64,000 bases of DNA from Bradyrhizobium sp. LHD-71 (GTDB lineage Bacteria > Pseudomonadota > Alphaproteobacteria > Rhizobiales > Xanthobacteraceae): contig NZ_JAVIFX010000022.1 of the NCBI RefSeq assembly GCF_031157255.1, forward strand, positions 2,501 to 66,500, written 5' to 3'. The notes beneath the pieces are model-generated. The model was not told where the DNA came from. It searched no databases and was given only the letters and a program-made list of their open reading frames with translations. Below, piece after piece: positions 1 to 64,000 of this stretch. The translations under genes were made by a program, and so were the position numbers. The first letter of the stretch is position 1. Each line of letters opens with the position of its first letter.

Positions 1-1
1 C

Positions 2-1903
2 ACGATCCTCACAGGTCTATGCGGCGCGGCCTTGATCGGCGGCGCCGTTTTTACAGCGCTCGACGGCGAGACGACATTCGCTTCGATGCCAGAGCGCATC
101 GAGGGCGCCTTGCGCGGCGCATTCAGCGCCAACGAAAAGGCGACGACACGCAAGACCGATCGTCTGCCGCCGCCGAGCGAAGCGACCGCCGCTCGCCAGG
201 TGATTCGCATCTCTCGCGCAGAGCGCGTTGGCAATCGCGACGTCATGCGGGTGCGCCCTTTCATCCGCATCGCCGGCAATTTGTCGCTCACCACGAGTGA
301 ACTCTCGGCAAAGATTCCCGCATTCAATGCGCAGCGGCTGCTGGCCGATGTAGGTTCGCCCCTGCCCGCGTCGGCAGAAGAATCGCAAGCTTCGGAAGAC
401 GCGGCTCCCGACGCCGAAGTCTCGTTCGTCACACGCGATCTCGGTACGATCCTGCCGCGCGCGAAGATCGCCACGACGATCCCCGTCGAAGAGGTCATGC
501 TGCGTGTCCGCGAAGCCTCCAACTGGCGCGGGAACGGCAACGCGACGGGCGGCGTGCGCTATGCCTCCGCCGGCTCACCATCGGATATGCGTCTTGCTTA
601 CGCCGCCGAGGGACAGGTTGATCCGTATGCCGGCTTTGAGGCGCGCGTCGTGCCGGAGAACGTGACGCTGCTCGAAAAGACCAAGGAGCAGGCGACCGGT
701 GGACATGCGACCAACGAACGCGTTCACATCGTCAAGAAAGGCGAGAGCGTTGCGACGATCCTGCGTGACCAGGGCGCCTCTGCGGAGGAGATCAAGGCCA
801 TCGTCGCTCAACTTGGAGCGCGCGGCCGGGACGGCGGACTGAAGGAAGGGCAGAAGCTGCGCGTGCTGATGATGCCGCCCGGCCCAGGTCGCAGGCCGCA
901 AGCTGTGCGTGTCGTTGTCGCCAACGATACCGCGGCCGAGGCCGTGGTCGCGCTCTCCGATCTCGGCAAATACGTCAACGTCGATGTTGCCAGCCTCAAC
1001 ACGCCGACGGTCACAGCGGAAGTCGGCGACGACGATGATGGCGAGGACGACGGCAGCGGTGTCCGGCTCTATCAGAGCATCTACGAGACCGCGCTACGCA
1101 ACAAGGTGCCGACGAACGTCATTGAGGACATGATCCGCGTCTACTCCTACGATGTGGACTTCCAGCGCAAGGTCCAGGCCGGCGACTCGTTCGAGGTCTT
1201 CTTCTCTGGCGACGACGAAGCACCGAACCTGGACGCAAAAGCCGAAGTGCTGTTCGCCTCACTCACCGTCGGCGGCGAGACCAAGAAGTACTACCGCTTT
1301 CAGACGCCGGACGATTCGGTCGTCGACTACTATGACGAAACCGGCAAGAGCGCGAAGAAGTTCCTCGTCCGCAAGCCGGTCAGCAACGCTATGATGCGTT
1401 CGGGCTTCGGCTCACGGCGCCATCCGATTCTCGGCTTTTCGCGCATGCATACCGGCGTCGACTGGGCCACCGGCTACGGCTCGCCGATCTTCGCGTCCGG
1501 CAACGGCACCATCGAGCGCGTCGGCTGGGAAGGCGGCTACGGCAAATACATCCGCATCAAGCATCCGAACGGATATGAGACCGCCTACGGCCACATGTCG
1601 GCCTATGCCAAGGGCATCGAAGTCGGCAAGCGTGTGCGCCAGGGCCAGGTCATCGGCTATGTCGGCTCCACCGGTCTCTCCACCGGAGCGCATGTTCACT
1701 ACGAAATCCTGGTGAACGGACGATTCGTCGATCCGTTACGTGTACGCCTGCCGCGCGGACGCTCGCTCGAAGGCTCGCTGCTCACAAGCTTCGAACAAGA
1801 GCGCGACCGTCTCGAAAGCATGATGAACAACCGCGGCGGCGCACGCATGGCACAGGGACAGTCCGCCGACGCGCCGATCACGCGCAGCATCGTGCCGCGC
1901 TGA
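2..1903 (+). CDS. M23 family metallopeptidase with LysM-like domain (5' partial)
   Basis: Envelope peptidoglycan hydrolase of the LytM/M23 type, probably cutting peptide cross-links in the periplasm. The reading frame is open from base 2 with no start codon, so the N-terminus lies outside the window; the first ~20 codons form a hydrophobic segment (ILTGLCGAALIGGAVF) that looks like a membrane anchor. A LysM-like domain lies around HIVKKGESVATIL (about 730-880). The catalytic domain near the C-terminus keeps the zinc ligands: MHTGVDWA (H and D) and GAHVHYEI (HxH), so it should be active rather than a degenerate EnvC-like activator. A short acidic stretch (DDDDGEDDG) sits between the two domains. 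It converges with clpB. Confidence 0.88.
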   Translation, partial: TILTGLCGAALIGGAVFTALDGETTFASMPERIEGALRGAFSANEKATTRKTDRLPPPSEATAARQVIRISRAERVGNRDVMRVRPFIRIAGNLSLTTSELSAKIPAFNAQRLLADVGSPLPASAEESQASEDAAPDAEVSFVTRDLGTILPRAKIATTIPVEEVMLRVREASNWRGNGNATGGVRYASAGSPSDMRLAYAAEGQVDPYAGFEARVVPENVTLLEKTKEQATGGHATNERVHIVKKGESVATILRDQGASAEEIKAIVAQLGARGRDGGLKEGQKLRVLMMPPGPGRRPQAVRVVVANDTAAEAVVALSDLGKYVNVDVASLNTPTVTAEVGDDDDGEDDGSGVRLYQSIYETALRNKVPTNVIEDMIRVYSYDVDFQRKVQAGDSFEVFFSGDDEAPNLDAKAEVLFASLTVGGETKKYYRFQTPDDSVVDYYDETGKSAKKFLVRKPVSNAMMRSGFGSRRHPILGFSRMHTGVDWATGYGSPIFASGNGTIERVGWEGGYGKYIRIKHPNGYETAYGHMSAYAKGIEVGKRVRQGQVIGYVGSTGLSTGAHVHYEILVNGRFVDPLRVRLPRGRSLEGSLLTSFEQERDRLESMMNNRGGARMAQGQSADAPITRSIVPR

Positions 1904-2002
1904 CGCGAGCAGCGACAGACGCGCGGCATTCGGAGTGCCGAGCGCCATCCGTCAGTCTGGACATTGCCGCAATCAGCGGCCTCTCGAAGGAAATCGCTGT
2001 AC

Positions 2003-2042
2003 GGGCCACGTAAGGCCAGGACCGCGGTTGCGGCCGTGGCCC
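2003..2042. terminator. stem-loop between convergent genes
   Basis: GGGCCACG (2003-2010) pairs perfectly with CGTGGCCC (2035-2042) across a 24-nt loop, between the convergent M23 and clpB genes. There is no T tract on either side, so it may be a transcript-end structure rather than a classical intrinsic terminator. Confidence 0.35.
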
Positions 2043-2062
2043 TACGGTTCTTTCGAACACCC

Positions 2063-4726
2063 TCAGTGCTTGGTGCGTGTCCTGCCGCCCGCCGCAGTCT
2101 TGACCGAGCCGGGCCCCTCGAACGCATCGTCGTTGGCCGACGCGGCGATCTTGCCGTTGAACGTCAGGCCATCATAGGCGGCCGCGATCTTCACGTGCTC
2201 GCCATCCTTGATCTGGCCGGCAAGGATCATTTCCGCGAGCGGATCCTGCACGTTGCGCTGGATCACGCGCTTCAACGGACGAGCTCCGTAAGCCGGATCC
2301 CAGCCTTTTTCGGCCAGCCAGTCGCGCGCGCCCGGCTCCAGGTCGAGCACGATCTTACGCTCCTCCAGAAGCTTCGCGAGCCGTCGCATCTGGATGTCGA
2401 CGATCTTGCCCATCTCGCTCTTCTGCAGGCGGTGGAACAGGATGATCTCGTCCACCCGGTTGAGGAATTCGGGGCGGAAGCTCGCGCGCACGACGGCCAT
2501 GACCTGATCGCGCACCGCAAACGTGTCCTCGCCTTCGGGCTGGTTGACGAGGAATTCCGCACCGAGATTCGACGTCATGATGATCAGCGTGTTGCGAAAA
2601 TCCACGGTGCGGCCCTGACCGTCTGTCAGTCGCCCGTCATCGAGCACCTGCAGCAGCACGTTGAAAACGTCAGGATGCGCCTTCTCGATCTCGTCGAACA
2701 GCACGACCTGATAGGGCCTGCGCCGCACCGCCTCTGTCAGAGCTCCGCCTTCGTCATAACCGACATAGCCTGGAGGCGCGCCGATCAGCCGCGCAACGGA
2801 ATGCTTCTCCATGTATTCCGACATATCCATGCGGATCAGCGCGGTCTCGTCGTCGAACAGGTATTCAGCGAGCGCCTTCGTCAGCTCGGTCTTGCCGACG
2901 CCCGTCGGGCCCAAGAACATGAACGAGCCGATCGGACGATTGGGGTCCTGCAGGCCGGCCCGTGCACGACGAACGGCGGTCGAGACCGCCTTCACCGCTT
3001 CGGCCTGGCCGATGACGCGCTTGGCGAGTTGATGCTCCATCTTGAGGAGCTTTTCCTTCTCGCCTTCAAGCATCTTGTCGACCGGCACACCGGTCCAGCG
3101 CGAAACAACCTGCGCGACGTGATCGGCGGTGACGGCCTCCTCGACCATCGTGCCCTGATCTTCCTTCGCTTCGATCTCGGAGAGCCTCTTCTCGAGCTCC
3201 GGAATACGGCCGTAGGCCAGCTCGCCCGCGCGCTGGTATTCACCCTTGCGCTGGGCGTTGGCGAGCTCGATCCGCAGCTGGTCGAGTTCCGTTTTCAGTT
3301 TCTGTGCGTCGGAAAGCTTGCTCTTCTCCGCACGCCAACGCGAGGTGAGGTCGGCCGATCGCTTCTCCAGATCGACCAGTTCCTTTTCGAGGTTCTGCAG
3401 GCGCGACTTCGAGCCGGCGTCGCTTTCCTTCCTCAGCGCCTCCTGCTCGATGCGCAGGCGCACGATCTCGCGGTCGGTCGAGTCTAGTTCCTCAGGCTTG
3501 GAATCGACCTGCATTTTCAGCCGCGCGGCCGCCTCGTCGACAAGATCGATGGCCTTGTCGGGCAGGAACCGGTCGGTGATGTAGCGGTTCGACAGCGTCG
3601 TCGCCGCCACCAACGCGCTGTCGGTGATACGTACGCCGTGATGCTGCTCGTACTTGTCCTTCAATCCGCGCAGGATCGAGATGGTGTCCTCGACGGTCGG
3701 CTCGGACACGAACACCGGCTGGAACCGCCGCGCCAGCGCAGCGTCTTTCTCCACATGCTTGCGGTATTCGTCGAGCGTGGTCGCGCCAATACAGTGCAGT
3801 TCGCCGCGGGCCAGTGCCGGCTTCAGGAGGTTCGACGCGTCCATGGCGCCGTCGGCCTTGCCGGCGCCGATCAGCGTGTGCATCTCGTCGATAAAAAGGA
3901 TGATGCCGCCCTCCGCGCCGGTGACTTCCTGCAGCACGGCCTTCAGCCGTTCCTCGAACTCGCCGCGGTACTTGGCTCCGGCGATCAACGCGCCCATGTC
4001 GAGCGAGAGCAGTTTCTTGTCCTTCAGGCTTTCCGGCACGTCGCCATTGACGATGCGCTGGGCGAGACCTTCGACAATGGCGGTCTTGCCGACGCCGGGC
4101 TCGCCGATCAGGACGGGATTGTTCTTGGTCCGGCGCGAAAGCACCTGGATCGTGCGGCGGATTTCCTCGTCACGGCCGATAACGGGATCGATCTTGCCGT
4201 CGCGCGCCGCCTGCGTCAGGTCGCGGGAGTATTTCTTCAATGCGTCGTAAGCATTCTCGGCGGTGGCGCTATCGGCGGTGCGGCCCTTGCGCAGCGCATT
4301 GATCGCCGCATTCAAATTCTGCGGACTGACACCACCCTTGGTCAGGATCTGGCCGGCCTCGGAATCCTTATCCAACGCCAGCGCCAGCAATAGCCGCTCA
4401 ACCGTCACAAAGCCATCGCCGGCCTTCTCGGCCGCCTGCTCCGCCGCATCGAACAGACGCGCGGTCGCAGGGGCGAGATAGATCTGTCCCGCGCCGCTGC
4501 CGGAAACCTTCGGCATCTTCGCCAGCGCATCCTCGGTCGCCTTCAAGATCGCGCGCGAATTGCCGCCCGAGCGGTCGATCAGACCGCCCGCGAGCCCTTC
4601 GGGATCGTCGAGCAATACTTTGAGGATGTGCAGAGGAGAAAACTGCTGATGACCCTCGCGGGTCGCCAGCGACTGCGCAGACTGGATGAAGCCGCGCGAA
4701 CGCTCGGTGTACTTTTCGATATTCAT
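2063..4726 (-). CDS. clpB: ATP-dependent disaggregase ClpB
   Basis: Hsp104/ClpB ring ATPase that extracts polypeptides from aggregates together with DnaK in the cytoplasm. The 887 residues carry, in order, the Clp N-domain repeats (from [18 protein letters not shown]), AAA1 with Walker [10 protein letters not shown] and Walker [12 protein letters not shown], the long charged coiled-coil middle domain that distinguishes ClpB from ClpA/ClpC, and AAA2 with Walker [10 protein letters not shown] and Walker [15 protein letters not shown]. Length is slightly above the usual 860-880 because of a Gly/Thr/Arg-rich tail. The ATG at 4724-4726 begins the normal N-terminus. A sigma-32-like promoter lies about 140 bases upstream. 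Confidence 0.97.
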
Positions 4727-4865
4727 AACTATCCCTTCCCTCGGCCTGCGAATCCCGCCCCGAAGGCACGGACGATCGCATCGTCACTGGGGTGTCCGCG
4801 CAAAACCTTGATCCAACGCAAAGCTCGTGCGGTCGTCGCCGGCCCGAACGGGCCCGGCTTGCTGC

Positions 4866-4896
4866 AGATGTGGGATCAGCCCTCACAATTTTGAAG
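4866..4896 (-). promoter_or_regulatory. sigma-32-like heat-shock promoter of clpB
   Basis: Read on the minus strand, CTTCAAA (4890-4896) is followed after 15 bases by CCCACATCT (4866-4874). This is close to the RpoH pattern CTTGAAA-N13-15-CCCCATnT, with one change in the -35 element. It points at clpB and implies a leader of about 130 bases. Confidence 0.55.
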
Positions 4897-5008
4897 AGGC
4901 CGGGCCGGCTTTCGTTGCGATCGGACGCAAAACGGGCGCACACGACTGTCGTCGAATGATATGATTCGTTGCTGGCGCCGCCGGCGCGGAATCCTTAAAA
5001 GCTGCGGT

Positions 5009-5782
5009 ATGAGCATGCGCGCATACATCCAGAGCATCTACCGTTACCCGGTCAAAGGCCTGACGCCGGAGCAACTTCCGACCGTGATGCTGAGCACGGG
5101 CCAGCCGCTGCCGAACGACCGGCGCTATGCGATCGAGAACGGCCCGAGCGGTTTCGACCCGGCCGATCCGAAGTATTTTCCGAAAACTTACTTTCTGATG
5201 CTGATGCGCGACGAGCGGCTCGCTGCGCTCGATGCGCACTATGACGACGACAGCCATGTGCTGACCATCCGTCAGGGCGGCGCCGAAGTTGCGCGCGGCG
5301 ACCTCGAGACCGCCGATGGCCGGGCGACGATCGAGGCGTATTTCAAGGCCTATTGTGCGAACGAGCTGAAAGGTCCGCCGAAGGTGCTCTCAGGTGGCAA
5401 TCACAGCTTCTCGGACGTGGCCAAAAAGGTGGTTTCGATCATCAACCTTGCCAGCGTCGCTGCGCTGGAGGACATCGTCGGCCAACCGGTCGATCCCCTC
5501 CGCTTTCGCGCCAATCTCTACGTGACCGGCTGGCCAGCCTGGAGCGAACTCGAGAAGGTGGGCCAGACGCTCTCGGTCGGCGATGCGCGCCTCAGCGTCA
5601 CCAAGCCGATCGTCCGCTGCGCGGCCATCAATGTCGACCCGGCGACGGCCGCCCGTGATCTCAACCTGCCGCACACCATGATGCGCAACCTGGGCCATGC
5701 GAACTGCGGCATCTACGCCGAGGTCGTTGCCGACGGCAGGATCGCTGCCGGCGATGCCGTCGCGCCCGTCGGAGACGTCTAA
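5009..5782 (+). CDS. MOSC domain-containing protein
   Basis: MOSC N-terminal beta-barrel plus MOSC domain protein, related to YcbX and the C-terminal domain of molybdenum cofactor sulfurases; family members carry sulfur or reduce N-hydroxylated compounds, substrate here unknown. The N-terminus IQSIYRYPVKGLTPEQL is the typical MOSC_N start, and the C-terminal part has RFRANLYVTGWPAWSE and the conserved Cys region KPIVRCAAINVDP. The frame is open from 4961, but the preceding residues are Arg-rich and unlike the family, so ATG 5009 (MSMRAYIQS, 257 aa) is preferred; 5015 is also possible. The neighbour downstream is a kelch protein on the same strand, 46 bases away. Confidence 0.85.
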   Translation: MSMRAYIQSIYRYPVKGLTPEQLPTVMLSTGQPLPNDRRYAIENGPSGFDPADPKYFPKTYFLMLMRDERLAALDAHYDDDSHVLTIRQGGAEVARGDLETADGRATIEAYFKAYCANELKGPPKVLSGGNHSFSDVAKKVVSIINLASVAALEDIVGQPVDPLRFRANLYVTGWPAWSELEKVGQTLSVGDARLSVTKPIVRCAAINVDPATAARDLNLPHTMMRNLGHANCGIYAEVVADGRIAAGDAVAPVGDV

Positions 5783-5828
5783 AGCCGACAGGGCAAGAAA
5801 GCGGGAGAAACGAAAGCGGGAGAAAACG

Positions 5829-6920
5829 ATGCTCCGTCTCGATCGACGCTTCGTCATCGCCAACGGGTTTGCATTCCTCGGCGCAGCGCCTGCCCTCGCG
5901 CAACATGCCGGCCACGCCGGCCATGGCCAATACGAGAAACTGACAGAGCCAGGCCGAATTCTGCGCCCCGAGCTCGCGACCATCCAGAGCGTGTTCGACA
6001 GTCCCGCACCGAAAGCGGCCCAGCAAGGCCGCTGGATGGCGAAGGCGGACCTTCCGCTCCCGCGAAGCGAGATGGCCTGGGGCACGGCCCATGAGGGCAA
6101 GATGCACATTGTCGGCGGTTATGGCGCGCAGCAGGTCGATCGCCCCTATCACCATGTCTACGACGCCGCATCCGATCGTTGGACGGTGGCCGCGCCCATC
6201 CCGCGCGGCGCGAACCACATCGGCGTGGCTTTTCTCGACGGCAAGCTCTACGCCATCGGCGGTTTTCTCGAACAGAACCGCAAGCCCCATTCGGCTTGCT
6301 ATGTCTGGGATCCGTCAGTCGACGCATGGCAGGCGATTGCGTTCCTGCCCCGGCCGGTCGGTTCGGCTGCGGTGGTTGCCTTTGGCGGCAAACTGCACTG
6401 CATAGGCGGCGCAATTGGCGATACGTTCGACACCAAGAAGTCGATCGACTGGCATCTCGTCTACGATCCCAAGACCAACCAGTGGGACGCCCGCGCGCCG
6501 ATGCCGACCGCACGCGACCACACCGGGACGGTCGTCGTCGGAAATCTCATCCACGTCGTGGGAGGACGCGTCGATTCCTTTCACACCAATTCGAACCTGC
6601 ATCATGCCTATGACCCGTCGACAGACAAATGGCAGATGCGCAATCCCCTGCCGACCGCTCGCTCGGGCCATGGCGCGGTGCTCTACCGCAACAAGCTCTT
6701 CGTCATGGGCGGGGAAGGCACCAATCGGGTGTTCGGCCAGAACGAGGCATACGATCCCGCCAAGGATTCATGGGAGCAGTATGCGCCGATGCTCACTCCG
6801 CGGCACGGCCTCGGCGCCGCGCTGGTGGGCGACGAGATCTGCGTCGCTGGCGGCGGCGCGGTGATGGGCGGCGGCATCCAGAGCGCCATCAACGAAGCGT
6901 TCACGCTCGCCGGATCCTGA
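5829..6920 (+). CDS. kelch repeat-containing protein with export signal
   Basis: Secreted beta-propeller protein of 363 aa. The N-terminus MLRLDRRFVIANGFAFLGAAPALAQHA is a signal peptide ending in an AxA-type cleavage site; DRRFVI resembles a twin-arginine motif, so Tat export is possible. The rest has at least five kelch blades with the GG...Y.YDP...W pattern (for example HIVGGYGAQQ, YAIGGFLEQN, HCIGGAIGD, HVVGGRVD, FVMGGEGTN). No catalytic motif of galactose oxidase or sialidase was recognised, so it is called structural or binding. ATG 5829 follows GGGAGAAA at a good distance, and the signal peptide supports it over the longer frame open from 5697. Confidence 0.85.
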   Translation: MLRLDRRFVIANGFAFLGAAPALAQHAGHAGHGQYEKLTEPGRILRPELATIQSVFDSPAPKAAQQGRWMAKADLPLPRSEMAWGTAHEGKMHIVGGYGAQQVDRPYHHVYDAASDRWTVAAPIPRGANHIGVAFLDGKLYAIGGFLEQNRKPHSACYVWDPSVDAWQAIAFLPRPVGSAAVVAFGGKLHCIGGAIGDTFDTKKSIDWHLVYDPKTNQWDARAPMPTARDHTGTVVVGNLIHVVGGRVDSFHTNSNLHHAYDPSTDKWQMRNPLPTARSGHGAVLYRNKLFVMGGEGTNRVFGQNEAYDPAKDSWEQYAPMLTPRHGLGAALVGDEICVAGGGAVMGGGIQSAINEAFTLAGS

Positions 6921-6977
6921 CGCCGTCACTCTCGGGCCTGGCCGCGACGGCCGCGCCGATCACGAGCACGTTCCGGG

Positions 6978-7643
6978 CTAGCGGGCCTTGCCGGCGCGGC
7001 TCAGCAGGAACACGCCCTGCTCGCCGAACAAATTCCAGAACCACCATGGCGCGTTGAACCGCAGCGGCGTGCCCCAGGTGTTCAGCGCGACTGCACGGTC
7101 CATGCGCGCATCGACCTCGTCGCAGAGCTGGACGAAATCCTTGATGGTGCAGAAATGGATGTTCGCCGTGTCGTACCAGGTCGCCGGCAGGCCCTCGGTG
7201 CGCGGCATCTGGCCTTTCAGCAACAATTGCAGGCGCATGCGCCAATGGCCGAAATTCGGGAACGAGACGATGCCGTGCCGCCCGATCCGCAGCATGTGCT
7301 CGAGGACCACACGCGGCTGTCGCGTCGCCTGCAAGGTCTGCGACAGGATCACATAGTCGAACGCGTCGTCGGGATAATCGGCCAGATCAGTGTCGGCGTC
7401 TCCCTGGATGACGGCGAGGCCCTTTGCCACGCAACGGTTCACGCCTTCGCGCGAAAGCTCGATGCCGCGACCGTCAACGCCACGGGCTTCCAGCAGGCGC
7501 AAGAGATCGCCGTCGCCGCAACCGACGTCCAGAACCCGCGAGCCGGGCTCGACCATCCCGGCGACCAGCAGATGATCGCCGCGATAGGTGTGCGGCACAT
7601 GAGCCGCCGGCTCGGTGCCTGCGAATTCGTGAGCAATCGCCAT
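6978..7643 (-). CDS. metW: methionine biosynthesis protein MetW
   Basis: Class I methyltransferase-fold protein that acts with MetX in homoserine acylation for methionine synthesis. The SAM-binding motif VLDVGCGDGDLLRLLE lies near residue 40, followed by GVDGRGIELSREGV and the family sequence IQGDADTDLADYPDDAFDYVILSQTLQA. At 221 aa it is about the usual length. The ATG at 7641-7643 is two bases past the metX stop, so the genes are one transcriptional unit, read metX to metW, under the SAM-II riboswitch upstream. Confidence 0.95.
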   Translation of the reverse strand: MAIAHEFAGTEPAAHVPHTYRGDHLLVAGMVEPGSRVLDVGCGDGDLLRLLEARGVDGRGIELSREGVNRCVAKGLAVIQGDADTDLADYPDDAFDYVILSQTLQATRQPRVVLEHMLRIGRHGIVSFPNFGHWRMRLQLLLKGQMPRTEGLPATWYDTANIHFCTIKDFVQLCDEVDARMDRAVALNTWGTPLRFNAPWWFWNLFGEQGVFLLSRAGKAR

Positions 7644-7645
7644 GG

Positions 7646-8845
7646 TCAGCCTTTCCGGATCAGGCCGCGCGCCGCACCACCCGAGTCGAGGAAGGCGCGA
7701 ACGATATCGAAGAATTCCGGCACATCGAGCAGGAATGCGTCATGGCCCTTGTCGGTCTCAATTTCGGCGAACGACACCCGCGCTCCGCCGGCATTGAGGG
7801 CATGCACGATCGCGCGCGACTCCGTCGTCGGAAACAGCCAGTCGCTTGTGAACGACACCACGCAAAAGCGCGTGCGCGTGTTGCGGAATGCCTCCGCCAG
7901 CACGCCGTCATGGTCGGCGGCAAGATCAAGATAGTCCATCGCGCGGGTCAGGTAGAGATAGCTGTTGGCATCGAAGCGCTCGACGAACGACGACCCCTGA
8001 TGACGCAGGTAGCTCTCGACCTCGAAGTCGGCATCGAACGAAAACGTCGGTACTTCACGGTCCTGCAGCCTGCGCCCGAACTTGCGGTGCAGGGCTGGGT
8101 CGGACAGGTACGTGATGTGCGCCGCCATCCGCGCGACAGCGAGCCCGCGCCGCGGACGCGTGCCTTCGGCGAAATAACGTCCGCCCTTCCACTCGGGATC
8201 GGCCATCACCGCCTGCCGCCCGACCTCGTGGAAAGCGATATTCTGCGCCGAGTGTCGCGTTGAGCAGGCCACCGGAAGCGCGGAAAATACGCGCTGCGGG
8301 TAGGCCGACGCCCATTGCAGCACTTGCATGCCGCCCATCGAGCCGCCGGCGACGCAGAACAGCGTCTCGATGCCGAGGTGGTCGATCAGCATCGCCTGCG
8401 CGCGCACCATGTCGGGAATGGTGATGAACGGAAAGTCGAGGCCCCACACCTGCCCGGTCTGCGGATTCGTCGAAAACGGTCCGCTGGAGCCCATGCAGCC
8501 GCCAATGACGTTGGAGCAGATGACGAAGTAACGGTCGGTGTCGATCGGCAGGCCGGGACCGACCAGCGTGTCCCACCAGCCGCCCTTGCCGGTGACCGGA
8601 TGCGTGTTTGCCACGTGCTGATCGCCGGTCAACGCATGGCAGATCAAGATGGCGTTGGTGCGTTCGGCGTTGAGTTCGCCATAGGTCTGGTAGGCGATCT
8701 GGAACGGCGACAACGCAATTCCACAATCGAGCTGCAGCGGCTGGTCGGCGCCGAACGTCACCACATGCGATGATGGATGATCCGCCTCGCGTACGCGTTC
8801 CTGCACGTCCGCCCTCTGACTCGGCACAGGGTACAAATTGACCAT
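7646..8845 (-). CDS. metX: homoserine O-acetyltransferase MetX
   Basis: Alpha/beta-hydrolase-fold enzyme that acylates homoserine, the first committed step of methionine synthesis. The nucleophile elbow is [14 protein letters not shown]; the acid and base of the triad are in SFTSDWLFP (D) and [10 protein letters not shown] (H). The frame is open back to 9013, but those extra codons run through the terminator and leader, so ATG 8845 (MVNLYPVPS, 399 aa) is chosen; GAGGAGG lies just upstream on the minus strand. Regulation by SAM is shown by the leader. Confidence 0.95.
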
Positions 8846-8916
8846 TCTCGTTCGGCCTCCTCGACCGGTCGCGCCTTGCGGCGCAACCCCAAATTCGCAG
8901 GCAACCGGTCGGGCCA

Positions 8917-8949
8917 ATAAAAAACCGGCCTGAACGGAAGTTCGGCCGG
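8917..8949 (-). terminator. intrinsic terminator in metX leader
   Basis: On the minus strand CCGGCCGAAC pairs with GTTCAGGCCGG around a 4-base loop and is followed by six T. The left arm overlaps a CCCGGCC (8944-8950) that can instead pair with GGCCGGG (8963-8969) directly after the aptamer, giving a possible antiterminator. The hairpin is about 70 bases upstream of the metX start codon, the layout of a transcription-attenuating riboswitch. Confidence 0.85.
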
Positions 8950-8969
8950 GATCCAATTTGTCCCCGGCC

Positions 8970-9024
8970 TGTTTAGCAAGTTGTTTAACGTGGCTGCAAG
9001 CCGGCCGGCTCAAATGACCACGAC
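8970..9024 (-). ncRNA. SAM-II riboswitch aptamer
   Basis: The minus-strand leader of metX carries the SAM-II (metA motif) signature: a CGTGG/CCACG P1 stem, the stretch TCATTTGAGCCGG, then GCTTGCAGCCACG, followed by TTAAACAAC and GCTAAA, which form the pseudoknot with the P1 loop. SAM-II aptamers are a known alphaproteobacterial class controlling metA/metX. The aptamer sits immediately before a terminator/antiterminator pair and just after a promoter. Confidence 0.93.
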
Positions 9025-9033
9025 GAGATCAAG

Positions 9034-9062
9034 GTCTTAATCCTGCACGACCTTTTCGTCAA
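9034..9062 (-). promoter_or_regulatory. promoter of the metX riboswitch leader
   Basis: Minus strand: TTGACG (9057-9062), a 17-base spacer, then TAAGAC (9034-9039). The -35 box is near-consensus and the -10 box weak. Initiation a few bases downstream would start the transcript almost exactly at the SAM-II aptamer. Confidence 0.6.
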
Positions 9063-9177
9063 GCAAGCGGCGACCAAAGCGGTCCGGCCGCCCAAATTCG
9101 CCAATGTTTTCTTTGCTTTCGCAGCCGGTCTTTCCTATCAATGCGGCCGGCGCTGAGCGCTCTTGAAGGTCATGCCC

Positions 9178-10047
9178 ATGTCGAAATCGCCGGCCGGCGC
9201 GCCACAACAGTCTGCGCCCTCGTTACAGGACCTGCGCAAGGAGATCGATCGCATCGACGAGCAGATGCACGGTCTTTTGATGGAGCGCGGCGAGATCATC
9301 GACCGGCTGATTTCGGTGAAGAAGACCCAGGAGGTCGGCTCGGCATTCCGGCCTGCGCGCGAAGCCGACATGATGCGCCGCATCGTCGAGCGTCACAAAG
9401 GCATGTTGCCGCTCGACACTGTCGAGAGCATCTGGCGCGTCATCATATCGACCTTCACTTACGTGCAGGCGCCTTTCTCGATGCATGCGGACCTGTCCGC
9501 AGGCGACTCGGCCATGCGCGATTCCGCACGTTTTCACTTCGGCTTCTCGGTGCCGTTCGTTCCGCATTTCAGTGCCGGTGCCGCGGTGGAAGCGCTCTCT
9601 AGATCGAAAGGCGATCTTGCGTTGGTGTCGGCCACCGACAGCCGATCGGCGTGGTGGACGGCGCTCGAGCCCGCCGACGCGCCGAAGATCATTGCCCGGC
9701 TGCCGTTTCTCGAGCGCGCCGATCATCCAGCCGCATTGCCGGTGTTCGTGATATCGCGTGTCGCCGACGACGCGATGGTCACCGAGGTCGAGATGTTCTC
9801 GATCCGCGTGTCCGGCTGGAGCGCCGACGTCGCGCGCGCTGTCTCGCCGCTGGCCGAGATCATAGCGGTGCCGGATACGGCCTTCGACGGCGCAGCGCTG
9901 CTCGCGTCGGTGACGGCGCGCGACGGCCTGGACAGGTTGAAATCGGCGCTGATCAAGGCAGGCGCCTCGGTGCGCTCGACCGCCCTCGTCGGCAGCCATG
10001 CGCGCCGCTATACCGTCACGCCAGAGGGTGCGCGGCCGGTTGCGTGA
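9178..10047 (+). CDS. chorismate mutase (AroQ type) with C-terminal extension
   Basis: Converts chorismate to prephenate for phenylalanine and tyrosine synthesis. The AroQ helical domain covers about residues 15-95 ([39 protein letters not shown]). The remaining ~190 residues do not show the TRF or ESRP motifs of prephenate dehydratase; a C-terminal domain of this size occurs in rhizobial chorismate mutases, with unknown role. The frame opens at TTG 9163 with other ATGs at 9172 and 9178; GAAGG at 9166-9170 is spaced correctly only for 9178. hisC and tyrC follow on the same strand, forming an aromatic amino acid operon. Confidence 0.9.
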
Positions 10048-10102
10048 CCGCCTACCCTCACGATCAGTCGATCACACGACATACGACCAGTTGGAGTTTC
10101 CA

Positions 10103-11194
10103 ATGTCCCGCCCCGTGCCGCGACCCGGCGTTCTCGATATTGCCCCGTACGTGCCGGGCAAGAGCAGCGCGCCCGGCGTTGCCCGCGTCTTCAAGCTGTC
10201 CGCCAACGAGACGCCGCTTGGGCCATCGCCGAAGGCCATCGAAGCCTTCAAGGCGTGCGCCCTGCACCTTGAGGATTATCCGGAAGGTTCCTCCCGGGTG
10301 CTGCGTGAAGCGATCGGCAAGAGCTTTGGTTTGGATCCGGATCGGATCGTCTGCGGCGCGGGCTCCGACGAAATCCTGAACTTCCTCGGCCACGCCTTTC
10401 TCGGCGCCGGTGACGAAGCGATCATGACCGAGCACTGCTTCCTGGTCTACCCGATCGCGACGATGGCGAACGGCGCAAAATGCGTTGTCGTTCCTGAGAC
10501 CGATTTCACCGCAAATGTCGATACGATCCTCGCCGCCGTCACCCCGCGCACGAAGATCGTCTGGATCGCCAATCCGAACAATCCGACCGGAACCTATGTC
10601 CCGTTCGACGAGATCAAGCGACTGCAGCGCAGCCTGCCGCCGCACGTCCTGCTGGTGATCGACGCCGCCTACTCCGAATATGTCTCGCGCAATGACTACG
10701 AGGCGGGCATCGAACTCGTTGCCACCACCGAGAACACGGTGATGTGCCGAACCTTTTCCAAAATCCACGGCCTTGCTTCGCTCCGGGTCGGCTGGATGTA
10801 TGCGCCTGCGCATATCATCGACGCGATCAACCGGATCCGCGGACCGTTCAACGTCTCCACGCCGGCGATGCTGGCGGCGATCGCCTCGCTCGCCGACACC
10901 GCCTATCTGGAACACGCACGCGCACACAATGATCAGTGGCGCGGCTGGCTGACCGAGGAAATCGGCAAGCTCGGGCTGAAGGTCACGCCCAGCGTTGCAA
11001 ACTTCATCCTGATTCACTTCCCGCAGGAAAAGAGACGAACCGCCGACGACGCCGATGCGTTCCTCACCAAGCGCGGCCTCGTGCTGCGAGGCCTGAAGAA
11101 CTACAAGCTGCCGCATGCGCTGCGTCTCACGGTCGGCACCGAGGAAGCCAACCGGCTGGTGGTCGAGGCTTTGCGCGATTTCCAGGGCAGTTGA
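10103..11194 (+). CDS. hisC: histidinol-phosphate / aromatic amino acid aminotransferase
   Basis: PLP-dependent fold-type I aminotransferase, 363 aa. Family marks are [15 protein letters not shown] at the N-terminus, [24 protein letters not shown] and the PLP lysine in [15 protein letters not shown]. HisC family members transaminate imidazole-acetol phosphate and often also phenylpyruvate or hydroxyphenylpyruvate; the position between chorismate mutase and prephenate dehydrogenase suggests the aromatic role here. ATG 10103 has TTGGAG seven bases upstream; the open frame before it is not conserved-looking. Confidence 0.92.
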
Positions 11195-11223
11195 ATTGGC
11201 AGCTTGAAGTATTGGGCACGCAG

Positions 11224-12177
11224 GTGAACGCATCTTCCTTCTTTCCGCGCGTTGCGATCATCGGTCTCGGACTGATCGGCTCGTCGATCGCACGTGGCAC
11301 CATCGCGCTCGGCCTTGCGGGTGAGGTCGTTGCCACGGACGGTTCGGCCGACGTACGCCAGCGTGCGCAGGAGCTTGGGCTGGCGCATCGGATTACGGAC
11401 ACAAATGCGGAGGCCGTGCAGGACGCCGACCTCGTCATCGCCTGCGTGCCGGTCGGCGCCTACGGTGCCGTCGCGAAGGACATCGCCTCGCATCTGAAGA
11501 GCGGTGCGATCGTTTCGGATGTCGGCTCGGTCAAGGCGGCGGTTCTGAAGGACATGGCCGCGCATCTGCCCGACACCATCGATTTCATTCCCGCGCATCC
11601 GGTGGCGGGCACCGAGCATTCGGGTCCCGACGCCGGTTTCGCCGAGCTGTTCGTCAATCGCTGGTGCATTCTCACACCTTCCGAGGCGGCTTCGCCGGAC
11701 GGCATCGAGCGGCTGAAGGCTTTCTGGCAGGCGCTCGGCGCAAATGTCGAAACGATGACGGCTGAGCACCACGATCTCGTCCTCGCCATCACCAGCCACC
11801 TGCCGCACCTCATCGCCTACACGATCGTCGGCACCGCGGAGGAGCTGGAAGGGGTCACCGAGTCGGAAGTGCTGAAGTTCTCCGCCGGCGGCTTCCGTGA
11901 CTTCACCCGCATTGCCGCATCCGATCCGACCATGTGGCGCGACGTGTTCCTGAACAACAAGGACGCGGTGCTGGAGATGCTGGGCGAATTCCAGGAGGAC
12001 CTTTCGAAACTGACCCGCGCCATTCGCCGCGGCGACGGCGATGCGCTGTTCGAGCACTTTTCGCGCACGCGCGCGATCCGGCGCGGCATTCTGAGTATCG
12101 GACAAGACGCGGCGAGTCCCGACTTCGGCCGCCCGCATCAGGGCTTACCGCCGAAAGGCGAGGATGATAAGCCCTGA
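11224..12177 (+). CDS. tyrC: prephenate/arogenate dehydrogenase
   Basis: NAD(P)-dependent oxidative decarboxylation of prephenate or arogenate for tyrosine synthesis. Rossmann motif VAIIGLGLIGSSIARG starts about residue 10; DLVIACVPVGAYG, SDVGSVKAAV, IPAHPVAGTEHSGPDAG and the helical C-terminal domain (FRDFTRIAASDPTMWRDVFLNN) are all present. GTG 11224 is taken as start, giving 317 aa; the frame is open far upstream inside hisC but in another phase. The gene begins 29 bases after hisC. Confidence 0.92.
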   Translation: MNASSFFPRVAIIGLGLIGSSIARGTIALGLAGEVVATDGSADVRQRAQELGLAHRITDTNAEAVQDADLVIACVPVGAYGAVAKDIASHLKSGAIVSDVGSVKAAVLKDMAAHLPDTIDFIPAHPVAGTEHSGPDAGFAELFVNRWCILTPSEAASPDGIERLKAFWQALGANVETMTAEHHDLVLAITSHLPHLIAYTIVGTAEELEGVTESEVLKFSAGGFRDFTRIAASDPTMWRDVFLNNKDAVLEMLGEFQEDLSKLTRAIRRGDGDALFEHFSRTRAIRRGILSIGQDAASPDFGRPHQGLPPKGEDDKP

Positions 12178-12220
12178 CGGGATTTGCGAGCGCGGCGCCG
12201 AACGCGTCGAGACCGGCGCA

Positions 12221-13405
12221 CTAGAACAACGGCGGCGCCTGTCCGAGGCGAATGGGTCCGAGAAACACCGCGCCGTCGCTGAACCGCAGCGGAAACGCCT
12301 GCGCCGACTTGCCTTCAAGCGTGGTCTTCTGTCCGAGCATGGCAACGCCGGCGCCGAGCGCCGCGGGCGCCCGCTGGCGTACCACGTTGCCGAGACCCGG
12401 GATCAGCCGGTCGAGCGCGCCCATCGCCTTGTCGACCTGTTCGGCCTTCAAGCCGGGCGCCAACCGATCGAGGGTTTCCTGGGGCACACCTTGCTCGAGG
12501 ATCCTGTCGAGGCCGAGCGCCGGCACGATCTTCTCGAGCCCTGCGACCACCATTTGCAGCTCGCCGTCGAGCATGCCTTGCGGGGTAATGCCAAGCGAAC
12601 CGGTTGCGACCGCGACCATGGCCCCCTGCTGCAGCCGCGATTGCAGGATCTCGATCCGTCCGTTCTCGGCCTGGATCTCGCGGAAGCGTTCAGGCCAGGG
12701 CTTTGGACGAAAGTCCTTCAGCCCGCTCATCCGCGCCTGGACAGTCGCATCGAACGCTTCGCTCAACGCCGGATGCAGCGCGTTGGCGCTCGCCTGCATC
12801 AGTTGCCAGGCGACCTCGATCACCGGGTTGGCGCTGGCCGAGCCTTCCACGATCCTGCCATGCAGTTCGGACTGCTTCGCACGTCCCAATGGCGTGCGTC
12901 CTGACGCCGTTGCTGCTTCCAGCGACGGCTCGTCCACCACAAGCGCGATGCGCTCCGGCGACACCGGAAGTCCATAGACGCTGCTCTGCGCCTTGCTCCA
13001 GTTGATGGTCAGGGATTGCTGCTCACCCTGTTCGGTCACCGTGAGCGGGCCTTCGAATTCGGCGATCAACAACTTTGGATTATAGATCTGCGCGACGGCG
13101 AGAATCTCCGGCAGCCGCCCCTGGCCAAATCTGCGGTTGGCGGTCTGCGAGATCAGGTTGACGCTCGCGTTCTCACACCGCACTTCGAAGCGAAACGGAT
13201 AGCCGCCGACGGTGAGCTTGCCGCAGTCATAGACACGCCCCGACTGGGCTTCGCGCGTGCGCCAGCGGTCGAATTGCGTGCTCACCTGCGACGACGCATA
13301 GAACCAAAACGCGCTCCAGCCGACCGCAAGAACGAGCAGGAGGCCGGGCATGACGAAGAGCGGCCAGCGGGAGCGCCTGCGCGGCGGATGTAAATCGTCT
13401 TGCAT
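12221..13405 (-). CDS. DUF2125 domain-containing membrane-anchored protein
   Basis: Protein of unknown function (DUF2125 family, common in Alphaproteobacteria), 394 aa. A basic N-terminus (HPPRRRSRWPLF) is followed by one membrane segment (VMPGLLLVLAVGWSAFWFY), so most of the protein should be periplasmic. The family sequence YDCGKLTVGGYPFRFEVRCENASV follows. Near the C-terminus are repeated L-x-P-G helices (RLAPGLKAEQVDKAMGALDRLIPG). It converges with tyrC, 43 bases away, and is divergent from the cyclotransferase gene. Confidence 0.85.
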   Translation of the reverse strand: MQDDLHPPRRRSRWPLFVMPGLLLVLAVGWSAFWFYASSQVSTQFDRWRTREAQSGRVYDCGKLTVGGYPFRFEVRCENASVNLISQTANRRFGQGRLPEILAVAQIYNPKLLIAEFEGPLTVTEQGEQQSLTINWSKAQSSVYGLPVSPERIALVVDEPSLEAATASGRTPLGRAKQSELHGRIVEGSASANPVIEVAWQLMQASANALHPALSEAFDATVQARMSGLKDFRPKPWPERFREIQAENGRIEILQSRLQQGAMVAVATGSLGITPQGMLDGELQMVVAGLEKIVPALGLDRILEQGVPQETLDRLAPGLKAEQVDKAMGALDRLIPGLGNVVRQRAPAALGAGVAMLGQKTTLEGKSAQAFPLRFSDGAVFLGPIRLGQAPPLF

Positions 13406-13513
13406 GAGAGTCTCGTTCTATGGGCAAGGCGCCTTGTCGGCGCAATGTTTGCCGAAATTGCGATCAAGTCCCGGATCGTTGCACCGCCGCAATCGGGCTG
13501 GTAAGCGTCTGGT

Positions 13514-14077
13514 ATGACTGCAAAAACCGTGCTTGAACAGGACCTTCCACGTGGCGACCTCTGGGTGTTCGGGTACGGTTCGCTGATGTGGCGGCCGGGC
13601 TTTGATTTCATCGAAAAGCGGCCGGCCAAGCTGATCGGCGAGCACCGGGCGCTGTGCATCTACTCCTTCCATCATCGCGGCACGCCGGAGAAGCCGGGCC
13701 TCGTCCTGGGGCTGGACCGCGGCGGTGCCTGCAACGGGGTGGCGTTTCGCGTCTCCGAGGAGCATCGAATGGCGACGATCGCTTATCTGCGCGAACGCGA
13801 GCAGGTGACGACCGTTTATCGTGAAGTGATCCGCAGCGTCTGGCTCGACGGCGATGCGCGCGAGCGCGTCAGCGCCCTCGCCTACGTCGCCGACCGCAGC
13901 CATGTGCAATATGCCGGACGCCTGTCGCTCGAGGCGCAGTTGCATCTGATCCGGCAGGGACATGGGCAGTCGGGCCCGAACAGCGAATACGTGGTCTCAA
14001 CCGTCGAGGCGCTGGAGCGCGACGGGTACAGGGATCCAGGCCTGCATCGCCTCGTCGTCGCTCTGCGAAAATCGTGA
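13514..14077 (+). CDS. gamma-glutamylcyclotransferase, ChaC type
   Basis: Probably the glutathione-specific gamma-glutamylcyclotransferase that releases 5-oxoproline and Cys-Gly. The phosphate-loop-like motif VFGYGSLMWRPGF lies near residue 17, followed by CIYSFHHRGTPEKPGLVLGLD and GVAFRV; a Glu is expected in the catalytic site and several are available around RVSEEHRMA. 187 aa is typical. ATG 13514 gives the family N-terminus. Confidence 0.9.
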   Translation: MTAKTVLEQDLPRGDLWVFGYGSLMWRPGFDFIEKRPAKLIGEHRALCIYSFHHRGTPEKPGLVLGLDRGGACNGVAFRVSEEHRMATIAYLREREQVTTVYREVIRSVWLDGDARERVSALAYVADRSHVQYAGRLSLEAQLHLIRQGHGQSGPNSEYVVSTVEALERDGYRDPGLHRLVVALRKS

Positions 14078-14092
14078 CGCGACGCTAACGGA

Positions 14093-14872
14093 TCAGGCCT
14101 CGGCGACAGGTTCGTCAAGCGGCGCAAGATCGCCGATCAGTCGCGCGCGCTCCTGACGTCCTTCCGCAACAAGTTTCGCGGTCGCCGTCTCGATCACGTC
14201 ACTGGCGCGCGCCAGGAATTCGTCGCGTGACAGCCCGGGCGGGATCAGATCGAGAAACTCGACAATGATCGTTCCCGGATAGCGCAGGAACGTCCGCCGC
14301 GGCCAGAACAGGCCGGAATTGAGCGCCACAGGCAGACATCGCACGCCGCAATCGACATACACCTGTGCCACGCCGTACTTGTAGCGCGGCTCTGCACCGA
14401 CGGGCCGACGGGTGCCCTCCGGAAAGATGATCAACTGGCGGTCATGCCTCACCCGTTCGCGGGCCAGCGCGGTCATCTTCGACAGCGCGCGGGCGCCCGC
14501 GGCGCGATTGACCGGGATCATTTGCCCCTTCAGGAGGAAGAGGCCAAACAGCGGGATCCATGTGAGTTCGCGCTTGAGGATGAACAGCGGCTCGCGGAAG
14601 AGCGGCAGCAGCGCGACCGTCTCCCAGGCCGACTGATGTTTGGCGACGACCAGCAGCGGCCCCTGCGGAATCTTGTCGAGTCCGCGGTACTCGACGCGGA
14701 TATTACAGAACACTCGCAGCATCCACGTCATGCTGTGCGCCCACGACTTCGCCACGCTGAACAGCACCTGTCGCGGCAGAAAAAACGACGGGATTGCCGC
14801 CACCATATGCACCAACAACGACAGGTAAAACCCGACGTTGAAAACGAGCGAGCGCATGAAGATGGAGATCAT
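14093..14872 (-). CDS. 1-acyl-sn-glycerol-3-phosphate acyltransferase (PlsC family)
   Basis: Inner-membrane acyltransferase making phosphatidic acid. N-terminal hydrophobic helix (LVFNVGFYLSLLVHMVAAIPSFF), acyltransferase block I VAKHQSAWETVALLP (H-x4-E, where most PlsC enzymes have H-x4-D) and block III IIFPEGTRRPVGA are visible. ATG 14872 (MISIFMRS, 259 aa) is preferred because the longer frame would overlap the end of the upstream YdcF-like gene. The gene follows YdcF by 11 bases and is the last of a ftsE-ftsX-ydcF-plsC run on the minus strand. Confidence 0.9.
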   Translation of the reverse strand: MISIFMRSLVFNVGFYLSLLVHMVAAIPSFFLPRQVLFSVAKSWAHSMTWMLRVFCNIRVEYRGLDKIPQGPLLVVAKHQSAWETVALLPLFREPLFILKRELTWIPLFGLFLLKGQMIPVNRAAGARALSKMTALARERVRHDRQLIIFPEGTRRPVGAEPRYKYGVAQVYVDCGVRCLPVALNSGLFWPRRTFLRYPGTIIVEFLDLIPPGLSRDEFLARASDVIETATAKLVAEGRQERARLIGDLAPLDEPVAEA

Positions 14873-14883
14873 GGGCGGGCCGG

Positions 14884-15579
14884 TCAGTTGCCGGCAGACG
14901 CGCGCTTGCGCGACACCTCGATCGGCGGTGCAGACGGGGTCTCCGGCAAGACCCAATCGTCAAAGTGCACGCGCACACCGGCAGCGAGGAATTTGGCGTA
15001 TTCAGTCACCAAGAGCCGCGCCGCCGCGCCGCTCGCCCACCACGGCTCGTCGCGCCACTTCTCACCGATCACTGGAAACGGAATGAGAACGACGTCCGGC
15101 ATGCTGTGGGACAGTTCCACGATCGCCCGCGGCATGTGGTAGTTCGACGTCACAACGATCAGGGAACGGAAGCCTCGTTCATGCGCCCACCGCCGGGTTT
15201 CGGTGGCGTTGCCGCGGGTGTCGAACGCGAAGTAATCGAGATCGACGCAGCAGGCGAGCCACGAGGCATTGTCGCGCAGCGAGCGGGAGAGCTCTCCGGT
15301 TCCGGTCGACCAGTGAACGCCGGAAATCAAGAGGCGTTTGCCATAGCCGTTGGCAAGCAGATCGACGGCATCCGACACGCGCGACGAACCGCCGGTCAGC
15401 ACGACGATGCCGTCGGCGGGATTTTTCGGCGGAGCCTCGTCAGACTGCAATTGCGCAAGAAACCAGATGAACCCGCCGAGGATGACCACGAGAACGACAC
15501 CGCACGCACGCAGCAGCACGCGCGCGCCTAGCAGCAGCGACGCGATATGTCCGGCCTTGTTTGCGTGACCCGATATCAT
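14884..15579 (-). CDS. YdcF/ElyC family (DUF218) protein
   Basis: DUF218 protein; the family includes ElyC, linked to peptidoglycan and envelope assembly. One N-terminal membrane helix (CGVVLVVILGGFIWFLAQL) precedes the periplasmic domain with GIVVLTGGSSRVSDAVDLLANG, LLISGVHWSTG, ARGNATETRRWAHERG-like sequence and SNYHMPRAIVELS, the usual DUF218 blocks. ATG 15579 (MISGHANKAG, 231 aa) is preferred to the TTG at 15642. It lies 84 bases after ftsX. Confidence 0.88.
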   Translation of the reverse strand: MISGHANKAGHIASLLLGARVLLRACGVVLVVILGGFIWFLAQLQSDEAPPKNPADGIVVLTGGSSRVSDAVDLLANGYGKRLLISGVHWSTGTGELSRSLRDNASWLACCVDLDYFAFDTRGNATETRRWAHERGFRSLIVVTSNYHMPRAIVELSHSMPDVVLIPFPVIGEKWRDEPWWASGAAARLLVTEYAKFLAAGVRVHFDDWVLPETPSAPPIEVSRKRASAGN

Positions 15580-15663
15580 GGCGGTCGTCGAGCGATCCTT
15601 CGATCGAACTTTAACGCGGAATCCGGCCCCGCTGTGACGCAATTGTCAAGCAATCGATTCAAA

Positions 15664-16635
15664 TCAGTCAACATCGGCCAGAGTCGCAAGCAGCGTTTGC
15701 CGCGATGACCACGCGGTGATGATGGCGATCAGCATGGCCTGCGCTACCAGGACCAGATAGCCCGATGGCCGCAGCGAGAACGTGCCGAGCAGCGCCGCGA
15801 ACTGATCGCCTACGGGCGTGCCCGAAAACCAGCCGCCTATCGATTCGGCAAAACCGAACAGGAGCACCGCCGCGCCAACACCGATCAGGCCGCCTTCGAG
15901 ACCGAGCCGGAGGAAGTGGCGCAGGAAACGATTGGCGATGTAACGGTCGCCGGCGCCGACGAAATGCAGCACTTCGACGATCGGGCGGTTCGCGGCCATC
16001 GCGCCGCGCGTCGCGAAGGACACTGAGATGACCGTTGCCATGATGACGAGGGCAAGGACGCCCAGCCCTGCGAACACGGTGGCGTTGGTCATGGTGCGCA
16101 TGCGTTCGATCCAGGCGCGGTGATCGTCCACCGATGCCGACGGCGCCACCTGCGCAAGCCGCTCGCGCAAATCCGACATACCGACAGCACCTCCCGGCGC
16201 GACCCGCGCGACGATCACGCGCGGCACCGGCAAATCGTTCAACGAAAGCCCGGTGCCGAGCCACGGCTCGAGCAGACGGCCGGATTCCTGGTCGGAGAAG
16301 GCTCGCACGTCGAGAATGCCCGGCGTGACGCGCAGCGCTTCCACCACCGCGCGCACGTCCCGTTCGAGGTCGCGGCCCTGTGCGGGTCGCACCTGGATCG
16401 TCATCTCGCTCGAAATGTCGGATTGCCATTCCGCTGCCGACGCCCGCACCAGCAGCACCGCACCGGTGGTGATCGAGGCAAGAAAGGTCATGATCGCCAC
16501 CACCACGATCAGCGCGCGGCCGGAGATCGTCGACCGCGGCACGATTGGAGACACGTTGCGCGCGGTGGGCGGCAACGGTCGGCCAGCAGTGGATTCTGGC
16601 CCTGGCAGTTTCCCTGGCGACGGCATCTCATTCAT
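15664..16635 (-). CDS. ftsX: cell division protein FtsX
   Basis: Membrane subunit of the FtsEX complex, which activates septal peptidoglycan hydrolysis. Four membrane segments are visible: one after a cytoplasmic Pro-rich N-terminus (ALIVVVAIMTFLASITTGAVLL), an extracytoplasmic domain, then three at the C-terminus (VFAGLGVLALVIMATVISV, LIGVGAAVLLFGFAESI, SGYLVLVAQAMLIAIITAW). Its start overlaps the ftsE stop by 8 bases, indicating translational coupling. 323 aa is normal. Confidence 0.93.
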   Translation of the reverse strand: MNEMPSPGKLPGPESTAGRPLPPTARNVSPIVPRSTISGRALIVVVAIMTFLASITTGAVLLVRASAAEWQSDISSEMTIQVRPAQGRDLERDVRAVVEALRVTPGILDVRAFSDQESGRLLEPWLGTGLSLNDLPVPRVIVARVAPGGAVGMSDLRERLAQVAPSASVDDHRAWIERMRTMTNATVFAGLGVLALVIMATVISVSFATRGAMAANRPIVEVLHFVGAGDRYIANRFLRHFLRLGLEGGLIGVGAAVLLFGFAESIGGWFSGTPVGDQFAALLGTFSLRPSGYLVLVAQAMLIAIITAWSSRQTLLATLADVD

Positions 16636-17287
16636 AGACGTGCAGCCGTCCTTCGTGCAGCACCATGCGTTTGGCCGGATACTGATCCATCAGAGTGATA
16701 TCATGGGTGGCGATCACGACGGCGGTGCCGGATTTGTTCAGCTCGATGAAAAGCCGCAGCAGTCGCCGCGCCAGCGTGGGGTCGACGTTGCCGGTCGGCT
16801 CGTCGGCAAGCAGCAGGCTCGGCCGCGCGATCACTGCGCGGGCGATCGCCGCGCGCTGCTTCTCGCCGCCGGAGAGGATCGGCGGCAGCGCATCCATGCG
16901 ATGGCCGAGACCGACCCAGTGCAGCAGATCGATCACCTCACGGCGATAGCTTGACTCCTCGCGACCCATGACACGAAACGGCAGCGCGACATTTTCGTAG
17001 GTCGTCATATGATCGAGCAGGCGAAAATCCTGCAGCACGATGCCGATCCGCTTGCGCAGGTTCGCCACCGCCTCCTTGTTCAACCGAGAGACCTCGAATC
17101 CGAACAGATTGACCAGTCCGCGGGTCGGGCGGTGGGAAAGAAACAGCAGGCGAAGCAGCGACGTCTTGCCGGCACCGGACGGCCCGGTCAGAAACTGGAA
17201 GGAGCGCGCCCCGATCTCAAAACTCAGGTCGCGCAGCACCTCCGGGCCAAGCCCGTAGCGCAAGCCGACGTTCTCGAAACGGACCAT
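16628..17287 (-). CDS. ftsE: cell division ATP-binding protein FtsE
   Basis: ABC-type ATPase of the FtsEX divisome complex. Walker A GPSGAGKTS, signature ILSGGEKQRAAIARA, Walker B LLLADEPTGNVDP and the switch histidine in VVIATHD are all present. ATG 17287 (MVRFENVGLRYG) gives 219 aa, the family norm; the extra 11 residues of the longer frame are not family-like. It is the first gene of a minus-strand envelope operon and is divergent from the zinc-ribbon/cpdR unit. Confidence 0.95.
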   Translation of the reverse strand: MVRFENVGLRYGLGPEVLRDLSFEIGARSFQFLTGPSGAGKTSLLRLLFLSHRPTRGLVNLFGFEVSRLNKEAVANLRKRIGIVLQDFRLLDHMTTYENVALPFRVMGREESSYRREVIDLLHWVGLGHRMDALPPILSGGEKQRAAIARAVIARPSLLLADEPTGNVDPTLARRLLRLFIELNKSGTAVVIATHDITLMDQYPAKRMVLHEGRLHVYE

Positions 17288-17424
17288 GGTCAGCTCCGTT
17301 CGACACGACGCGGATGACAATCCTTTGCCCGGTTTTCCCGCATGCGAAATCCAGGCGCCCAGGCCCGGCTACCCCTTCGCCCCAATCCCTTGAGATGTTT
17401 TGGGGCCGTTATGGTTTCCGATTC

Positions 17425-17444
17425 GTTAACAGACCGCTGTTAAC
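17425..17444. promoter_or_regulatory. GTTAAC dyad upstream of the zinc-ribbon/cpdR unit
   Basis: GTTAACAG and CTGTTAAC form a perfect 8-bp inverted repeat around a 4-base centre, 28 bases before the start codon at 17473 and in the divergent gap from ftsE. It looks like an operator for a dimeric regulator. The TTAA half-sites are 10 bases apart, not the 7 of a CtrA box. Confidence 0.5.
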
Positions 17445-17472
17445 GTGGTGGCGTCAATAAGGCGAGTTGGCC

Positions 17473-18303
17473 ATGAATATCGTTTGCCCGAATTGTGGAA
17501 CTTCCTATGACGTGGAGGCGTCCACGCTCGGTGCGGCCGGACGGACGGTGCGCTGCGTCCGCTGCCGCGAGACCTGGCACGCGCGGGTTCAGGATCTGGG
17601 ACGGGCCAATGCTCTCGTTCACGTCGACGGGGACCGAGCCGGCGCCCATGAGGCTGCTGTGGCTTCGGACCTGCCGCCCCCCTCGGTCGATCATCTCCTT
17701 CCTCAAATCGAAAGCCCGCCGCTCGTTCATGATGGCGCGCCGGCCCCGGACTGGACCGGCCGGCACCGCGGCGACGCCAACTCGGCGCCATCACGTCCGG
17801 GACAGACCCGCGCTGGTCGCCTACGGCAGTTTGCTTTCGGCTCGGGCCGGGCAAGAGGCTTGAGCTTCAGCCCGGCGACAACGATCGCCGCCATGGCCGC
17901 TCTCGTGCTCGCGCTTATCATCTGGCGGAACGACGTGGTACGCCTGCTGCCGCAGACGGCGGCGTTCTTTCAGGCCACCGGGCTTGGCGTAAACTTGCGC
18001 AACCTGACGTTCGAGGACGTCAAGATCTCCACCGAAACGGTGAGCGGCCAACGCGTCTACGTCATCGAAGGCGCGATTGCCGCGACTTCGCGCAAAGCGG
18101 TCGAGATTCCCCGCCTTCGATTCGTCGTGCAGGACGCGAACGGCGCGGACATCTACGCCTGGAACTCGGTGGTCGACCAGGCCGCAATCAGGCCCGGCGA
18201 GAAGATCGCCTTCAAGTCGCGTCTTGCTTCGCCGCCCACGGAGGCGCATTCAATCATCGTCCGCTTCTTCCATAAGCGCGATCTGGCCACAGGAAGCGTG
18301 TAA
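17473..18303 (+). CDS. MJ0042-type zinc-ribbon, membrane-anchored protein
   Basis: The N-terminus MNIVCPNCGTSYDVEASTL...VRCVRCRETWHA is an MJ0042 zinc ribbon with two CxxC pairs. A disordered Pro-rich linker follows, then one membrane helix (TTIAAMAALVLALIIW) and a C-terminal beta-rich extracytoplasmic domain resembling DUF3426 (VYVIEGAIAATSRKAVEIPRLRFVVQD). Function is unknown. ATG 17473 is preferred over TTG 17467. The stop TAA overlaps the cpdR ATG (TAATG), so the two genes are coupled. Confidence 0.82.
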   Translation: MNIVCPNCGTSYDVEASTLGAAGRTVRCVRCRETWHARVQDLGRANALVHVDGDRAGAHEAAVASDLPPPSVDHLLPQIESPPLVHDGAPAPDWTGRHRGDANSAPSRPGQTRAGRLRQFAFGSGRARGLSFSPATTIAAMAALVLALIIWRNDVVRLLPQTAAFFQATGLGVNLRNLTFEDVKISTETVSGQRVYVIEGAIAATSRKAVEIPRLRFVVQDANGADIYAWNSVVDQAAIRPGEKIAFKSRLASPPTEAHSIIVRFFHKRDLATGSV

Positions 18304-18674
18304 TGGCCCGAGTGCTCATCGCCGACGACGAAGAATCCATGCGCCAGCTTGTGGCGCGCGCGATTGCCATGGACGGCCACGAGACGACGACGGCCGAAGA
18401 CGGCGCCGAAGCGCTCGAAGTGCTCATCAAGGAAGATGGCGGCTTCGACCTGCTGCTCACCGATATCAAGATGCCGGTGATGGATGGCATTGCGCTGGCG
18501 CTTGCCGCCAAGCGCGACTTTCCGAAACTCACCATTCTGCTGATGACCGGCTTTGCCGACCAGCGCGAGCGCGCCTCAGGCCTCGACGTCATCGTCCACG
18601 ATGTCGTCACCAAGCCCTTTGCGGTCGCCGATATTCGCACGGCGGTCGCCGACGCGTTGGCATCGCGCGGCTAG
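18303..18674 (+). CDS. cpdR: response regulator CpdR
   Basis: Single-domain receiver protein that, unphosphorylated, directs ClpXP substrate degradation and polar ClpXP placement in the alphaproteobacterial cell cycle. The acidic pair is ADDEE, the phospho-acceptor Asp lies in LLLTDIKMP, the switch Thr in LLMTGFAD and the Lys in VTKPF. There is no output domain (123 aa). The TAG stop is formed by the CTAGTG border of the repeat element that follows. Confidence 0.92.
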   Translation: MARVLIADDEESMRQLVARAIAMDGHETTTAEDGAEALEVLIKEDGGFDLLLTDIKMPVMDGIALALAAKRDFPKLTILLMTGFADQRERASGLDVIVHDVVTKPFAVADIRTAVADALASRG

Positions 18675-18838
18675 TGTCGTAGATCAGAAATTCGCACCAT
18701 CGCTGCCGCGAGTCCATCGTGCGAATTTCTGATCTATAAACGACACTAGAATCATAAACTTGCTAGTGTCCTGATCGAATCCGAAGTTCGCTCTGAACTC
18801 GCTGCAAAGTATAGCGAACTTCGGATTCGGGACACTAG
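18671..18838. repeat. paired-hairpin element, copy A (CTAGTG-bordered)
   Basis: 168 bp made of two hairpins. Hairpin 1: border CTAGTGTCG (18671-18679) / CGACACTAG (18741-18749) and an 18-bp perfect stem (18680-18697 / 18719-18736) with core GAAATTC. Linker AATCATAAACTT (18750-18761). Hairpin 2: border CTAGTGTCC (18763-18771) / GGACACTAG (18830-18838) and a 17-bp perfect stem (18776-18792 / 18813-18829) with core CGAAGTTCG. Loops are 20-21 nt. The left border contains the cpdR stop TAG and the right border, read on the minus strand, the TAG stop of the DUF4175 gene. Confidence 0.9.
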
Positions 18839-21441
18839 AAGTCCTTCAGAAGCCGTTCGAGGTAATCGAGCTCGAGCTGTGGCCGCTCCGGATCGGAGAA
18901 GCGTCGGCGCAACTCTTCGAGGATGCGGCGGACCCGCTGCACGTCGATCTCGCCCGGGATCTTCACCGAGAAATCGTCGCTGAACTCACGCCCGCGCAGC
19001 GGGCGCCCGAGCGGATCGGCGTTGGGACCGCTGTTCTGCTGCCTGCCCACCTGGTTGGACGGGCCGTTATCATTCGGATTGCCATCGCCCTGGCCCTGCT
19101 GCAGTTGCTGAGCGAGGTTCTGTGCGCCACGCCGCAGCGCTTCCAGCGCCCGACCCTGCGATCCGACGGCGCCATCAGCATTGCCGTCGCCGAGCTGATT
19201 GCCGGCGTCGCCCATCGCGTTATCGGCATCGCCGAGCGAATCGCCATCCTCACCTTGACCCTGACCCTGACCCTGACCCTGCTGGCCCTGCTGACCTTGC
19301 TGTCCAGGCTGACCCTTTTCACCCTTCTGGCCCTGGCCGCGCTCGCGCATGCCTTGTTTGCCCAACTGATCCAGCAGCGACTGCAAACGGTCGCGCAAGG
19401 CCTGCTGATCCTGCTGCAGGTCGCCCATGCCGTTCTGGTTGTCGTTCTGCTCGCCACCGCGCTGGCCGCGTTGCCGGCGCGAATCCTGGCCTTCCTTGAA
19501 GGTGCGGTCGCGCAACTGCTGCTGCTTGCGGATCACGTCGCCGAGCTCGTTCAGCGCCTGCTCCATATCGTCGCCGCCCTGACCCGGCTGCGCCATCTGC
19601 AGGTTCTCGAGCATCTGCTGCATCTGGTCGAGCAGCTGCTTCGCAGCGTCCTTGTCGCCCGAGCGGGACATCCGCTCCATGCGATCGATCATGTTGCGCA
19701 AATCGTCCTGGCGCATCACGCGCGTGTTCGGATCGAGCGGGCGCGCCAGCTGCTGCGGATTGTTGCGCAACTGCTCGGCAAGCTGGCGCATGAAATTGTC
19801 GAGCGCCGCGCGCAACTGATCGGTGAGTTTCTTGATCTCCTCGTCGGATGCGCCGCGCTCCAGCGCCTGACGCAACGCTTCCTGCGCGGCCCGCAACGCG
19901 CGCTCCACGTCGCTGATGTTGCCATCCTCGATCGTGACGGCGAGGGCCCAGAGATTGCCGACGACCTCCTTGAGATCGTCATCGGCCTTCGCGTGCGTCA
20001 GTTGCTCGTAGATCGTGCGCATCCCGAGATAGTGGCCGAGCTCGGGCGTGAACTGCTCGGGTTCGATCATGAGCGCATCGAGCGCATCCTTCACCTCGTC
20101 CCGCTTGTTGGCGTCAAGCGCAAGGTTGCGGCGCTGTTCGATCAGCGAACGCGCCAACGGCTTGACGAACAGCCGCTCCGGCATCCTCATGTCGAATGGC
20201 GCGCTCGTCCCCTCGTTGCCGGCCTCGTCCTTCGCCCGCAACGTCAACCTCAGGTCGGCGCCGGCGTAGGGGTGCTCAGTCAGGTCCTTCACGGTCTGGC
20301 CGACGCCGTTGCGCGTGCGCGCATTCGGCAGCACCAGCGGAAAGTCGGGTGGCGCGAAGAGCGGCCGCGCTGCCTGGGCGGCGCTATCGCTGTTGCGTGC
20401 AGCGAAGGTCGCATGCGCTTCCGTGACGCCGTAGTCGTCCTCGAGCTTATAGGACATCAGCAGCGAACCCCGCGCCTGCCGCTCCGGATCCTTCGCCAGC
20501 GATATAGATGGTCCCCGATCGGGCACGGCGGCAAACCGCCATGACGGCAGGCCAGACGGCGCGCGTACCTGCGCAACACCGTCGGCCGCGATGGTGTAGC
20601 GGCGTTCTTCGGTGCCGGCCGGTGGCGGCTTGTCGTCTGCAGCGGCCTCGGTGATTCCACCGCTGGTGAGGACATCGAGCCTTCCGCCGCTGGCACGGAC
20701 AACCAGCGTGCTGCCGGCAGGCACCTGCAGCGTGTTGGTGTTTGGCGTAGTCTGGGCGTTCTGAGCGTTGACGGCGCCGGACAGAATGATCGGCGGCCTG
20801 TTGGTATAAGCCGGCGGCGCGACCCAGGCGTCGAGCCGCACGTTCGCGGGCGCGAGCACGCCCTGCCAGTCGAACGCAGCGGCGATGCGTGCGCGCCGGT
20901 CGCCGCCGGCGGCGATTGCCGTCGCAACCAGCAGCACCACCACCAGCGCCCGCAGCGCCCAGGGATCGTGGATCGCCAATCGTGGCGACGGCAGACCTGC
21001 CTTGATGTTCCGGATCGACGCGAGGGTGCGCTCGCGCTGCACGCGCCAGAGCGTCTGGGCGACCGGGTCCTGCGACGCCAGCGTATCGGTCAATGTGGTT
21101 GCAGGCCGATGGCGGATGCCGGTTCCGCGATCGAGCCGGGTGAGCGCCTCGATGCGGCTGGGCCAGCGGAACCAAATCAGCGGGGCGAGAGCTGCGAGCG
21201 CCAGAAGGACGAACAGCGCCAGTCCGATCGCGCGGCCGCTCGACGGCAGCCACAGCCACAGTCCGACCCAGGAGGCCACAAGGAAAAGCCCGATGACCGT
21301 CAACAGCCGGGCGAGCGTCGGCCAGAGGCGCTCCCAGGCGATCGCGTATTTAGCGCGGCGAAGTGCCTGCTCGAGCTGAAGCCGGGCGAGCGGATCGGCG
21401 GTCGCGTGGGTCTTGTGCGGTCCGGGACTGCTTCTGTCCAA
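18835..21441 (-). CDS. TIGR02302/DUF4175 family large membrane protein
   Basis: Conserved alphaproteobacterial protein of unknown function, 868 aa. Two N-terminal membrane helices (LLTVIGLFLVASWVGLWLWL, AIGLALFVLLALAALAPLIWF) and a third near residue 170 (ALRALVVVLLVATAIAAG) precede a periplasmic beta-rich part, a helical part (KRDEVKDALDALMIEPEQF), and a strongly Gln/Gly-rich low-complexity segment with QGQ and GQ repeats around residues 680-760. The C-terminus EIDVQRVRRILEELRRRFSDPERPQLELDYLERLLKDF is the conserved family end. Its stop codon comes from the border of repeat copy A. A cell-envelope role is guessed only from topology. Confidence 0.88.
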   Translation of the reverse strand: MDRSSPGPHKTHATADPLARLQLEQALRRAKYAIAWERLWPTLARLLTVIGLFLVASWVGLWLWLPSSGRAIGLALFVLLALAALAPLIWFRWPSRIEALTRLDRGTGIRHRPATTLTDTLASQDPVAQTLWRVQRERTLASIRNIKAGLPSPRLAIHDPWALRALVVVLLVATAIAAGGDRRARIAAAFDWQGVLAPANVRLDAWVAPPAYTNRPPIILSGAVNAQNAQTTPNTNTLQVPAGSTLVVRASGGRLDVLTSGGITEAAADDKPPPAGTEERRYTIAADGVAQVRAPSGLPSWRFAAVPDRGPSISLAKDPERQARGSLLMSYKLEDDYGVTEAHATFAARNSDSAAQAARPLFAPPDFPLVLPNARTRNGVGQTVKDLTEHPYAGADLRLTLRAKDEAGNEGTSAPFDMRMPERLFVKPLARSLIEQRRNLALDANKRDEVKDALDALMIEPEQFTPELGHYLGMRTIYEQLTHAKADDDLKEVVGNLWALAVTIEDGNISDVERALRAAQEALRQALERGASDEEIKKLTDQLRAALDNFMRQLAEQLRNNPQQLARPLDPNTRVMRQDDLRNMIDRMERMSRSGDKDAAKQLLDQMQQMLENLQMAQPGQGGDDMEQALNELGDVIRKQQQLRDRTFKEGQDSRRQRGQRGGEQNDNQNGMGDLQQDQQALRDRLQSLLDQLGKQGMRERGQGQKGEKGQPGQQGQQGQQGQGQGQGQGEDGDSLGDADNAMGDAGNQLGDGNADGAVGSQGRALEALRRGAQNLAQQLQQGQGDGNPNDNGPSNQVGRQQNSGPNADPLGRPLRGREFSDDFSVKIPGEIDVQRVRRILEELRRRFSDPERPQLELDYLERLLKDF

Positions 21442-21687
21442 ACGTCTTCTCCATGCGCTCGGCCAAACCTAAGCCTATCACGGCGGCATCAGTGAGGCAC
21501 GACTTGCGCGGCGCAACCTGCCTTCCGAGGGCGCGGTCACGAATGCCTCGAACACGCAACGATCCTACCGGCAATTCTGACCATCGGAACGTTTTTCATC
21601 CGGCGATCAACATCTTAGCTTCACGAATGCGTGACGGCGCGCGCAAGAAAACGTAGTTTAACGCCGGTTCAAACCAGAGGATGCGTC

Positions 21688-22068
21688 ATGGACAAGAAAA
21701 CTTTCGACAAGGGCGTAGAGGTCCGCACCGCGGTGCTCGGCAAACAGTATGTCGAAAACGCCCTGAAAAATGTCGACGACTTCAACCGCCCATTCCAGGA
21801 ACTTGTCACCGAGTACTGCTGGGGCGCCGTCTGGGGTCGCGAGGAACTGCCGCGCAAGACCCGCAGCATGCTGAACATCGCCATGATCGCGATCCTGAAC
21901 CGTCCGCATGAATTGAAGCTGCACATTAAGGGGGCGCTAACCAACGGCGTCACGAAGGACGAGATTCGCGAGGTGCTGATGCAGGTCGCGATCTATGCCG
22001 GCGTTCCGGCCGCCGTGGACAGCTTCCGCCTCGCGCGCGAAGCCTTCGCCGAACTCGACAAGAAGTAA
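21688..22068 (+). CDS. carboxymuconolactone decarboxylase family protein
   Basis: AhpD/CMD-fold protein, 126 aa. It resembles PcaC-type 4-carboxymuconolactone decarboxylases: WGAVWGREELPRKTRSMLNIAMIAILNRPHELKLHIKGALTNGVTKDEIREVLMQVAIYAGVPAAVDSFR. The redox CxxC of AhpD peroxidases is absent, favouring a decarboxylase or related role. ATG 21688 has AGAGG seven bases upstream; the longer frame from 21631 is not used. It heads a four-gene set with dehydrogenase, lactonase-like and SDR genes, suggesting ring or lactone catabolism of an unknown substrate. Confidence 0.85.
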   Translation: MDKKTFDKGVEVRTAVLGKQYVENALKNVDDFNRPFQELVTEYCWGAVWGREELPRKTRSMLNIAMIAILNRPHELKLHIKGALTNGVTKDEIREVLMQVAIYAGVPAAVDSFRLAREAFAELDKK

Positions 22069-22095
22069 CTCCCGAACAACAAAGAGACACGCACG

Positions 22096-23004
22096 ATGGA
22101 AATCGGATTCATCGGCCTCGGAAAGATGGGCCTGCCGATGGCCCGTCGCCTGATCGAGGCGAAGCACCAACTCGTCGTCCATGACACCCGCCGCGAGGCA
22201 ATGGACAAACTTGTCGCGCTCGGCGCGCAGGCCGCCACCTCGCCGAAGGATGTCGCCGACCGCACGGAAACGGTGATGGCAAGCCTGCCATCGCTGCAGA
22301 TTTCGCTCGACGTCGCAACCGGCAAGGACGGCGTCATCGAAGGCAAGCGCGTCAAACGGCTGGTCGACCTGTCGACGACAGGATCGCAAATGGCGATCCG
22401 CATCCACGACCTGCTGGCGGCGAAGAACATCGTTCAGATCGACAGCCCGGTCAGCGGTGGCGTCGGGGGCGCGGAGAAAGGCACGCTGGCGGTGATGGCG
22501 TCGGGTCCGCGCAGCGACTTCAACCTGGTGAAGCCTGCGCTCGACGTGATCGGCAAGGTGTTCTTCATCTCGGAAAGGCCCGGCGCGGGCCAGACGATGA
22601 AGCTCGCCAACAACTATCTGTCGGCCACCGCCATGGTCGCGACGTCTGAAGCCGTGGTGATGGGCGTGAAGGCCGGGCTCGACCCAGCGGTGATGATCGA
22701 CGTCATCAATGCCGGCTCCGGCATGAACACGGCGAGCCGCGACAAGTTTCCGAAATCGGTCCTGCCGCGCACCTTCGATTTCGGCTTCGCCACCGGCCTG
22801 ATGGTCAAGGACGTCCGGCTCTGCCTTGAAGAGATGAAGGCCATGGGGCTGTCGATGGAGGTTGCCGAAGCGGTCGGCCGGCTATGGGAGACCGTGATCA
22901 AGGAGATGGGCCCGGAGTCCGATTTCACCTCGGCGATCAAGCCGATCGAGAAGGCCGCAGGCGTCCAGGTCGGCGGCAAGTCACGACAACCAATCTCGAA
23001 GTGA
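22096..23004 (+). CDS. NAD(P)-dependent oxidoreductase, 3-hydroxyisobutyrate dehydrogenase family
   Basis: Beta-hydroxyacid dehydrogenase family, 302 aa. Rossmann motif IGFIGLGKMGLPMARRLIEA at the N-terminus, substrate-binding loop DSPVSGGVGGAEKGTLAVMASG and the catalytic lysine in GAGQTMKLANNYL are clear. Likely substrates are hydroxyisobutyrate, tartronate semialdehyde or a related 3-hydroxy acid; which one cannot be told. It lies 27 bases after the CMD-like gene and 10 before the next gene. Confidence 0.9.
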   Translation: MEIGFIGLGKMGLPMARRLIEAKHQLVVHDTRREAMDKLVALGAQAATSPKDVADRTETVMASLPSLQISLDVATGKDGVIEGKRVKRLVDLSTTGSQMAIRIHDLLAAKNIVQIDSPVSGGVGGAEKGTLAVMASGPRSDFNLVKPALDVIGKVFFISERPGAGQTMKLANNYLSATAMVATSEAVVMGVKAGLDPAVMIDVINAGSGMNTASRDKFPKSVLPRTFDFGFATGLMVKDVRLCLEEMKAMGLSMEVAEAVGRLWETVIKEMGPESDFTSAIKPIEKAAGVQVGGKSRQPISK

Positions 23005-23014
23005 GGGACAGGCG

Positions 23015-23812
23015 ATGACCGATACCTACGAAGTCTATGCCGTCAAGTATGCTCACCATAGCCCGCGCACCGCGGCCATGAACTTCATCGGCGGTGATCC
23101 ACATCAAGCTTCACAGGCGCTCGATTTCTACGTCTGGGTCGTCACCAACAAGGACCGGACGATCGTCGTCGACACGGGCTTCGACGAGGCGATGGCCAAG
23201 AGGCGCGAGCGACAGATCATGAAGCCGGTCGCCGAAGCATTGAAAGCGGCCGGTTTCGCGCCGGACAAGGTCGGCGACGTGATCATCACGCACCTGCACT
23301 ACGATCATTCGGGCAATTACGATGCGTTTCCGAATGCGCGCTACCACCTGCAGGACTGCGAGATGGATTTCGCCACCGGCCGCTGCATGTGCGACGAGAA
23401 GATGCGGGTCGCGTTCGAGGCAGATGACGTCACCGCGCTGGTGCGGAAGGTTTATGCCGGCCGCGTCACCTATCATGACGGCGAGGATCAGGTCGCGCCG
23501 GGCATCACCGTGCATCACATCGGCGGGCACTCGAAAGGCCTGCAGGCGGTGCGCGTGAGAACGGCGCGCGGCGACGTCGTACTCGCCTCCGACGCAAGCC
23601 ACCTCTACGAGAACCTCGAGCAGAACAAGGTGTTTCCGATCACCTACAACGCCGACGATGCGATCAAAGGCTACGCCAAGTTGAAAGCGCTTGCTCCGTC
23701 GCTGAAGCACATCGTGCCGGGTCATGATCCGCAAGTCCTGGAACGCTATCCAGCGCCGACCAGCGCGCTCAAGGGCTGGGTCGCCAAGCTGGATGTCGAG
23801 CCGAGCGCGTAG
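23015..23812 (+). CDS. metallo-beta-lactamase-fold hydrolase, N-acyl-homoserine-lactonase-like
   Basis: 265 aa MBL-fold protein with the zinc motif ITHLHYDHSGNYDAFP (HxHxDH), later metal ligands in HHIGGHSKGLQAV and LASDASHLYENL, and PGHDP at the end. The overall layout (long N-terminal strand pair, DTGFDEAMAKRR) matches the AiiA/AttM lactonase group, so it opens a lactone ring; the native substrate may be a catabolic lactone rather than a quorum signal given the neighbouring CMD and dehydrogenase genes. No luxI or luxR homologue is nearby. Confidence 0.82.
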   Translation: MTDTYEVYAVKYAHHSPRTAAMNFIGGDPHQASQALDFYVWVVTNKDRTIVVDTGFDEAMAKRRERQIMKPVAEALKAAGFAPDKVGDVIITHLHYDHSGNYDAFPNARYHLQDCEMDFATGRCMCDEKMRVAFEADDVTALVRKVYAGRVTYHDGEDQVAPGITVHHIGGHSKGLQAVRVRTARGDVVLASDASHLYENLEQNKVFPITYNADDAIKGYAKLKALAPSLKHIVPGHDPQVLERYPAPTSALKGWVAKLDVEPSA

Positions 23813-23935
23813 CGCTCCAGCAACGGTCGCTCTGTTCGCGACGCAACCTCTCGTTTCCGATTCCGCACAGCTTGAGCTGCGGCCGGGCTGCTAGAATTGG
23901 CTTCAGCAACAAGCAGAACGGAAACGGGAGGAACC

Positions 23936-24745
23936 ATGGGAAAGCTCGACGGCAAGGTCGCCATCGTCACCGGCGGCGCACGAGGCCTTGGCCGGGCCTA
24001 CGCACGCAGGCTCGCTTCGCTCGGCGCAAAGATTGCGCTCTGCGATCTCAATTTGAAGTCCTACGAGGAGTTCGAGATCGAGGCGAAGGACATGACGGGC
24101 GACAGCACCGTCGCTGAGATCGAAGCCGGCGGCGGCAGCGCGCTTGGCTACGAGCTTGACGTCAACGACCAGAAAGCGGTCAACGCGATGGTCGCCGACG
24201 TCGCAAAGAAATGGGGACGCATCGACGTTCTGGTGTGCAACGCGGGCGGCGGGCGCGGCAAGCCGGTCGAGACCAAAGCCTCGACGCTCGACCCGGCGCT
24301 GCTGCAGCTGGTCGTCGGCATGAACCTCTACGGCACCATCTACTTCGTCAACGCGGTTGCGCCGCACATGAAGGAGCAGCGCTCGGGTCGGATTGTCACG
24401 GTCAGCTCGACCGCGGGCCTGAGCGCGTCCGCCGACGGCGGCTATGCCCACTACGGCGCGGCGAAAGCGGCGATCGCCCATTACACGCGCTACCTCGCGC
24501 AGGAACTCGGCCCGTTCGGCATCACGGCAAACTGCATTGCGCCAGGCTCGATTGCGACCGGACGCATCATGACCACGGTCATCCCCGGCAGCAGTGGCGC
24601 CAACCGCGACCCCGCGGCGCGCATCGCGCTCCGCCGGCAGGGCACGGTGGAAGACTGCGCGAAAGTCGTGGAGTTCCTGTGCACGGACCTTTCGGACTAC
24701 GTGACCGGCACTGTCATCCCGATCGACGGCGGAATGTTACGGTAA
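23936..24745 (+). CDS. short-chain dehydrogenase/reductase
   Basis: Classical SDR, 269 aa: cofactor motif VTGGARGLGRAYARRL, NAG motif VCNAGGGRG, Ser in TVSSTAG and the YxxxK pair in YAHYGAAKAAIAHY, plus the C-terminal VTGTVIPIDGGM. An insertion after the second strand (YEEFEIEAKDMTGDSTVAEIEAGGG) is longer than in minimal SDRs. ATG 23936 follows GGGAGGA at the right distance. It is the last gene of the 21.7-24.7 kb set. Confidence 0.9.
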   Translation: MGKLDGKVAIVTGGARGLGRAYARRLASLGAKIALCDLNLKSYEEFEIEAKDMTGDSTVAEIEAGGGSALGYELDVNDQKAVNAMVADVAKKWGRIDVLVCNAGGGRGKPVETKASTLDPALLQLVVGMNLYGTIYFVNAVAPHMKEQRSGRIVTVSSTAGLSASADGGYAHYGAAKAAIAHYTRYLAQELGPFGITANCIAPGSIATGRIMTTVIPGSSGANRDPAARIALRRQGTVEDCAKVVEFLCTDLSDYVTGTVIPIDGGMLR

Positions 24746-24767
24746 GTTCAAGCCCCGTCGTTATCGG

Positions 24768-26042
24768 CTACTGATTCCCGAGCCACGGCGCGTCGCGGTC
24801 GAGCGCGATGATATCCTCGACCTCGACGCGCGGCCGCACCACGGCATAGCGATCGTCCTTGACCAGCACTTCGGGCGCAAGCGCGCGGGTGTTGTAGGTG
24901 CCGGACTGCACGGCGCCATAGGCGCCGGCGCTCATGATCGCCAGGAGATCACCTTCTCTCGGCTCCGGCAACGTGCGGTTCTTCGCCATGTAGTCGCCGC
25001 TCTCGCAGACCGGTCCGACGATATCGGCGGTGATCGTCGGCGTCCCGGCCTGCGGCTGCTTCACCGGCAGAATGTCATGATGCGCTTCGTAGAGGGTCGG
25101 CCGCACCAGATCGTTCATGGCCGCGTCGATGACGACGAAATTCTTTGCCTCGCCGGGCTTCATGTACAGCACGCGTGTGACGAGGATGCCGGCATTGCCG
25201 ACCAGCAGGCGCCCGGGCTCGAACAGCAGCGTACAATCGAGACCCTTCACGGCGCGCTTGACCACGTCGGCGTAGGCCCTTGGATCCGGGGGCGCTTCCT
25301 CTCCGGCGCGATAGGGGATGCCGAGGCCGCCACCGAAATCGATATGCGAGATCGTGTGCCCATCGGCGCGCAGCACATGCACGAACTCGGCCAACACAGT
25401 GAAGGCATCGCCCAGCGGCGCAAGATCGGTGATCTGGCTGCCGATATGCATGTCGACGCCGGTGACGACGATGTTCGGCAACTTGGCTGCGCGGGCATAG
25501 ACTTCTCGCGCGCGTGTCAGCGGAATGCCGAACTTGTTCTCGGATTTGCCGGTGGCGATCTTCGCGTGGGTCTTTGCATCGACGTCGGGATTGACACGGA
25601 CGGAGATCCGCGCGGTCCGCCCCTCATTTGCGGCGAGTTGCGACAGCAGCTCGAGCTCGCTTTCGGATTCGACGTTGATCGACAGGATTCCCGCTTCGAG
25701 CGCCATCCGCAGCTCGGAGGCGGTCTTGCCGACGCCGGAGAACAGGATCTTGTCGGGCGAAATGCCGGCTGCGAGTGCGCGCTTCAGCTCTCCGCCGGAG
25801 ACGACGTCGGCGCCGGCCCCCAGCCGCGCAAACGTCTTCAGGACCGACTGGTTGGAGTTGGCCTTCATCGCATAGCAGATGATCGCGTTCACATCGGCAA
25901 ATGCTTCCGCGAACACGCGATAATGCCGCTCCAGCGTCGCGGTCGAATAGCAGTAGAACGGCGTGCCCACCGTGCGCGCGATATGGGTGAGGTTCACCGC
26001 CTCGGCGTGCAATTCGCCGTCGCGGTAGTCGAAATGGTGCAT
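24768..26042 (-). CDS. lysA: diaminopimelate decarboxylase
   Basis: PLP-dependent last step of lysine synthesis, meso-diaminopimelate to lysine, in the cytoplasm. PLP lysine in CYAMKANSNQSVL, GVDMHIGSQITDL, FGGGLGIPY, EPGRLLVGNAG and the second-subunit Cys motif GPVCESGDYMAKNR are present. 424 aa is typical. It converges with the SDR gene and lies downstream of lptM on the same strand, the standard argH-lptM-lysA order of this order of bacteria. Confidence 0.96.
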   Translation of the reverse strand: MHHFDYRDGELHAEAVNLTHIARTVGTPFYCYSTATLERHYRVFAEAFADVNAIICYAMKANSNQSVLKTFARLGAGADVVSGGELKRALAAGISPDKILFSGVGKTASELRMALEAGILSINVESESELELLSQLAANEGRTARISVRVNPDVDAKTHAKIATGKSENKFGIPLTRAREVYARAAKLPNIVVTGVDMHIGSQITDLAPLGDAFTVLAEFVHVLRADGHTISHIDFGGGLGIPYRAGEEAPPDPRAYADVVKRAVKGLDCTLLFEPGRLLVGNAGILVTRVLYMKPGEAKNFVVIDAAMNDLVRPTLYEAHHDILPVKQPQAGTPTITADIVGPVCESGDYMAKNRTLPEPREGDLLAIMSAGAYGAVQSGTYNTRALAPEVLVKDDRYAVVRPRVEVEDIIALDRDAPWLGNQ

Positions 26043-26072
26043 GGCTATGCCAGGTTCAAAAAGGGCGTGGCG

Positions 26073-26345
26073 TCAGTCGAGAATGTTGTCGAGAAAGATA
26101 CGTCCTTTCCGCGACGGCGGGACACTCGGCTGCTCTTCTTCGACGGGATCAAAAAGTCCAAATGGATTGCTTCGCGCCGGCTGCGCTTGCGCCGGCGCGC
26201 CCGGTGCCGGTTGCGCAGCTGCCTGCGGCGGCAGGTCGAGCGGGCCTTTACGGCCGCATCCACCGAGCGCCAGCGCCAGCAGCGCCGCTCCAATCAACGC
26301 AAGCCTTCCGGACCCAAACCTCCTGGACTGATGAAACAGATTCAC
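26073..26345 (-). CDS. lptM: small lipoprotein LptM (YifL family)
   Basis: Lipoprotein thought to help assemble the LptD/LptE outer-membrane complex. Signal peptide RLALIGAALLALALGG with lipobox ending at Cys, followed by the family motif CGRKGPLDLPP; then a Pro/Ala/Gln-rich tail and RIFLDNILD at the end. GTG 26345 (VNLFHQSRRFG, 90 aa) puts the signal peptide at the N-terminus; an open frame to 26420 would add 25 residues before it and is less likely. Confidence 0.85.
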   Translation of the reverse strand: MNLFHQSRRFGSGRLALIGAALLALALGGCGRKGPLDLPPQAAAQPAPGAPAQAQPARSNPFGLFDPVEEEQPSVPPSRKGRIFLDNILD

Positions 26346-26453
26346 GCCAAACGTCCCCAAGCGCGACCGCGGTCGCCATTCCGATATTCGCGCCCGCACC
26401 ATACAAAGCCTGCCCGGCATTGGCGAGGCCTGACGGCGCCACGGAAGACGCTT

Positions 26454-27851
26454 TCAGCCGGAAATCGCGTCATTTTGCAGGCGCTTGAGCCAGCTTTCAG
26501 CTTGCTCACGCACATTTTTCGGTGCCGTGCCGCCAAAGCTCGTACGGCTGGCGACCGAGCTTTTGACCGACAGCACGGCAAGCGCGTCCGCCGTGATTCG
26601 AGGCTCGATCGCCTGCATGGCCGCCAGCGGCAACTGATCGAGGGCGACACCTGATTCCGATGCCTTGCCGACGATCCGTCCGGTGACGTGATGGGCTTCG
26701 CGGAACGGCATCTTCAGCGTCCGCACCAGCCAGTCGGCTAGGTCGGTCGCGGTGGCGTAACCCTCGCCTGCGGCCCTCTCCATCTGTGCCTTGTCAGCGA
26801 CGAGGTCGCGCACCATGCCCGTCATCGCATTGATCGCCAGCGACAGCGCGGCGAACGCGTCCATGGCACCTTCCTTATCCTCCTGCATATCCTTCTGGTA
26901 GGTCAGCGGCAGTCCCTTCATGACGATCAGCAGCGCCGACAGCGCGCCGATGATGCGACCGGTCTTCGCGCGGACGAGCTCGGCAGCATCAGGATTGCGC
27001 TTCTGCGGCATGATCGAGGAGCCGGTGGTGAATTTGTCGGACAGCTTCACGAGGCCGACCAGCGGCGAGGTCCAGAGCACAATCTCCTCGGCAAAGCGCG
27101 ACAGGTGCACGGAGGTGATCGCGGCGGCCGACAGCGCCTCGAGCACGAAATCGCGATCAGCCACGGCGTCAAGCGAGTTCGCCATCGGCCGGTCGAAGCC
27201 AAGCGCCTTTGCCGTCGCCGCACGATCGATCGGGAACGAGGTGCCGGCGAGCGCGGCTGCGCCAAGCGGACTTTCGTTCAGACGCCTGCGCGCATCGGCG
27301 AAACGTCCGCGATCGCGCGACGCCATCTCCACATAGGCAAGCAGATGATGGCCGAACGTCACTGGTTGAGCGGTCTGCAGATGGGTAAAGCCGGGCATGA
27401 CCGTGTCGGCGTGCTCGAGGGCGCGATCCACCAGCGCACGCTGGTAGGCCGCAAGCGAGGCGTCGAGCAGATCGATGGTGTCGCGAACCCATAGCCTGAA
27501 GTCGGTTGCGACCTGATCGTTGCGCGAGCGCGCCGTGTGCAAGCGTCCGGCGCCCGCCCCGATCAGCTCAGACAGGCGGCTTTCGACATTCATGTGAATG
27601 TCCTCCAGCGCGCGCTTAAAGGAAAAGGTTCCCCCTTCAATTTCTGACAGAATCGTGTCTAGACCCTGTGCGATGTTTTTTGCATCGTCCGCTGCGATGA
27701 TCCCCTGTGCCGCCAGCATCGTGGCATGCGCCTTCGATGCGGCAATGTCCTGCGCATAGAGGTGACGATCGACGTCGATCGAGACGTTGATCGCTTCCAT
27801 GATCGCATCGGGACCAGCCTCGAACCGGCCGCCCCACATCTTGTTGCTCAT
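26454..27851 (-). CDS. argH: argininosuccinate lyase
   Basis: Last step of arginine synthesis, splitting argininosuccinate to arginine and fumarate. The superfamily signature [16 protein letters not shown] is intact, with [22 protein letters not shown] (catalytic His-Ser region) and [16 protein letters not shown] upstream. ATG 27851 ([15 protein letters not shown]) gives 465 aa, the family length; the 24 extra residues of the open frame are discarded. It is divergent from the TlpA-like gene. Confidence 0.97.
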
Positions 27852-27964
27852 GATATCTCGCTCACTTGCCGCCTGCCGCTCGCCTGCTAAACCTTCGCCG
27901 CTCGCCGGGCCGGACGCGCCCAATCACTCCTCAAAAGAAGCCGACAAGGCCATCCGCAGCTTCC

Positions 27965-28645
27965 ATGACAGTTAACGACGAAACTCCAAAAGCTAACGAC
28001 GAAACTCCAAAAGCGCCTGGCACAAGATCCTTCCGGCGCATCGGCGTGATCGCGGTCGGCGCCCTGATTGTCGTGGCCGGGGTATACGGGATCGTCACCC
28101 TCAAGCGCAATGCGGGCGACAAGGTGTGCAAGCCCACCTTCAGTCTTGCGCGCAAGGTCGAGCCCTTTGTTAAGGGTGAAGTCGCAGCCTTCACGCCGGC
28201 AAAGAAGCCCTTTCTGCTTCCAGACCTCGCATTCAAGGATGCATCGGGCGCTGAAAAGAAACTTTCCGACTGGCGCGGTCGCACAGTTCTCCTCAATCTT
28301 TGGGCCACCTGGTGTGTCCCCTGCCGCAAGGAAATGCCGGCCCTCGACGAGCTGCAGGCGAAGCTCGGGGGCAAGGATTTCGAGGTGGTCGCCGTCAATA
28401 TCGACACCCGCGACACCGGCAAGCCGAAGAGCTGGCTGAAAGAGGTCGGCATCTCCGCCCTGCCCTACTTCAGCGACGATAAAGCAAAGGTTTTTCAGGA
28501 TCTTAAGATGGTCGGAAAGGCCTTCGGCATGCCCACATCGATCCTGATCGACAAGGCCGGTTGCGAGATCGGCATGCTCTCAGGTCCGGCCGAATGGGCA
28601 AGCGACGACGCTTTGAAGCTCGTTCGTACCGCGCTCGCCCGCTGA
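27965..28645 (+). CDS. TlpA-family thiol:disulfide interchange protein
   Basis: Membrane-anchored periplasmic thioredoxin, 226 aa. After a short cytoplasmic N-terminus there is one membrane helix (IGVIAVGALIVVAGVYGIVTL), then the thioredoxin fold with active site NLWATWCVPCRKEMPALDEL and the cis-Pro region FGMPTSILID. Rhizobial TlpA proteins reduce copper-binding assembly proteins of cytochrome oxidase; that role is a plausible guess. ATG 27965 is preferred over 27866. The first codons contain a perfect 21-bp tandem duplication giving NDETPKA twice. Confidence 0.9.
   Translation: MTVNDETPKANDETPKAPGTRSFRRIGVIAVGALIVVAGVYGIVTLKRNAGDKVCKPTFSLARKVEPFVKGEVAAFTPAKKPFLLPDLAFKDASGAEKKLSDWRGRTVLLNLWATWCVPCRKEMPALDELQAKLGGKDFEVVAVNIDTRDTGKPKSWLKEVGISALPYFSDDKAKVFQDLKMVGKAFGMPTSILIDKAGCEIGMLSGPAEWASDDALKLVRTALAR
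27973..28014 (+). repeat. 21-bp tandem duplication inside the tlpA-like gene
   Basis: Two identical 21-base units (27973-27993 and 27994-28014) begin TAACGACGAAAC and encode NDETPKA twice in the cytoplasmic N-terminus. The duplication is in frame and without mismatches, so it is recent or maintained. Confidence 0.95.
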
Positions 28646-28707
28646 CACCCGCGCCTTCGTACCCATTCTTGGCGCCACTTGACGCGGCGGTGCTCACGCT
28701 TATACAT

Positions 28708-28719
28708 AACCATATGGTT
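28708..28719. promoter_or_regulatory. operator AACCATATGGTT over the ArsR start codon
   Basis: A perfect 12-bp palindrome whose centre includes the ATG at 28714-28716. The AACC-N4-GGTT pattern recurs twice before the second ArsR gene (32908-32935), which suggests autorepression by a shared recognition mode. Confidence 0.65.
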
Positions 28720-29151
28720 TACTATCCTGCTGACCCGCTCGACCGGACCTTCGCCGCGCTTGCCGATCCGACCCGGCGTGCGCTGCTGTCGCGGCTCGAG
28801 GCGTCGGATGGCCTGTCGATCAGCGAGCTTGCGAAACCGTTCGCCATGTCGCTGCCGGCGGTGATGAAGCACATCGATGTGCTGGCCGACGCAGGGTTGA
28901 TGACCCGTTCGAAATCCGGCCGCACCGTAACGTGCAAGCTCAATGCGGCTGCCATGCAGGCGGCCGCCGGCTGGCTCAATCGTTACGCACGTTTCTGGAA
29001 TGAGAAGCTGGACCAACTTGTTGCATTTCTCGAGGAGGACGATCCATGCGAGCCGCGCCCGCAGCCGTCAAACCCAGTCTCACCATCCAGCGACGCCTCA
29101 ACGCCAGCCCGGACCGGGTCTACAAGGCCTGGACGGAACCGGAGCAAATAG
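28714..29151 (+). CDS. ArsR/SmtB-family transcriptional regulator
   Basis: Winged-helix repressor of the group that pairs with SRPBCC/AHSA1 proteins. The DNA-binding region is FAALADPTRRALLSRLEASDGLSISELAKPFAMSLPAVMKHIDVLADAGLMTRSKSGRTV. No metal-binding ELCVCDL motif is present, so it is not a classical arsenic or zinc sensor. The domain should end around residue 110 (LVAFLEEDD), but the frame continues 35 more residues of Pro/Ser/Arg-rich sequence, overlapping the next gene by 106 bases; the tail is probably not functional. ATG 28714 lies inside its own likely operator. Confidence 0.88.
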   Translation: MVYYPADPLDRTFAALADPTRRALLSRLEASDGLSISELAKPFAMSLPAVMKHIDVLADAGLMTRSKSGRTVTCKLNAAAMQAAAGWLNRYARFWNEKLDQLVAFLEEDDPCEPRPQPSNPVSPSSDASTPARTGSTRPGRNRSK

Positions 29152-29495
29152 CGCGCTGGTTCGGCCCGTCCGTGGTCGAGCAGGATACCGTCAAGGCCAA
29201 GATGGACGTGCGCGCCGGCGGAAGCTTTCAGGTGAGCTTCAAGACAGACGATGGCGAATTTCATCAGGTCGGTGGCGTCTACCGCGAAGTTGTTCCGAAC
29301 AAAAAGCTTGTGTTCAGCTGGGCCTGGCACACGACGCCTGAGCGCGAGTCGCAGGTGACAGTGACGATCAAGGCCGAAGGTAGTCACACCTTGCTGACGC
29401 TGCTGCACGAGCAGCTGTTCGACGAAGCCACCAAGACCGGCCACACGCGGGGCTGGACCGGTTCGCTCGACAAGCTCGAAGCGATGTTCGCCTGA
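29046..29495 (+). CDS. SRPBCC (AHSA1-like) domain protein
   Basis: START-like fold protein, 149 aa: RRLNASPDRVYKAWTEPEQIARWFGP and the later VGGVYREVVPNKKLVFSWAW and GHTRGWTGSLDKLEAMF are typical of AHSA1-type SRPBCC proteins, which bind hydrophobic ligands; the ligand is unknown. ATG 29046 follows GAGGAGGAC. It overlaps the ArsR reading frame by 106 bases and is coupled to it, with a GST gene 19 bases downstream. Confidence 0.9.
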   Translation: MRAAPAAVKPSLTIQRRLNASPDRVYKAWTEPEQIARWFGPSVVEQDTVKAKMDVRAGGSFQVSFKTDDGEFHQVGGVYREVVPNKKLVFSWAWHTTPERESQVTVTIKAEGSHTLLTLLHEQLFDEATKTGHTRGWTGSLDKLEAMFA

Positions 29496-29514
29496 CACAA
29501 GCGACGAGGACGCC

Positions 29515-30138
29515 ATGAAGCTGTACTACGCCGAGACTCTGAATCCTCGAAAGGCGTGCGCGGTGGCGAAATACCTGAACGCGCCGGTGGAGTTCGTCCA
29601 TGTCGATCTGACCAAGGGCGAGCAGCGCAATCCGTCCTATCTTGCCATCAATCCGAACGGCAAGGTCCCTGCGCTGCAGGACGGCGAGAACAGAATCTGG
29701 GAATCCAACGCGATCATGTGTTATCTCGCCCAAGCTGCCGGCTCGGATATCTGGCCGAACGACCGGCGGCAGACCGAGGTGCTGCGCTGGCTGAGCTGGG
29801 ATGGACAGCATTTTACGCGACACGCGGGTACGCTTTACTTCGAGCACGTCATCAAGCCGATCTTCGCGCTCGGGCCACCCGACGAGGCAGCGACAAAAGA
29901 GGCGACAGGTTACGTCCTGCATTACGGCCACATCCTGAACGAGCACCTGCGCGGGCGCGCGTATCTGCTGGGCGACGTACTGACGATCGCTGATTTTGCG
30001 GTCGCGGTGACGCTTCCCTATGCGGAGCTAGCGAAAATTCCGATCAAGGAGTTTCCGGAAGTTCAACGCTGGCATGGACGACTGAACGAGCTTGCCGCCT
30101 GGCGCGAACCGTTTTCGAAGGCCTCCGCCGCCGCCTGA
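29515..30138 (+). CDS. glutathione S-transferase family protein
   Basis: 207 aa with an N-terminal thioredoxin-like domain (MKLYYAETLNPRKACAVAKYLNAP, NPNGKVPALQDGENRIWESNAIMCYLA) and a helical C-terminal domain (LLGDVLTIADFAVAVTLPYAEL). The ESNAI stretch is the glutathione gamma-glutamyl site. It is the third gene of the first ArsR unit, so it may detoxify the compound sensed by that system. Confidence 0.9.
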   Translation: MKLYYAETLNPRKACAVAKYLNAPVEFVHVDLTKGEQRNPSYLAINPNGKVPALQDGENRIWESNAIMCYLAQAAGSDIWPNDRRQTEVLRWLSWDGQHFTRHAGTLYFEHVIKPIFALGPPDEAATKEATGYVLHYGHILNEHLRGRAYLLGDVLTIADFAVAVTLPYAELAKIPIKEFPEVQRWHGRLNELAAWREPFSKASAAA

Positions 30139-30255
30139 CGCATCCCGAGTGGCTGGCAGATTGTGCATAAACACATTCCGTGCGCATCCACATCGATGGC
30201 GGCCTGAAAGCTGCTGACGATCCAACCCCCTGAAGCTCTCAAGAGGAGAACTATT

Positions 30256-30615
30256 GTGCCTTACGTCGATGGATTTATCGTTCCGGTCCCGAAGAAGAAG
30301 ATAAAGGCCTACCTGACGATGGCGAAGAAGGCCGCGAAGGTCTGGAAGGAATATGGCGCACTCGAAGTGCGCGAATGCATCGCCGACGACGTCAAGGTCG
30401 GCAAGTGGACATCGTTTCCCCGCAGCGTCAAACTGAAGCCCGGCGAGACCGTGGTCTTTTCTTACATCGTCTACAAGTCGCGCAAGGATCGCGACAGGGT
30501 GAATGCCAAGGTGATGAAGGACCCCCGTCTCGAGACCATGATGGACCCGAAGAACCCGCCGTTCGACGGCAAGCGGATGATCTTCGGCGGCTTCAAGGTC
30601 AGCGTCGCGGCGTAA
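30256..30615 (+). CDS. DUF1428 domain-containing protein
   Basis: 119 aa, YbaA-like DUF1428 family, ferredoxin-like alpha/beta fold of unknown function: MPYVDGFIVPVPKKKIKAYLTMAKKAAKVWKEYGALEVRECIADDV and FDGKRMIFGGFKV are the family ends. GTG 30256 follows AAGAGGAGAAC. Such genes commonly sit in ArsR-SRPBCC-type clusters, as here. Confidence 0.9.
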   Translation: MPYVDGFIVPVPKKKIKAYLTMAKKAAKVWKEYGALEVRECIADDVKVGKWTSFPRSVKLKPGETVVFSYIVYKSRKDRDRVNAKVMKDPRLETMMDPKNPPFDGKRMIFGGFKVSVAA

Positions 30616-30984
30616 AGCGCAGCCGCACCGATCAAGGAATGGGCACCGTCGACGATGCCTTGCTGATCCGTTCGGGCGAAATCCGGTGGACTTTCACCGC
30701 AGCCATGGCCGCGGTGAAGATTAGCTATCGTTACCAACAACATAAGCGAGCTTCGTCGGATACCGTGACCTCGGGGCACAGTCACGCCTAAGGTCACCGA
30801 TCCGGTTGATGCAGCCGACACGAATCGATAAATTCCGGCTGCCGCGTTACTGGCGACACAAGATGGAGCACCATCGGGAAGCGCGGCCTGACGCACGGTC
30901 TTGAAGCCGATCGTGTTGATGAATGGCCGTTCGCCTGGGCCGCCGAGGTCACTCGGCATTTCCGTTTCGGGAGGCCCGGTCGCA
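30616..30984. other. intergenic stretch without a gene
   Basis: No supportable coding region. It contains a 7-bp dyad GTGACCT (30765-30771) / AGGTCAC (30791-30797) and a GGGAGG ribosome binding site (30969-30974) for the ABC transporter. No terminator with a T tract was found. Confidence 0.5.
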
Positions 30985-32790
30985 ATGCACGAACGCCAGC
31001 CCGCCAACGCCCACAGCATCCTCGCACTCCTTTCGCTCGTCTGGTCGCAAACCGATACAACCTTGCGAATGCGCGTCATCGGCACTGTGCTGCTGGCGCT
31101 CGTGCTGGCGGGGCTGAATTCCCTCTCACCGGTCATCTACAAGACGATCGTCGATCATTTCGCCGCTGGCCCCTCACCGACCGATACGACCATTCCGCTG
31201 CTGCTCATCGCAGGCTATGTCGCCCTTGTTGCGGTTGGCCGGATCTGCGCCGAACTGCGCTGGGTCACCTATGGCGGCTTCGAGCAACGCGTACAGCGTC
31301 GGCTGATCCTGCTGCTCTACGATCACGTGCATGAACTTTCATTGCGCTTTCATCTCGAACGCCGGACCGGAGGTTTGCAGCAGATCATTTTCAACGGCCT
31401 GCTCGGTTATCGCTTCATCGTCTTCAACTTTCTGCTCATCATTCTCCCGCTTGCTGTCAGCGTGCTGCTGATCGGAGCCATCCTCGCGACATTCTATCCG
31501 TTGCCGTTCGCGTTGGTCATGCTGACGATGTGCACGCTCTACATCACCAGCCTGCTCTTCGGTGTCGGTCGCCAGCGCGAATTGCAGCGGACCGGCAACC
31601 TTGCCTTCGAGGAAGCCTATGCGCGGACGACCGACAGCTACCTCAACTACGAGACGATCAAGCTGTTCGGCGCGGACACGGTCGTACGGCAGCGGCTGAA
31701 TGAGTCACTCAGCCAGGGGCAGAACAGCTTTGTTCGTTTCTACTTGCTGCGTACTCTGACCGGCCTGGCGCAAAGCATGTGGTTGCTCATCTGGCTTGCG
31801 GTCACGGTGGTGCTTGCCGCAACCTATTATGTGCAAGGCGTCATGACGCTCGGTGATTTCGTTCTTGTAAATACCTATACACTGCAACTGTGGGTGCCTT
31901 TGGAATTTCTCGGTCTTGCCTATCGCGAAATCAGGATGGGACAGACCAACGTCGAACGGATGCTGACGCTGCTCGGCGAGAAGCGCGACGTCACTGAACC
32001 GGTCAATCCGATCTCCCTGCCGGTCGGCAAAAAGGAGCTCCGATTCGACAATGTGGAATTCTCCTACGATCGCGATCACCACGTCCTGAAAGGCATCAGC
32101 TTCGTAGTGCCGTCCGGGCGTACAGTTGCGATCGTAGGTCCAAGCGGATCCGGCAAATCCACCATCGCCCGCCTTGCCTTTCGTTTCTACGATGCCGGCG
32201 GCGGGCGAATATCCCTCGGCGGCGTTCCGATCAAAGACCTTTCGTTGAACGACTTGCGCTCCACCATCGCGGTCGTCCCGCAAGATACGGTGCTGTTCAA
32301 TGAGACGATCGCTCACAACATCGGCATCGCGCGGGCGAAGGCCAGTCAAGCGGAGATCGAGGAGGCCGCGCGTTTTGCAGAAATCCACGACTTCATCATG
32401 TCACGACCGCAAGCCTATGACACCGTCGTCGGCGAACGCGGATTGAAGCTCTCCGGCGGCCAGAAACAGCGGATCGCTATTGCACGCGCGATGCTGAAAC
32501 GCGCCAGCCTGCTGATCTTTGATGAAGCGACGTCCGCGCTGGACAGCAGGACCGAGCAGAGGATCCAGCGCAGCCTGCGTACCTTGTCGGACGGCGCCGC
32601 GACACTGATCATCACGCATCGACTGTCGACGGTGCTGCATGCCGATGAAATCCTCGTGCTTGACGGCGGCGTCATCGTCGAACGCGGACGTCATGAAGAA
32701 CTGTTGAGCCTGGATGGTGTCTATGCCGCGATGTGGCGCCGCCAACTCCAGCATCCGGATGTCGCAGAGGAACTCGACGTCGCGTCGTGA
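30985..32790 (+). CDS. Atm1-like ABC exporter (permease fused to ATPase)
   Basis: Half-transporter of the ABCB7/Atm1/HMT1 group, 601 aa, likely exporting glutathione-linked or metal-thiol compounds across the inner membrane. About six membrane helices precede the ATPase, which has Walker A VGPSGSGKST, Q-loop VVPQDTVLFNETI, signature LKLSGGQKQRIAIARAM, Walker B LLIFDEATSALD and switch His in IITHRLSTV. The VVPQDTVLFN sequence is typical of Atm1. ATG 30985 follows GGGAGG; the longer frame from 30901 is not used. It stands alone between the two ArsR units. Confidence 0.9.
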   Translation: MHERQPANAHSILALLSLVWSQTDTTLRMRVIGTVLLALVLAGLNSLSPVIYKTIVDHFAAGPSPTDTTIPLLLIAGYVALVAVGRICAELRWVTYGGFEQRVQRRLILLLYDHVHELSLRFHLERRTGGLQQIIFNGLLGYRFIVFNFLLIILPLAVSVLLIGAILATFYPLPFALVMLTMCTLYITSLLFGVGRQRELQRTGNLAFEEAYARTTDSYLNYETIKLFGADTVVRQRLNESLSQGQNSFVRFYLLRTLTGLAQSMWLLIWLAVTVVLAATYYVQGVMTLGDFVLVNTYTLQLWVPLEFLGLAYREIRMGQTNVERMLTLLGEKRDVTEPVNPISLPVGKKELRFDNVEFSYDRDHHVLKGISFVVPSGRTVAIVGPSGSGKSTIARLAFRFYDAGGGRISLGGVPIKDLSLNDLRSTIAVVPQDTVLFNETIAHNIGIARAKASQAEIEEAARFAEIHDFIMSRPQAYDTVVGERGLKLSGGQKQRIAIARAMLKRASLLIFDEATSALDSRTEQRIQRSLRTLSDGAATLIITHRLSTVLHADEILVLDGGVIVERGRHEELLSLDGVYAAMWRRQLQHPDVAEELDVAS

Positions 32791-32907
32791 CGGCGTCTCA
32801 TCTTGAGTCGCCTCCTCGAAATTGCCTCTCCACCGCAGCAGCGTCGTCGCAAAATTTTTTTAAGCTGACATTGAAGCCGTTGACACCCCCGGCCCGATCT
32901 AGTACTT

Positions 32908-32935
32908 AACCGAAAGGTTATTTAACCGATTGGTT
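32908..32935. promoter_or_regulatory. double operator AACC-N4-GGTT before the second ArsR gene
   Basis: AACCGAAAGGTT (32908-32919) and AACCGATTGGTT (32924-32935) lie 16 bp apart centre to centre, ending five bases before the ATG at 32940. Both have the same half-sites as the palindrome at 28708. Confidence 0.65.
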
Positions 32936-32939
32936 CCGC

Positions 32940-33353
32940 ATGACCGACCGCTTGAGCGCCACTTTTGCTGCCCTCGCCGATCCGACCCGGCGCGCGATCA
33001 TCGCGCGGCTGGCAATGGGCGAAACAACCGTCAGCGACCTTGCCAAGCCGTTCGACATGAGCGGCCCGGCGATCTCCAAACATCTGAAAGTGCTGGAGAA
33101 TGCAGGGCTGATCACGCGCAGCCGCGAGGCCCAGTGGCGACCGTGCCGGATCGAGCCCAAGGCATTGAAGACCGTCGACGACTGGCTCGATCGCTACCGC
33201 CAATTCTGGGAGGAGCGGCTCGATCGCCTCGAGGATTACCTCAACACCCTACAGGCGGAGGCCGCCTCGTCAGCGAACACCGCAGAGACAGCCCCGCGCA
33301 AAGCCAACAGAGCCAGCAAGCCCAAGGAGAGCAGGCATGGACGCAAGAAATGA
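32940..33353 (+). CDS. ArsR/SmtB-family transcriptional regulator
   Basis: 137 aa winged-helix repressor close in sequence to the one at 28.7 kb: FAALADPTRRAIIARLAMGETTVSDLAKPFDMSGPAISKHLKVLENAGLITRSREAQWRPCRI. It lacks metal-sensing Cys pairs. A Lys/Ala-rich tail follows the domain. Its end overlaps the next gene by 17 bases, and it begins a six-gene run (ArsR, SRPBCC, VOC, DoxX, SRPBCC, DUF1579). Confidence 0.92.
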   Translation: MTDRLSATFAALADPTRRAIIARLAMGETTVSDLAKPFDMSGPAISKHLKVLENAGLITRSREAQWRPCRIEPKALKTVDDWLDRYRQFWEERLDRLEDYLNTLQAEAASSANTAETAPRKANRASKPKESRHGRKK

Positions 33354-33828
33354 ACTCACGCTGTCGGTAACGACTCCATCCGATCGCGAGATCGTCCTGA
33401 CGCGCACATTCGACGCTCCGCGTGCGCTCGTATGGGACGCCATGACGAAGGCCGAGCATGTGCGCCGCTGGTACGGCTGCGCGAGCGTCAGCCTCGCGGT
33501 TTGCGACATCGATCTCCGCGTCGGAGGAAGCTACCGCTTCACCATGCGCACACAGGACGGCGTCGATCATACGATGACCGGCGTCTACCGTGAGATCGTC
33601 GCGCCGGAACGCATCGTCCATACGGAACGTTATGAAACCACCGCATTCACCAGTCCGGATGCACTGGTGACGATGACACTGACCGAGCAACGCGGACGCA
33701 CGAAGCTGCAAAGCGTGATCCTGCATCCGAACCAGGACAGCCGTGACGCCCATCTCAGTGCCGGCATGGAGAACGGCGCCGGCGAGATGTTCGACCGGCT
33801 CGCCGCTCTGCTCACAACGATGTCGTAA
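33337..33828 (+). CDS. SRPBCC (AHSA1-like) domain protein
   Basis: 163 aa: LTRTFDAPRALVWDAMTKAEHVRRWYGC, VGGSYRFTMRTQDG and TGVYREIVAPERIVHTERYE are typical of the family. The start ATG 33337 lies inside the end of the ArsR gene after AAGGAGAGC, showing translational coupling. Ligand unknown. Confidence 0.92.
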   Translation: MDARNELTLSVTTPSDREIVLTRTFDAPRALVWDAMTKAEHVRRWYGCASVSLAVCDIDLRVGGSYRFTMRTQDGVDHTMTGVYREIVAPERIVHTERYETTAFTSPDALVTMTLTEQRGRTKLQSVILHPNQDSRDAHLSAGMENGAGEMFDRLAALLTTMS

Positions 33829-33861
33829 GCAACCGCATTCACCCCGCAGAAAGGACAGACC

Positions 33862-34284
33862 ATGGCCGAACCGAACAACATGCCGCCGATCACGCCCTAC
33901 CTCACCATCAAGGGCGCCAACGAGGCGATCGAATTCTACAAGAAGGCGTTTGGCGCGAAGGAGAATGCCCGCCTGCCCTACGAGGATGGCAAGCGGCTGA
34001 TGCACGCGGAGATTTCCATGTACGGCGGCACCGTGCTGCTCTCGGACGAATTTCCGGAGCACGGTCAGGTCATGGGCCCTACCACGCCGCACTCATCTCC
34101 GGTCGCGGTTGCGCTGCACTTCAAGACGCCTGCCGAGCTCGACGCCGCGTTCAAGCGCGCCGCCGAGGCCGGAGTAAAGACCGAGATGGAGCCCACCGAC
34201 ATGTTCTGGGGCGGCCGCTTTGCGGCGCTGCTTGATCCGTTCAACCATCGCTGGCTGATGCACGCGCCATTGCCGCCGAAATGA
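33862..34284 (+). CDS. VOC family protein (PhnB/glyoxalase-like)
   Basis: 140 aa vicinal-oxygen-chelate fold: ITPYLTIKGANEAIEFYKKAFGAKE, MHAEISMYGGTVLLSDE and WGGRFAALLDPFNHRW. Such proteins act on small electrophiles or bind antibiotics; substrate unknown. It follows the SRPBCC gene by 33 bases with GAAAGGAC before the ATG. Confidence 0.9.
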   Translation: MAEPNNMPPITPYLTIKGANEAIEFYKKAFGAKENARLPYEDGKRLMHAEISMYGGTVLLSDEFPEHGQVMGPTTPHSSPVAVALHFKTPAELDAAFKRAAEAGVKTEMEPTDMFWGGRFAALLDPFNHRWLMHAPLPPK

Positions 34285-34345
34285 TCGATGTGACCACGCG
34301 GCCCGTCGCCGCCTGAAAGCACAACAAACCAAGAAAGGCACCACC

Positions 34346-34768
34346 ATGACCATGCTCGCTCCTTCGCCTGGATTTGACGCGCCCTCCGTCTCTGCGACGG
34401 CGATCTGGAGCGGGCGTGTGCTTTCAGGTCTGGTGGTTCTGTTCCTGCTGTTCGACGGCGCGATCAAGCTCGTCCCGCTCGAGATCGTCACGCAGACGTC
34501 GTTACAGCTCGGGATTCCGACACATCTGGCGCGGACGCTGGGCGTGCTCACCCTCGCCGGCGCGATCCTCTATGCGATTCCGAGCACTGCCGTGCTCGGC
34601 GCGATCCTGCTGACCGGCTATTTCGGCGGTGCGATCTATGTGCATGTCCGCGCCGACAGCCCGCTGTTCAGTCACACCCTGTTCGGTGTCTACCTCGGTG
34701 TGATCATGTGGGCCGGCCTCTGGCTGCGGGACCCCGCCATACGCGCGTTGATTCCCTTGCGGCGCTAG
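34346..34768 (+). CDS. DoxX family membrane protein
   Basis: 140 aa with four membrane segments (VLSGLVVLFLLFDGAIKLV, LGVLTLAGAILYAI, AVLGAILLTGYFGGAIYVHV, TLFGVYLGVIMWAGLWL) in the DoxX-like arrangement. Function in this context is unknown; the gene travels with ArsR-SRPBCC clusters. AAGAAAGGCAC precedes the ATG. Confidence 0.88.
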   Translation: MTMLAPSPGFDAPSVSATAIWSGRVLSGLVVLFLLFDGAIKLVPLEIVTQTSLQLGIPTHLARTLGVLTLAGAILYAIPSTAVLGAILLTGYFGGAIYVHVRADSPLFSHTLFGVYLGVIMWAGLWLRDPAIRALIPLRR

Positions 34769-34856
34769 GAAGCGCTCCCCGACTTTCCGATCTTTCCATT
34801 GTCCTCGCGGCCCCGCCGACATGAAGGCGCCGCGGAAGCAGCTAGCGGAGGCTTAC

Positions 34857-35333
34857 GTGAGCGCACCGACCAACATCAAGGCGCCGCGGGTGGAGGTGAC
34901 CCTGACGCGCACGTTCGATGCTCCCCGCGCGCTGGTATGGAAGGCGTGGACGGAGCCGCAAATGATGGCGCGTTGGTGGGGACCGGACGGCTTCACCAAT
35001 CCGGTGTGCGAGATGGACGTACGCGTCGGCGGTAAGATCCTGATCCATATGCAGGCGCCGGACGGGACGGTGCATCCGATGACCGGCATCTTCGATGAAG
35101 TCGCAGAGCCGGAGTGCCTGGTGTTTCGGGCAATTCCGGTGGATCGCAACGGCACGCCACTGCTTGAATCGCTGACCACCGTCACCTTTCACGAAGCCGG
35201 CGGCAGGACCAAGATCATTGTCCATGCGAGCGCCGTTCCGCTCGAGCCGGTCGCGACCGAGATGCTGAAGGGCATGAACGAGGGATGGCGCCAGAGCCTT
35301 GACCGGCTCGCTGATCTCGTCGCGCCGCACTGA
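34857..35333 (+). CDS. SRPBCC (AHSA1-like) domain protein
   Basis: Second SRPBCC of the operon: VTLTRTFDAPRALVWKAWTEPQMMARWWGPDGFTNP and MTGIFDEVAEPECLVFRAI. Its core resembles the protein at 33337 (LTRTFDAPRALVW in both), so the two are probably paralogues. GTG 34857 (158 aa) is chosen because GGAGG lies five bases upstream; ATG 34821 is in frame but has no ribosome binding site. Confidence 0.9.
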   Translation: MSAPTNIKAPRVEVTLTRTFDAPRALVWKAWTEPQMMARWWGPDGFTNPVCEMDVRVGGKILIHMQAPDGTVHPMTGIFDEVAEPECLVFRAIPVDRNGTPLLESLTTVTFHEAGGRTKIIVHASAVPLEPVATEMLKGMNEGWRQSLDRLADLVAPH

Positions 35334-35385
35334 CCACTAAAGTTTCTGAAAGCCGCCGGCCGGCGGCCCTCACCCACAGGAGACG

Positions 35386-35877
35386 ATGACAATGATGAAT
35401 CCCGACCCAACCAAGGAACACCTTTGGCTGCAACGGATGGTCGGCGACTGGGACATGGAAGGCGAGTGCGTCATGGGTCCTGACCAGCCACCGATGAAGA
35501 GCAAGAGCTTTGAGCAGGTGAAGCCGATCGGCAGCCTCTGGGTGATCGGCGAGGGCGAAGGCGAGATGCCCGGCGGCGGCGCGGCGCTCACCCGAATCAC
35601 GCTCGGCTACGACCCGCAGAAGGGTCGCTTCGTCGGAACGTTCATCGGCTCGATGATGACCCATCTGTGGCTCTATGAAGGCACGCTTGACGCGGCGGGA
35701 AAAGTGCTCACGCTCGATTGCGAAGGGCCAAGCTTCGCCGGCGACGGCACGATGGCGAAGTACCAGGACATCATCGAGATGAAGAGCGATGATCACCGGG
35801 TAATGACTTCGCGGGTGCAAGGCGCCGACGGGAAGTGGACGCATTTCATGACGGCGAACTATCGGCGGAAGAAGTAG
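35386..35877 (+). CDS. DUF1579 domain-containing protein
   Basis: 163 aa lipocalin-like beta-barrel family of unknown function: HLWLQRMVGDWDMEGECVMGPDQPPMKSKSFEQVKPIGSLWVIGEGEGEMPGG and a repeat of strands to the end. CAGGAGACG precedes the ATG cluster. Last gene of the second ArsR run. Confidence 0.9.
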   Translation: MTMMNPDPTKEHLWLQRMVGDWDMEGECVMGPDQPPMKSKSFEQVKPIGSLWVIGEGEGEMPGGGAALTRITLGYDPQKGRFVGTFIGSMMTHLWLYEGTLDAAGKVLTLDCEGPSFAGDGTMAKYQDIIEMKSDDHRVMTSRVQGADGKWTHFMTANYRRKK

Positions 35878-35914
35878 GCCCTATTGCCTCCGCGGCCTGG
35901 CTCGGCCGGGCGAA

Positions 35915-36073
35915 TGCGGTGTTTCTGACGCTCGGATCACTCTTGCTGCAAGCTCATTGATCGGAACGTCAGAAACAAAAAGCCGCACGGAAATTCGGAA
36001 GTAGCTGATATCCTGTTGTTTCTGAGCGCTTGCACGACGGCTCGCAGCGAATGATGCGGGCGTCAGAAACAGG
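35915..36073. repeat. paired-hairpin element D (GTTTCTGA stems)
   Basis: Two hairpins built from the same stem. First: GTTTCTGACG (35921-35930) / CGTCAGAAAC (35967-35976), enclosed by TGCGG (35915-35919) / CCGCA (35983-35987), with a nested CTTGCTGCAAG. Second: GTTTCTGA (36018-36025) / TCAGAAAC (36063-36070), with flanking CCT/AGG and CGC/GCG pairs. It lacks CTAGTG borders. It fills the gap between the DUF1579 and DUF1772 genes and reaches within about 10 bases of the DUF1772 start. Confidence 0.75.
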
Positions 36074-36083
36074 TCACTCGCCG

Positions 36084-36566
36084 ATGAGCAATTGGCTGTT
36101 CGCGCCGACCTTCATTTCCGCCCTGGGCTCGGCCTTGATGGCCGGGTTGTTCTTTGTATTCTCGAACGCCGTCATGACGGCGTTCGGAAAACTGTCGCCC
36201 GCCACCGGAATCGCCGCGATGCAGGCGATCAACATCTGGATCCTCAATCCGGTATTCGCCGCAGTGTTCTTTGGCACCGCGGCGTTTTCGGCGTTGCTAG
36301 CAATTGCTGCATTGTTGAATCTGGGGCACGCGTGGTCATTGCCGCTGCTCGCCGGCAGCCTCTGCTACCTCTTCGGCGCGCCTTTGGTGACGATGATTTT
36401 CAACGTCCCGCTCAACAACCGCCTCGCCGCCGCAAGCCCCGAGACGGCCGAAGCCGCACGACTCTGGGCCGAGTATCTACGGATCTGGACCGCCTGGAAC
36501 CACCTCCGCACCATCCTCTGTCTTGCGGCGACCGGATTGTTCATCTGGGCGCTCTGCCGGGGATAA
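36084..36566 (+). CDS. DUF1772 family membrane protein
   Basis: 160 aa with four membrane segments; family of anthrone oxygenase-like and uncharacterised proteins. PTFISALGSALMAGLFFVFSNAVMTAF, PVFAAVFFGTAAFSALLAIAAL, MIFNVPLNNRL and LCLAATGLFIWAL match the DUF1772 layout. ATG 36084 lies just after the repeat element, with no clear ribosome binding site, so its expression may depend on the repeat region. Converges with the SDR gene. Confidence 0.85.
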   Translation: MSNWLFAPTFISALGSALMAGLFFVFSNAVMTAFGKLSPATGIAAMQAINIWILNPVFAAVFFGTAAFSALLAIAALLNLGHAWSLPLLAGSLCYLFGAPLVTMIFNVPLNNRLAAASPETAEAARLWAEYLRIWTAWNHLRTILCLAATGLFIWALCRG

Positions 36567-36600
36567 GCTCCGACCGAACGGCTCGGTCGTTGGCGGCGGG

Positions 36601-37389
36601 CTACCCGTTCTTCCCTTCCGCGCGCATCGTCGGCAGGCCAATGCCGGTCGCCTCGAAGCCGCCGTCAACCGACAGCATCTGCCCGGTGATGTAGCTCGCG
36701 CGCTCACTGCATAAAAAGAACACCACTTCCGCCAGTTCGGCCTCCAAACCGTAACGGTTGAGCGGGATCGTGTCGTGATAGTCGGCGCGGATCTCGGGCG
36801 TATGCACCGCTTTCGCCATCGCGGTGTCGACCGGCCCCGGCGCCACGGCGTTGACGCGGATGCCAAGCGCGGCGAACTCGACCGCCTGCTGCTTGGTCAG
36901 GTGTGCGAGCCCGGCCTTGCTGGTGCCGTAGGCCACTCGCAGCGTCGAGGCGCGCAGGCTCGAGATCGAGGTGATGTTGACGACGCTGCCGCCACCCTGC
37001 TCGCGCATCAGCGGCGCCACGGCTTGGGTGCAGATGAATGGCCCGGTGAGATTGACCGCCAGCGTGCGCGACCAGTCCGCCAGCGTCGTCTGCAGGATCG
37101 GTTTGAAGATCGCAATCCCCGCGTTGTTCACCAGCGCATCGACGCGATCGAAACGCTCAGCCACCGTGGCGACGGCGGCAGTGACCGCATCCGCGTCCGC
37201 GACGTCGCAATGCAGGGCAAGCGTCGTTTCCGGCGCGGCGAGTGCGCCATGGCTCCGGGTCAGCGTCTCGTTGTCGACGTCGAGCAGCGCGACACGCCAG
37301 CCGTCGGCGAGGAAGCGCTTTGCGGTGGCAAGCCCGATGCCACGCGCCGCGCCGGTAACGAAAGCAACCTTCTGCATCGCTTGTTTCAT
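36601..37389 (-). CDS. short-chain dehydrogenase/reductase
   Basis: 262 aa classical SDR: VTGAARGIGLATAKRFLADG, CDVADADAV, VNNAGIAIFKP, NITSISSL and YGTSKAGLAHL, with YITGQMLSVDGGFEA near the C-terminus. The ATG overlaps the TGA of the HxlR gene (ATGA), so the two are translationally coupled; M5 (37377) is an alternative start. Substrate unknown. Confidence 0.9.
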   Translation of the reverse strand: MKQAMQKVAFVTGAARGIGLATAKRFLADGWRVALLDVDNETLTRSHGALAAPETTLALHCDVADADAVTAAVATVAERFDRVDALVNNAGIAIFKPILQTTLADWSRTLAVNLTGPFICTQAVAPLMREQGGGSVVNITSISSLRASTLRVAYGTSKAGLAHLTKQQAVEFAALGIRVNAVAPGPVDTAMAKAVHTPEIRADYHDTIPLNRYGLEAELAEVVFFLCSERASYITGQMLSVDGGFEATGIGLPTMRAEGKNG

Positions 37390-37898
37390 CCCCTTGCTGT
37401 CTTTTTCGCCATCACGTCCTCATACGCTTTCTGGAGCTTTTCTGCGACCGTCGGGCCGGCTTTCTTGCGGCGCTTCACACCGAGATGGGTCTCTCTCAAC
37501 TCGTCCATGAACTCCGCCCACATTTTTGGCCCGCCTTCCGCCAGGAGTTTCGCCCGAATACCGAGCTCTTCACTCACGGGAAGATACTTCACGCCCCACG
37601 CCGACATTTGCGCCAGCACCGGCAGCAGTTCGATGCCCTGCTCCGTCAGGCTGTAGATGCCTTTCTGCTTGTGGGTGGGATCGTGGGTGCGGGTGATCAC
37701 GCCCTGCTCGACCAGGGTTTTCAGACGGTCGGCCAGAATATTGGAGGAGATTCGCTCGTCTGACTTCGTCAGCAGTTCGCGGAAATGCCGGCGGTTGCCG
37801 AAGATCATGTCGCGGATGATCAGAAGGCTCCATTTGTCGCCGAGGACCTCCAGCGTGAGGTTGATCGCGCAGCTCGAGCGCGGCTGTTCGGCGTCCAT
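37386..37898 (-). CDS. HxlR-family transcriptional regulator
   Basis: 170 aa winged-helix regulator: CAINLTLEVLGDKWSLLIIRDMIFGNRRHFRELLTKSDERISSNILADRLKTLVEQGVITR is the DUF24/HxlR signature including the conserved N-terminal Cys that senses electrophiles or oxidants in some members. ATG 37898 (MDAEQPRSSC) is chosen over 37925. It is divergent from the RibD-like gene with a dyad operator between them. Confidence 0.93.
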   Translation of the reverse strand: MDAEQPRSSCAINLTLEVLGDKWSLLIIRDMIFGNRRHFRELLTKSDERISSNILADRLKTLVEQGVITRTHDPTHKQKGIYSLTEQGIELLPVLAQMSAWGVKYLPVSEELGIRAKLLAEGGPKMWAEFMDELRETHLGVKRRKKAGPTVAEKLQKAYEDVMAKKTARG

Positions 37899-37966
37899 GT
37901 GCTTGTCCTTTCTCAATCGTCCCAAAAAACCGCTTGCATTTCTGCATCGGATTCTTTAAATGGGCA

Positions 37967-37989
37967 ACTAGTTGCAAAACGCAACTGGT
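37967..37989. promoter_or_regulatory. HxlR-type dyad operator
   Basis: ACTAGTTGC (37967-37975) and GCAACTGGT (37981-37989) form an inverted repeat with one mismatch around a 5-base centre, in the divergent gap between hxlR and the RibD-like gene. GGAGGAAC for the RibD-like gene follows directly, so binding would block that promoter or its initiation region. Confidence 0.65.
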
Positions 37990-38007
37990 TTTTTGGAGGA
38001 ACGACAG

Positions 38008-38553
38008 ATGGCAAAGCTGATCATGTGGAACCTGACGACCCTCGACGGATATGTGGAAGGCCCGGGCCGGGACATCTCATGGCACGAGGATGTCTGGGGC
38101 GAGGAGCTGGAGCAGCTCTCGCTCGAGCAGGGTCATGCCGCCGGTGCACTGATGTTTGGCCGGGTCACCTACGAGTTGATGGCTGGCCACTGGCCGACCG
38201 CCAGCGGCGAGGTCGCCGATTTCATGAACGCACTTCCGAAGTACGTTTTCTCGCGCACCTTGAAGGCGTCGGACTGGAACAACACACAGCTCTTCGACCG
38301 GGACGTTCCTGAAACGGTCGCGAAGCTGAAGCGCGAGTCGGCCAAGGACATCTACCTGTTCGGCAGCGCCGAGCTTGCGTCACACCTCATTCCACACAAG
38401 CTGATCGATGAATTCCGCATCTGCGTTGCGCCCGTCCTGCTCGGCGCCGGCACGCCGCTGTTCAAGCGTGCGGACGAACAGCAGAAGCTGAAGCTTCTCG
38501 AGGCGAAGGGGCTGAAGGTCGGCGCCGTGCTGCTGCGCTACGCACCGGCCTAG
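38008..38553 (+). CDS. dihydrofolate reductase-like (RibD C-terminal) protein
   Basis: 181 aa NADPH-binding reductase fold: MWNLTTLDGYVEGPGRDISWHEDVW, LMFGRVTYELMAGHW, DIYLFGSAELASHLIPHKLIDEFRICVAPVLLGAGTPLF. Members replace DHFR or reduce unknown substrates. ATG 38008 follows GGAGGAACG; the frame from 37972 is not used. First gene under the HxlR operator, followed by SnoaL-like and GST genes. Confidence 0.9.
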   Translation: MAKLIMWNLTTLDGYVEGPGRDISWHEDVWGEELEQLSLEQGHAAGALMFGRVTYELMAGHWPTASGEVADFMNALPKYVFSRTLKASDWNNTQLFDRDVPETVAKLKRESAKDIYLFGSAELASHLIPHKLIDEFRICVAPVLLGAGTPLFKRADEQQKLKLLEAKGLKVGAVLLRYAPA

Positions 38554-38566
38554 AACGGAGCGAACC

Positions 38567-38920
38567 ATGAGCAAGAGCGAGATCGCGCGCCAATGCTATC
38601 GCGCCTACGAAACAAAGGACCGTAAGCTGCTGGAAAGCTTGCTTGCGGACGACTTCGTGTTTTCGAGTCCGCGCGACGACTACATCGATCGGGCGACTTA
38701 CATGGCTCGCTGCTGGGCGAACAGCGGCAACATTCGAAATTTCACCTTCGAATATGTTGCCGAGCAAGGCGATGAGGTCGTCGTGCGCTACCTGGTCGAA
38801 TTGACCGACGGGACCAGCTTTCGCAATATGGAGACACTGCGCTTCTCCGGCGACAAGCTTCGCTCCGCCGATGTCTACTTTGGCCGCACCGTCGAACGGG
38901 ATCAGCCCTCATGTCGTTGA
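38567..38920 (+). CDS. SnoaL-like / NTF2-fold protein
   Basis: 117 aa cone-shaped alpha+beta barrel family: IARQCYRAYETKDRKLLESLLADDFVFSSPRDDYIDRATYMARCW and VVRYLVELTDGTSFRNMETLRFSGDKLRSADVYFG. Small-molecule binding or isomerase-like, substrate unknown. It starts 13 bases after the RibD-like gene and overlaps the GST gene by 10 bases. Confidence 0.88.
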   Translation: MSKSEIARQCYRAYETKDRKLLESLLADDFVFSSPRDDYIDRATYMARCWANSGNIRNFTFEYVAEQGDEVVVRYLVELTDGTSFRNMETLRFSGDKLRSADVYFGRTVERDQPSCR

Positions 38921-39558
38921 CGTTCTATTTCCATCCGCTGTCGTCGTACTGTCAGAAGGTGCTGATCGCGCTGTACGAGAACGATACCCCGTTCGATGGC
39001 CAGATCGTCGACCTGATGAGCGAGACGGGGCGCGCCGACTACCTGAAACTCTGGCCGATCGGCAAGATGCCCTTGCTGCGCGACGAAGCACGCAACCGGC
39101 TGATTCCGGAGACCAGCATCATCATTGAGTACCTTCAGCGGTTCTACGGCGGACCGACCGTGTTCGTGCCCGATGACGTCGAGCAGGCACTGCATGTGCG
39201 TCTGCGCGACCGCTTCTTCGACCTCTACGTCTCGAACCCGATGCAGAAGATCGTGACGGACAAGCTGCGGCCGGCAGGTCAGAACGATCCCGCGGGGGTC
39301 GTCGACGCGAAATCGCAGATCGAGACCGCCTACAAGCTGATCGACAAGGAGATGGCGACGAAGGTCTGGGCGTGCGGCGAAGCTTTCACCCTGGCGGACT
39401 GCGCCGCGGCGCCGCCACTGTTCTATGCGGACAAGGTTCTGCCATTCCGCGACCGCTATCAGCATCTGGCTGCCTATTTCGAACGGCTGCAGCAACGGCC
39501 ATCCTACGCCCGCACGCTGCGGGAGGCAGAACCCTACATGAAGATGTTTCCCGGCTGA
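38911..39558 (+). CDS. glutathione S-transferase family protein
   Basis: 215 aa: N-terminal TFYFHPLSSYCQKVLIALYENDTPFDGQIVDL, GKMPLLRDEARNRLIPETSIIIEYLQ (glutathione site with E-T-S), C-terminal helical domain AFTLADCAAAPPLFYADKVL. The pattern SSYCQKV puts a Cys near the active-site position. Third gene of the HxlR-controlled unit. Confidence 0.9.
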   Translation: MSLTFYFHPLSSYCQKVLIALYENDTPFDGQIVDLMSETGRADYLKLWPIGKMPLLRDEARNRLIPETSIIIEYLQRFYGGPTVFVPDDVEQALHVRLRDRFFDLYVSNPMQKIVTDKLRPAGQNDPAGVVDAKSQIETAYKLIDKEMATKVWACGEAFTLADCAAAPPLFYADKVLPFRDRYQHLAAYFERLQQRPSYARTLREAEPYMKMFPG

Positions 39559-39638
39559 CGTCTTCGGTTGGCGACGAGCGAAATCGGCTGATCACGTCCG
39601 GATGAAGGCGCCGCCGGATTCCCGGGTCGGGTAGCAGC

Positions 39639-40322
39639 TCAGCGCATCGCGCGATCGCTGCCGAGCCCGACCAGCGGCCGCGCCCGCAGTTCGATACAGA
39701 CCTGCTTGACGATCTCATGGCCGCTGAGCATGCGCGCCAGCATTCGTTTGACCTTCCAGGTGGGCTCGCGTGTCAGGGTCACTCCCGGAATGACGTCCGT
39801 CCGCTGAGCGATGCGCGCCGCCTCTTCGACCCAAAGCAGCTCGATCAGCCGGCTGCAGAAGAATTCGTCGCGCTCCGGCCTGAACCTGCCGTCGCGCTTG
39901 TCCTTGACGATCTCTATTCCCGTGACGGTCGGCAGCAGCAGATTGCGCTGGTGCCGCACGTCGGCGTGCCTGAGCCATCGCGGCGCCACTGCGAGCCAGA
40001 CTTCGGGCAGATAGAAATTGAATTCGCGCAGCTGGCCGGTCAGACGGCCGTCGCTCAGGCTGTCGCGGGGGCCCTTGATCTCGACTCCGATAATGTCGTC
40101 CCGGCCGACCAGAACCATGTCGATCCGCCGTTCGCCAAGGGCGAACTCGTGAATGACGCGCACGTCGCCGAAGCGCTTGCGGCCCCAGGCCTCGACGGCT
40201 GCGCGGATCTCCTGCTCTTCGATCGATGTGTTGGCCCGCGCCGGGCGCTTGCGGGCCCCACCAGACCTCGCAGGGACCGCCGGAGTGTTGTCGGCAGAGA
40301 GCACGCGCGCCTCGCTAGCCAC
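39639..40322 (-). CDS. putative PD-(D/E)XK nuclease-fold protein
   Basis: 227 aa, family not confidently recognised. The middle reads HEFALGERRIDMVLVGRDDIIGVEIKG, with E59, D68, E81 and K83 in the spacing of a PD-(D/E)XK core, followed by QLREFNFYLPEVWLAVAPRWL, the expected strand and helix. The N-terminal 35 residues are Ala/Arg-rich; the C-terminus (PTWKVKRMLARMLSGHEIVKQVCIELRARP) is basic. It could be an sce7726-like or repair-type nuclease. GTG 40322 is the only start that includes the whole domain. It stands alone, with no methylase or helicase near. Confidence 0.6.
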   Translation of the reverse strand: MASEARVLSADNTPAVPARSGGARKRPARANTSIEEQEIRAAVEAWGRKRFGDVRVIHEFALGERRIDMVLVGRDDIIGVEIKGPRDSLSDGRLTGQLREFNFYLPEVWLAVAPRWLRHADVRHQRNLLLPTVTGIEIVKDKRDGRFRPERDEFFCSRLIELLWVEEAARIAQRTDVIPGVTLTREPTWKVKRMLARMLSGHEIVKQVCIELRARPLVGLGSDRAMR

Positions 40323-40391
40323 ATTGATCGGCGCCTGAAGCTACGCGCTGATTGCTAAGGAAGCATTTCATGCCGTCGCGTGACGGCCATT

Positions 40392-40676
40392 TCAGCGGTC
40401 GTAGCGGACGGCGAAGGGCCCGCTCGCCTGCTCGGCCGGCTCGATGACCGTCACATCGTCGACGCGCGCGAGTTGCGGCCCACGGCGACAGGCGGCCAGC
40501 ATTGCTTCAACCGCATCGGCTGAGCCGCTGAACAGCCCTTCCACCTCACCGCTTGCAAGGTTACGCACCCAACCGGAAAGGCCGAGCGCTGCGGCCTTGC
40601 GCTGCGTCCAGTCGCGATAGCCTACACCCTGCACACGGCCGGAGATGCGAACGAGGATCGAACGGCTGGCCTGCAT
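40392..40676 (-). CDS. acylphosphatase
   Basis: 94 aa: [42 protein letters not shown] contains the acyl-phosphate loop G-R-V-Q-G-V-G-Y-R with the catalytic Arg and the Asn of GWVRNL. Hydrolyses carboxyl-phosphate bonds in the cytoplasm. Complete and of usual length. Confidence 0.95.
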
Positions 40677-40718
40677 CGGAACCTCCCGATGCCCAGTTTT
40701 ACACCGATCGAATGGTGC

Positions 40719-40910
40719 TTACACCGCGATGTCGAGGTTGCCGCCGACACCGGCGGCGAGATTTGCGGATGATGACTGAGGCTGCAGCAGCGTTTGTACC
40801 ACCGCTGCCTCGGCGTCCAGGTTCATCTTCATCACCCTCGTCGCCACCGCCTGCTGCGTGGCGGCCGCCTGCATCGTCAAGAAGCTGGCGGCTAAAGCTG
40901 CAACGTCCAT
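40719..40910 (-). CDS. YjfB-like small protein
   Basis: 63 aa: MDVAALAASFLTMQAAATQQAVATRVMKMNLDAEAAVVQTLLQ matches the YjfB/putative motility protein pattern (N-terminal M-x-V-x-x-L-A, Q-rich helix, M-K-x-x-L-D). No flagellar gene is near, so the motility label is only by family. Between the acylphosphatase and hydroxybutyryl-CoA dehydrogenase genes on the same strand. Confidence 0.7.
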   Translation of the reverse strand: MDVAALAASFLTMQAAATQQAVATRVMKMNLDAEAAVVQTLLQPQSSSANLAAGVGGNLDIAV

Positions 40911-40957
40911 ATGCGCCTCCGTAGCGGCGGAGACTAATCGATAGACGTTAATAAAAT

Positions 40958-41839
40958 TCAGCGCGTTGGGACCGGGGTCTCGCCACGGTAGTCATAGAAG
41001 CCGCGCTGCGACTTGCGGCCGAGCCATCCAGCCTCGACGTATTTCACCAGCAGCGGACACGGCCGGTATTTCGAATCCGCGAGACCTTCGTGCAGCACCT
41101 GCATGATGGCAAGGCAGGTATCGAGACCGATGAAGTCGGCGAGCTCAAGCGGCCCCATCGGGTGGTGTGCGCCGAGCTTCATCGCCGCGTCGATCGCCTC
41201 GACATTACCGACGCCTTCATAGAGCGTGTAGATCGCCTCATTGATCATCGGCAGCAGGATCCGATTGACGATAAAGGCCGGGAAATCCTCCGAAACCGCG
41301 ATCTGCTTGCCGAGCTTGGTGACGAAATCCTTCGAGGTCTCGAACGTCGCATCCTCGGTGGCGATGCCGCGAATGATCTCGACGAGCTCCATGCGCGGCA
41401 CCGGATTCATGAAATGAATGCCGATGAACCGTTCAGGACGGTCCGTCGCAGCCGCAAGCCGGGTAATGGAAATCGACGAGGTGTTGGATGCGACGATCGC
41501 ATCCTGCTTCAGCACCGCGCAGAGATCGTGAAAGATCTTGCGCTTGATCTCTTCCTTCTCCGACGCGCTCTCGATGACAATGTCGCAATCGGCAAGTCCA
41601 TCAAGCGCGGTGGCCGGCTTGATACGGCTGAGCGCAGCTTTGCGAACATCGTCGGTCAGCGCGCTCTTCGAGACCAGGCGCTTCAGGTTACCGTCGATGG
41701 TCGCCAGCGCCGACTTGATGCGGTCCTCGGCGACGTCGTTCAACAGCACATGGTAGCCGGCCAATGCCGCAACATGCGCGATGCCATTGCCCATCTGGCC
41801 CGCGCCGATCACCCCGACTTTCTTGATGTTCATGGCCAT
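40958..41839 (-). CDS. 3-hydroxybutyryl-CoA dehydrogenase
   Basis: NAD-dependent oxidation of 3-hydroxyacyl-CoA, 293 aa. Rossmann motif VGVIGAGQMGNGIAHVAALAG, VIESASEKEEIKRKIF, ASNTSSISIT, GIHFMNPVPRMELVEIIRG (catalytic His) and the C-terminal GAHHPMGPLELADFIGLDTCLAIM are complete. ATG 41839 (MAMNIKKVG) is preferred to 41890; 41833 is possible. It follows etfB-etfA, so electrons from acyl-CoA metabolism are handled by adjacent genes. Confidence 0.95.
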   Translation of the reverse strand: MAMNIKKVGVIGAGQMGNGIAHVAALAGYHVLLNDVAEDRIKSALATIDGNLKRLVSKSALTDDVRKAALSRIKPATALDGLADCDIVIESASEKEEIKRKIFHDLCAVLKQDAIVASNTSSISITRLAAATDRPERFIGIHFMNPVPRMELVEIIRGIATEDATFETSKDFVTKLGKQIAVSEDFPAFIVNRILLPMINEAIYTLYEGVGNVEAIDAAMKLGAHHPMGPLELADFIGLDTCLAIMQVLHEGLADSKYRPCPLLVKYVEAGWLGRKSQRGFYDYRGETPVPTR

Positions 41840-41892
41840 CCGTTCATTGTCACAGGTCAGGCGGCTGTCCCCGGCCCCTGTCCTGATCATAA

Positions 41893-41923
41893 CACCGGGC
41901 GGAAGCCTGTCATCCGCCCGGTG
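41893..41923 (-). terminator. stem-loop downstream of etfA
   Basis: CACCGGGCGGA (41893-41903) pairs perfectly with TCCGCCCGGTG (41913-41923) around a 9-base loop, between etfA and the dehydrogenase gene. There is no long T tract, so it may attenuate or protect rather than fully terminate. Confidence 0.5.
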
Positions 41924-41940
41924 CGACCTTCTGCTCCGGC

Positions 41941-42885
41941 CTACTTGCCGGCTTTCGCCAGTTCTGCCGTCAATTCAGGCACTGCCTGGTACAGGTCGGC
42001 GACCAGGCCGTAATCTGCAACCTGGAAGATCGGCGCCTCTTCGTCCTTGTTGATGGCGACGATCACCTTGGAGTCCTTCATGCCGGCGAGATGCTGGATC
42101 GCCCCGGAAATGCCGACGGCGATGTACAACTCCGGCGCCACCACCTTGCCGGTCTGGCCGACCTGCCAGTCGTTCGGCGCATAGCCGGCATCGACCGCGG
42201 CGCGCGAGGCACCGACACCTGCACCGAGCTTGTCGGCCAGCGGCTCGATATACTTCGTGAAGTTCTCGCGGCTTTGCATCGCGCGGCCGCCGGAGACGAT
42301 GATCTTCGCCGAGGTGAGCTCGGGGCGATCGCTCTTGGCGACTTCCTCGCCGACGAAGGTCGACAGGCCCGGATCGGCTACTGCCGCCACGTCCTCGACC
42401 TGTGCACTGCCGTCGTTGCCGGCGGCCTGGAAGGTCGAGGTCCGGACGGTGATGACCTTCTTCTTGTCGTTCGACTTCACCGTCTGGATCGCGTTGCCGG
42501 CATAGATCGGCCGCTCGAACGTGTCCGGCGAGACGATCTTGATCACTTCCGACACCTGCATCACGTCGAGCAGCGCGGCGACGCGCGGCATCACGTTCTT
42601 GTAGCGGGACGTCGCAGGCGCGACGATCGCATCATACTTGTCGGCGAGCGAGACGACGAGCGCCGCAAGCGGCTCGGCAAGGTCATGCGCATAGAGCGCG
42701 TTGTCGGCGAGCAGCACCTTCTTCACGCCGCTGAGCTTCGCTGCGGCCTCGGCCGCGCCCTTGGCGTTCTGGCCGGCGACCAGCACGTCGACGTCGGCGC
42801 CGAGCGCTGCGGCCGCCGTCAGGGCCTTGTTTGTCGCGTCCTTGATCGACGCGTTGTCATGTTCGGCAATGAGCAGCGTAGCCAT
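41941..42885 (-). CDS. etfA: electron transfer flavoprotein alpha subunit
   Basis: FAD-binding subunit of ETF, passing electrons from acyl-CoA dehydrogenases to ETF:quinone oxidoreductase. The C-terminal FAD domain has [57 protein letters not shown] and [20 protein letters not shown]. 314 aa is typical. Its ATG overlaps the etfB stop by one base. Confidence 0.97.
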
Positions 42886-43634
42886 CAGATAACCCCGGCC
42901 TCATTCTTCAGCTTCGACACCAGTTCGGCGACATCCTTTACCTTGACGCCAGCCTTGCGGCCCGGCGGCTCGGTGGTCTTGACGATCTCCTGCCGCGGCG
43001 TGAGATCGACGCCGTAGTCGGCGGCAGTCTTCTCGCCGATCGGCTTCTTCTTCGCCTTCATGATGTTCGGCAGGCTCGCATAGCGCGGCTCGTTCAGGCG
43101 AAGGTCGGTGGTGACGATCGCCGGTCCCTTCAGCTTCACGGTCTGCAGACCGCCGTCGACTTCGCGCGTCACGGTGAAGTCCGTGCCGTCGATCACGACC
43201 TTGGAGGCGAAGGTTGCCTGCGACCAGCCCAGCAGCGCGGCCAGCATCTGGCCGGTCTGGTTGGAATCGTCGTCGATCGCCTGCTTGCCAAGGATAATGA
43301 GACCCGGCTTCTCCTCATCGGCGACCGCCTTCAGGATCTTCGCGACCGCGAGCGGCTCGACGCTTCCCTCGGCCTTCACAAGGATGCCGCGGTCGGCGCC
43401 CATGGCGAGACCGGTGCGAATGGTTTCCGTGCACTGCTGCGGGCCGATCGACACGCAGACCACCTCGGTCGCCTTGCCGGCTTCCTTCAAGCGAAGCGCT
43501 TCCTCGACCGCGATTTCGTCAAACGGGTTCATCGACATCTTGACGTTGGCGAGTTCGACGCCCGACCCGTCACTCTTCACGCGGATCTTCACGTTGAAAT
43601 CAACGACCCGCTTCACTGGCACAAGAACCTTCAT
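42885..43634 (-). CDS. etfB: electron transfer flavoprotein beta subunit
   Basis: AMP-binding partner of EtfA, 249 aa: [51 protein letters not shown] and [22 protein letters not shown] are family signatures; the C-terminus carries the EtfB recognition loop region ([20 protein letters not shown]). First gene of etfB-etfA. Confidence 0.97.
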
Positions 43635-43754
43635 CGGTCCCCTTTCGTCTAGGTCAAAGGTATGATGGCAGATGGCCGCGGAACCTACTGGCCCGGCCTG
43701 ACCGGGTCAACGCAGGAAGGAGCGTTTTTCGAAGGGTTTAGCCGGTTCCAGCCT

Positions 43755-44327
43755 TTAACGATTCTGACCTGGCACCCAGAGCACGTCCGCCCGGCCGTCG
43801 TCGTTCATGCATCGGGCCGCGACGAACAGAAAGTCGGACAAGCGGTTCATATACTTAAGCGCTGCCGGGTTGACCTGCTCATCGGCGCGGGCGGTCAATT
43901 CGGCCATTAGCCGCTCGGCGCGGCGGCAGACCGTGCGGGCGACATGCAGATACGCCGCCCCGGCATGACCGCCGGGCAACACGAACGAAGTGAGCGGCGC
44001 GAGCTTCGCATTGAGCTCGTCGATGTCGCGCTCGAGCCGTTCGACCTGGCTCTGCACGACCCGCAACCGTTCGGCCTTACCGGGCCGCTCGGGCGTCGCG
44101 AGATCCGCACCGACATCGAACAGGTCGTTCTGGATCGCTGCAAGCATGGCCGCGAGGCGCGACGCCGGATCGACGTGCAGTCGCGCAACGCCGATCATCG
44201 CGTTGGTCTCGTCGACAGTTCCATATGATGAAACGCGAAGATCGTATTTCGGCCGGCGCTCGCCGGTGCCGAGCGCGGTCGTGCCGTCGTCACCGGTGCG
44301 AGTGTAAATGCGATTCAGCACCACCAT
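43755..44327 (-). CDS. ATP:cob(I)alamin adenosyltransferase, PduO type
   Basis: Adds the adenosyl group to corrinoids. 190 aa with NRIYTRTGDDGTTALGTGERRPKYDLRVSSYGTVDETNAMIG (ATP site), FVLPGGHAGAAYLHVARTVCRRAER and MNRLSDFLFVAAR, the PduO-type helical bundle, not the CobA/BtuR fold. It lies upstream of etfB on the same strand, an order common in related genomes. Repeat copy B is just upstream of its start. Confidence 0.94.
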   Translation of the reverse strand: MVVLNRIYTRTGDDGTTALGTGERRPKYDLRVSSYGTVDETNAMIGVARLHVDPASRLAAMLAAIQNDLFDVGADLATPERPGKAERLRVVQSQVERLERDIDELNAKLAPLTSFVLPGGHAGAAYLHVARTVCRRAERLMAELTARADEQVNPAALKYMNRLSDFLFVAARCMNDDGRADVLWVPGQNR

Positions 44328-44354
44328 GATCAGACCTCCGGTCTATCCATCGGG

Positions 44355-44521
44355 CTAGTGCTCCTTTTCCGAAGTTCGCATCACTTCGCCGCACACTCTA
44401 AATGCGAACTTCGGAAACCTCCGGAGCGCTAGCAACTTTATGATTCTAGTGCGGTTTTGAATTTGAAATTCCTGCGATGAGATTGCCGCGGTTGGCAGGA
44501 ATTTCAAATTCACCGCACTAG
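44355..44521. repeat. paired-hairpin element, copy B (inverted orientation)
   Basis: 167 bp. First hairpin: 44354-44364 pairs with 44423-44433 (one mismatch) and a perfect 15-bp stem 44367-44381 / 44402-44416 with core CGAAGTTCG. Linker AACTTTATGATT (44434-44445), the reverse complement of the copy A linker with one change. Second hairpin: border CTAGTGCGG / CCGCACTAG and a perfect 17-bp stem 44459-44475 / 44495-44511 with core GAAATTC. The final CACTAG supplies, on the minus strand, the TAG stop of the HIG1-like gene. Confidence 0.9.
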
Positions 44522-44715
44522 CCACGTGACATCGCCCACAAGGCCGCCATCGCGATGACGATGGCCACGAACTGCAACAGCACGCGCAAGCGCATCAGCC
44601 GCTGCGAGGTGTCCGGCGAGCCGCCACGCATCATGTTGAGCAGCCCGAGCAGCAGCACCACCGCGACCGCAGCGATCGCGACCGGCACCAGAAAGTTACT
44701 TAGAAAACCAGCCAT
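44518..44715 (-). CDS. HIG1-like twin-transmembrane protein
   Basis: 65 aa with two membrane segments (FLVPVAIAAVAVVLLLGLLNMM and LQFVAIVIAMAALWAM) joined by a polar hairpin RGGSPDTSQRLMRLRV containing the Q-x-x-M-R-x-R-V pattern of bacterial HIG1-domain proteins, relatives of respiratory supercomplex factors. It lies between two inverted copies (B and C) of the paired-hairpin element, and its stop codon is the border of copy B. Confidence 0.85.
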   Translation of the reverse strand: MAGFLSNFLVPVAIAAVAVVLLLGLLNMMRGGSPDTSQRLMRLRVLLQFVAIVIAMAALWAMSRG

Positions 44716-44858
44716 TGAACACGCCCATATTGCCCTTTGCTATCTAACACCGCCAGCGGGGGGCTCGCCATGAGCAGACCGCGGACCTGTGCCGTACCCC
44801 CATCTTTCCCCATCGCAGGGCCTGTGTGACAATGCAACGCGCCGTCGGACACAAGTGC

Positions 44859-45028
44859 GCTAGTGCCGCCGATTTGAAATTCCTGCACCACCTGCGGCAG
44901 GCTCGTACTAGGAATTTCAAATCGAAAAGCGGCACTAGCATCATATCTTTGCTAGTGCCCTCTTAGTTTTCGAAGTTCGTGTCGGAGGGTGCCGCGATGT
45001 ATCACGAACTTCGAAAACCGGGCACTAG
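44859..45028. repeat. paired-hairpin element, copy C
   Basis: 170 bp, same orientation as copy A. Hairpin 1: 11-bp border 44859-44869 / 44929-44939 and perfect 15-bp stem 44870-44884 / 44910-44924 with core GAAATTC. Linker ATCATATCTTT (44940-44950). Hairpin 2: border CTAGTGCCC (44952-44960) / GGGCACTAG (45020-45028) and perfect 15-bp stem 44967-44981 / 45003-45017 with core CGAAGTTCG. It lies between the divergent HIG1-like and YihY genes and ends ten bases before the YihY start. Confidence 0.9.
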
Positions 45029-45037
45029 ACCGATCAA

Positions 45038-45946
45038 GTGAAATACGTCCGCTACATCTATCGCGTTTCGATACATGCGCTGGACATGTTCCTGGTCGAT
45101 GACGGCTGGGCGATCGCAAGCCATATCGCGCTATCGGCGCTGATGGCGCTGTTTCCGTTCCTGATCGTGCTGACCGCCCTCGCCGGCTTCTTCGGCTCGG
45201 CGGAGCTTGCCGACCAGGCGGCCGAACTGATCATGGATACCTGGCCGGACCGCGTCGCAGACGCCATCGCGGGCGAAATCCACAACGTGCTCACCGTGGC
45301 GCAGGGTGGCGTGCTCACGATCGGCCTCATTCTCGCGATCTACTTCGCGTCGAATGGCGTGGAGAGCTTGCGCGTGGGGTTGAACCGCGCCTATGGCGTG
45401 GTCGAGATGCGGAGGTGGTACTGGCTGCGGCTGGAATCGATCGGCTACACCCTGCTCGCCGCGGTGGTCTTGCTGTCGCTCGCGTTCCTGATCGTGCTCG
45501 CGCCGCTTCTGATCGCGACCGCGCGGCGCTACTTTCCGATCGCGATGGAAATCAACGAGCCGTTTATCGATTTCGCGCGCCTCAGCCTCGCCATCCTGTC
45601 ACTGGTCGTTGCTCTCTTCATCGTCCACAAATGGCTGCCGGCGGGAACGCGTCGCGTGCGCGACATCATGCCCGGCATCCTGCTGACGATCGTCGGCTCG
45701 CTCGCCTCCGGCATCCTGTTCGGAAAATATCTGGAAGAGTTCGCCAACAATTACGTGACCACCTATGCGGGTCTCGCCTCGGTCATCATCGCGCTGGTGT
45801 TTCTGTATTTCATCGCCTCCATCTTCGTTTATGGCGGCGAGTTCAACGCCGCTATCATGAAGACGAGGCTTCCTGGGGGCGGCGCGAACGCACGACCTTC
45901 GCAAGCACCTGCGCCAGCGCGCGCGGAGAAACAGGTTTCAGGATAA
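45038..45946 (+). CDS. YihY/BrkB family inner-membrane protein
   Basis: 302 aa with about six membrane helices and the family signatures DDGWAIASHIALSALMALFPFLIVLTALAGFFGS, YFASNGVESLRVGLNRAYGV and FGKYLEEFANNYVTTYAGLASVIIALVFLYFIASIFVYGGEFNAAI. Function is unknown; it is not an RNase despite the old RNase BN name. GTG 45038 follows repeat copy C. Its last 92 bases overlap the end of the convergent kinase gene. Confidence 0.92.
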   Translation: MKYVRYIYRVSIHALDMFLVDDGWAIASHIALSALMALFPFLIVLTALAGFFGSAELADQAAELIMDTWPDRVADAIAGEIHNVLTVAQGGVLTIGLILAIYFASNGVESLRVGLNRAYGVVEMRRWYWLRLESIGYTLLAAVVLLSLAFLIVLAPLLIATARRYFPIAMEINEPFIDFARLSLAILSLVVALFIVHKWLPAGTRRVRDIMPGILLTIVGSLASGILFGKYLEEFANNYVTTYAGLASVIIALVFLYFIASIFVYGGEFNAAIMKTRLPGGGANARPSQAPAPARAEKQVSG

Positions 45947-47111
45947 ACGCATCGGCGCCGGCTGCGAGTGCTGCGGTCTCGTCTTCGTCGCGCCCCGAGA
46001 GGCCGATGATGGCGATCCCGCCATGCGGCCCGTCCAGCGCGCGGATACGTCGGATCGCCTCGATGCCATTGATGCCTGGCAGCACCATGTCCATCAGCAC
46101 GACATCGAAGGCACCGTGGGTGAGGCGCTCGCCCGCAGTTTCGCCGAGCCCGATGAACTCGGTCTGGTGGCCGAGTTCGTTCAGGACCGCGTTGAGCACC
46201 ACCCGGCCGAACGGATTGTCCTCCACCGACAGGATGCGCAGCATGAAAGCCGCATCCTGCGCGACATCCTCGCCGTCGGCGGCCGCCGCTGCATCGGCGC
46301 CTGCCGCGAGCGGGAACGGCACGGTCAGCGCAAACAGCGCGCCGCCGCCTTTGCGCGGTGACGCCGTGACGTCTCCGCCCATGGCGCGTGCGAGCTGGCG
46401 CACCGAGGACAGTCCGAGGCCGGCCCCGCCATAGCGCTGGGCGATCGAGAGGTTGGCCTGCGAGAACGGCCGGAACAGCCGCTTGATTTCCGCAACCGAT
46501 ACGCCGATGCCGGAATCGGCGATGGTGAAGCGAACCGTCACCCGGCCCTTCGAGACGCCCGTCACTGCGGCCCTGAACGCCACGTCGCCGGACGTGGTGA
46601 ACTTCACGGCGTTGTCCACCAGGTTCTCGAGGGCCGCGCGCAGCCGCACGGCATCGCCGATCACCAGGTGCGGCAGGTCGTTCGCCAACTCGACCGTGGC
46701 CTCCAGACCCTTCGCGGCGGCGCGACCGGCAAGCGAGTCGCCGGCTGCGCGCGTCAGCGAGCGCAGGTCGAACAATTCCTTACGAAGACTCAAGGCGCTG
46801 GTCTGGCTGCGCGCGCCGTCGACGAACAGCGTGGCAAGGGCCGACAGGTGGTTGGCACTCGCCTTGATGGTATCGACCCATCGCCGCTCGCGCTCGCCGA
46901 GCTCGGAGGTGGCAAGCAGTTCGCTGATGGCGAGGATGCCGGTCAGCGGTGTGCGCACTTCGTGAGCGAACGTCGCCAGCACGGTTTCGACGACGCGCTG
47001 CTGGCGCGCGCCACCCTTCGCTGCGGATTTCGCAGCCGCTTTCGCCGGCCGCTTGCGCCGCGCCGCGATCGGCCTTGCGCCGGAGCGCGATGTGCGCCGT
47101 TTGGAAACCAT
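45855..47111 (-). CDS. soluble hybrid sensor histidine kinase with basic N-terminal tail
   Basis: 418 aa. Residues 1-39 contain 14 Lys/Arg and no acidic residue (KRRTSRSGARPIAARRKRP). HisKA domain with phospho-acceptor FAHEVRTPLTGI (H50), HATPase with N-box ENLVDNAVKFT, G boxes ADSGIGVS and GGAGLGLS, then a receiver domain MLRILSVEDNPFG...VVLMDMVLPGING...LKPVS. No membrane helix and no sensor domain between tail and HisKA, so the input signal is unclear. ATG 47111 has GGGATGGGACG upstream; a GTG at 47162 would overlap gluQRS. Its end overlaps the YihY gene by 92 bases on the other strand. Confidence 0.9.
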   Translation of the reverse strand: MVSKRRTSRSGARPIAARRKRPAKAAAKSAAKGGARQQRVVETVLATFAHEVRTPLTGILAISELLATSELGERERRWVDTIKASANHLSALATLFVDGARSQTSALSLRKELFDLRSLTRAAGDSLAGRAAAKGLEATVELANDLPHLVIGDAVRLRAALENLVDNAVKFTTSGDVAFRAAVTGVSKGRVTVRFTIADSGIGVSVAEIKRLFRPFSQANLSIAQRYGGAGLGLSSVRQLARAMGGDVTASPRKGGGALFALTVPFPLAAGADAAAAADGEDVAQDAAFMLRILSVEDNPFGRVVLNAVLNELGHQTEFIGLGETAGERLTHGAFDVVLMDMVLPGINGIEAIRRIRALDGPHGGIAIIGLSGRDEDETAALAAGADAFILKPVSPRALAQVLAKVVRSRRPQEASSS

Positions 47112-47158
47112 CGTCCCATCCCTGCCCGAAGGCAGATTGCCCCAGGCCTTTGCGTGAG

Positions 47159-48043
47159 TCACGCGAGAGGTAGCCCAACTTTGCGGCGAATGTCGTCGGC
47201 GGTGACGCCTGCCGCCCGCAGTTCCCTGATCGACGTCGCCTTGGTGGATTTAGAAAGCTTCTGACCGGCGTCGTCGCGCACGAGGCGATGGTGACAGTAG
47301 ATCGGCGCCGGCAGCTCCAGGAGGGTCTGAAGCAGACGGTGAACGCTGGTCGACCAAAACAGGTCCTGACCGCGAACGACGTGTGTTACGCCCTGAAGCG
47401 CATCGTCGAGCACAACCGAAAGGTGATAACTCGTCGGCACCTCCTTGCGCGCGAGGATCACGTCGCCCCATTGCTCCGGCTCGGCGAGAACCCTGCCGGT
47501 CTCTCCGTCAGGTCCTGCGCCGTCCTCACGCCATGTCAGCGATCCGCTTCGCGCCTGCGCCGCCGCCATGTCCAGCCGCAGCGCATAAGGCGCGCCACTT
47601 GCGATCATTGCATCCCGTTCAGCCGCGGGACGTAACCTCGCCTCGCCCGGATAGAGTGGCGCACCGTCCGGATCACGCGGCCACGGCGCGACCTGCTCGC
47701 GCCGGCGCACCAGGCTTGCGATCTCGGCACGAGTTTCGAAGGCCGGATAGAGCAACCCGTCCTGTTCCAGCCGTCGCAGCGCCTCGCCGTAATCGGACAT
47801 ATACATCGATTGCCGCCGCACCGGCTCTTCCCAGACGATGCCGAGCCAGGCTAGGTCTTCGTAGATCGCGCGTTCGTATTCGGGCCGGCAACGGGTTTGG
47901 TCGATGTCTTCGATCCGCAGCAGAAAGCGCCCGGAGCCTGCGCGTGCGGCATCGAAATTCAACAGCGCTGAGAGCGCGTGACCAAGATGGAGGTAGCCGT
48001 TTGGCGACGGCGCAAAACGGAAAACGGGTGGCGCTTCTGGCAT
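47159..48043 (-). CDS. gluQRS: glutamyl-Q tRNA(Asp) synthetase
   Basis: Truncated GluRS paralogue that glutamylates queuosine in tRNA-Asp. Catalytic HIGH-type motif FAPSPNGYLHLGHALSAL, RIEDIDQTRCRPEYE, VVRGQDLFWSTSVHRLLQ and the KMSKS-type GQKLSKSTK are present; the anticodon-binding domain is absent at 294 aa, as expected. The zinc region has Tyr/Cys/Arg substitutions common in this group. Confidence 0.93.
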   Translation of the reverse strand: MPEAPPVFRFAPSPNGYLHLGHALSALLNFDAARAGSGRFLLRIEDIDQTRCRPEYERAIYEDLAWLGIVWEEPVRRQSMYMSDYGEALRRLEQDGLLYPAFETRAEIASLVRRREQVAPWPRDPDGAPLYPGEARLRPAAERDAMIASGAPYALRLDMAAAQARSGSLTWREDGAGPDGETGRVLAEPEQWGDVILARKEVPTSYHLSVVLDDALQGVTHVVRGQDLFWSTSVHRLLQTLLELPAPIYCHHRLVRDDAGQKLSKSTKATSIRELRAAGVTADDIRRKVGLPLA

Positions 48044-48085
48044 GCTTGCGACTCGCGTGGCTCACCACATCAACATAACCCTCTC

Positions 48086-48170
48086 ATCGCCGGGCTTGAC
48101 CCGGCAATCCATCAGGCTCGACAATGAATCTTCTGCAGATCGATGAATGCGCAGGTCAAGTCCTGCGCAT
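48086..48170. repeat. two hairpins with GTCAAG-type loops
   Basis: GCCGGG (48089-48094) / CCCGGC (48100-48105) encloses CTTGA, and ATGCGCAGG (48147-48155) / CCTGCGCAT (48162-48170) encloses TCAAGT. Read on opposite strands, both present the same GGTCAAG-type loop with different stems. The first resembles the abundant short palindrome seen between many alphaproteobacterial genes. They occupy the divergent gap between gluQRS and the glycosylase gene. Confidence 0.7.
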
Positions 48171-48188
48171 GATACATGACACCACGCC

Positions 48189-48968
48189 ATGACTTTCCAC
48201 CTCAACACCCAGGAGGATCTCGACGCGGCGCTACGCGTGCTGATCGAGCGCGACGCGCGGCTGAAGCCGGTCATGGAGATGACCGGGCACGCACCGCTCA
48301 GACGGCGCACGCCGGGCTTCGCCGGATTGGCCTCGACCATCTGCGGCCAACAGCTCTCTACATTCGCCGCCGCTGCCATCTGGGCACGGATGGTTGCCGC
48401 CTATGACGAACTGCATCACGAGCATATTCGTTCCGCGCGTGCGGACCGGCTGCGCCGCTTCGGCCTGTCGGAAGCAAAAATCAAGACGCTGAAGTTCGTC
48501 GCGCGCGAAATCGCTGCGGGCCGGCTCGACCTCGCAAAGCTCGCCGATACGCCCGCCGACGAGGCACACGATACGCTCACCGCCCTGCACGGCATCGGCC
48601 CTTGGACCGCCGACATCTATCTTCTGTTCTGTCTCGGCCACAGCGATGCGTGGCCCGCAGGCGATCTCGCTGTGCAGGAGGCCATTCGCATCGGACTCGG
48701 ACTGAAGTCGCGTCCGACGGTCAAGGAGATGGCCGTGATCGGCGAGGCCTGGCGACCGTATCGCGGCGCCGCCGCGCATCTGTTCTGGGCCTATTACAAG
48801 GTGGTGAAGGCCAACGGTTTTGACCCGATGCCGCCGGAGAAGCCAAAGAAGGCGATTGCAAAGGCGCAATCGAGCCGTACCGTGACGAACGCGCCGGCCA
48901 GGCGCAAAGCCGCAATCATTTCTTCCAACAGGAAGGCTGTGAAAGGACGCGCCACGGATGCACGCTGA
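48189..48968 (+). CDS. DNA-3-methyladenine glycosylase II-like (HhH-GPD)
   Basis: Base-excision repair enzyme, 259 aa: FAGLASTICGQQLSTFAAAAIW (QQ motif), HGIGPWTADIYLLFCLGHSDAWPAGDLAVQEA holds the helix-hairpin-helix and the catalytic Asp. The N-terminal AlkA beta domain is absent, as in the compact Mag/AlkA2 group. A Lys/Arg-rich C-terminal tail of about 45 residues is added (PPEKPKKAIAKAQSSRT). The stop overlaps the next start by 11 bases. Confidence 0.9.
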   Translation: MTFHLNTQEDLDAALRVLIERDARLKPVMEMTGHAPLRRRTPGFAGLASTICGQQLSTFAAAAIWARMVAAYDELHHEHIRSARADRLRRFGLSEAKIKTLKFVAREIAAGRLDLAKLADTPADEAHDTLTALHGIGPWTADIYLLFCLGHSDAWPAGDLAVQEAIRIGLGLKSRPTVKEMAVIGEAWRPYRGAAAHLFWAYYKVVKANGFDPMPPEKPKKAIAKAQSSRTVTNAPARRKAAIISSNRKAVKGRATDAR

Positions 48969-49644
48969 TCTTCCCCTGCTCGACGGGCCGCGCATCGCGC
49001 CCCGTTCCGGCACCGCCAGACAGCTCGTGGTGTTCCTGCACGGCTACGGCGCCGACGGCAACGATCTGATCGATATCGGCAGTGTCTGGCAACATTGGTT
49101 GCCGGACGCTGCCTTCGTTTCGCCGGATGCGCCCGAGCCGTGCGCGGAGGCGCCGATCGGCCGGCAGTGGTTCACGATCGACCGATCCGATCCGTCGGGT
49201 CGATGGAAGGGTGTCACGGCGGCTGCGCCGATCGTGCATCGCTTTCTCGACGACGAACTGCGTCGGCACGATCTGCCGCCGTCGGCGCTGGCATTGGTCG
49301 GCTTCAGCCAGGGCACGATGGTCGGCTTGCATGTCGGCTTGCGCAGGGCGACACCGCCGCTCGCGATCGTTGGCTATTCCGGCCGCCTGACCGCGCCCAA
49401 CCAGACCGACTTCGCGGCCATGACAAACGAAATCGTGAGCAAGCCGCCTGTCCTTTTGATCCACGGCGACATGGACATGGTCGTGCCGCCGGAATCCCTC
49501 GAATTGTCGGCACAGGGGCTGAAGACACTCGGCATCACAGCCGAAACCCACATGTCGCACGGCATCGGCCATGGCATCGATCAGGACGGCTTGCAGCGCG
49601 GCGGCGAGTTCCTGGCGCGCGCATTTGCCGCTCAGAAGCGCTGA
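48958..49644 (+). CDS. alpha/beta hydrolase (carboxylesterase/phospholipase family)
   Basis: 228 aa YpfH-like serine esterase: LVVFLHGYGADGNDLI (oxyanion region), nucleophile elbow LVGFSQGTMVGLHVG, Asp in LIHGDMDMVVPP and His in HMSHGIGHGID. All triad residues are present. It is coupled to the glycosylase gene by an 11-base overlap. Substrate unknown; related enzymes act on short acyl esters. Confidence 0.92.
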   Translation: MHADLPLLDGPRIAPRSGTARQLVVFLHGYGADGNDLIDIGSVWQHWLPDAAFVSPDAPEPCAEAPIGRQWFTIDRSDPSGRWKGVTAAAPIVHRFLDDELRRHDLPPSALALVGFSQGTMVGLHVGLRRATPPLAIVGYSGRLTAPNQTDFAAMTNEIVSKPPVLLIHGDMDMVVPPESLELSAQGLKTLGITAETHMSHGIGHGIDQDGLQRGGEFLARAFAAQKR

Positions 49645-49867
49645 TTCGAGGTCGAAGGCGCTGGATCGGAGTTATCGCGCAATCGTGCGATGAGGCGCGA
49701 TCGTGTCCCTGAAACCGGAGCCAGTTTCGCGCCAGCGGCACCCGTTTTAGGCCAAGATTCCTGCCCAAGAGACTGCCCTGAAGCCTCTTCACAAGCATGT
49801 CACGCTCCTTGTAGACTATGTACACGTAAAGACGCTTGCGAATCTCGAGGGGAGTCTGGAGCGTTAC

Positions 49868-50425
49868 TTGAACGCGCACGTGTCACAGGGTGGCTTTCCA
49901 GCGCTGGTGCTGAACGCGGATTTTCGCCCGCTCAGCTACTATCCACTATCGCTCTGGTCCTGGCAGGACGCGATCAAGGCGGTATTCCTCGATCGCGTCA
50001 ACATCGTCGCCAATTACGACCACGCGGTGCGCAGCCCCTCGTTCGAGATGCAGTTGCCGAGCGTGGTCTCGCTCAAGTCATTCGTGAAGCCGACCACCCA
50101 TCCCGCGTTCACGCGGTTCAACGTCTTCCTGCGCGACAAGTTTTCCTGCCAGTATTGCGGCGACGACTCGGACCTGACGTTCGATCACATCGTCCCGCGC
50201 TCGAAGGGTGGCCAGACCACCTGGGAAAACGTCGTCGCCGCCTGCTCGCCCTGCAACCTGCGCAAAGGCAACATGACGCCCCAGCAGGCGCACATGTATC
50301 CGACGCAGCATCCTTACCAGCCGACCGTGCATCAGCTGCACCGGAATGGCCGACTGTTCCCGCCCAACTATCTGCACGATAGTTGGATGGACTATCTTTA
50401 TTGGGACACCGAACTGGATCCGTAA
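49868..50425 (+). CDS. HNH endonuclease domain protein
   Basis: 185 aa: FSCQYCGDDSDLTFDHIVPRSKGGQTTWENVVAACSPCNLRKGN is a full HNH module with two zinc CxxC pairs and the DH catalytic pair. The N-terminus (VSQGGFPALVLNADFRPLSYYPLSLWSWQDAIKAVFLDRVNIVANYDHAVRSP) is the conserved extension found in bacterial HNH proteins of this type, whose role is not established. TTG 49868 is used; GGAG lies eight bases before it. Confidence 0.88.
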   Translation: MNAHVSQGGFPALVLNADFRPLSYYPLSLWSWQDAIKAVFLDRVNIVANYDHAVRSPSFEMQLPSVVSLKSFVKPTTHPAFTRFNVFLRDKFSCQYCGDDSDLTFDHIVPRSKGGQTTWENVVAACSPCNLRKGNMTPQQAHMYPTQHPYQPTVHQLHRNGRLFPPNYLHDSWMDYLYWDTELDP

Positions 50426-50512
50426 TTCTTTCCGGGTCGTTTCTCGTATATCCTGTCGGGTGAGCTCGGGTTCGTTGCGAACCCGTCCCTGTCGAAAACA
50501 GGAGACACCCGC

Positions 50513-51484
50513 ATGGCATCACTGACCGAATGGAAAGTGCCGCCCGCGTTCCAGCCTCGCGCGCAGGACTACGGCTTCGATCTCGATCGCACGCTATCCG
50601 CCGTGGTCGGCCTGCACGCGATCGTCCCGCAGGATGCGTTCAGCGCCAATACGCTCGGCACCGAACGCGGCGGCAACGGTGTGCTGATCGACAACGGCCT
50701 CGTGCTGACCGTCAACTATCTGATCACCGAGGCCGAAACCGTCTGGCTGCATCTCGGCGACGGCCGGGTCATGGAAGGTCACCCGCTCGGCGTCGATCAG
50801 GAAAGCGGGCTCGGCCTCGTGCAGGCGCTCGGATCCCTCGACATAGAGCCGCTCGCGCTCGGCTCGTCGAACGCGACGCAGATCGGTGACCGCGTGGTGG
50901 TCGCCGGCGTCGGCGGGCGCACGCGCTCGCTCGCAGCGAGGATCGCCGCCAAGCAGGAGTTTGCCGGCTACTGGGAATATGCGCTGGACGAGGCGATCTT
51001 CACTTTCCCGGCGCACCCGAACTGGGGCGGCACCGGATTGATCTCAACCGGCGGCGAATTGATCGGCATCGGCTCGCTGCAGATCGAGCGAGCCAGCGAA
51101 GGCCGCAGCGAGCATCTCAACATGATGATCCCGATCGATCTGCTGAAGCCTGTCCTTGGCGACCTGCGCAAGTTCGGCCGCGTCAACAAGCCGGCACGGC
51201 CATGGCTCGGTGTGTTCACGGCCGAAGCCGACGACAAGGTGATTGTCGCGGGCATGTCGCCGAAGGGACCGGCCGCACGCGCCGAGTTGAAGGAAGGCGA
51301 TGTCATCGTCGCGGTGAACGACGAAAAGGTCTCGACCCAGCGCGAGTTCTACCAGGCATTCTGGACGCTCGGGCCGGCCGGCGTCGACGTGCCGCTCACG
51401 CTCTATCGCGAAGGCGACACCTTCAACGTGGTGCTGACGTCGACCGACCGCACGCGAATGCAAAAGAAGCCGCGGCTGCACTAA
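50513..51484 (+). CDS. HtrA-like S1C protein with PDZ domain, catalytic triad lost
   Basis: 323 aa trypsin-fold domain followed by one PDZ domain (RPWLGVFTAEADDKVIVAGMSPKGPAARAELKEGDVIVAVNDEKV). Aligned by eye to DegP/HtrA, the three catalytic positions are changed: the His of TNNHVV is Tyr69 (LTVNYLIT), the Asp of TDLAVL is Gly99 (SGLGLV) and the Ser of GNSGGP is Trp171 (PNWGGTG). No signal peptide is visible, so it is probably cytoplasmic. It should act as a binding protein, not a protease. CAGGAGACACC precedes the ATG. Confidence 0.85.
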   Translation: MASLTEWKVPPAFQPRAQDYGFDLDRTLSAVVGLHAIVPQDAFSANTLGTERGGNGVLIDNGLVLTVNYLITEAETVWLHLGDGRVMEGHPLGVDQESGLGLVQALGSLDIEPLALGSSNATQIGDRVVVAGVGGRTRSLAARIAAKQEFAGYWEYALDEAIFTFPAHPNWGGTGLISTGGELIGIGSLQIERASEGRSEHLNMMIPIDLLKPVLGDLRKFGRVNKPARPWLGVFTAEADDKVIVAGMSPKGPAARAELKEGDVIVAVNDEKVSTQREFYQAFWTLGPAGVDVPLTLYREGDTFNVVLTSTDRTRMQKKPRLH

Positions 51485-51545
51485 AGCCTTTTCCGGAAAG
51501 GTGGATGCCGGCTTTCCGCACGAAAATGCGGCCGCTCAAGAAATC
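51482..51545. repeat. decayed relative of the CCGGAAA palindrome
   Basis: Starting at the stop TAA of the S1C gene, TAAAGC and CCGGAAA-GTGG-CCGG-TTTCCG recur in the same order as in the element at 58479, but the outer stem no longer pairs. It fills the gap to the convergent MFS gene. Confidence 0.5.
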
Positions 51546-51560
51546 TGGACACTCTTTGAC

Positions 51561-52712
51561 TCACGTCGCCGATCTGCGCAGCAGCAGCAGCGCAGCAAGC
51601 GCTGTGAGGCTGAGCGTCGACGAAACGATGAGCACATAGCCGCCCATCCACGCCATCAGAAATCCGAAGCCCAATGGCGCAAGCGCCTGGCAGATGCGCG
51701 ACGGCGCCCCCAACAGACCGAGCCGATAGCCGTAATGCTCAGGCCCGAAGATCGCGAGCGGCACCGTGCCGCGCGCGATGGTGAGGATGCCGTTGCCGGC
51801 GCCATGCAGCAGCGCGAATGCAACCGCAGCGCCGCCGCCGAAGATCCCGATCACGCAGGCGCCGAGCGGATGAGCGAGGCATGCGAGCTTGTTCGACACG
51901 AGCGGATGAAATCGGCTCAGCACGCCGGCTTCCAGGATGCGGGCGGCGACCTGCGCAGGACCGATCATCGCGCCTGCGACGATGGCTTGCGTCGGCGTTC
52001 CGCCGAGCGTCTCCACAAGACGGGGCAGATGCGCCGCCATCGCTGACGTCACCGTCCACGCGGCAGCGAAGGCGAAGGACAACAGCACCATGTTCCGGTC
52101 GATGGGAATGCGCGGCTTGATCGCAGCCGGCTCGGCAAGCCGTTTTGCCCCGGCGCGCGGAAGAAACAGCAGATTGAGCGGGAGACCGATGACTATCTGC
52201 GCCAATGCCCAGCCGTAACAGGTCCAGCGCCAGCCGACGGCGTCCAGCCCCCATGCGGTCAACGGCCAGCCGACCGTGCTGGCAAATCCCGCAATCAATG
52301 TGATGCCGGTGATGGCGCCGCGCGCCGTAGCCCCATAGATGCGTCCCAGCGCGGCAAAGGCCGCATCGTAAAGGCCGCATCCCATCCCGGCACCGAGCAG
52401 CAGCCAGGCGGCGGCCATCGTCAGCACGGATTGCGATGCCCCGAGCAGGATCAGTCCACCGGCAAACAGAAGGTTCGAGGCCGACAGCACCTGGCGACCT
52501 CCCGCGCGATCGATCTGGCGACCGATGCGTGGGCCGAGCAGACCGGACAGCACGAGCGAAGCCGAGAACGCCGCGAAGAACCAGGTTTCGGAAATGCCCA
52601 GGTCGCGTGCGATCGGATCGGCGAGGATCGCAGGCAGATAGTAACTCGAAGCCCAGGCCAGGGTCTGGGTAATGCCGAGCGGCACGATGATCCAGAGCCG
52701 CTCCTTCGTCAT
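51561..52712 (-). CDS. MFS transporter
   Basis: 383 aa with about 12 membrane helices and MFS loop signatures (LLGPRIGRQIDRAGGRQVLSASNLL between helices 2 and 3). It resembles YfcJ/CynX-like members; substrate unknown. ATG 52712 (MTKERLWIIVPLG) overlaps the stop of the GNAT gene by four bases; the longer frame to 52922 runs inside that gene and is rejected. Converges with the S1C gene. Confidence 0.9.
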   Translation of the reverse strand: MTKERLWIIVPLGITQTLAWASSYYLPAILADPIARDLGISETWFFAAFSASLVLSGLLGPRIGRQIDRAGGRQVLSASNLLFAGGLILLGASQSVLTMAAAWLLLGAGMGCGLYDAAFAALGRIYGATARGAITGITLIAGFASTVGWPLTAWGLDAVGWRWTCYGWALAQIVIGLPLNLLFLPRAGAKRLAEPAAIKPRIPIDRNMVLLSFAFAAAWTVTSAMAAHLPRLVETLGGTPTQAIVAGAMIGPAQVAARILEAGVLSRFHPLVSNKLACLAHPLGACVIGIFGGGAAVAFALLHGAGNGILTIARGTVPLAIFGPEHYGYRLGLLGAPSRICQALAPLGFGFLMAWMGGYVLIVSSTLSLTALAALLLLRRSAT

Positions 52713-53311
52713 CGCGTCGCGGCAAGAGTCTCGCGGCCCTGCTCCGGCCGCGTCGCGTCGCCCTGACCGAGCATCCGTTGCATCAGCACCGTATCGACCC
52801 ATTGGCCGAGCTTGAAACCCACCGACCTCAGGGTGCCGACCGGCTGAAACCCGAAGCGCGCATGCAGCGCAATCGACCCTGCATTTTCGCTGTTGCCGAT
52901 CACCGCCAGCATCTGCCGCCACGGTCCCTGCTCGCAGCGGGCGATCAAGGCCGCCAGCAATGCGGTGCCGACGCCCCGTCCGATCATTCCGTCGGCTATG
53001 TAGATCGAATCCTCGATCGTATGACGATAGGCCGGACGCGCACGATATGGACCTGCATAGCAGTATCCGACGACGCGGCCGTCGATCGTGCCGACGAGGT
53101 AAGGCAGCCCTTGCGCCAGAACCGCCGCGCGGCGCGCAATCATCTCGTCCACCGATGGTGGTGTTTCCTCGAACGTCGCCAGCCCGTGCCGCACATGCGG
53201 CGCGTAGATGCTCTGTACCGCGGCCATATCGACGGTTTCGGCGTCGCGCACGACAAGGCCGGCGCGCGCCTGTGCGGGTCCAGCGGCCGCAGGCGGCGAT
53301 GCCTCACTCAT
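52709..53311 (-). CDS. GNAT acetyltransferase, phosphinothricin acetyltransferase-like
   Basis: 200 aa: VRDAETVDMAAVQSIYAPHVRHGLATFEETPPSVDEM, GYCYAGPYRARPAYRHTIEDSIYIADGMIGRGVGTALLAALI (acetyl-CoA loop R-G-x-G) and FGFQPVGTLRSVGFKLGQWVDTVLMQR follow the Pat/Bar/YwnH group, which acetylates phosphinothricin or methionine sulfone/sulfoximine. ATG 53311 has GAGG six bases upstream; a GTG at 53323 is in frame. Operon with the MFS gene. Confidence 0.88.
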   Translation of the reverse strand: MSEASPPAAAGPAQARAGLVVRDAETVDMAAVQSIYAPHVRHGLATFEETPPSVDEMIARRAAVLAQGLPYLVGTIDGRVVGYCYAGPYRARPAYRHTIEDSIYIADGMIGRGVGTALLAALIARCEQGPWRQMLAVIGNSENAGSIALHARFGFQPVGTLRSVGFKLGQWVDTVLMQRMLGQGDATRPEQGRETLAATR

Positions 53312-53429
53312 TCCATGCCTCACTTTTTATGCCTTCCTGTTTCGTTTCGCCGTCGATATGGCCTTATGGCAGGCGCACCCCATAAAGGAAGGTTTTACAA
53401 ATTATGCCGTGCATGAGATTTTCTTATCC

Positions 53430-54326
53430 ATGAAGACTCTCAATCTCGACTATCTGCGGACTTTTCTCGACGTGATCGAGCTCGGCAGCTTTTCCGCCGC
53501 CGCCGACCGCCTCTCGCTGACCCAGCCCGCGGTCAGCCTGCAGATCCGTCAGCTCGAGAATCGGCTCGGGACCCGGCTCGTCGAACGCATCGGCCGGCGC
53601 GCACAGCCGACCGGCGCCGGCGCCGAGCTTGCAGGCTACGCCCGCGAGCTCGACAGGCTGGCCGCGCGAGCGGTCGAAGCGGTCAGCCGTCATGCGACCG
53701 GCACCATCGGCCGGGTGCGGATCGGCACCGGTGCGACGGCCTGCATCTATCTGCTGCCGCCTTTGCTCAGAGAGCTGCGCCGGAGGTTTCCATCGCTGCA
53801 AATCACGGTGAGCACCGGCAACACCGCCGACGTCGTCAGAGCCGTTGACGACAACACGATCGACGTCGCGCTCGTCACATTGCCGGCGTCAGGCCGCTTG
53901 CTGGAAATCACGCCGATCCTTGACGACGAGTTCGTCCTGCTCGCGCCGGCTTCGATCAAGCTGCCGCCACGCCTGACGGCGCAAGCGCTGTCCGCCCTGC
54001 CGATCCTGCTGTTCGAGCCGGGAGGAAACACGCGGCGGATCGCCGACGAATGGTTCAGGCGCAGCGGCATCACCCTGAAGCCGGAGATGTCGCTCGGCAG
54101 CGTCGAGGCCATCAAGGAGCTGGTGCGCGCCGGCCTCGGCTGTGCCGTGCTGCCGGCCATGGCGGTGCAGTCGGAGAGACACCGCAAGGGGCTGGTCGTC
54201 CGATCGCTGACGCCGAAGCTGCATCGGACGCTTGCGCTGGTGATCCGGCGCGACAAGCCGTTGCACCGCGGCCTGAAGGAGGTCGTCGGCGCCCTGACGC
54301 GGCTCTCGAAGACAACGACCGAATGA
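53430..54326 (+). CDS. LysR-family transcriptional regulator
   Basis: 298 aa: helix-turn-helix LDYLRTFLDVIELGSFSAAADRLSLTQPAVSLQIRQLENRLGTRLVER followed by a periplasmic-binding-like effector domain (VRIGTGATACIYLLPPLLREL). ATG 53430 begins the normal N-terminus. It is divergent from the GNAT-MFS pair, so it may control that operon, or the molybdenum hydroxylase gene with which it converges. Confidence 0.93.
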   Translation: MKTLNLDYLRTFLDVIELGSFSAAADRLSLTQPAVSLQIRQLENRLGTRLVERIGRRAQPTGAGAELAGYARELDRLAARAVEAVSRHATGTIGRVRIGTGATACIYLLPPLLRELRRRFPSLQITVSTGNTADVVRAVDDNTIDVALVTLPASGRLLEITPILDDEFVLLAPASIKLPPRLTAQALSALPILLFEPGGNTRRIADEWFRRSGITLKPEMSLGSVEAIKELVRAGLGCAVLPAMAVQSERHRKGLVVRSLTPKLHRTLALVIRRDKPLHRGLKEVVGALTRLSKTTTE

Positions 54327-54369
54327 GTCCGTCGGCCATAGAACCGTGACCTCCTCGCTATTGCGACCC

Positions 54370-56670
54370 TCAGGCCCCGCGGGCCTGGCAGGCGCGCCAG
54401 ATCTTTTCCGTTGTCAGCGGCATCTCGAGCTTATGCGCGTCGCCGCCGATGGCGTTCTGGACAGCATGGACGATGGCCGCGAGCGAGCCGGTGGTGCCTG
54501 CTTCACCGACCCCCTTCACGCCGAGCGGATTAGTCGTCGCCGGCGTCGGCCTGCTGACGTCGACGATCGGCGGCATGTCGGTCGCGCGCGGCATGCCATA
54601 GTCCATGAAGGACGCCGTGATGAGCTGGCCGCCGGTATCGTAAACCAGGTTTTCCATCAGCACCTGGCCAAGCCCCTGTGCAATCGAGCCGTGCATCTGC
54701 CCGGTGACGAGCACATGATCCATCACGTTGCCGCAATCGTCGACAGCCACGTAGGAAACGATCTTCGTCTCGCCGGTTTCGGGATCGACCTCCACCTCAG
54801 CCACGTGGCAGCCGTTCGGGAACGTCTGCGGCGTGTCGATGACATTTGCCGTGTCGAGGTCTTCGTCGAAGGTCTTCGCCTTCGCAAGCTCGGTCGCACG
54901 GCCCGCGACGTCGAACAGTGACAGGCGACGGTCGGTGCCGACGATGCCGAACATGCCGTCACGGTACTCGATATCGGTTTCGGTGGCCTCCAGCAGGCTG
55001 GCAGCGATCTTCCGGCCCTTTTCGAGCATGCTGTCGACCGCGCCGACCAGGGCGCTGCCGACGGTCATGGTCGTGCGCGAACCGACCGACGAGGATGCCG
55101 GTCCGGCAATGTCGGCCCGGCTGCGGTTCGCGTCGAGCCGAACCTTTGCCGACGGAATGCCAAGACGTTCGGCAACGAGCCTCGGAAAAACGGTCGCGTG
55201 CCCCTGCCCGGTCGAATGCACGCCGACGCCCAACAGAATCGTGCCATCACCAGGAAACGACAGCGCCGCGCCCTCACGGGGCAGCGCGCCCGCATGCTCC
55301 AGGAAGAAAGAGACGCCGATGCCCCGCAGCTTGCCTTCCCGCAATGCGGCTTTGCGACGCTTGCCGAAATCATTATAGCCGCCTGCCGCCAGCGCATCCT
55401 GCAGGATCGGCGCGAAGTTGCCACTGTCGAACACGGTGCCGACCGCCGTCTTGAACGGCATGGCGGTGGCCGCGATCAGGTTGCGGCGGCGGAGCACGAT
55501 CGCATCGATGCCGCTGACGCGCGCGGCCTCCTCGACCAGCCTTTCCATGGTGTAGTTCGCTTCGGGACGACCGGCGCCGCGGTAGGGTCCGGTGGGCAGC
55601 GTGTTGGTAAAGACGCAGCGAACGTCGATCGACATCTTCGGAATGTCGTAGGCGCAAGGAAAACACCGGGCGAAGTTCATCGTCTGGATGTTGGCGCCCG
55701 CCGCAGCAATATACGCACCCATGCCGGCCAGATGCTGCACGCGGAGCGCAAGGAACCTGCCTTTGGCATCGAGCGCCAGCTCCGCGTTGGTGACCGTGTC
55801 CCTCGCCTGGTTGTCGGTGAGGAACGCCTCCGTCCGGTCCGACATCCAGTGCACCGGCCGCCCGGTCAGCCGCGCTGCGACCAGGAGTGCGACGTATTCA
55901 GGATAGACCGATGTCTTCATCCCGAACGCGCCGCCGACGTCGTCGGTATGGACGTCGACTTGCTCACGCGTCAGGCCGAGAACCGCAACAAGCTGGTCCC
56001 GCAGCGCCGTGGCGCCCTGCGAGCATGCGCGCAGCGTGTAGCGGCTCGCCCTGGCGTCGTAGACGGCCGTGGCACCGCGCGGCTCCATCGACGACACCGA
56101 GATCCTTTGATTAACGGTCCTCACCCGGGCGATATGCGTCGCCTTCTCGAAAATTTCAGCGATGCCGTCGCCAGCCGCAGCGATGGTCGGCATCGACCAG
56201 TCCAGCGCCACGTTGCCCGGTGCCTGCGGCCAGAGTTGCGGCGCACCGCTTACGGTCGCGTCCGTGACTGACGTGACGTGCGCCAACGGCTCGTATTCGA
56301 CCTCGACCAGTTCGGCCGCATCGCGTGCTGCCGAAAGCGTCTCCGCGACAATCAGAGCGACCGGTTCGCCCACATGCATGACGCGCGTTCTGGCGAGCGA
56401 GGGTCGTGGCGGCACGATCAGCGAAGCACCGTCGCGGCCCGCAAGCGGCGGATGCCGCGAGATGCTTGTTACGCCGGCGGCCTCGATATCGGCGCCAGTC
56501 AGCACGCTGACGACGCCCGGCACTGCGCTCGCCGGCGCCGCGTCGAGTCTCGCGATGCTCGCATGCGCGACCGACGCGCGCACGAAACAGCCGATGAGTT
56601 GCTTCGGCTGACTGAGATCGTCGGCGAAGCGTCCGTGTCCTCTCACAAGTCGATCGTCTTCCACTCGCAT
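54370..56670 (-). CDS. xanthine dehydrogenase family molybdopterin-binding subunit (CoxL form II-like)
   Basis: 766 aa large subunit of a molybdenum hydroxylase. It contains the aldehyde oxidase/xanthine dehydrogenase a/b hammerhead domain (RLVRGHGRFADD) and Mo-binding domain: GGAFGMKTSVYPEY, the active-site loop TGPYRGAGRPEANY (PYRGAGR, the form II type rather than the CO dehydrogenase CSFR) and the catalytic Glu in GVKGVGEAG. No FAD (CoxM) or 2Fe-2S (CoxS) subunit is nearby, so its partners must be elsewhere. ATG 56670 (MRVEDDRLVRG) is preferred to 56718. Confidence 0.92.
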   Translation of the reverse strand: MRVEDDRLVRGHGRFADDLSQPKQLIGCFVRASVAHASIARLDAAPASAVPGVVSVLTGADIEAAGVTSISRHPPLAGRDGASLIVPPRPSLARTRVMHVGEPVALIVAETLSAARDAAELVEVEYEPLAHVTSVTDATVSGAPQLWPQAPGNVALDWSMPTIAAAGDGIAEIFEKATHIARVRTVNQRISVSSMEPRGATAVYDARASRYTLRACSQGATALRDQLVAVLGLTREQVDVHTDDVGGAFGMKTSVYPEYVALLVAARLTGRPVHWMSDRTEAFLTDNQARDTVTNAELALDAKGRFLALRVQHLAGMGAYIAAAGANIQTMNFARCFPCAYDIPKMSIDVRCVFTNTLPTGPYRGAGRPEANYTMERLVEEAARVSGIDAIVLRRRNLIAATAMPFKTAVGTVFDSGNFAPILQDALAAGGYNDFGKRRKAALREGKLRGIGVSFFLEHAGALPREGAALSFPGDGTILLGVGVHSTGQGHATVFPRLVAERLGIPSAKVRLDANRSRADIAGPASSSVGSRTTMTVGSALVGAVDSMLEKGRKIAASLLEATETDIEYRDGMFGIVGTDRRLSLFDVAGRATELAKAKTFDEDLDTANVIDTPQTFPNGCHVAEVEVDPETGETKIVSYVAVDDCGNVMDHVLVTGQMHGSIAQGLGQVLMENLVYDTGGQLITASFMDYGMPRATDMPPIVDVSRPTPATTNPLGVKGVGEAGTTGSLAAIVHAVQNAIGGDAHKLEMPLTTEKIWRACQARGA

Positions 56671-56825
56671 GCGCGCGCCCCTCACAACTTCCAGATGAAA
56701 ACGAACTCTACGCAACAAGATTTAAACGCGCGAGTGTCGCGTCGTTAAACTAAAATTCGACTGTTCCGCTGAACGAACCAGTACGACGTTGGTGACATGG
56801 TGCGCGCATTGGACGAGGGGAAACT

Positions 56826-57011
56826 ATGGCGACCAAGCTACAAGTGAGACAGAGCAACGTGATCGCGTTTCCGCAGGCGCCGCGCGTGCGCCTTGCGATC
56901 CGCTGCGAGGATTCGAGTCGCCCGGCGATCTGCTCGCATTGTGGTGGTGTGCTCGCAAAAGGCGAGTCCGAAGACGACTGCTCCAGCGTCCGCATTTCCA
57001 AGTCGTCGTAA
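56826..57011 (+). CDS. small CxxC-containing protein
   Basis: 61 aa, not recognised. A good ribosome binding site (GAGGGGAAACT) precedes the ATG. One CSHCGG pair and a nearby Cys suggest a partial zinc ribbon; the N-terminus (MATKLQVRQSNVIAFPQAPRVRLAIRCEDS) is basic. It lies in the divergent gap after the molybdenum hydroxylase gene. Confidence 0.55.
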   Translation: MATKLQVRQSNVIAFPQAPRVRLAIRCEDSSRPAICSHCGGVLAKGESEDDCSSVRISKSS

Positions 57012-57368
57012 ACCGCGAGCTTCGTCCTTCCTGACGACGCCCTTCCATCCGGCACCGTCGATTGGACGACCTGCCCGGCTCCGGCCAGGCGCGGGACCGA
57101 CGATGCGGGAACGACAAGGTTGGATCTGTTGAGCGCGAGTCGCCTTGCGGATCGAGGCGGCTGCGCAGTCAGCAATACGCGGCAATTCGCGCCTCGAACT
57201 GCCTGTTTTGCGTGCAGACCACCGGCGATCGCGGGGCATCCACATTGAATAGCCGCCACAAGGACTTCGGCGGCATAACTGCATGCGTCTGTGAGACTAC
57301 CTTGCAGCGCAGCAAAGGCCTATTTTGCGCTGGTCCGACGCGCAGAGCCGGGTGCTGCGCAGATACAG
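57012..57368. other. intergenic stretch without a gene
   Basis: No coding region, terminator or clear promoter could be supported here; the open frames have no ribosome binding site and no recognisable domain. Confidence 0.4.
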
Positions 57369-58478
57369 ATGAAGAACGGCGCCTTGCACCAGCCCCTCGC
57401 CTCGCTTTCAGTTTCCAGCCAACGACGCACCGCGTTCTTGCGCGTCGCGGAGGCGCTTGCGGCAGGCGCCTGCGGCGGCTTCATCTTCAACTGGCTCGGA
57501 ATGCCGGCAGGATTTCTGTCGGGCGCGATGCTGGTGGTCGCCATTCTCGCGCTTGCCGGCCGGCCGCTGTCGGTGCCGCAACCGCTGATGCATATCATGA
57601 CCGCGACATTGGGCATCACGCTCGGCTCCGCCGCGACGCCCGAAATGATGCACGGCATGACCACCTATCCGATCAGCCTGACAATGCTCGGCCTCGGCAC
57701 CGTCTGCGTCACGCTCGGCTCGATGCTCTATCTGCGTTATGTTCACGGCTGGAGCGCGCTTTCTGCCCTTCTCGGCGCGGTGCCCGGTGCCCTGTCCCAG
57801 ACTGTGGCGATGGCGCTCGAGACGAAATCCGACGAGGTCGGTGTCGCGATCGTACAGACATTGCGCGTGGTGTTGCTGGCCGTCTTTTTGCCGATGGGGC
57901 TGGCGCTTGCGGGCATGTCGATCACCGGTCCGGGCATGAGCCGCCTCGCCGTGGCTGACACTGCGTCGCTGCCACTTTTGGTGGGTGTCGCCGTCGCGAT
58001 CGGTTACCTCTTCCACCGGCTGAGGTTTCCCGGCGGATGGATGTTCGGAGCCATGCTGGGCTCAGGCGTGCTGCACGCTTTCGGCATCGTCCGAGGCGGC
58101 CTGCCGATCTGGGTCGTCAACATCGCCATGGTCGGCATCGGCGCGATGGTCGGCACCCGCTTTGCGACCATCGGCTTCAGCGCCTTCATGCGCTACCTGG
58201 CCGCCGGGATCGGCTCGCTCGCGGTTGCACTCGTGGTCATCACAGCCTTCCTGCTGCTCACCGTCTGGCTCGCCGGCGTGCCGATTCAGGACACGACGAT
58301 GGCGTTTGCGCCCGGCGCCATGGACGTGATGATGGCAGTGGCCCTGACGCTGCAACTCGATCCGATCTTCGTCGGCGCGCACCATCTGTTCCGCTTCATC
58401 AGCGTGTCGCTCGCCCTGCCACTCGTGGTGCGCACGGTGGCACCGAAGACGACCGAGATTCCGGAGAACGAGATCTAA
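57369..58478 (+). CDS. AbrB family (AbrB duplication) transporter
   Basis: 369 aa with about ten membrane helices in two repeats: GGFIFNWLGMPAGFLSGAMLVVAI in the first and HRLRFPGGWMFGAMLGSGVLHAF in the second, the P-x-G-W-M-x-G-A-M pattern of the AbrB/TIGR03082 family of putative transporters or regulators of ammonia monooxygenase-like genes. ATG 57369 (MKNGALHQP) is chosen. The stop TAA is the first three bases of the repeat that follows. Confidence 0.88.
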   Translation: MKNGALHQPLASLSVSSQRRTAFLRVAEALAAGACGGFIFNWLGMPAGFLSGAMLVVAILALAGRPLSVPQPLMHIMTATLGITLGSAATPEMMHGMTTYPISLTMLGLGTVCVTLGSMLYLRYVHGWSALSALLGAVPGALSQTVAMALETKSDEVGVAIVQTLRVVLLAVFLPMGLALAGMSITGPGMSRLAVADTASLPLLVGVAVAIGYLFHRLRFPGGWMFGAMLGSGVLHAFGIVRGGLPIWVVNIAMVGIGAMVGTRFATIGFSAFMRYLAAGIGSLAVALVVITAFLLLTVWLAGVPIQDTTMAFAPGAMDVMMAVALTLQLDPIFVGAHHLFRFISVSLALPLVVRTVAPKTTEIPENEI

Positions 58479-58580
58479 AGCATGATCCGGAAAAGTGGGC
58501 ACCGGTTTTCCGAAAAGATCATGCTCAAACCAGAAGCTAAAGCGCGATGGTGATTCAACCAAGTGCCATCGCGCTTTAGC
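58479..58580. repeat. paired-hairpin element E (RIME-like)
   Basis: First hairpin: AGCATGATC (58479-58487) / GATCATGCT (58517-58525) with inner CGGAAAA (58488-58494) / TTTTCCG (58506-58512). Second hairpin: a perfect 15-bp stem 58536-58550 / 58566-58580 (AAAGCGCGATGG core) around a 15-nt loop. It resembles the rhizobial intergenic mosaic palindromes. It fills the gap between two convergent genes and its ends adjoin or form their TAA stops (58476-58478 and, on the minus strand, 58576-58578). Confidence 0.85.
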
Positions 58581-59100
58581 CGTTCGCCCCGCGCATCCGC
58601 GAAAGTCCGAACAGCGCGATCAGGCCCATCAGACCTGAAATCAGGAAATTGTAGCCGGCAAGCGATAGGCCGAGGAAACGCCACTGCACCTCGTCGCAAC
58701 GGACCACCCTGACCGTATCGAGCCGCTGCAAGAGGTTTCCGGCGCTGCCGAGATCGGTGACCGGCCCACTGCAGGTGGCGGGCCCCGCCCAGAAGCCCCA
58801 CTCGACGCCGGCGTGAAATGCACCGAAGATCGCGTTGGCGAACGCGGCCAGAGCAAGGATCGCAAGCCCTCCGATCAGGAACGCCCGCGGCAGGCGAGGC
58901 GCTGCGAAGGCCAGCAACGCACCGAGCACGATCACCAGATAATAAGCATAGCGCTGCTGGAGGCACATGGGACAGGGCTTGATGTCGAGCCCGTACTCAA
59001 AGAACCACGCTCCCGCGAGCGTTGCCGCCCCGATCGCAGCGATGGTGCCCGCCGCCAGCGCAGCGGGGTTCGGACCCGTCTCGGCAACCTCTGTCCGCAT
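58576..59100 (-). CDS. disulfide bond formation protein B (DsbB family)
   Basis: 174 aa with four membrane helices. The first periplasmic Cys pair is KPCPMCLQQRYAYY (CPMC in place of CVLC) and the second pair is split between ATCSGP and VVRCDEVQW; the quinone-proximal Arg of QQR is present. It reoxidises a DsbA-type partner, not seen in the window. ATG 59100 is preferred; the longer frame from 59340 adds a hydrophilic non-family stretch. Its TAA stop comes from the repeat element. Confidence 0.9.
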   Translation of the reverse strand: MRTEVAETGPNPAALAAGTIAAIGAATLAGAWFFEYGLDIKPCPMCLQQRYAYYLVIVLGALLAFAAPRLPRAFLIGGLAILALAAFANAIFGAFHAGVEWGFWAGPATCSGPVTDLGSAGNLLQRLDTVRVVRCDEVQWRFLGLSLAGYNFLISGLMGLIALFGLSRMRGANG

Positions 59101-59352
59101 CAACAAGGCCGTGCTCCAATTCGTAAAATCGTCGTAACGCGACCGATTTGCGCTGTCGAGGCGGTGCCGGATCACGAACAGTTGGGACCGGCCGCCGCCA
59201 GCACGCATCCGATGCGTCTTTCCGGCTTCCGCGCGAAGCTCTGCCGGCGAAGTCGGGTTGACCGGCGGCCGGCTGCCGCTATAGTCCGCCCGCTTCGCGG
59301 GGCTGCGGCTGAAATCCTGTTCAATGGACGACCGGCGCACGCTCAGGCGAAT

Positions 59353-59437
59353 GCCCCTGTGGCGGAACTGGTAGACGCGCTCGACTCAAAATCGAGTTCC
59401 GCAAGGAGTGCTGGTTCGATTCCGGCCAGGGGCACCA
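59353..59437 (+). tRNA. tRNA-Leu (anticodon CAA)
   Basis: 85 bases including encoded CCA. Acceptor stem GCCCCTG / CAGGGGC, D arm GGCGGAACTGGTAGACGC, anticodon stem CTCGA / TCGAG with loop CTCAAAA (anticodon CAA), long class II variable arm and T arm CTGGTTCGATTCCGG. It sits between dsbB (divergent) and the convergent efflux gene, whose stop codon begins at the very next base. Confidence 0.95.
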
Positions 59438-61027
59438 TCACTTGCGGTTCAGTGCGAACCTGATGATCAGCAAAATTGGCGTCGCCACCACGAAAAGAAG
59501 CCCAATCGCAAGAAAGCACTCATTGAAGGACAGTGTGGCGACTTGCTGTGCAAATGCCTTCTGGATGAAGGCGGTTGCGGCTTGGGTAGCACCTTCCGGC
59601 TCATGGCCTCGTGCGGCCAGCAAGCTTCCGAGCGCTTCCTGACGTTCTGCCAGCGCGCGATTCCCGACAGCAAGGTATTGTGACAACACCGTACGGTTCA
59701 ACGCGTTCTGGTGATCAAGATATGTGGTCAGCCAGGCTATGCCGATCTGCCCGCCAATCTGACGGCCGATATTGAACAGCGCGATGCCCTGCGGCAGGAC
59801 GCGCCTGTCCAGACCGCCGAGCGTCACCAGCGTCAATGAAACGAACAGGAGGCCAAGCCCCAGCCCTCGCAGAAGAAGCGCCGGCACCATGTCGGGCAAA
59901 CCGCTTTCGGAGTTCGATCCGGCAAGCATCCACATCGCGGTCATAAAGCAGATGATGCCGAAGGGAATCGTCTTGGTTGGGTCCAGATCCTTCAACTGGA
60001 TCAGCGCCCCTGCCACCAAAAGACCGGCACAGACCATGAGACCGCTCGGCAGAAGCAGCAACCCGGCGTAGGTCGGTGACAGGTCGAGCACGCTTGTCGC
60101 AAAGGCTGGCACAACGAAGGCGCTGCCGGACAGCGCGCACCCGGCGACGAAGCTGACGATGAAGCCAAAGCTGAAGTGCTGGTCGCGGAAGACGGCGAAA
60201 TCGATCAGAGCGCCGCGGCTCTGCCTGACGACCTGCCACGCCAGGAATGCAATCATCGCGAGCCCGGCCAGCAGGCTGACTTCGGCAATCTCCGGCTCGT
60301 CGAACCAGTTGTATCGACTACCCTCCTGCGTGACGAAGACAATGGACGTCATGGCAATTGCAAGAAGAGTCACGCCGATCCAATCGAACCGGCGAGGCGG
60401 AGATGACGACAACGTCGTATCCTCGATCGGCATGATGCGGCACACGAGCAAGCCGCAAAGGCCGAGCGGCAGATTGACAACGAAGATCCACGACCACGAC
60501 GCGTTATCGACGATCCAGCCTTGCAGCGCCGGAGCAATCGTCGTCGGAGCCATGATCGTACTGAAGGCAAAGACGGCTTGGACAATGCCCTGGCGACAAC
60601 GTGGAAATACGTCGAACAGCACAAGTTGGCTGCTGACGAGCAGTGCCGCTCCGGCAGTACCCTGGATAATGCGCCAGGCAATGAGCGCGGTCAGGTCGCT
60701 CGTCGCAGCACATCCGACAGAGCTGATCATCAACATCGCGGTCGAACCGACGATCAGCCGACCGGAAGCGATCCGTTGGTCAAGCCAGACTGCGGCCGGG
60801 AAGGCGGTAAGTTTCGCTGCAAGATAGGCCATGTTGAGCCACGCGACCTCGTCTGGCGTGGCGTGGGTGCCTCCCATGACATGCCCGCGCGCAACGACGA
60901 GAATCGTGCTGTTGATGGCGTCCGTCGTCGCGGCAACGGTCAGGATCATCAGGAAAAGCCACGGGCGGCGCGTGGAGCCCTGCGACGCCAGAGCGGCGGC
61001 GTCGGAATGTCCCGCAAACGTGGTCAT
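59438..61027 (-). CDS. DHA2 family MFS multidrug transporter (EmrB-like)
   Basis: 529 aa with about 14 membrane helices: WLFLMILTVAATTDAINSTILVVARGHVMGG, AWLNMAYLAAKLTAFPAAVWLDQRIASGRLIVGSTAMLM, SWSWIFVVNLPLGLCGLLVC are EmrB-type marks. It pumps drugs or detergents through a tripartite complex. Its ATG overlaps the emrA-like stop by four bases. The stop is immediately after the tRNA-Leu CCA end. Confidence 0.93.
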   Translation of the reverse strand: MTTFAGHSDAAALASQGSTRRPWLFLMILTVAATTDAINSTILVVARGHVMGGTHATPDEVAWLNMAYLAAKLTAFPAAVWLDQRIASGRLIVGSTAMLMISSVGCAATSDLTALIAWRIIQGTAGAALLVSSQLVLFDVFPRCRQGIVQAVFAFSTIMAPTTIAPALQGWIVDNASWSWIFVVNLPLGLCGLLVCRIMPIEDTTLSSSPPRRFDWIGVTLLAIAMTSIVFVTQEGSRYNWFDEPEIAEVSLLAGLAMIAFLAWQVVRQSRGALIDFAVFRDQHFSFGFIVSFVAGCALSGSAFVVPAFATSVLDLSPTYAGLLLLPSGLMVCAGLLVAGALIQLKDLDPTKTIPFGIICFMTAMWMLAGSNSESGLPDMVPALLLRGLGLGLLFVSLTLVTLGGLDRRVLPQGIALFNIGRQIGGQIGIAWLTTYLDHQNALNRTVLSQYLAVGNRALAERQEALGSLLAARGHEPEGATQAATAFIQKAFAQQVATLSFNECFLAIGLLFVVATPILLIIRFALNRK

Positions 61028-62133
61028 TGCGATCGAGCTGTGCGGAAGAGCGAAAGGTGAAGGCGATCCGGAGCAGTTTGCGGCGGCTGGTTCGCCGCTA
61101 TTGATCGCAGGTCGATGCTCACTTCGACCGACATGCCGGGAACGAGACGTCCCAGAAGCGCATGGTTCTCGTCAAGCCTGATCTTTACCGGTACGCGTTG
61201 CACGATTCTGACGAAATTGCCTGTTGCATTATCGGGCGGTAGCAGGCTGAACGCCGCGCCGCTTCCGGGCGAGAGGCTGTCCACCACGCCGCTTATGGCG
61301 ACACCTGAGTAGCCGTCGACGGTGATCGTAGCCGCCTGTCCAACGTGCATGCGCGCGATCTGCGTTTCCTTGAAGTTGGCCACTACCCAGACGCCCTTGA
61401 CCGGTACGATCGACAGCAGGACGCCGCCGGGCCGCACGTATTCGCCGGTGCGCACGCGCCGATTGCCGACGACGCCGGCAACGGGAGCACGGATGATGGT
61501 CTCTGAGAGAGCGATCTCGGCCAGCTGAAGATTCGCGCGCGCCTCTGCCATGCGCGCTTCGAGCTGCCTGGTCTCCGATTCAAGAACGCGCTCCTGCTCC
61601 CGCGCGGCCGCTATCGCCGCCTCGCCTCTCGCCAGAGCTGCGCGCGCTCGCTCTGCATCGGCGGTCGCACTGTCGTGCGTTCGTCGGGACGTTGCGCCTG
61701 AATCAACAAGCTGCGTCGTTCTCGCCAGCTGACGCCCGGAAAACACAACGTCGGCCCGGGCCATTTCCGCGGCGGCCTCCGCTTCGCGAATGATGGCGCG
61801 CTGCATTTGTTGCCTTCGCTGCAGGTTCTCGATCGCCGCGGCAACCTGCGCAACTGTCGCGGCAGCACGATCGCGCTGCGCGCGATAATCCTCGTCAGCT
61901 ATTCGCAGAAGTACGGAGCCGGCATCGACTACCTGGTTGTCATCAACCAAGACGTCCGCCACGTAGCCTGAAATTTTGGGACTGATGGCCGTGATATCGC
62001 CGTGCACATAAGCGTTATCGGTCGAACGGGTCGTCTCCGCTCTTTCCCGCCATGCCCACACTGCCCATGCCGCCACAGCGATCAGCAGCGCAGCGCTCGT
62101 TCCGATCAGTGAGCGTCTCGCGATGCTTTTCAT
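61024..62133 (-). CDS. HlyD/EmrA-family membrane fusion protein
   Basis: 369 aa periplasmic adaptor. One N-terminal membrane helix (LIGTSAALLIAVAAWAVWAW), lipoyl half TDNAYVHGDITAISPKISGYVADVLVDDNQVVDAGSVLLRI, long coiled coil (residues about 90-200, Ala/Glu/Arg-rich), second lipoyl half IIRAPVAGVVGNRRVRTGEYVRPGGVLLSIVP and barrel-sandwich part VVANFKETQIARMHVGQAATI. ATG 62133 follows AAGAGAG; 62154 is possible. Divergent from tetR, first gene of the pump operon. Confidence 0.93.
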   Translation of the reverse strand: MKSIARRSLIGTSAALLIAVAAWAVWAWRERAETTRSTDNAYVHGDITAISPKISGYVADVLVDDNQVVDAGSVLLRIADEDYRAQRDRAAATVAQVAAAIENLQRRQQMQRAIIREAEAAAEMARADVVFSGRQLARTTQLVDSGATSRRTHDSATADAERARAALARGEAAIAAAREQERVLESETRQLEARMAEARANLQLAEIALSETIIRAPVAGVVGNRRVRTGEYVRPGGVLLSIVPVKGVWVVANFKETQIARMHVGQAATITVDGYSGVAISGVVDSLSPGSGAAFSLLPPDNATGNFVRIVQRVPVKIRLDENHALLGRLVPGMSVEVSIDLRSIAANQPPQTAPDRLHLSLFRTARSQ

Positions 62134-62168
62134 GGACTTGCTCTCTTTACGCATCAATTTGATAATGC

Positions 62169-62223
62169 TACGGTACCGTACCGTACCTCACAAATCGATG
62201 TGAGGTCAAGCGGAGGTACGGTA
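62169..62223. promoter_or_regulatory. TetR-type operator cluster
   Basis: In the divergent gap, TACCGTACC occurs at 62174-62182 and 62179-62187, and its reverse complement GGTACGGTA at 62215-62223. Between them is a perfect 22-bp dyad ACCTCACA-aatcga-TGTGAGGT (62185-62206). These probably bind the TetR regulator and repress both the pump operon and tetR. Confidence 0.65.
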
Positions 62224-62275
62224 TCCATCTGCTGCTCGATCCGCGACGCAGTGATGGGCTGGGAAAAACAGCAGT

Positions 62276-62917
62276 ATGACCTTGAAAGAACTTGAGGAAC
62301 GTCCCAGTGCAGCCGCACGGAAGGATGCCCGGCGCGAGCAGTTGCTCGGCGCGGCAACAGAAGTTTTCTTCAAGTCGGGATTTGCCGGAGCAAGCGTCGA
62401 CGACGTGATTGCGAAGGTCGGGGGATCGAAGCGGACGATCTACAGCTATTTCGGCAACAAGGAACAGTTGTTTGCGACGATCGTCGAGGAAATCTCTAGG
62501 CGAGCCATGGGGCCGCTGGCCGACGAGGACATGCGGCGGGAAAGCCTCGAAGCAACGCTATGTGAAGTGGGGCGGCGTTACATCGCCGTGATCATGTCGC
62601 CCGAAGCGCTGCAACTCTATCGCACCATCATCGGGGAAGGCATCCGCTTTCCGCAACTTGCAAAGATCTTCTTCGAAGCCGGCCCGGGCCGGGCGAGCGC
62701 GACATTAGCCAGCGTGCTTCAGCGAATGGCAACGGCGTGGGGCATTCATGACGAGAACTACAAGCAACTTGCTGAGCATTTCCTCGGCATGATTCGAGAC
62801 GATCTTCACCTCCAGGTCGTACTGGGATTGCGGCCACCGCCAACAGAAGAGGAAGCGGAGATTGCCGTCCGTACTGCGGTAAAATTATTCCTGCGCGGTG
62901 TCCATCCTGAGCGCTAG
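62276..62917 (+). CDS. TetR/AcrR-family transcriptional regulator
   Basis: 213 aa: RREQLLGAATEVFFKSGFAGASVDDVIAKVGGSKRTIYSYFGNKEQLFATIVEEI is a full TetR helix-turn-helix; the C-terminal ligand domain (RYIAVIMSPEALQLYRTIIGEGIRFPQLAKIFFEAGP) is of the AefR/TetR_C group. It is divergent from the EmrA/EmrB-like operon and is likely its repressor. Confidence 0.93.
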   Translation: MTLKELEERPSAAARKDARREQLLGAATEVFFKSGFAGASVDDVIAKVGGSKRTIYSYFGNKEQLFATIVEEISRRAMGPLADEDMRRESLEATLCEVGRRYIAVIMSPEALQLYRTIIGEGIRFPQLAKIFFEAGPGRASATLASVLQRMATAWGIHDENYKQLAEHFLGMIRDDLHLQVVLGLRPPPTEEEAEIAVRTAVKLFLRGVHPER

Positions 62918-63068
62918 AGATCTGTCGTCGCAATTTACCTCAAATTATCACGGTCGCACGAGCTCGACACCTCCGTGCGCGGGATAAGCAAGCACTATCG
63001 TACTATTACGTAATGCACTTCGTGATCCAAATCCGAATAATCGGCCTGGCACATACGCGAAGAACATC

Positions 63069-63252
63069 ATGGCCTGGTTAGCAAGATTGCTTCTTCTGAT
63101 CCCGGCGGTCGTCGCCGACTGGTTCGTGTCTCGCGAGGATAAAAGATTCCCGGTGGTCGCCATGGTGATCGCTTTGGTGTTTCCTGGCGCTGATCGGCAT
63201 TGCCGCCCTATATGCGCAGCGCGCGTCGGAAGATCGTCGCCGCTCGCCCTGA
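63069..63252 (+). pseudogene. frameshifted small membrane protein gene
   Basis: MAWLARLLLLIPAVVADWFVSREDKRFPVVAMVIALVF is followed in frame by unrelated sequence, but one base of shift at about 63180-63184 restores LALIGIAALYAQRASEDRRRSP and a TGA at 63250-63252. The joined product would be about 60 aa with two membrane helices. A one-base insertion (TTTCC region) or a sequencing error explains it. Function unknown. Confidence 0.65.
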
Positions 63253-63435
63253 GCCATGCTGATTGCCCGATACGGAGCTGCGTTGCCGCGAGCACCTCGA
63301 AAACATTGCGCGCGCGACACCCCGTTGGCATCACGGCCAGCGTGCACGTCGGTCCTCTTTACCCAAAGTAGGCCACGACACGAGCAGCCTGGCGCGAGGC
63401 AGCGATCGACCAGTTGTTTCTAACGCAGCAAGCGC

Positions 63436-64000
63436 TCAGTACTCCCAGGGACCCGGTACCCAACGAAACACGTCGCCGTCGACCGCCACATGACAGACGG
63501 ACGGAAACGACAGGTGAGTGGCCAACAGCGACTCGCGGTTCGCCGCCACCTCCCGCAGAAGACGGACCCGGACGCGGGCCGCCTCCTCGGGATCGTGTTC
63601 GAAGCCGTTGTACCAATCAGGGTGCTCGAACCCGACCTGAAACACGGCGTCGCCAGCGAACGTCAGCCGGTCGCCGCCGGACGCCAGGCGGACCACGCTA
63701 TGCCCGGGGGTGTGGCCGCCGGTGCGTTGGACGACCACGCCCGGCGCCACTTCGTGCTCGTTCTCGAACGTCCGCAGCTGGCTGTGGTACTCTTTCAAGA
63801 ACCGCTTGCCCGTCCGCCGAAGTGCATCCGGAAACCCTGGCGGCATGGAGACGTGTGAGAAATCGGGCGACTCCCAGAACTCGGCCTCGGCCGCCGCCAA
63901 GTGGACGCGCAGGTCCGGACGCAGCCGCTCTTTCACCCCGCCGGCGAGCAGTCCGCCACAGTGATCCATGTGCAGGTGTGTGAGCACCACGTCGGTCACC
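63436..64000 (-). CDS. metallo-beta-lactamase-fold hydrolase (5' partial)
   Basis: C-terminal 187+ residues of an MBL-fold protein whose N-terminus lies beyond the window. Zinc motif VVLTHLHMDHCGG (HxHxDH), later ligands in RTGGHTPGHSVV and TFAGDAVFQVG, and LLATHLSFPSVCHVAVDGDVFRWVPGPWEY at the end. The layout is that of AHL-lactonase-like or alkylsulfatase-like hydrolases. It is not close in sequence to the MBL protein at 23.0 kb. The codon use (GTCC, CGGGTCCG runs) looks somewhat different from the neighbours, but only by eye. Confidence 0.85.
   Translation of the reverse strand, partial: VTDVVLTHLHMDHCGGLLAGGVKERLRPDLRVHLAAAEAEFWESPDFSHVSMPPGFPDALRRTGKRFLKEYHSQLRTFENEHEVAPGVVVQRTGGHTPGHSVVRLASGGDRLTFAGDAVFQVGFEHPDWYNGFEHDPEEAARVRVRLLREVAANRESLLATHLSFPSVCHVAVDGDVFRWVPGPWEY

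Follow-up and report, generated by a model that had tools for sequence, protein, structure and literature searches.

The 168-bp repeat lying between the convergent cpdR and DUF4175 genes of Bradyrhizobium sp. LHD-71 (copy A) is probably a non-autonomous two-hairpin MITE with CTAG as its target, perhaps moved by an IS630-type transposase. The CTAG target, the native origin of the stop codons at its borders, the conservation of its structure and the distribution of its copies are shown by the data below. Its placement from stop to stop is caused by target choice, which applies generally and not to copy A alone.

Copy A and its neighbourhood

Coordinates refer to the window, the 64,000-nt stretch of contig NZ_JAVIFX010000022.1 (positions 2,501-66,500) that was analysed as a whole. 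It holds three copies of the element, with the following features.

18671-18838, plus strand: copy A of the element, 168 bp
18671-18749, plus strand: hairpin 1 of copy A, from CTAG foot to CTAG foot, with a bulge of about 4 nt on the 3' arm
18750-18762, plus strand: linker of copy A, 13 nt, AATCATAAACTTG, IHF-site-like at 8 of 9 specified consensus positions
18763-18838, plus strand: hairpin 2 of copy A, from CTAG foot to CTAG foot, with a bulge of about 4 nt on the 5' arm
18671-18674, plus strand: left CTAG of copy A, whose TAG (18672-18674) is the cpdR stop
18835-18838, minus strand: right CTAG of copy A, whose minus-strand TAG (18837-18835) is the stop of the DUF4175 gene
18303-18674, plus strand: cpdR, response regulator receiver domain by profile match
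18835-21441, minus strand: DUF4175/TIGR02302 gene by Pfam and NCBIfam profile matches
44355-44521, minus strand: copy B of the element, 167 bp
44518-44715, minus strand: HIG_1-domain gene by profile match, ending at the CTAG of copy B
44860-45028, plus strand: copy C of the element, 169 bp, intergenic, with neither border a gene stop

The coordinates bear out the original observation that the cpdR TAG lies in the left border of copy A and the DUF4175 TAG in the right one, with the element spanning exactly from one stop to the other; the HIG1-like gene likewise has its stop within the border of copy B (CTAG at 44518-44521), as had been proposed. The supposed rarity of CTAG holds for the window, with 33 occurrences against 65.9 expected from dinucleotide shuffles. 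The best NCBIfam equivalog for the cpdR product is CpdR, at 89 bits, which is under that model's cut-off of 180. The DUF4175 protein matches the Pfam profile to its last position and the NCBIfam profile to the last but one, and its C-terminus therefore looks intact by profile coverage. The window also carries a SAM_alpha riboswitch (8952-9031), a ZMP/ZTP riboswitch (30836-30947) and a tRNA (59353-59434).

Structure and conservation

Two covarying hairpins with CTAG feet, and a 13-nt linker between them, make up the element, which is about 168 bp long in all and has no transposase gene. Folded as single-stranded DNA, copy A reached -57.6 kcal/mol against a shuffle mean of -18.7 (z -12.9). Among 25 diverse copies, aligned out of 37 picked, RNAalifold recovered 50 pairs, 32 of them with compensatory changes and few of them broken. 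One bulge, in the 3' arm of hairpin 1, and another, in the 5' arm of hairpin 2, lie on either side of the linker; bulges and linker alike are conserved across lineages. When doublets were detected without the linker sequence (gaps of 0-40 nt permitted), the linker measured 13 nt in 51 of 51, most of their loci having originally been retrieved by the linker itself.

The linker is a putative IHF site: in 39 of the 51 doublets it agrees with the IHF consensus, WATCARNNNNTTR, at 8 of the 9 positions specified there, and 1,623 of 200,000 linker shuffles fitted equally well on either strand. GANTC occurs in the hairpin-1 loop of 39 of 57 LHD-71 copies and 9 of 48 others, with about 4 expected per set, and at the junction of CTAG and linker in 42 of 57 LHD-71 copies and in 48 of 48 others, the latter count being partly built in by the retrieval pattern.

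Placement relative to gene stops

Flanks were rejoined round a single CTAG, and genes were then called by a codon-usage script trained on LHD-71. Among 58 two-sided LHD-71 copies, 22 lay at a gene stop (two of these serving both convergent genes), 34 were intergenic and two were inside genes. The check that had been proposed, a comparison with random intergenic placement, gave a strong enrichment: only 417 of 68,212 random non-coding insertion points (0.6%) fell at a stop, against 22 of the 56 copies outside genes (binomial p=3e-34). The enrichment did not stand against a fairer null, namely the free CTAGs of the same LHD-71 DNA, of which 71 were intergenic, 61 in genes, 32 at one stop and 4 at both stops; outside genes the share at stops was 36/107 for these and 22/56 for the copies (p=0.49). 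What did differ was the share inside genes, where copies were rarer (2/58 vs 61/168, p=1e-7). When six palindromic words were compared, stop overlap was found only in the two that contain a stop, CTAG (36/168) and TTAA (12/187). Because free CTAGs lie at stops equally often and in-gene copies are rare, target choice together with the loss of harmful in-gene copies suffices for the LHD-71 pattern.

In other genomes, 41 classified copies comprised 17 at one stop, one at both, 21 intergenic and two in genes, whereas the free CTAGs comprised 18 at stops, 85 intergenic and 46 in genes. The resulting excess at stops (18/39 copies vs 18/103 free CTAGs, odds ratio 4, p=0.001) rests on weaker gene calls, with the gene model trained on LHD-71, and the intergenic background of free CTAGs there may be inflated by worn remnants of the element. 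With LHD-71 and the other genomes pooled, 40 of 95 copies and 54 of 210 free CTAGs were at stops (p=0.005).

The border words support the suggestion that the CTAG border marks the choice of target. Of 113 copies, 88 had CTAG at both borders, 21 at one and 4 at neither, with a border finder that favoured CTAG by a small bonus; an identical word other than CTAG on both sides was found in none of the 113. Neighbouring genes were convergent, tandem and divergent around 15, 27 and 11 copies and around 23, 58 and 24 free CTAGs, and the gene at the border adjoined the hairpin-1 side in 13 cases and the hairpin-2 side in 11, showing no preference.

Occupied and element-free sites

The proposal that the element provides the stop codons of its neighbours was not supported: CTAG was already present in element-free orthologues at three of four sites, and gene length was unchanged in 8 of 9 comparable cases. 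The four sites are from Nitrobacter and were compared across four genomes; where CTAG occurs in an element-free genome, it is a stop codon at two of the three sites, and two of the sites are cleanly empty, with just one CTAG. L218, which lacks the element of the L052 site, shows a single CTAG with a left flank matching at 94% over 427 nt and a right flank at 89%, while 30 nt (L052) and 73 nt (L218) left of the CTAG do not align. At the L065 site, a gene stop, L211 is occupied and L212 is empty with a single CTAG; these two agree at 84% over 475 nt on the left and are also conserved on the right, and the left flank of L065 itself matches neither. The elements at this stop have opposite orientations in L065 and L211, the site being vacant in L212. 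At the L064 site, again a gene stop, L222 ends the gene in the same CTAG without the element, followed by about 142 nt of other DNA in its place and then the same right flank (83%). This insert just after the gene bears an inverted AACATGATCC/GATCATG motif, and the stretch is perhaps a second repeat with the same CTAG target. At the L047 site, the element-free L217 has GCAG, not CTAG.

Orthologues from a sister species were compared over 1.2 Mb of its approximately 5.1 Mb, where 13 of 34 border genes were matched, four weakly or over a short length and nine well. Eight of the nine comparable genes end within two residues of the sister orthologue's end, including those at copy A (differences of 2 and 0 residues) and copy B (-1 residue); the ninth, the L026 border gene, is 18 residues shorter, a possible truncation by the element. 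The proposed comparison of the C-termini of CpdR and the DUF4175 protein with relatives lacking the element found them at their usual place. The idea that insertion at gene ends is harmless accords with this, in that reading frames stay intact when the target CTAG is a stop.

At copy A itself, we infer that cpdR and the DUF4175 gene formerly overlapped in a 4-bp CTAG that served as the target; this is deduced rather than seen because the sister species has a TGA stop in both orthologues. The DUF4175 gene adjoins cpdR at 20 of 30 loci examined (its own included), and in the 19 relatives the spacing runs from a 14-nt overlap to 1336 nt apart, being 13 nt or less in seven. No two-hairpin element was seen beside cpdR in these 19 relatives, in stretches inspected up to 260 nt. 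In one genome (L180 in G034), the cpdR orthologue's stop is where a single hairpin of the hairpin-2 type starts, with TTAA in place of CTAG as its left foot; in another (L163 in G017), the cpdR orthologue ends in CTAG and is followed by a different inverted repeat that reaches near the DUF4175 stop.

Abundance and host range

The element is mobile and present at about a hundred copies in LHD-71. A 23-nt linker pattern, with up to three mismatches allowed, matched 98 places in its genome (7.48 Mb, 82 contigs), with none for the reversed control, and a looser pattern gave 129 places against 4 control matches. BLAST with copy A, with 40 of 166 candidates scored, found at least 41 further near-full-length places at 93-98% identity. 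The LHD-71 set covers 97 of the 98 linker places (one on contig 38 was left out, as were several weaker places of the looser pattern); 106 detections were reduced to the 58 non-redundant two-sided copies with good borders classified above, the others had one side only, at the end of a contig, duplicated a site already counted or had weak borders. A copy is found within 100 bp of at least 28 contig ends, which indicates that the assembly breaks at the element, and both copy number and nearby ISs may therefore be under-counted.

Beyond LHD-71, which has the highest copy count among 61 genomes, the element was matched in 14 of the 61 (LHD-71 included), all of them among the 37 of the same family. 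With a stricter pattern applied to a class-wide sample, 5 of 385 genomes matched (LHD-71 included), three of the other four with a single match. Hosts among the matches listed are Nitrobacter, Hyphomicrobium, Mesorhizobium, Rhizobium, Phyllobacterium, Asticcacaulis, Stappia and a Parvularculaceae MAG. The copies from other genomes (69 detections in 66 stretches, 41 of which were classified) were retrieved by the linker among the matches listed, so that linker conservation there is partly built in. Copy A had no match in plasmid and phage collections, Rfam placed no family on the element at the gathering threshold or at E up to 1, and no earlier description of it was recognised in the literature searched.

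Candidate mobilising enzymes

An IS630-type mobiliser is a fair inference from shared ends and target and not a result, because no genome was found with a matched pair of IS and element. DDE_3 genes occurred in five of six element-bearing genomes, the exception being LHD-71, where neither a DDE_3 (IS630-type) match nor a match to the L229 transposase was found in an assembly fragmented at the element; of 21 further element-bearing genomes, 11 had DDE_3 and 10 gave no DDE_3 match. At 10 of 15 DDE_3 loci, scanned for CTAG-bounded pairs only, an IS630-type IS bounded by CTAG with inverted ends was present in 5 of the 10. One of these ISs, L229, encodes an IS630 transposase by profile (261 bits vs a cut-off of 100).

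IS ends were compared with element arms in 32 combinations; for L241, L242 and L243 the ends had been placed manually at CTAGs, doubtfully so for L243. L226 and L229 had ends that agreed with outer arms of the RACATTYG type at 16-17 of 22 bases, a score reached by 0-1 of 2000 shuffles. The arm type of the window, GAARTTC, matched four related ISs weakly, at 14 of 22 at most (9-346 of 2000 shuffles as good), and ISs with CTAGAGCG ends did not match the element arms. Relatives of the L229 transposase were found under 6 of 29 genome handles, two of which are apparently the same genome with an identical match, and none in LHD-71. The copies retrieved from genomes with the L229-type transposase were not of the RACATTYG type, and the RACATTYG-element genomes searched had no L229-type transposase; in no genome were the matching IS and the matching element type found together. 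The IS630-type loci of the 21 further element-bearing genomes yielded paired ends in 5 of 30 cases, with a best arm match of 12/22.

Other candidates were set aside. The 25 largest protein clusters near elements of different genomes, judged by eye, resembled common metabolic, transport and regulator families, with no transposase seen. A RAYT/Y1 enzyme was rejected as mobiliser, the sole Y1 gene found in LHD-71 having its own GTAG-type repeats and no CTAG hairpin; this gene (L097, contig 19) is of the Y1/RAYT type, has one internal TGA and lies amid GTAGCCCGCATGAGCG repeats. In G034, an IS200-like copy with different ends (L188, approximately 1187-2010) stands beside an element copy whose last foot is incomplete; the association of Y1 gene and linker at this locus was dismissed, as the IS200-like copy is a neighbour with different ends.

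Discussion

The proposed mechanism is simple. The element inserts at a pre-existing CTAG and leaves CTAG, hence at least TA, on each side. CTAG is its own reverse complement and holds TAG on either strand; genes ending there keep their own stop and length, whether the target is the stop of one gene or a 4-bp stretch in which two convergent stops overlap. With CTAG scarce in genes and common at stops, and in-gene copies mostly absent, many surviving copies would come to lie exactly at stops. There is about an even chance that an IS630 (Tc1/mariner-type) transposase moves the element by TA duplication inside CTAG; the mobiliser of the LHD-71 copies, IS630-type or other, would carry CTAGTGTC ends. 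IHF would bend the linker and bring the two hairpins together, and the hairpins would matter as folded DNA or RNA. Against the MITE reading stand the strong compensatory change, unexpected of an ordinary double-stranded MITE, the richness of LHD-71 in copies yet without DDE_3, the GCAG at the L047 site and the shorter L026 gene.

Two further accounts concern the stops. That the element makes them, by landing in the 3' part of a gene, truncating it and lending its border TAG as the new stop, would suit the L026 border gene with its 18 missing residues and the L155 gene, which would end 24 nt past the start of the restored CTAG; it is very improbable given that 8 of 9 comparable border genes end within two residues of their orthologues, that neither the CpdR orthologues nor the C-terminus of the DUF4175 protein show an unusual end point and that two Nitrobacter sites have the CTAG stop in the element's absence. 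It is refuted as a general rule, and single cases may occur. Selection for sitting at stops, for instance as a terminator or a stabiliser of mRNA ends, is quite unlikely: LHD-71 shows no excess over free CTAGs (22/56 vs 36/107), gene orientations resemble those around free CTAGs (15/27/11 vs 23/58/24 convergent/tandem/divergent) and neither hairpin side is preferred (13 vs 11), although the share at stops is higher than for free CTAGs in other genomes (18/39 vs 18/103, p=0.001; pooled p=0.005) and, in work cited by PMC5082802, a REP within 15 nt of a stop is reported to stall ribosomes.

The fold invites two others. Processing of single-stranded hairpins by a Y1 (HUH) transposase, as in REP/RAYT or IS200/IS605-like systems with CTAG as the cleavage tetranucleotide, would agree with the long hairpins, conserved bulges and compensatory change, with a tetranucleotide at every foot and with the lack of any IS630-type gene found in LHD-71, and GTAG-tagged REPs are a known parallel in the account given by PMC3733652; yet the only Y1 gene found in LHD-71 serves GTAG-type repeats without the CTAG hairpin, Y1 genes were not clearly commoner in genomes with the element (6/14 vs 10/47, p=0.16), and no linker was found at 20 Y1 loci other than L188, all of which makes this mechanism unlikely. 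The compensatory changes might also stem from correction of quasi-palindromes by template switching in replication rather than from selection on the fold, which we regard as possible but doubtful. Such correction would leave few broken pairs, as is found here; it does not by itself explain why bulges and linker are conserved across lineages.

The preferred reading, a CTAG-targeting MITE, offers a simple explanation for the exact placement of small repeats at stop codons, in that the word they target reads as a stop in either direction and no sensing of position is needed. For genes such as cpdR, effects on termination and on the decay of the mRNA would also be predicted, as the hairpin starts inside the stop codon. 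A bolder generalisation, for now tentative and open to considerable doubt, is that alphaproteobacterial two-arm repeats (this element, perhaps CIRs) constitute a distinct transposon design that combines paired hairpins, an IHF-bent linker holding them together, IS630 (Tc1/mariner-type) transposases and CTAG as a palindromic stop-word target, whose scarcity in genes and restoration on both strands would keep insertions harmless.

Comparison with known repeats

The element shares paired palindromes, high copy number and closeness to gene ends with REP/REPIN/RAYT repeats and BIMEs, from which it differs in having neither a GTAG tag nor a linked RAYT. RIBs have an IHF site between palindromes, and a 1993 paper, going by its title, reportedly dealt with IHF and RIBs at the 3' ends of transcription units. 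PMC5082802 describes further repeats that lie where convergent genes end in Bradyrhizobium.

IS630-family ISs share the flanking CTAGs, present at both ends in 5 of the 10 loci examined, and the ends of L226 and L229 match one element type; the element differs in having no transposase gene, and the matching IS and element type were not found in one genome. Insertion of IS630 at the TA in CTAG was reportedly the subject of a 1991 paper cited in PMC2170065, judging by its title. As described in PMC2170065, IS630-type elements duplicate TA, and PMC3189936 describes a 100-nt MITE that duplicates CTAG or YTAA. The present element has the shortness, the lack of a transposase gene and the CTAG flanks with single-CTAG empty sites of an IS630-derived MITE; in none of the genomes searched, LHD-71 included, was it found together with a matching transposase. 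RUP of Streptococcus pneumoniae is also a small repeat, with IS630-Spn1-like ends, a TA target and 108 copies in the account of PMC2229807; its length is 107 bp, whereas our element has two separate hairpins, a linker and a CTAG target. Correia/NEMIS repeats of Neisseria have a terminal TA, inverted ends and an IHF site in their 155-bp form; in the same account, repeats other than CIRs fold end to end into a single stem loop, whereas either end of the present element pairs with an inner arm of its own.

By description, the closest architecture is that of the CcrM-associated intergenic repeats (CIRs) of Caulobacter (Chen and Shapiro 2003, via the review PMC2229807). According to this 2007 review, CIRs have two arms and a linker, TA termini and GANTC sites, and their mechanism of mobility needed further work. 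Both repeats occur in Alphaproteobacteria outside genes and consist of two long inverted repeats as linker-joined arms with terminal TA and GANTC; the CIR is about 110 bp as described there, against about 168 bp, and has GANTC at the loop of one arm, whereas in our element GANTC lies mostly at the CTAG-linker junction and partly in the loop. With its empty sites, its fixed target and a transposase family as candidate mobiliser, the mobility of this CIR look-alike can now be tested.
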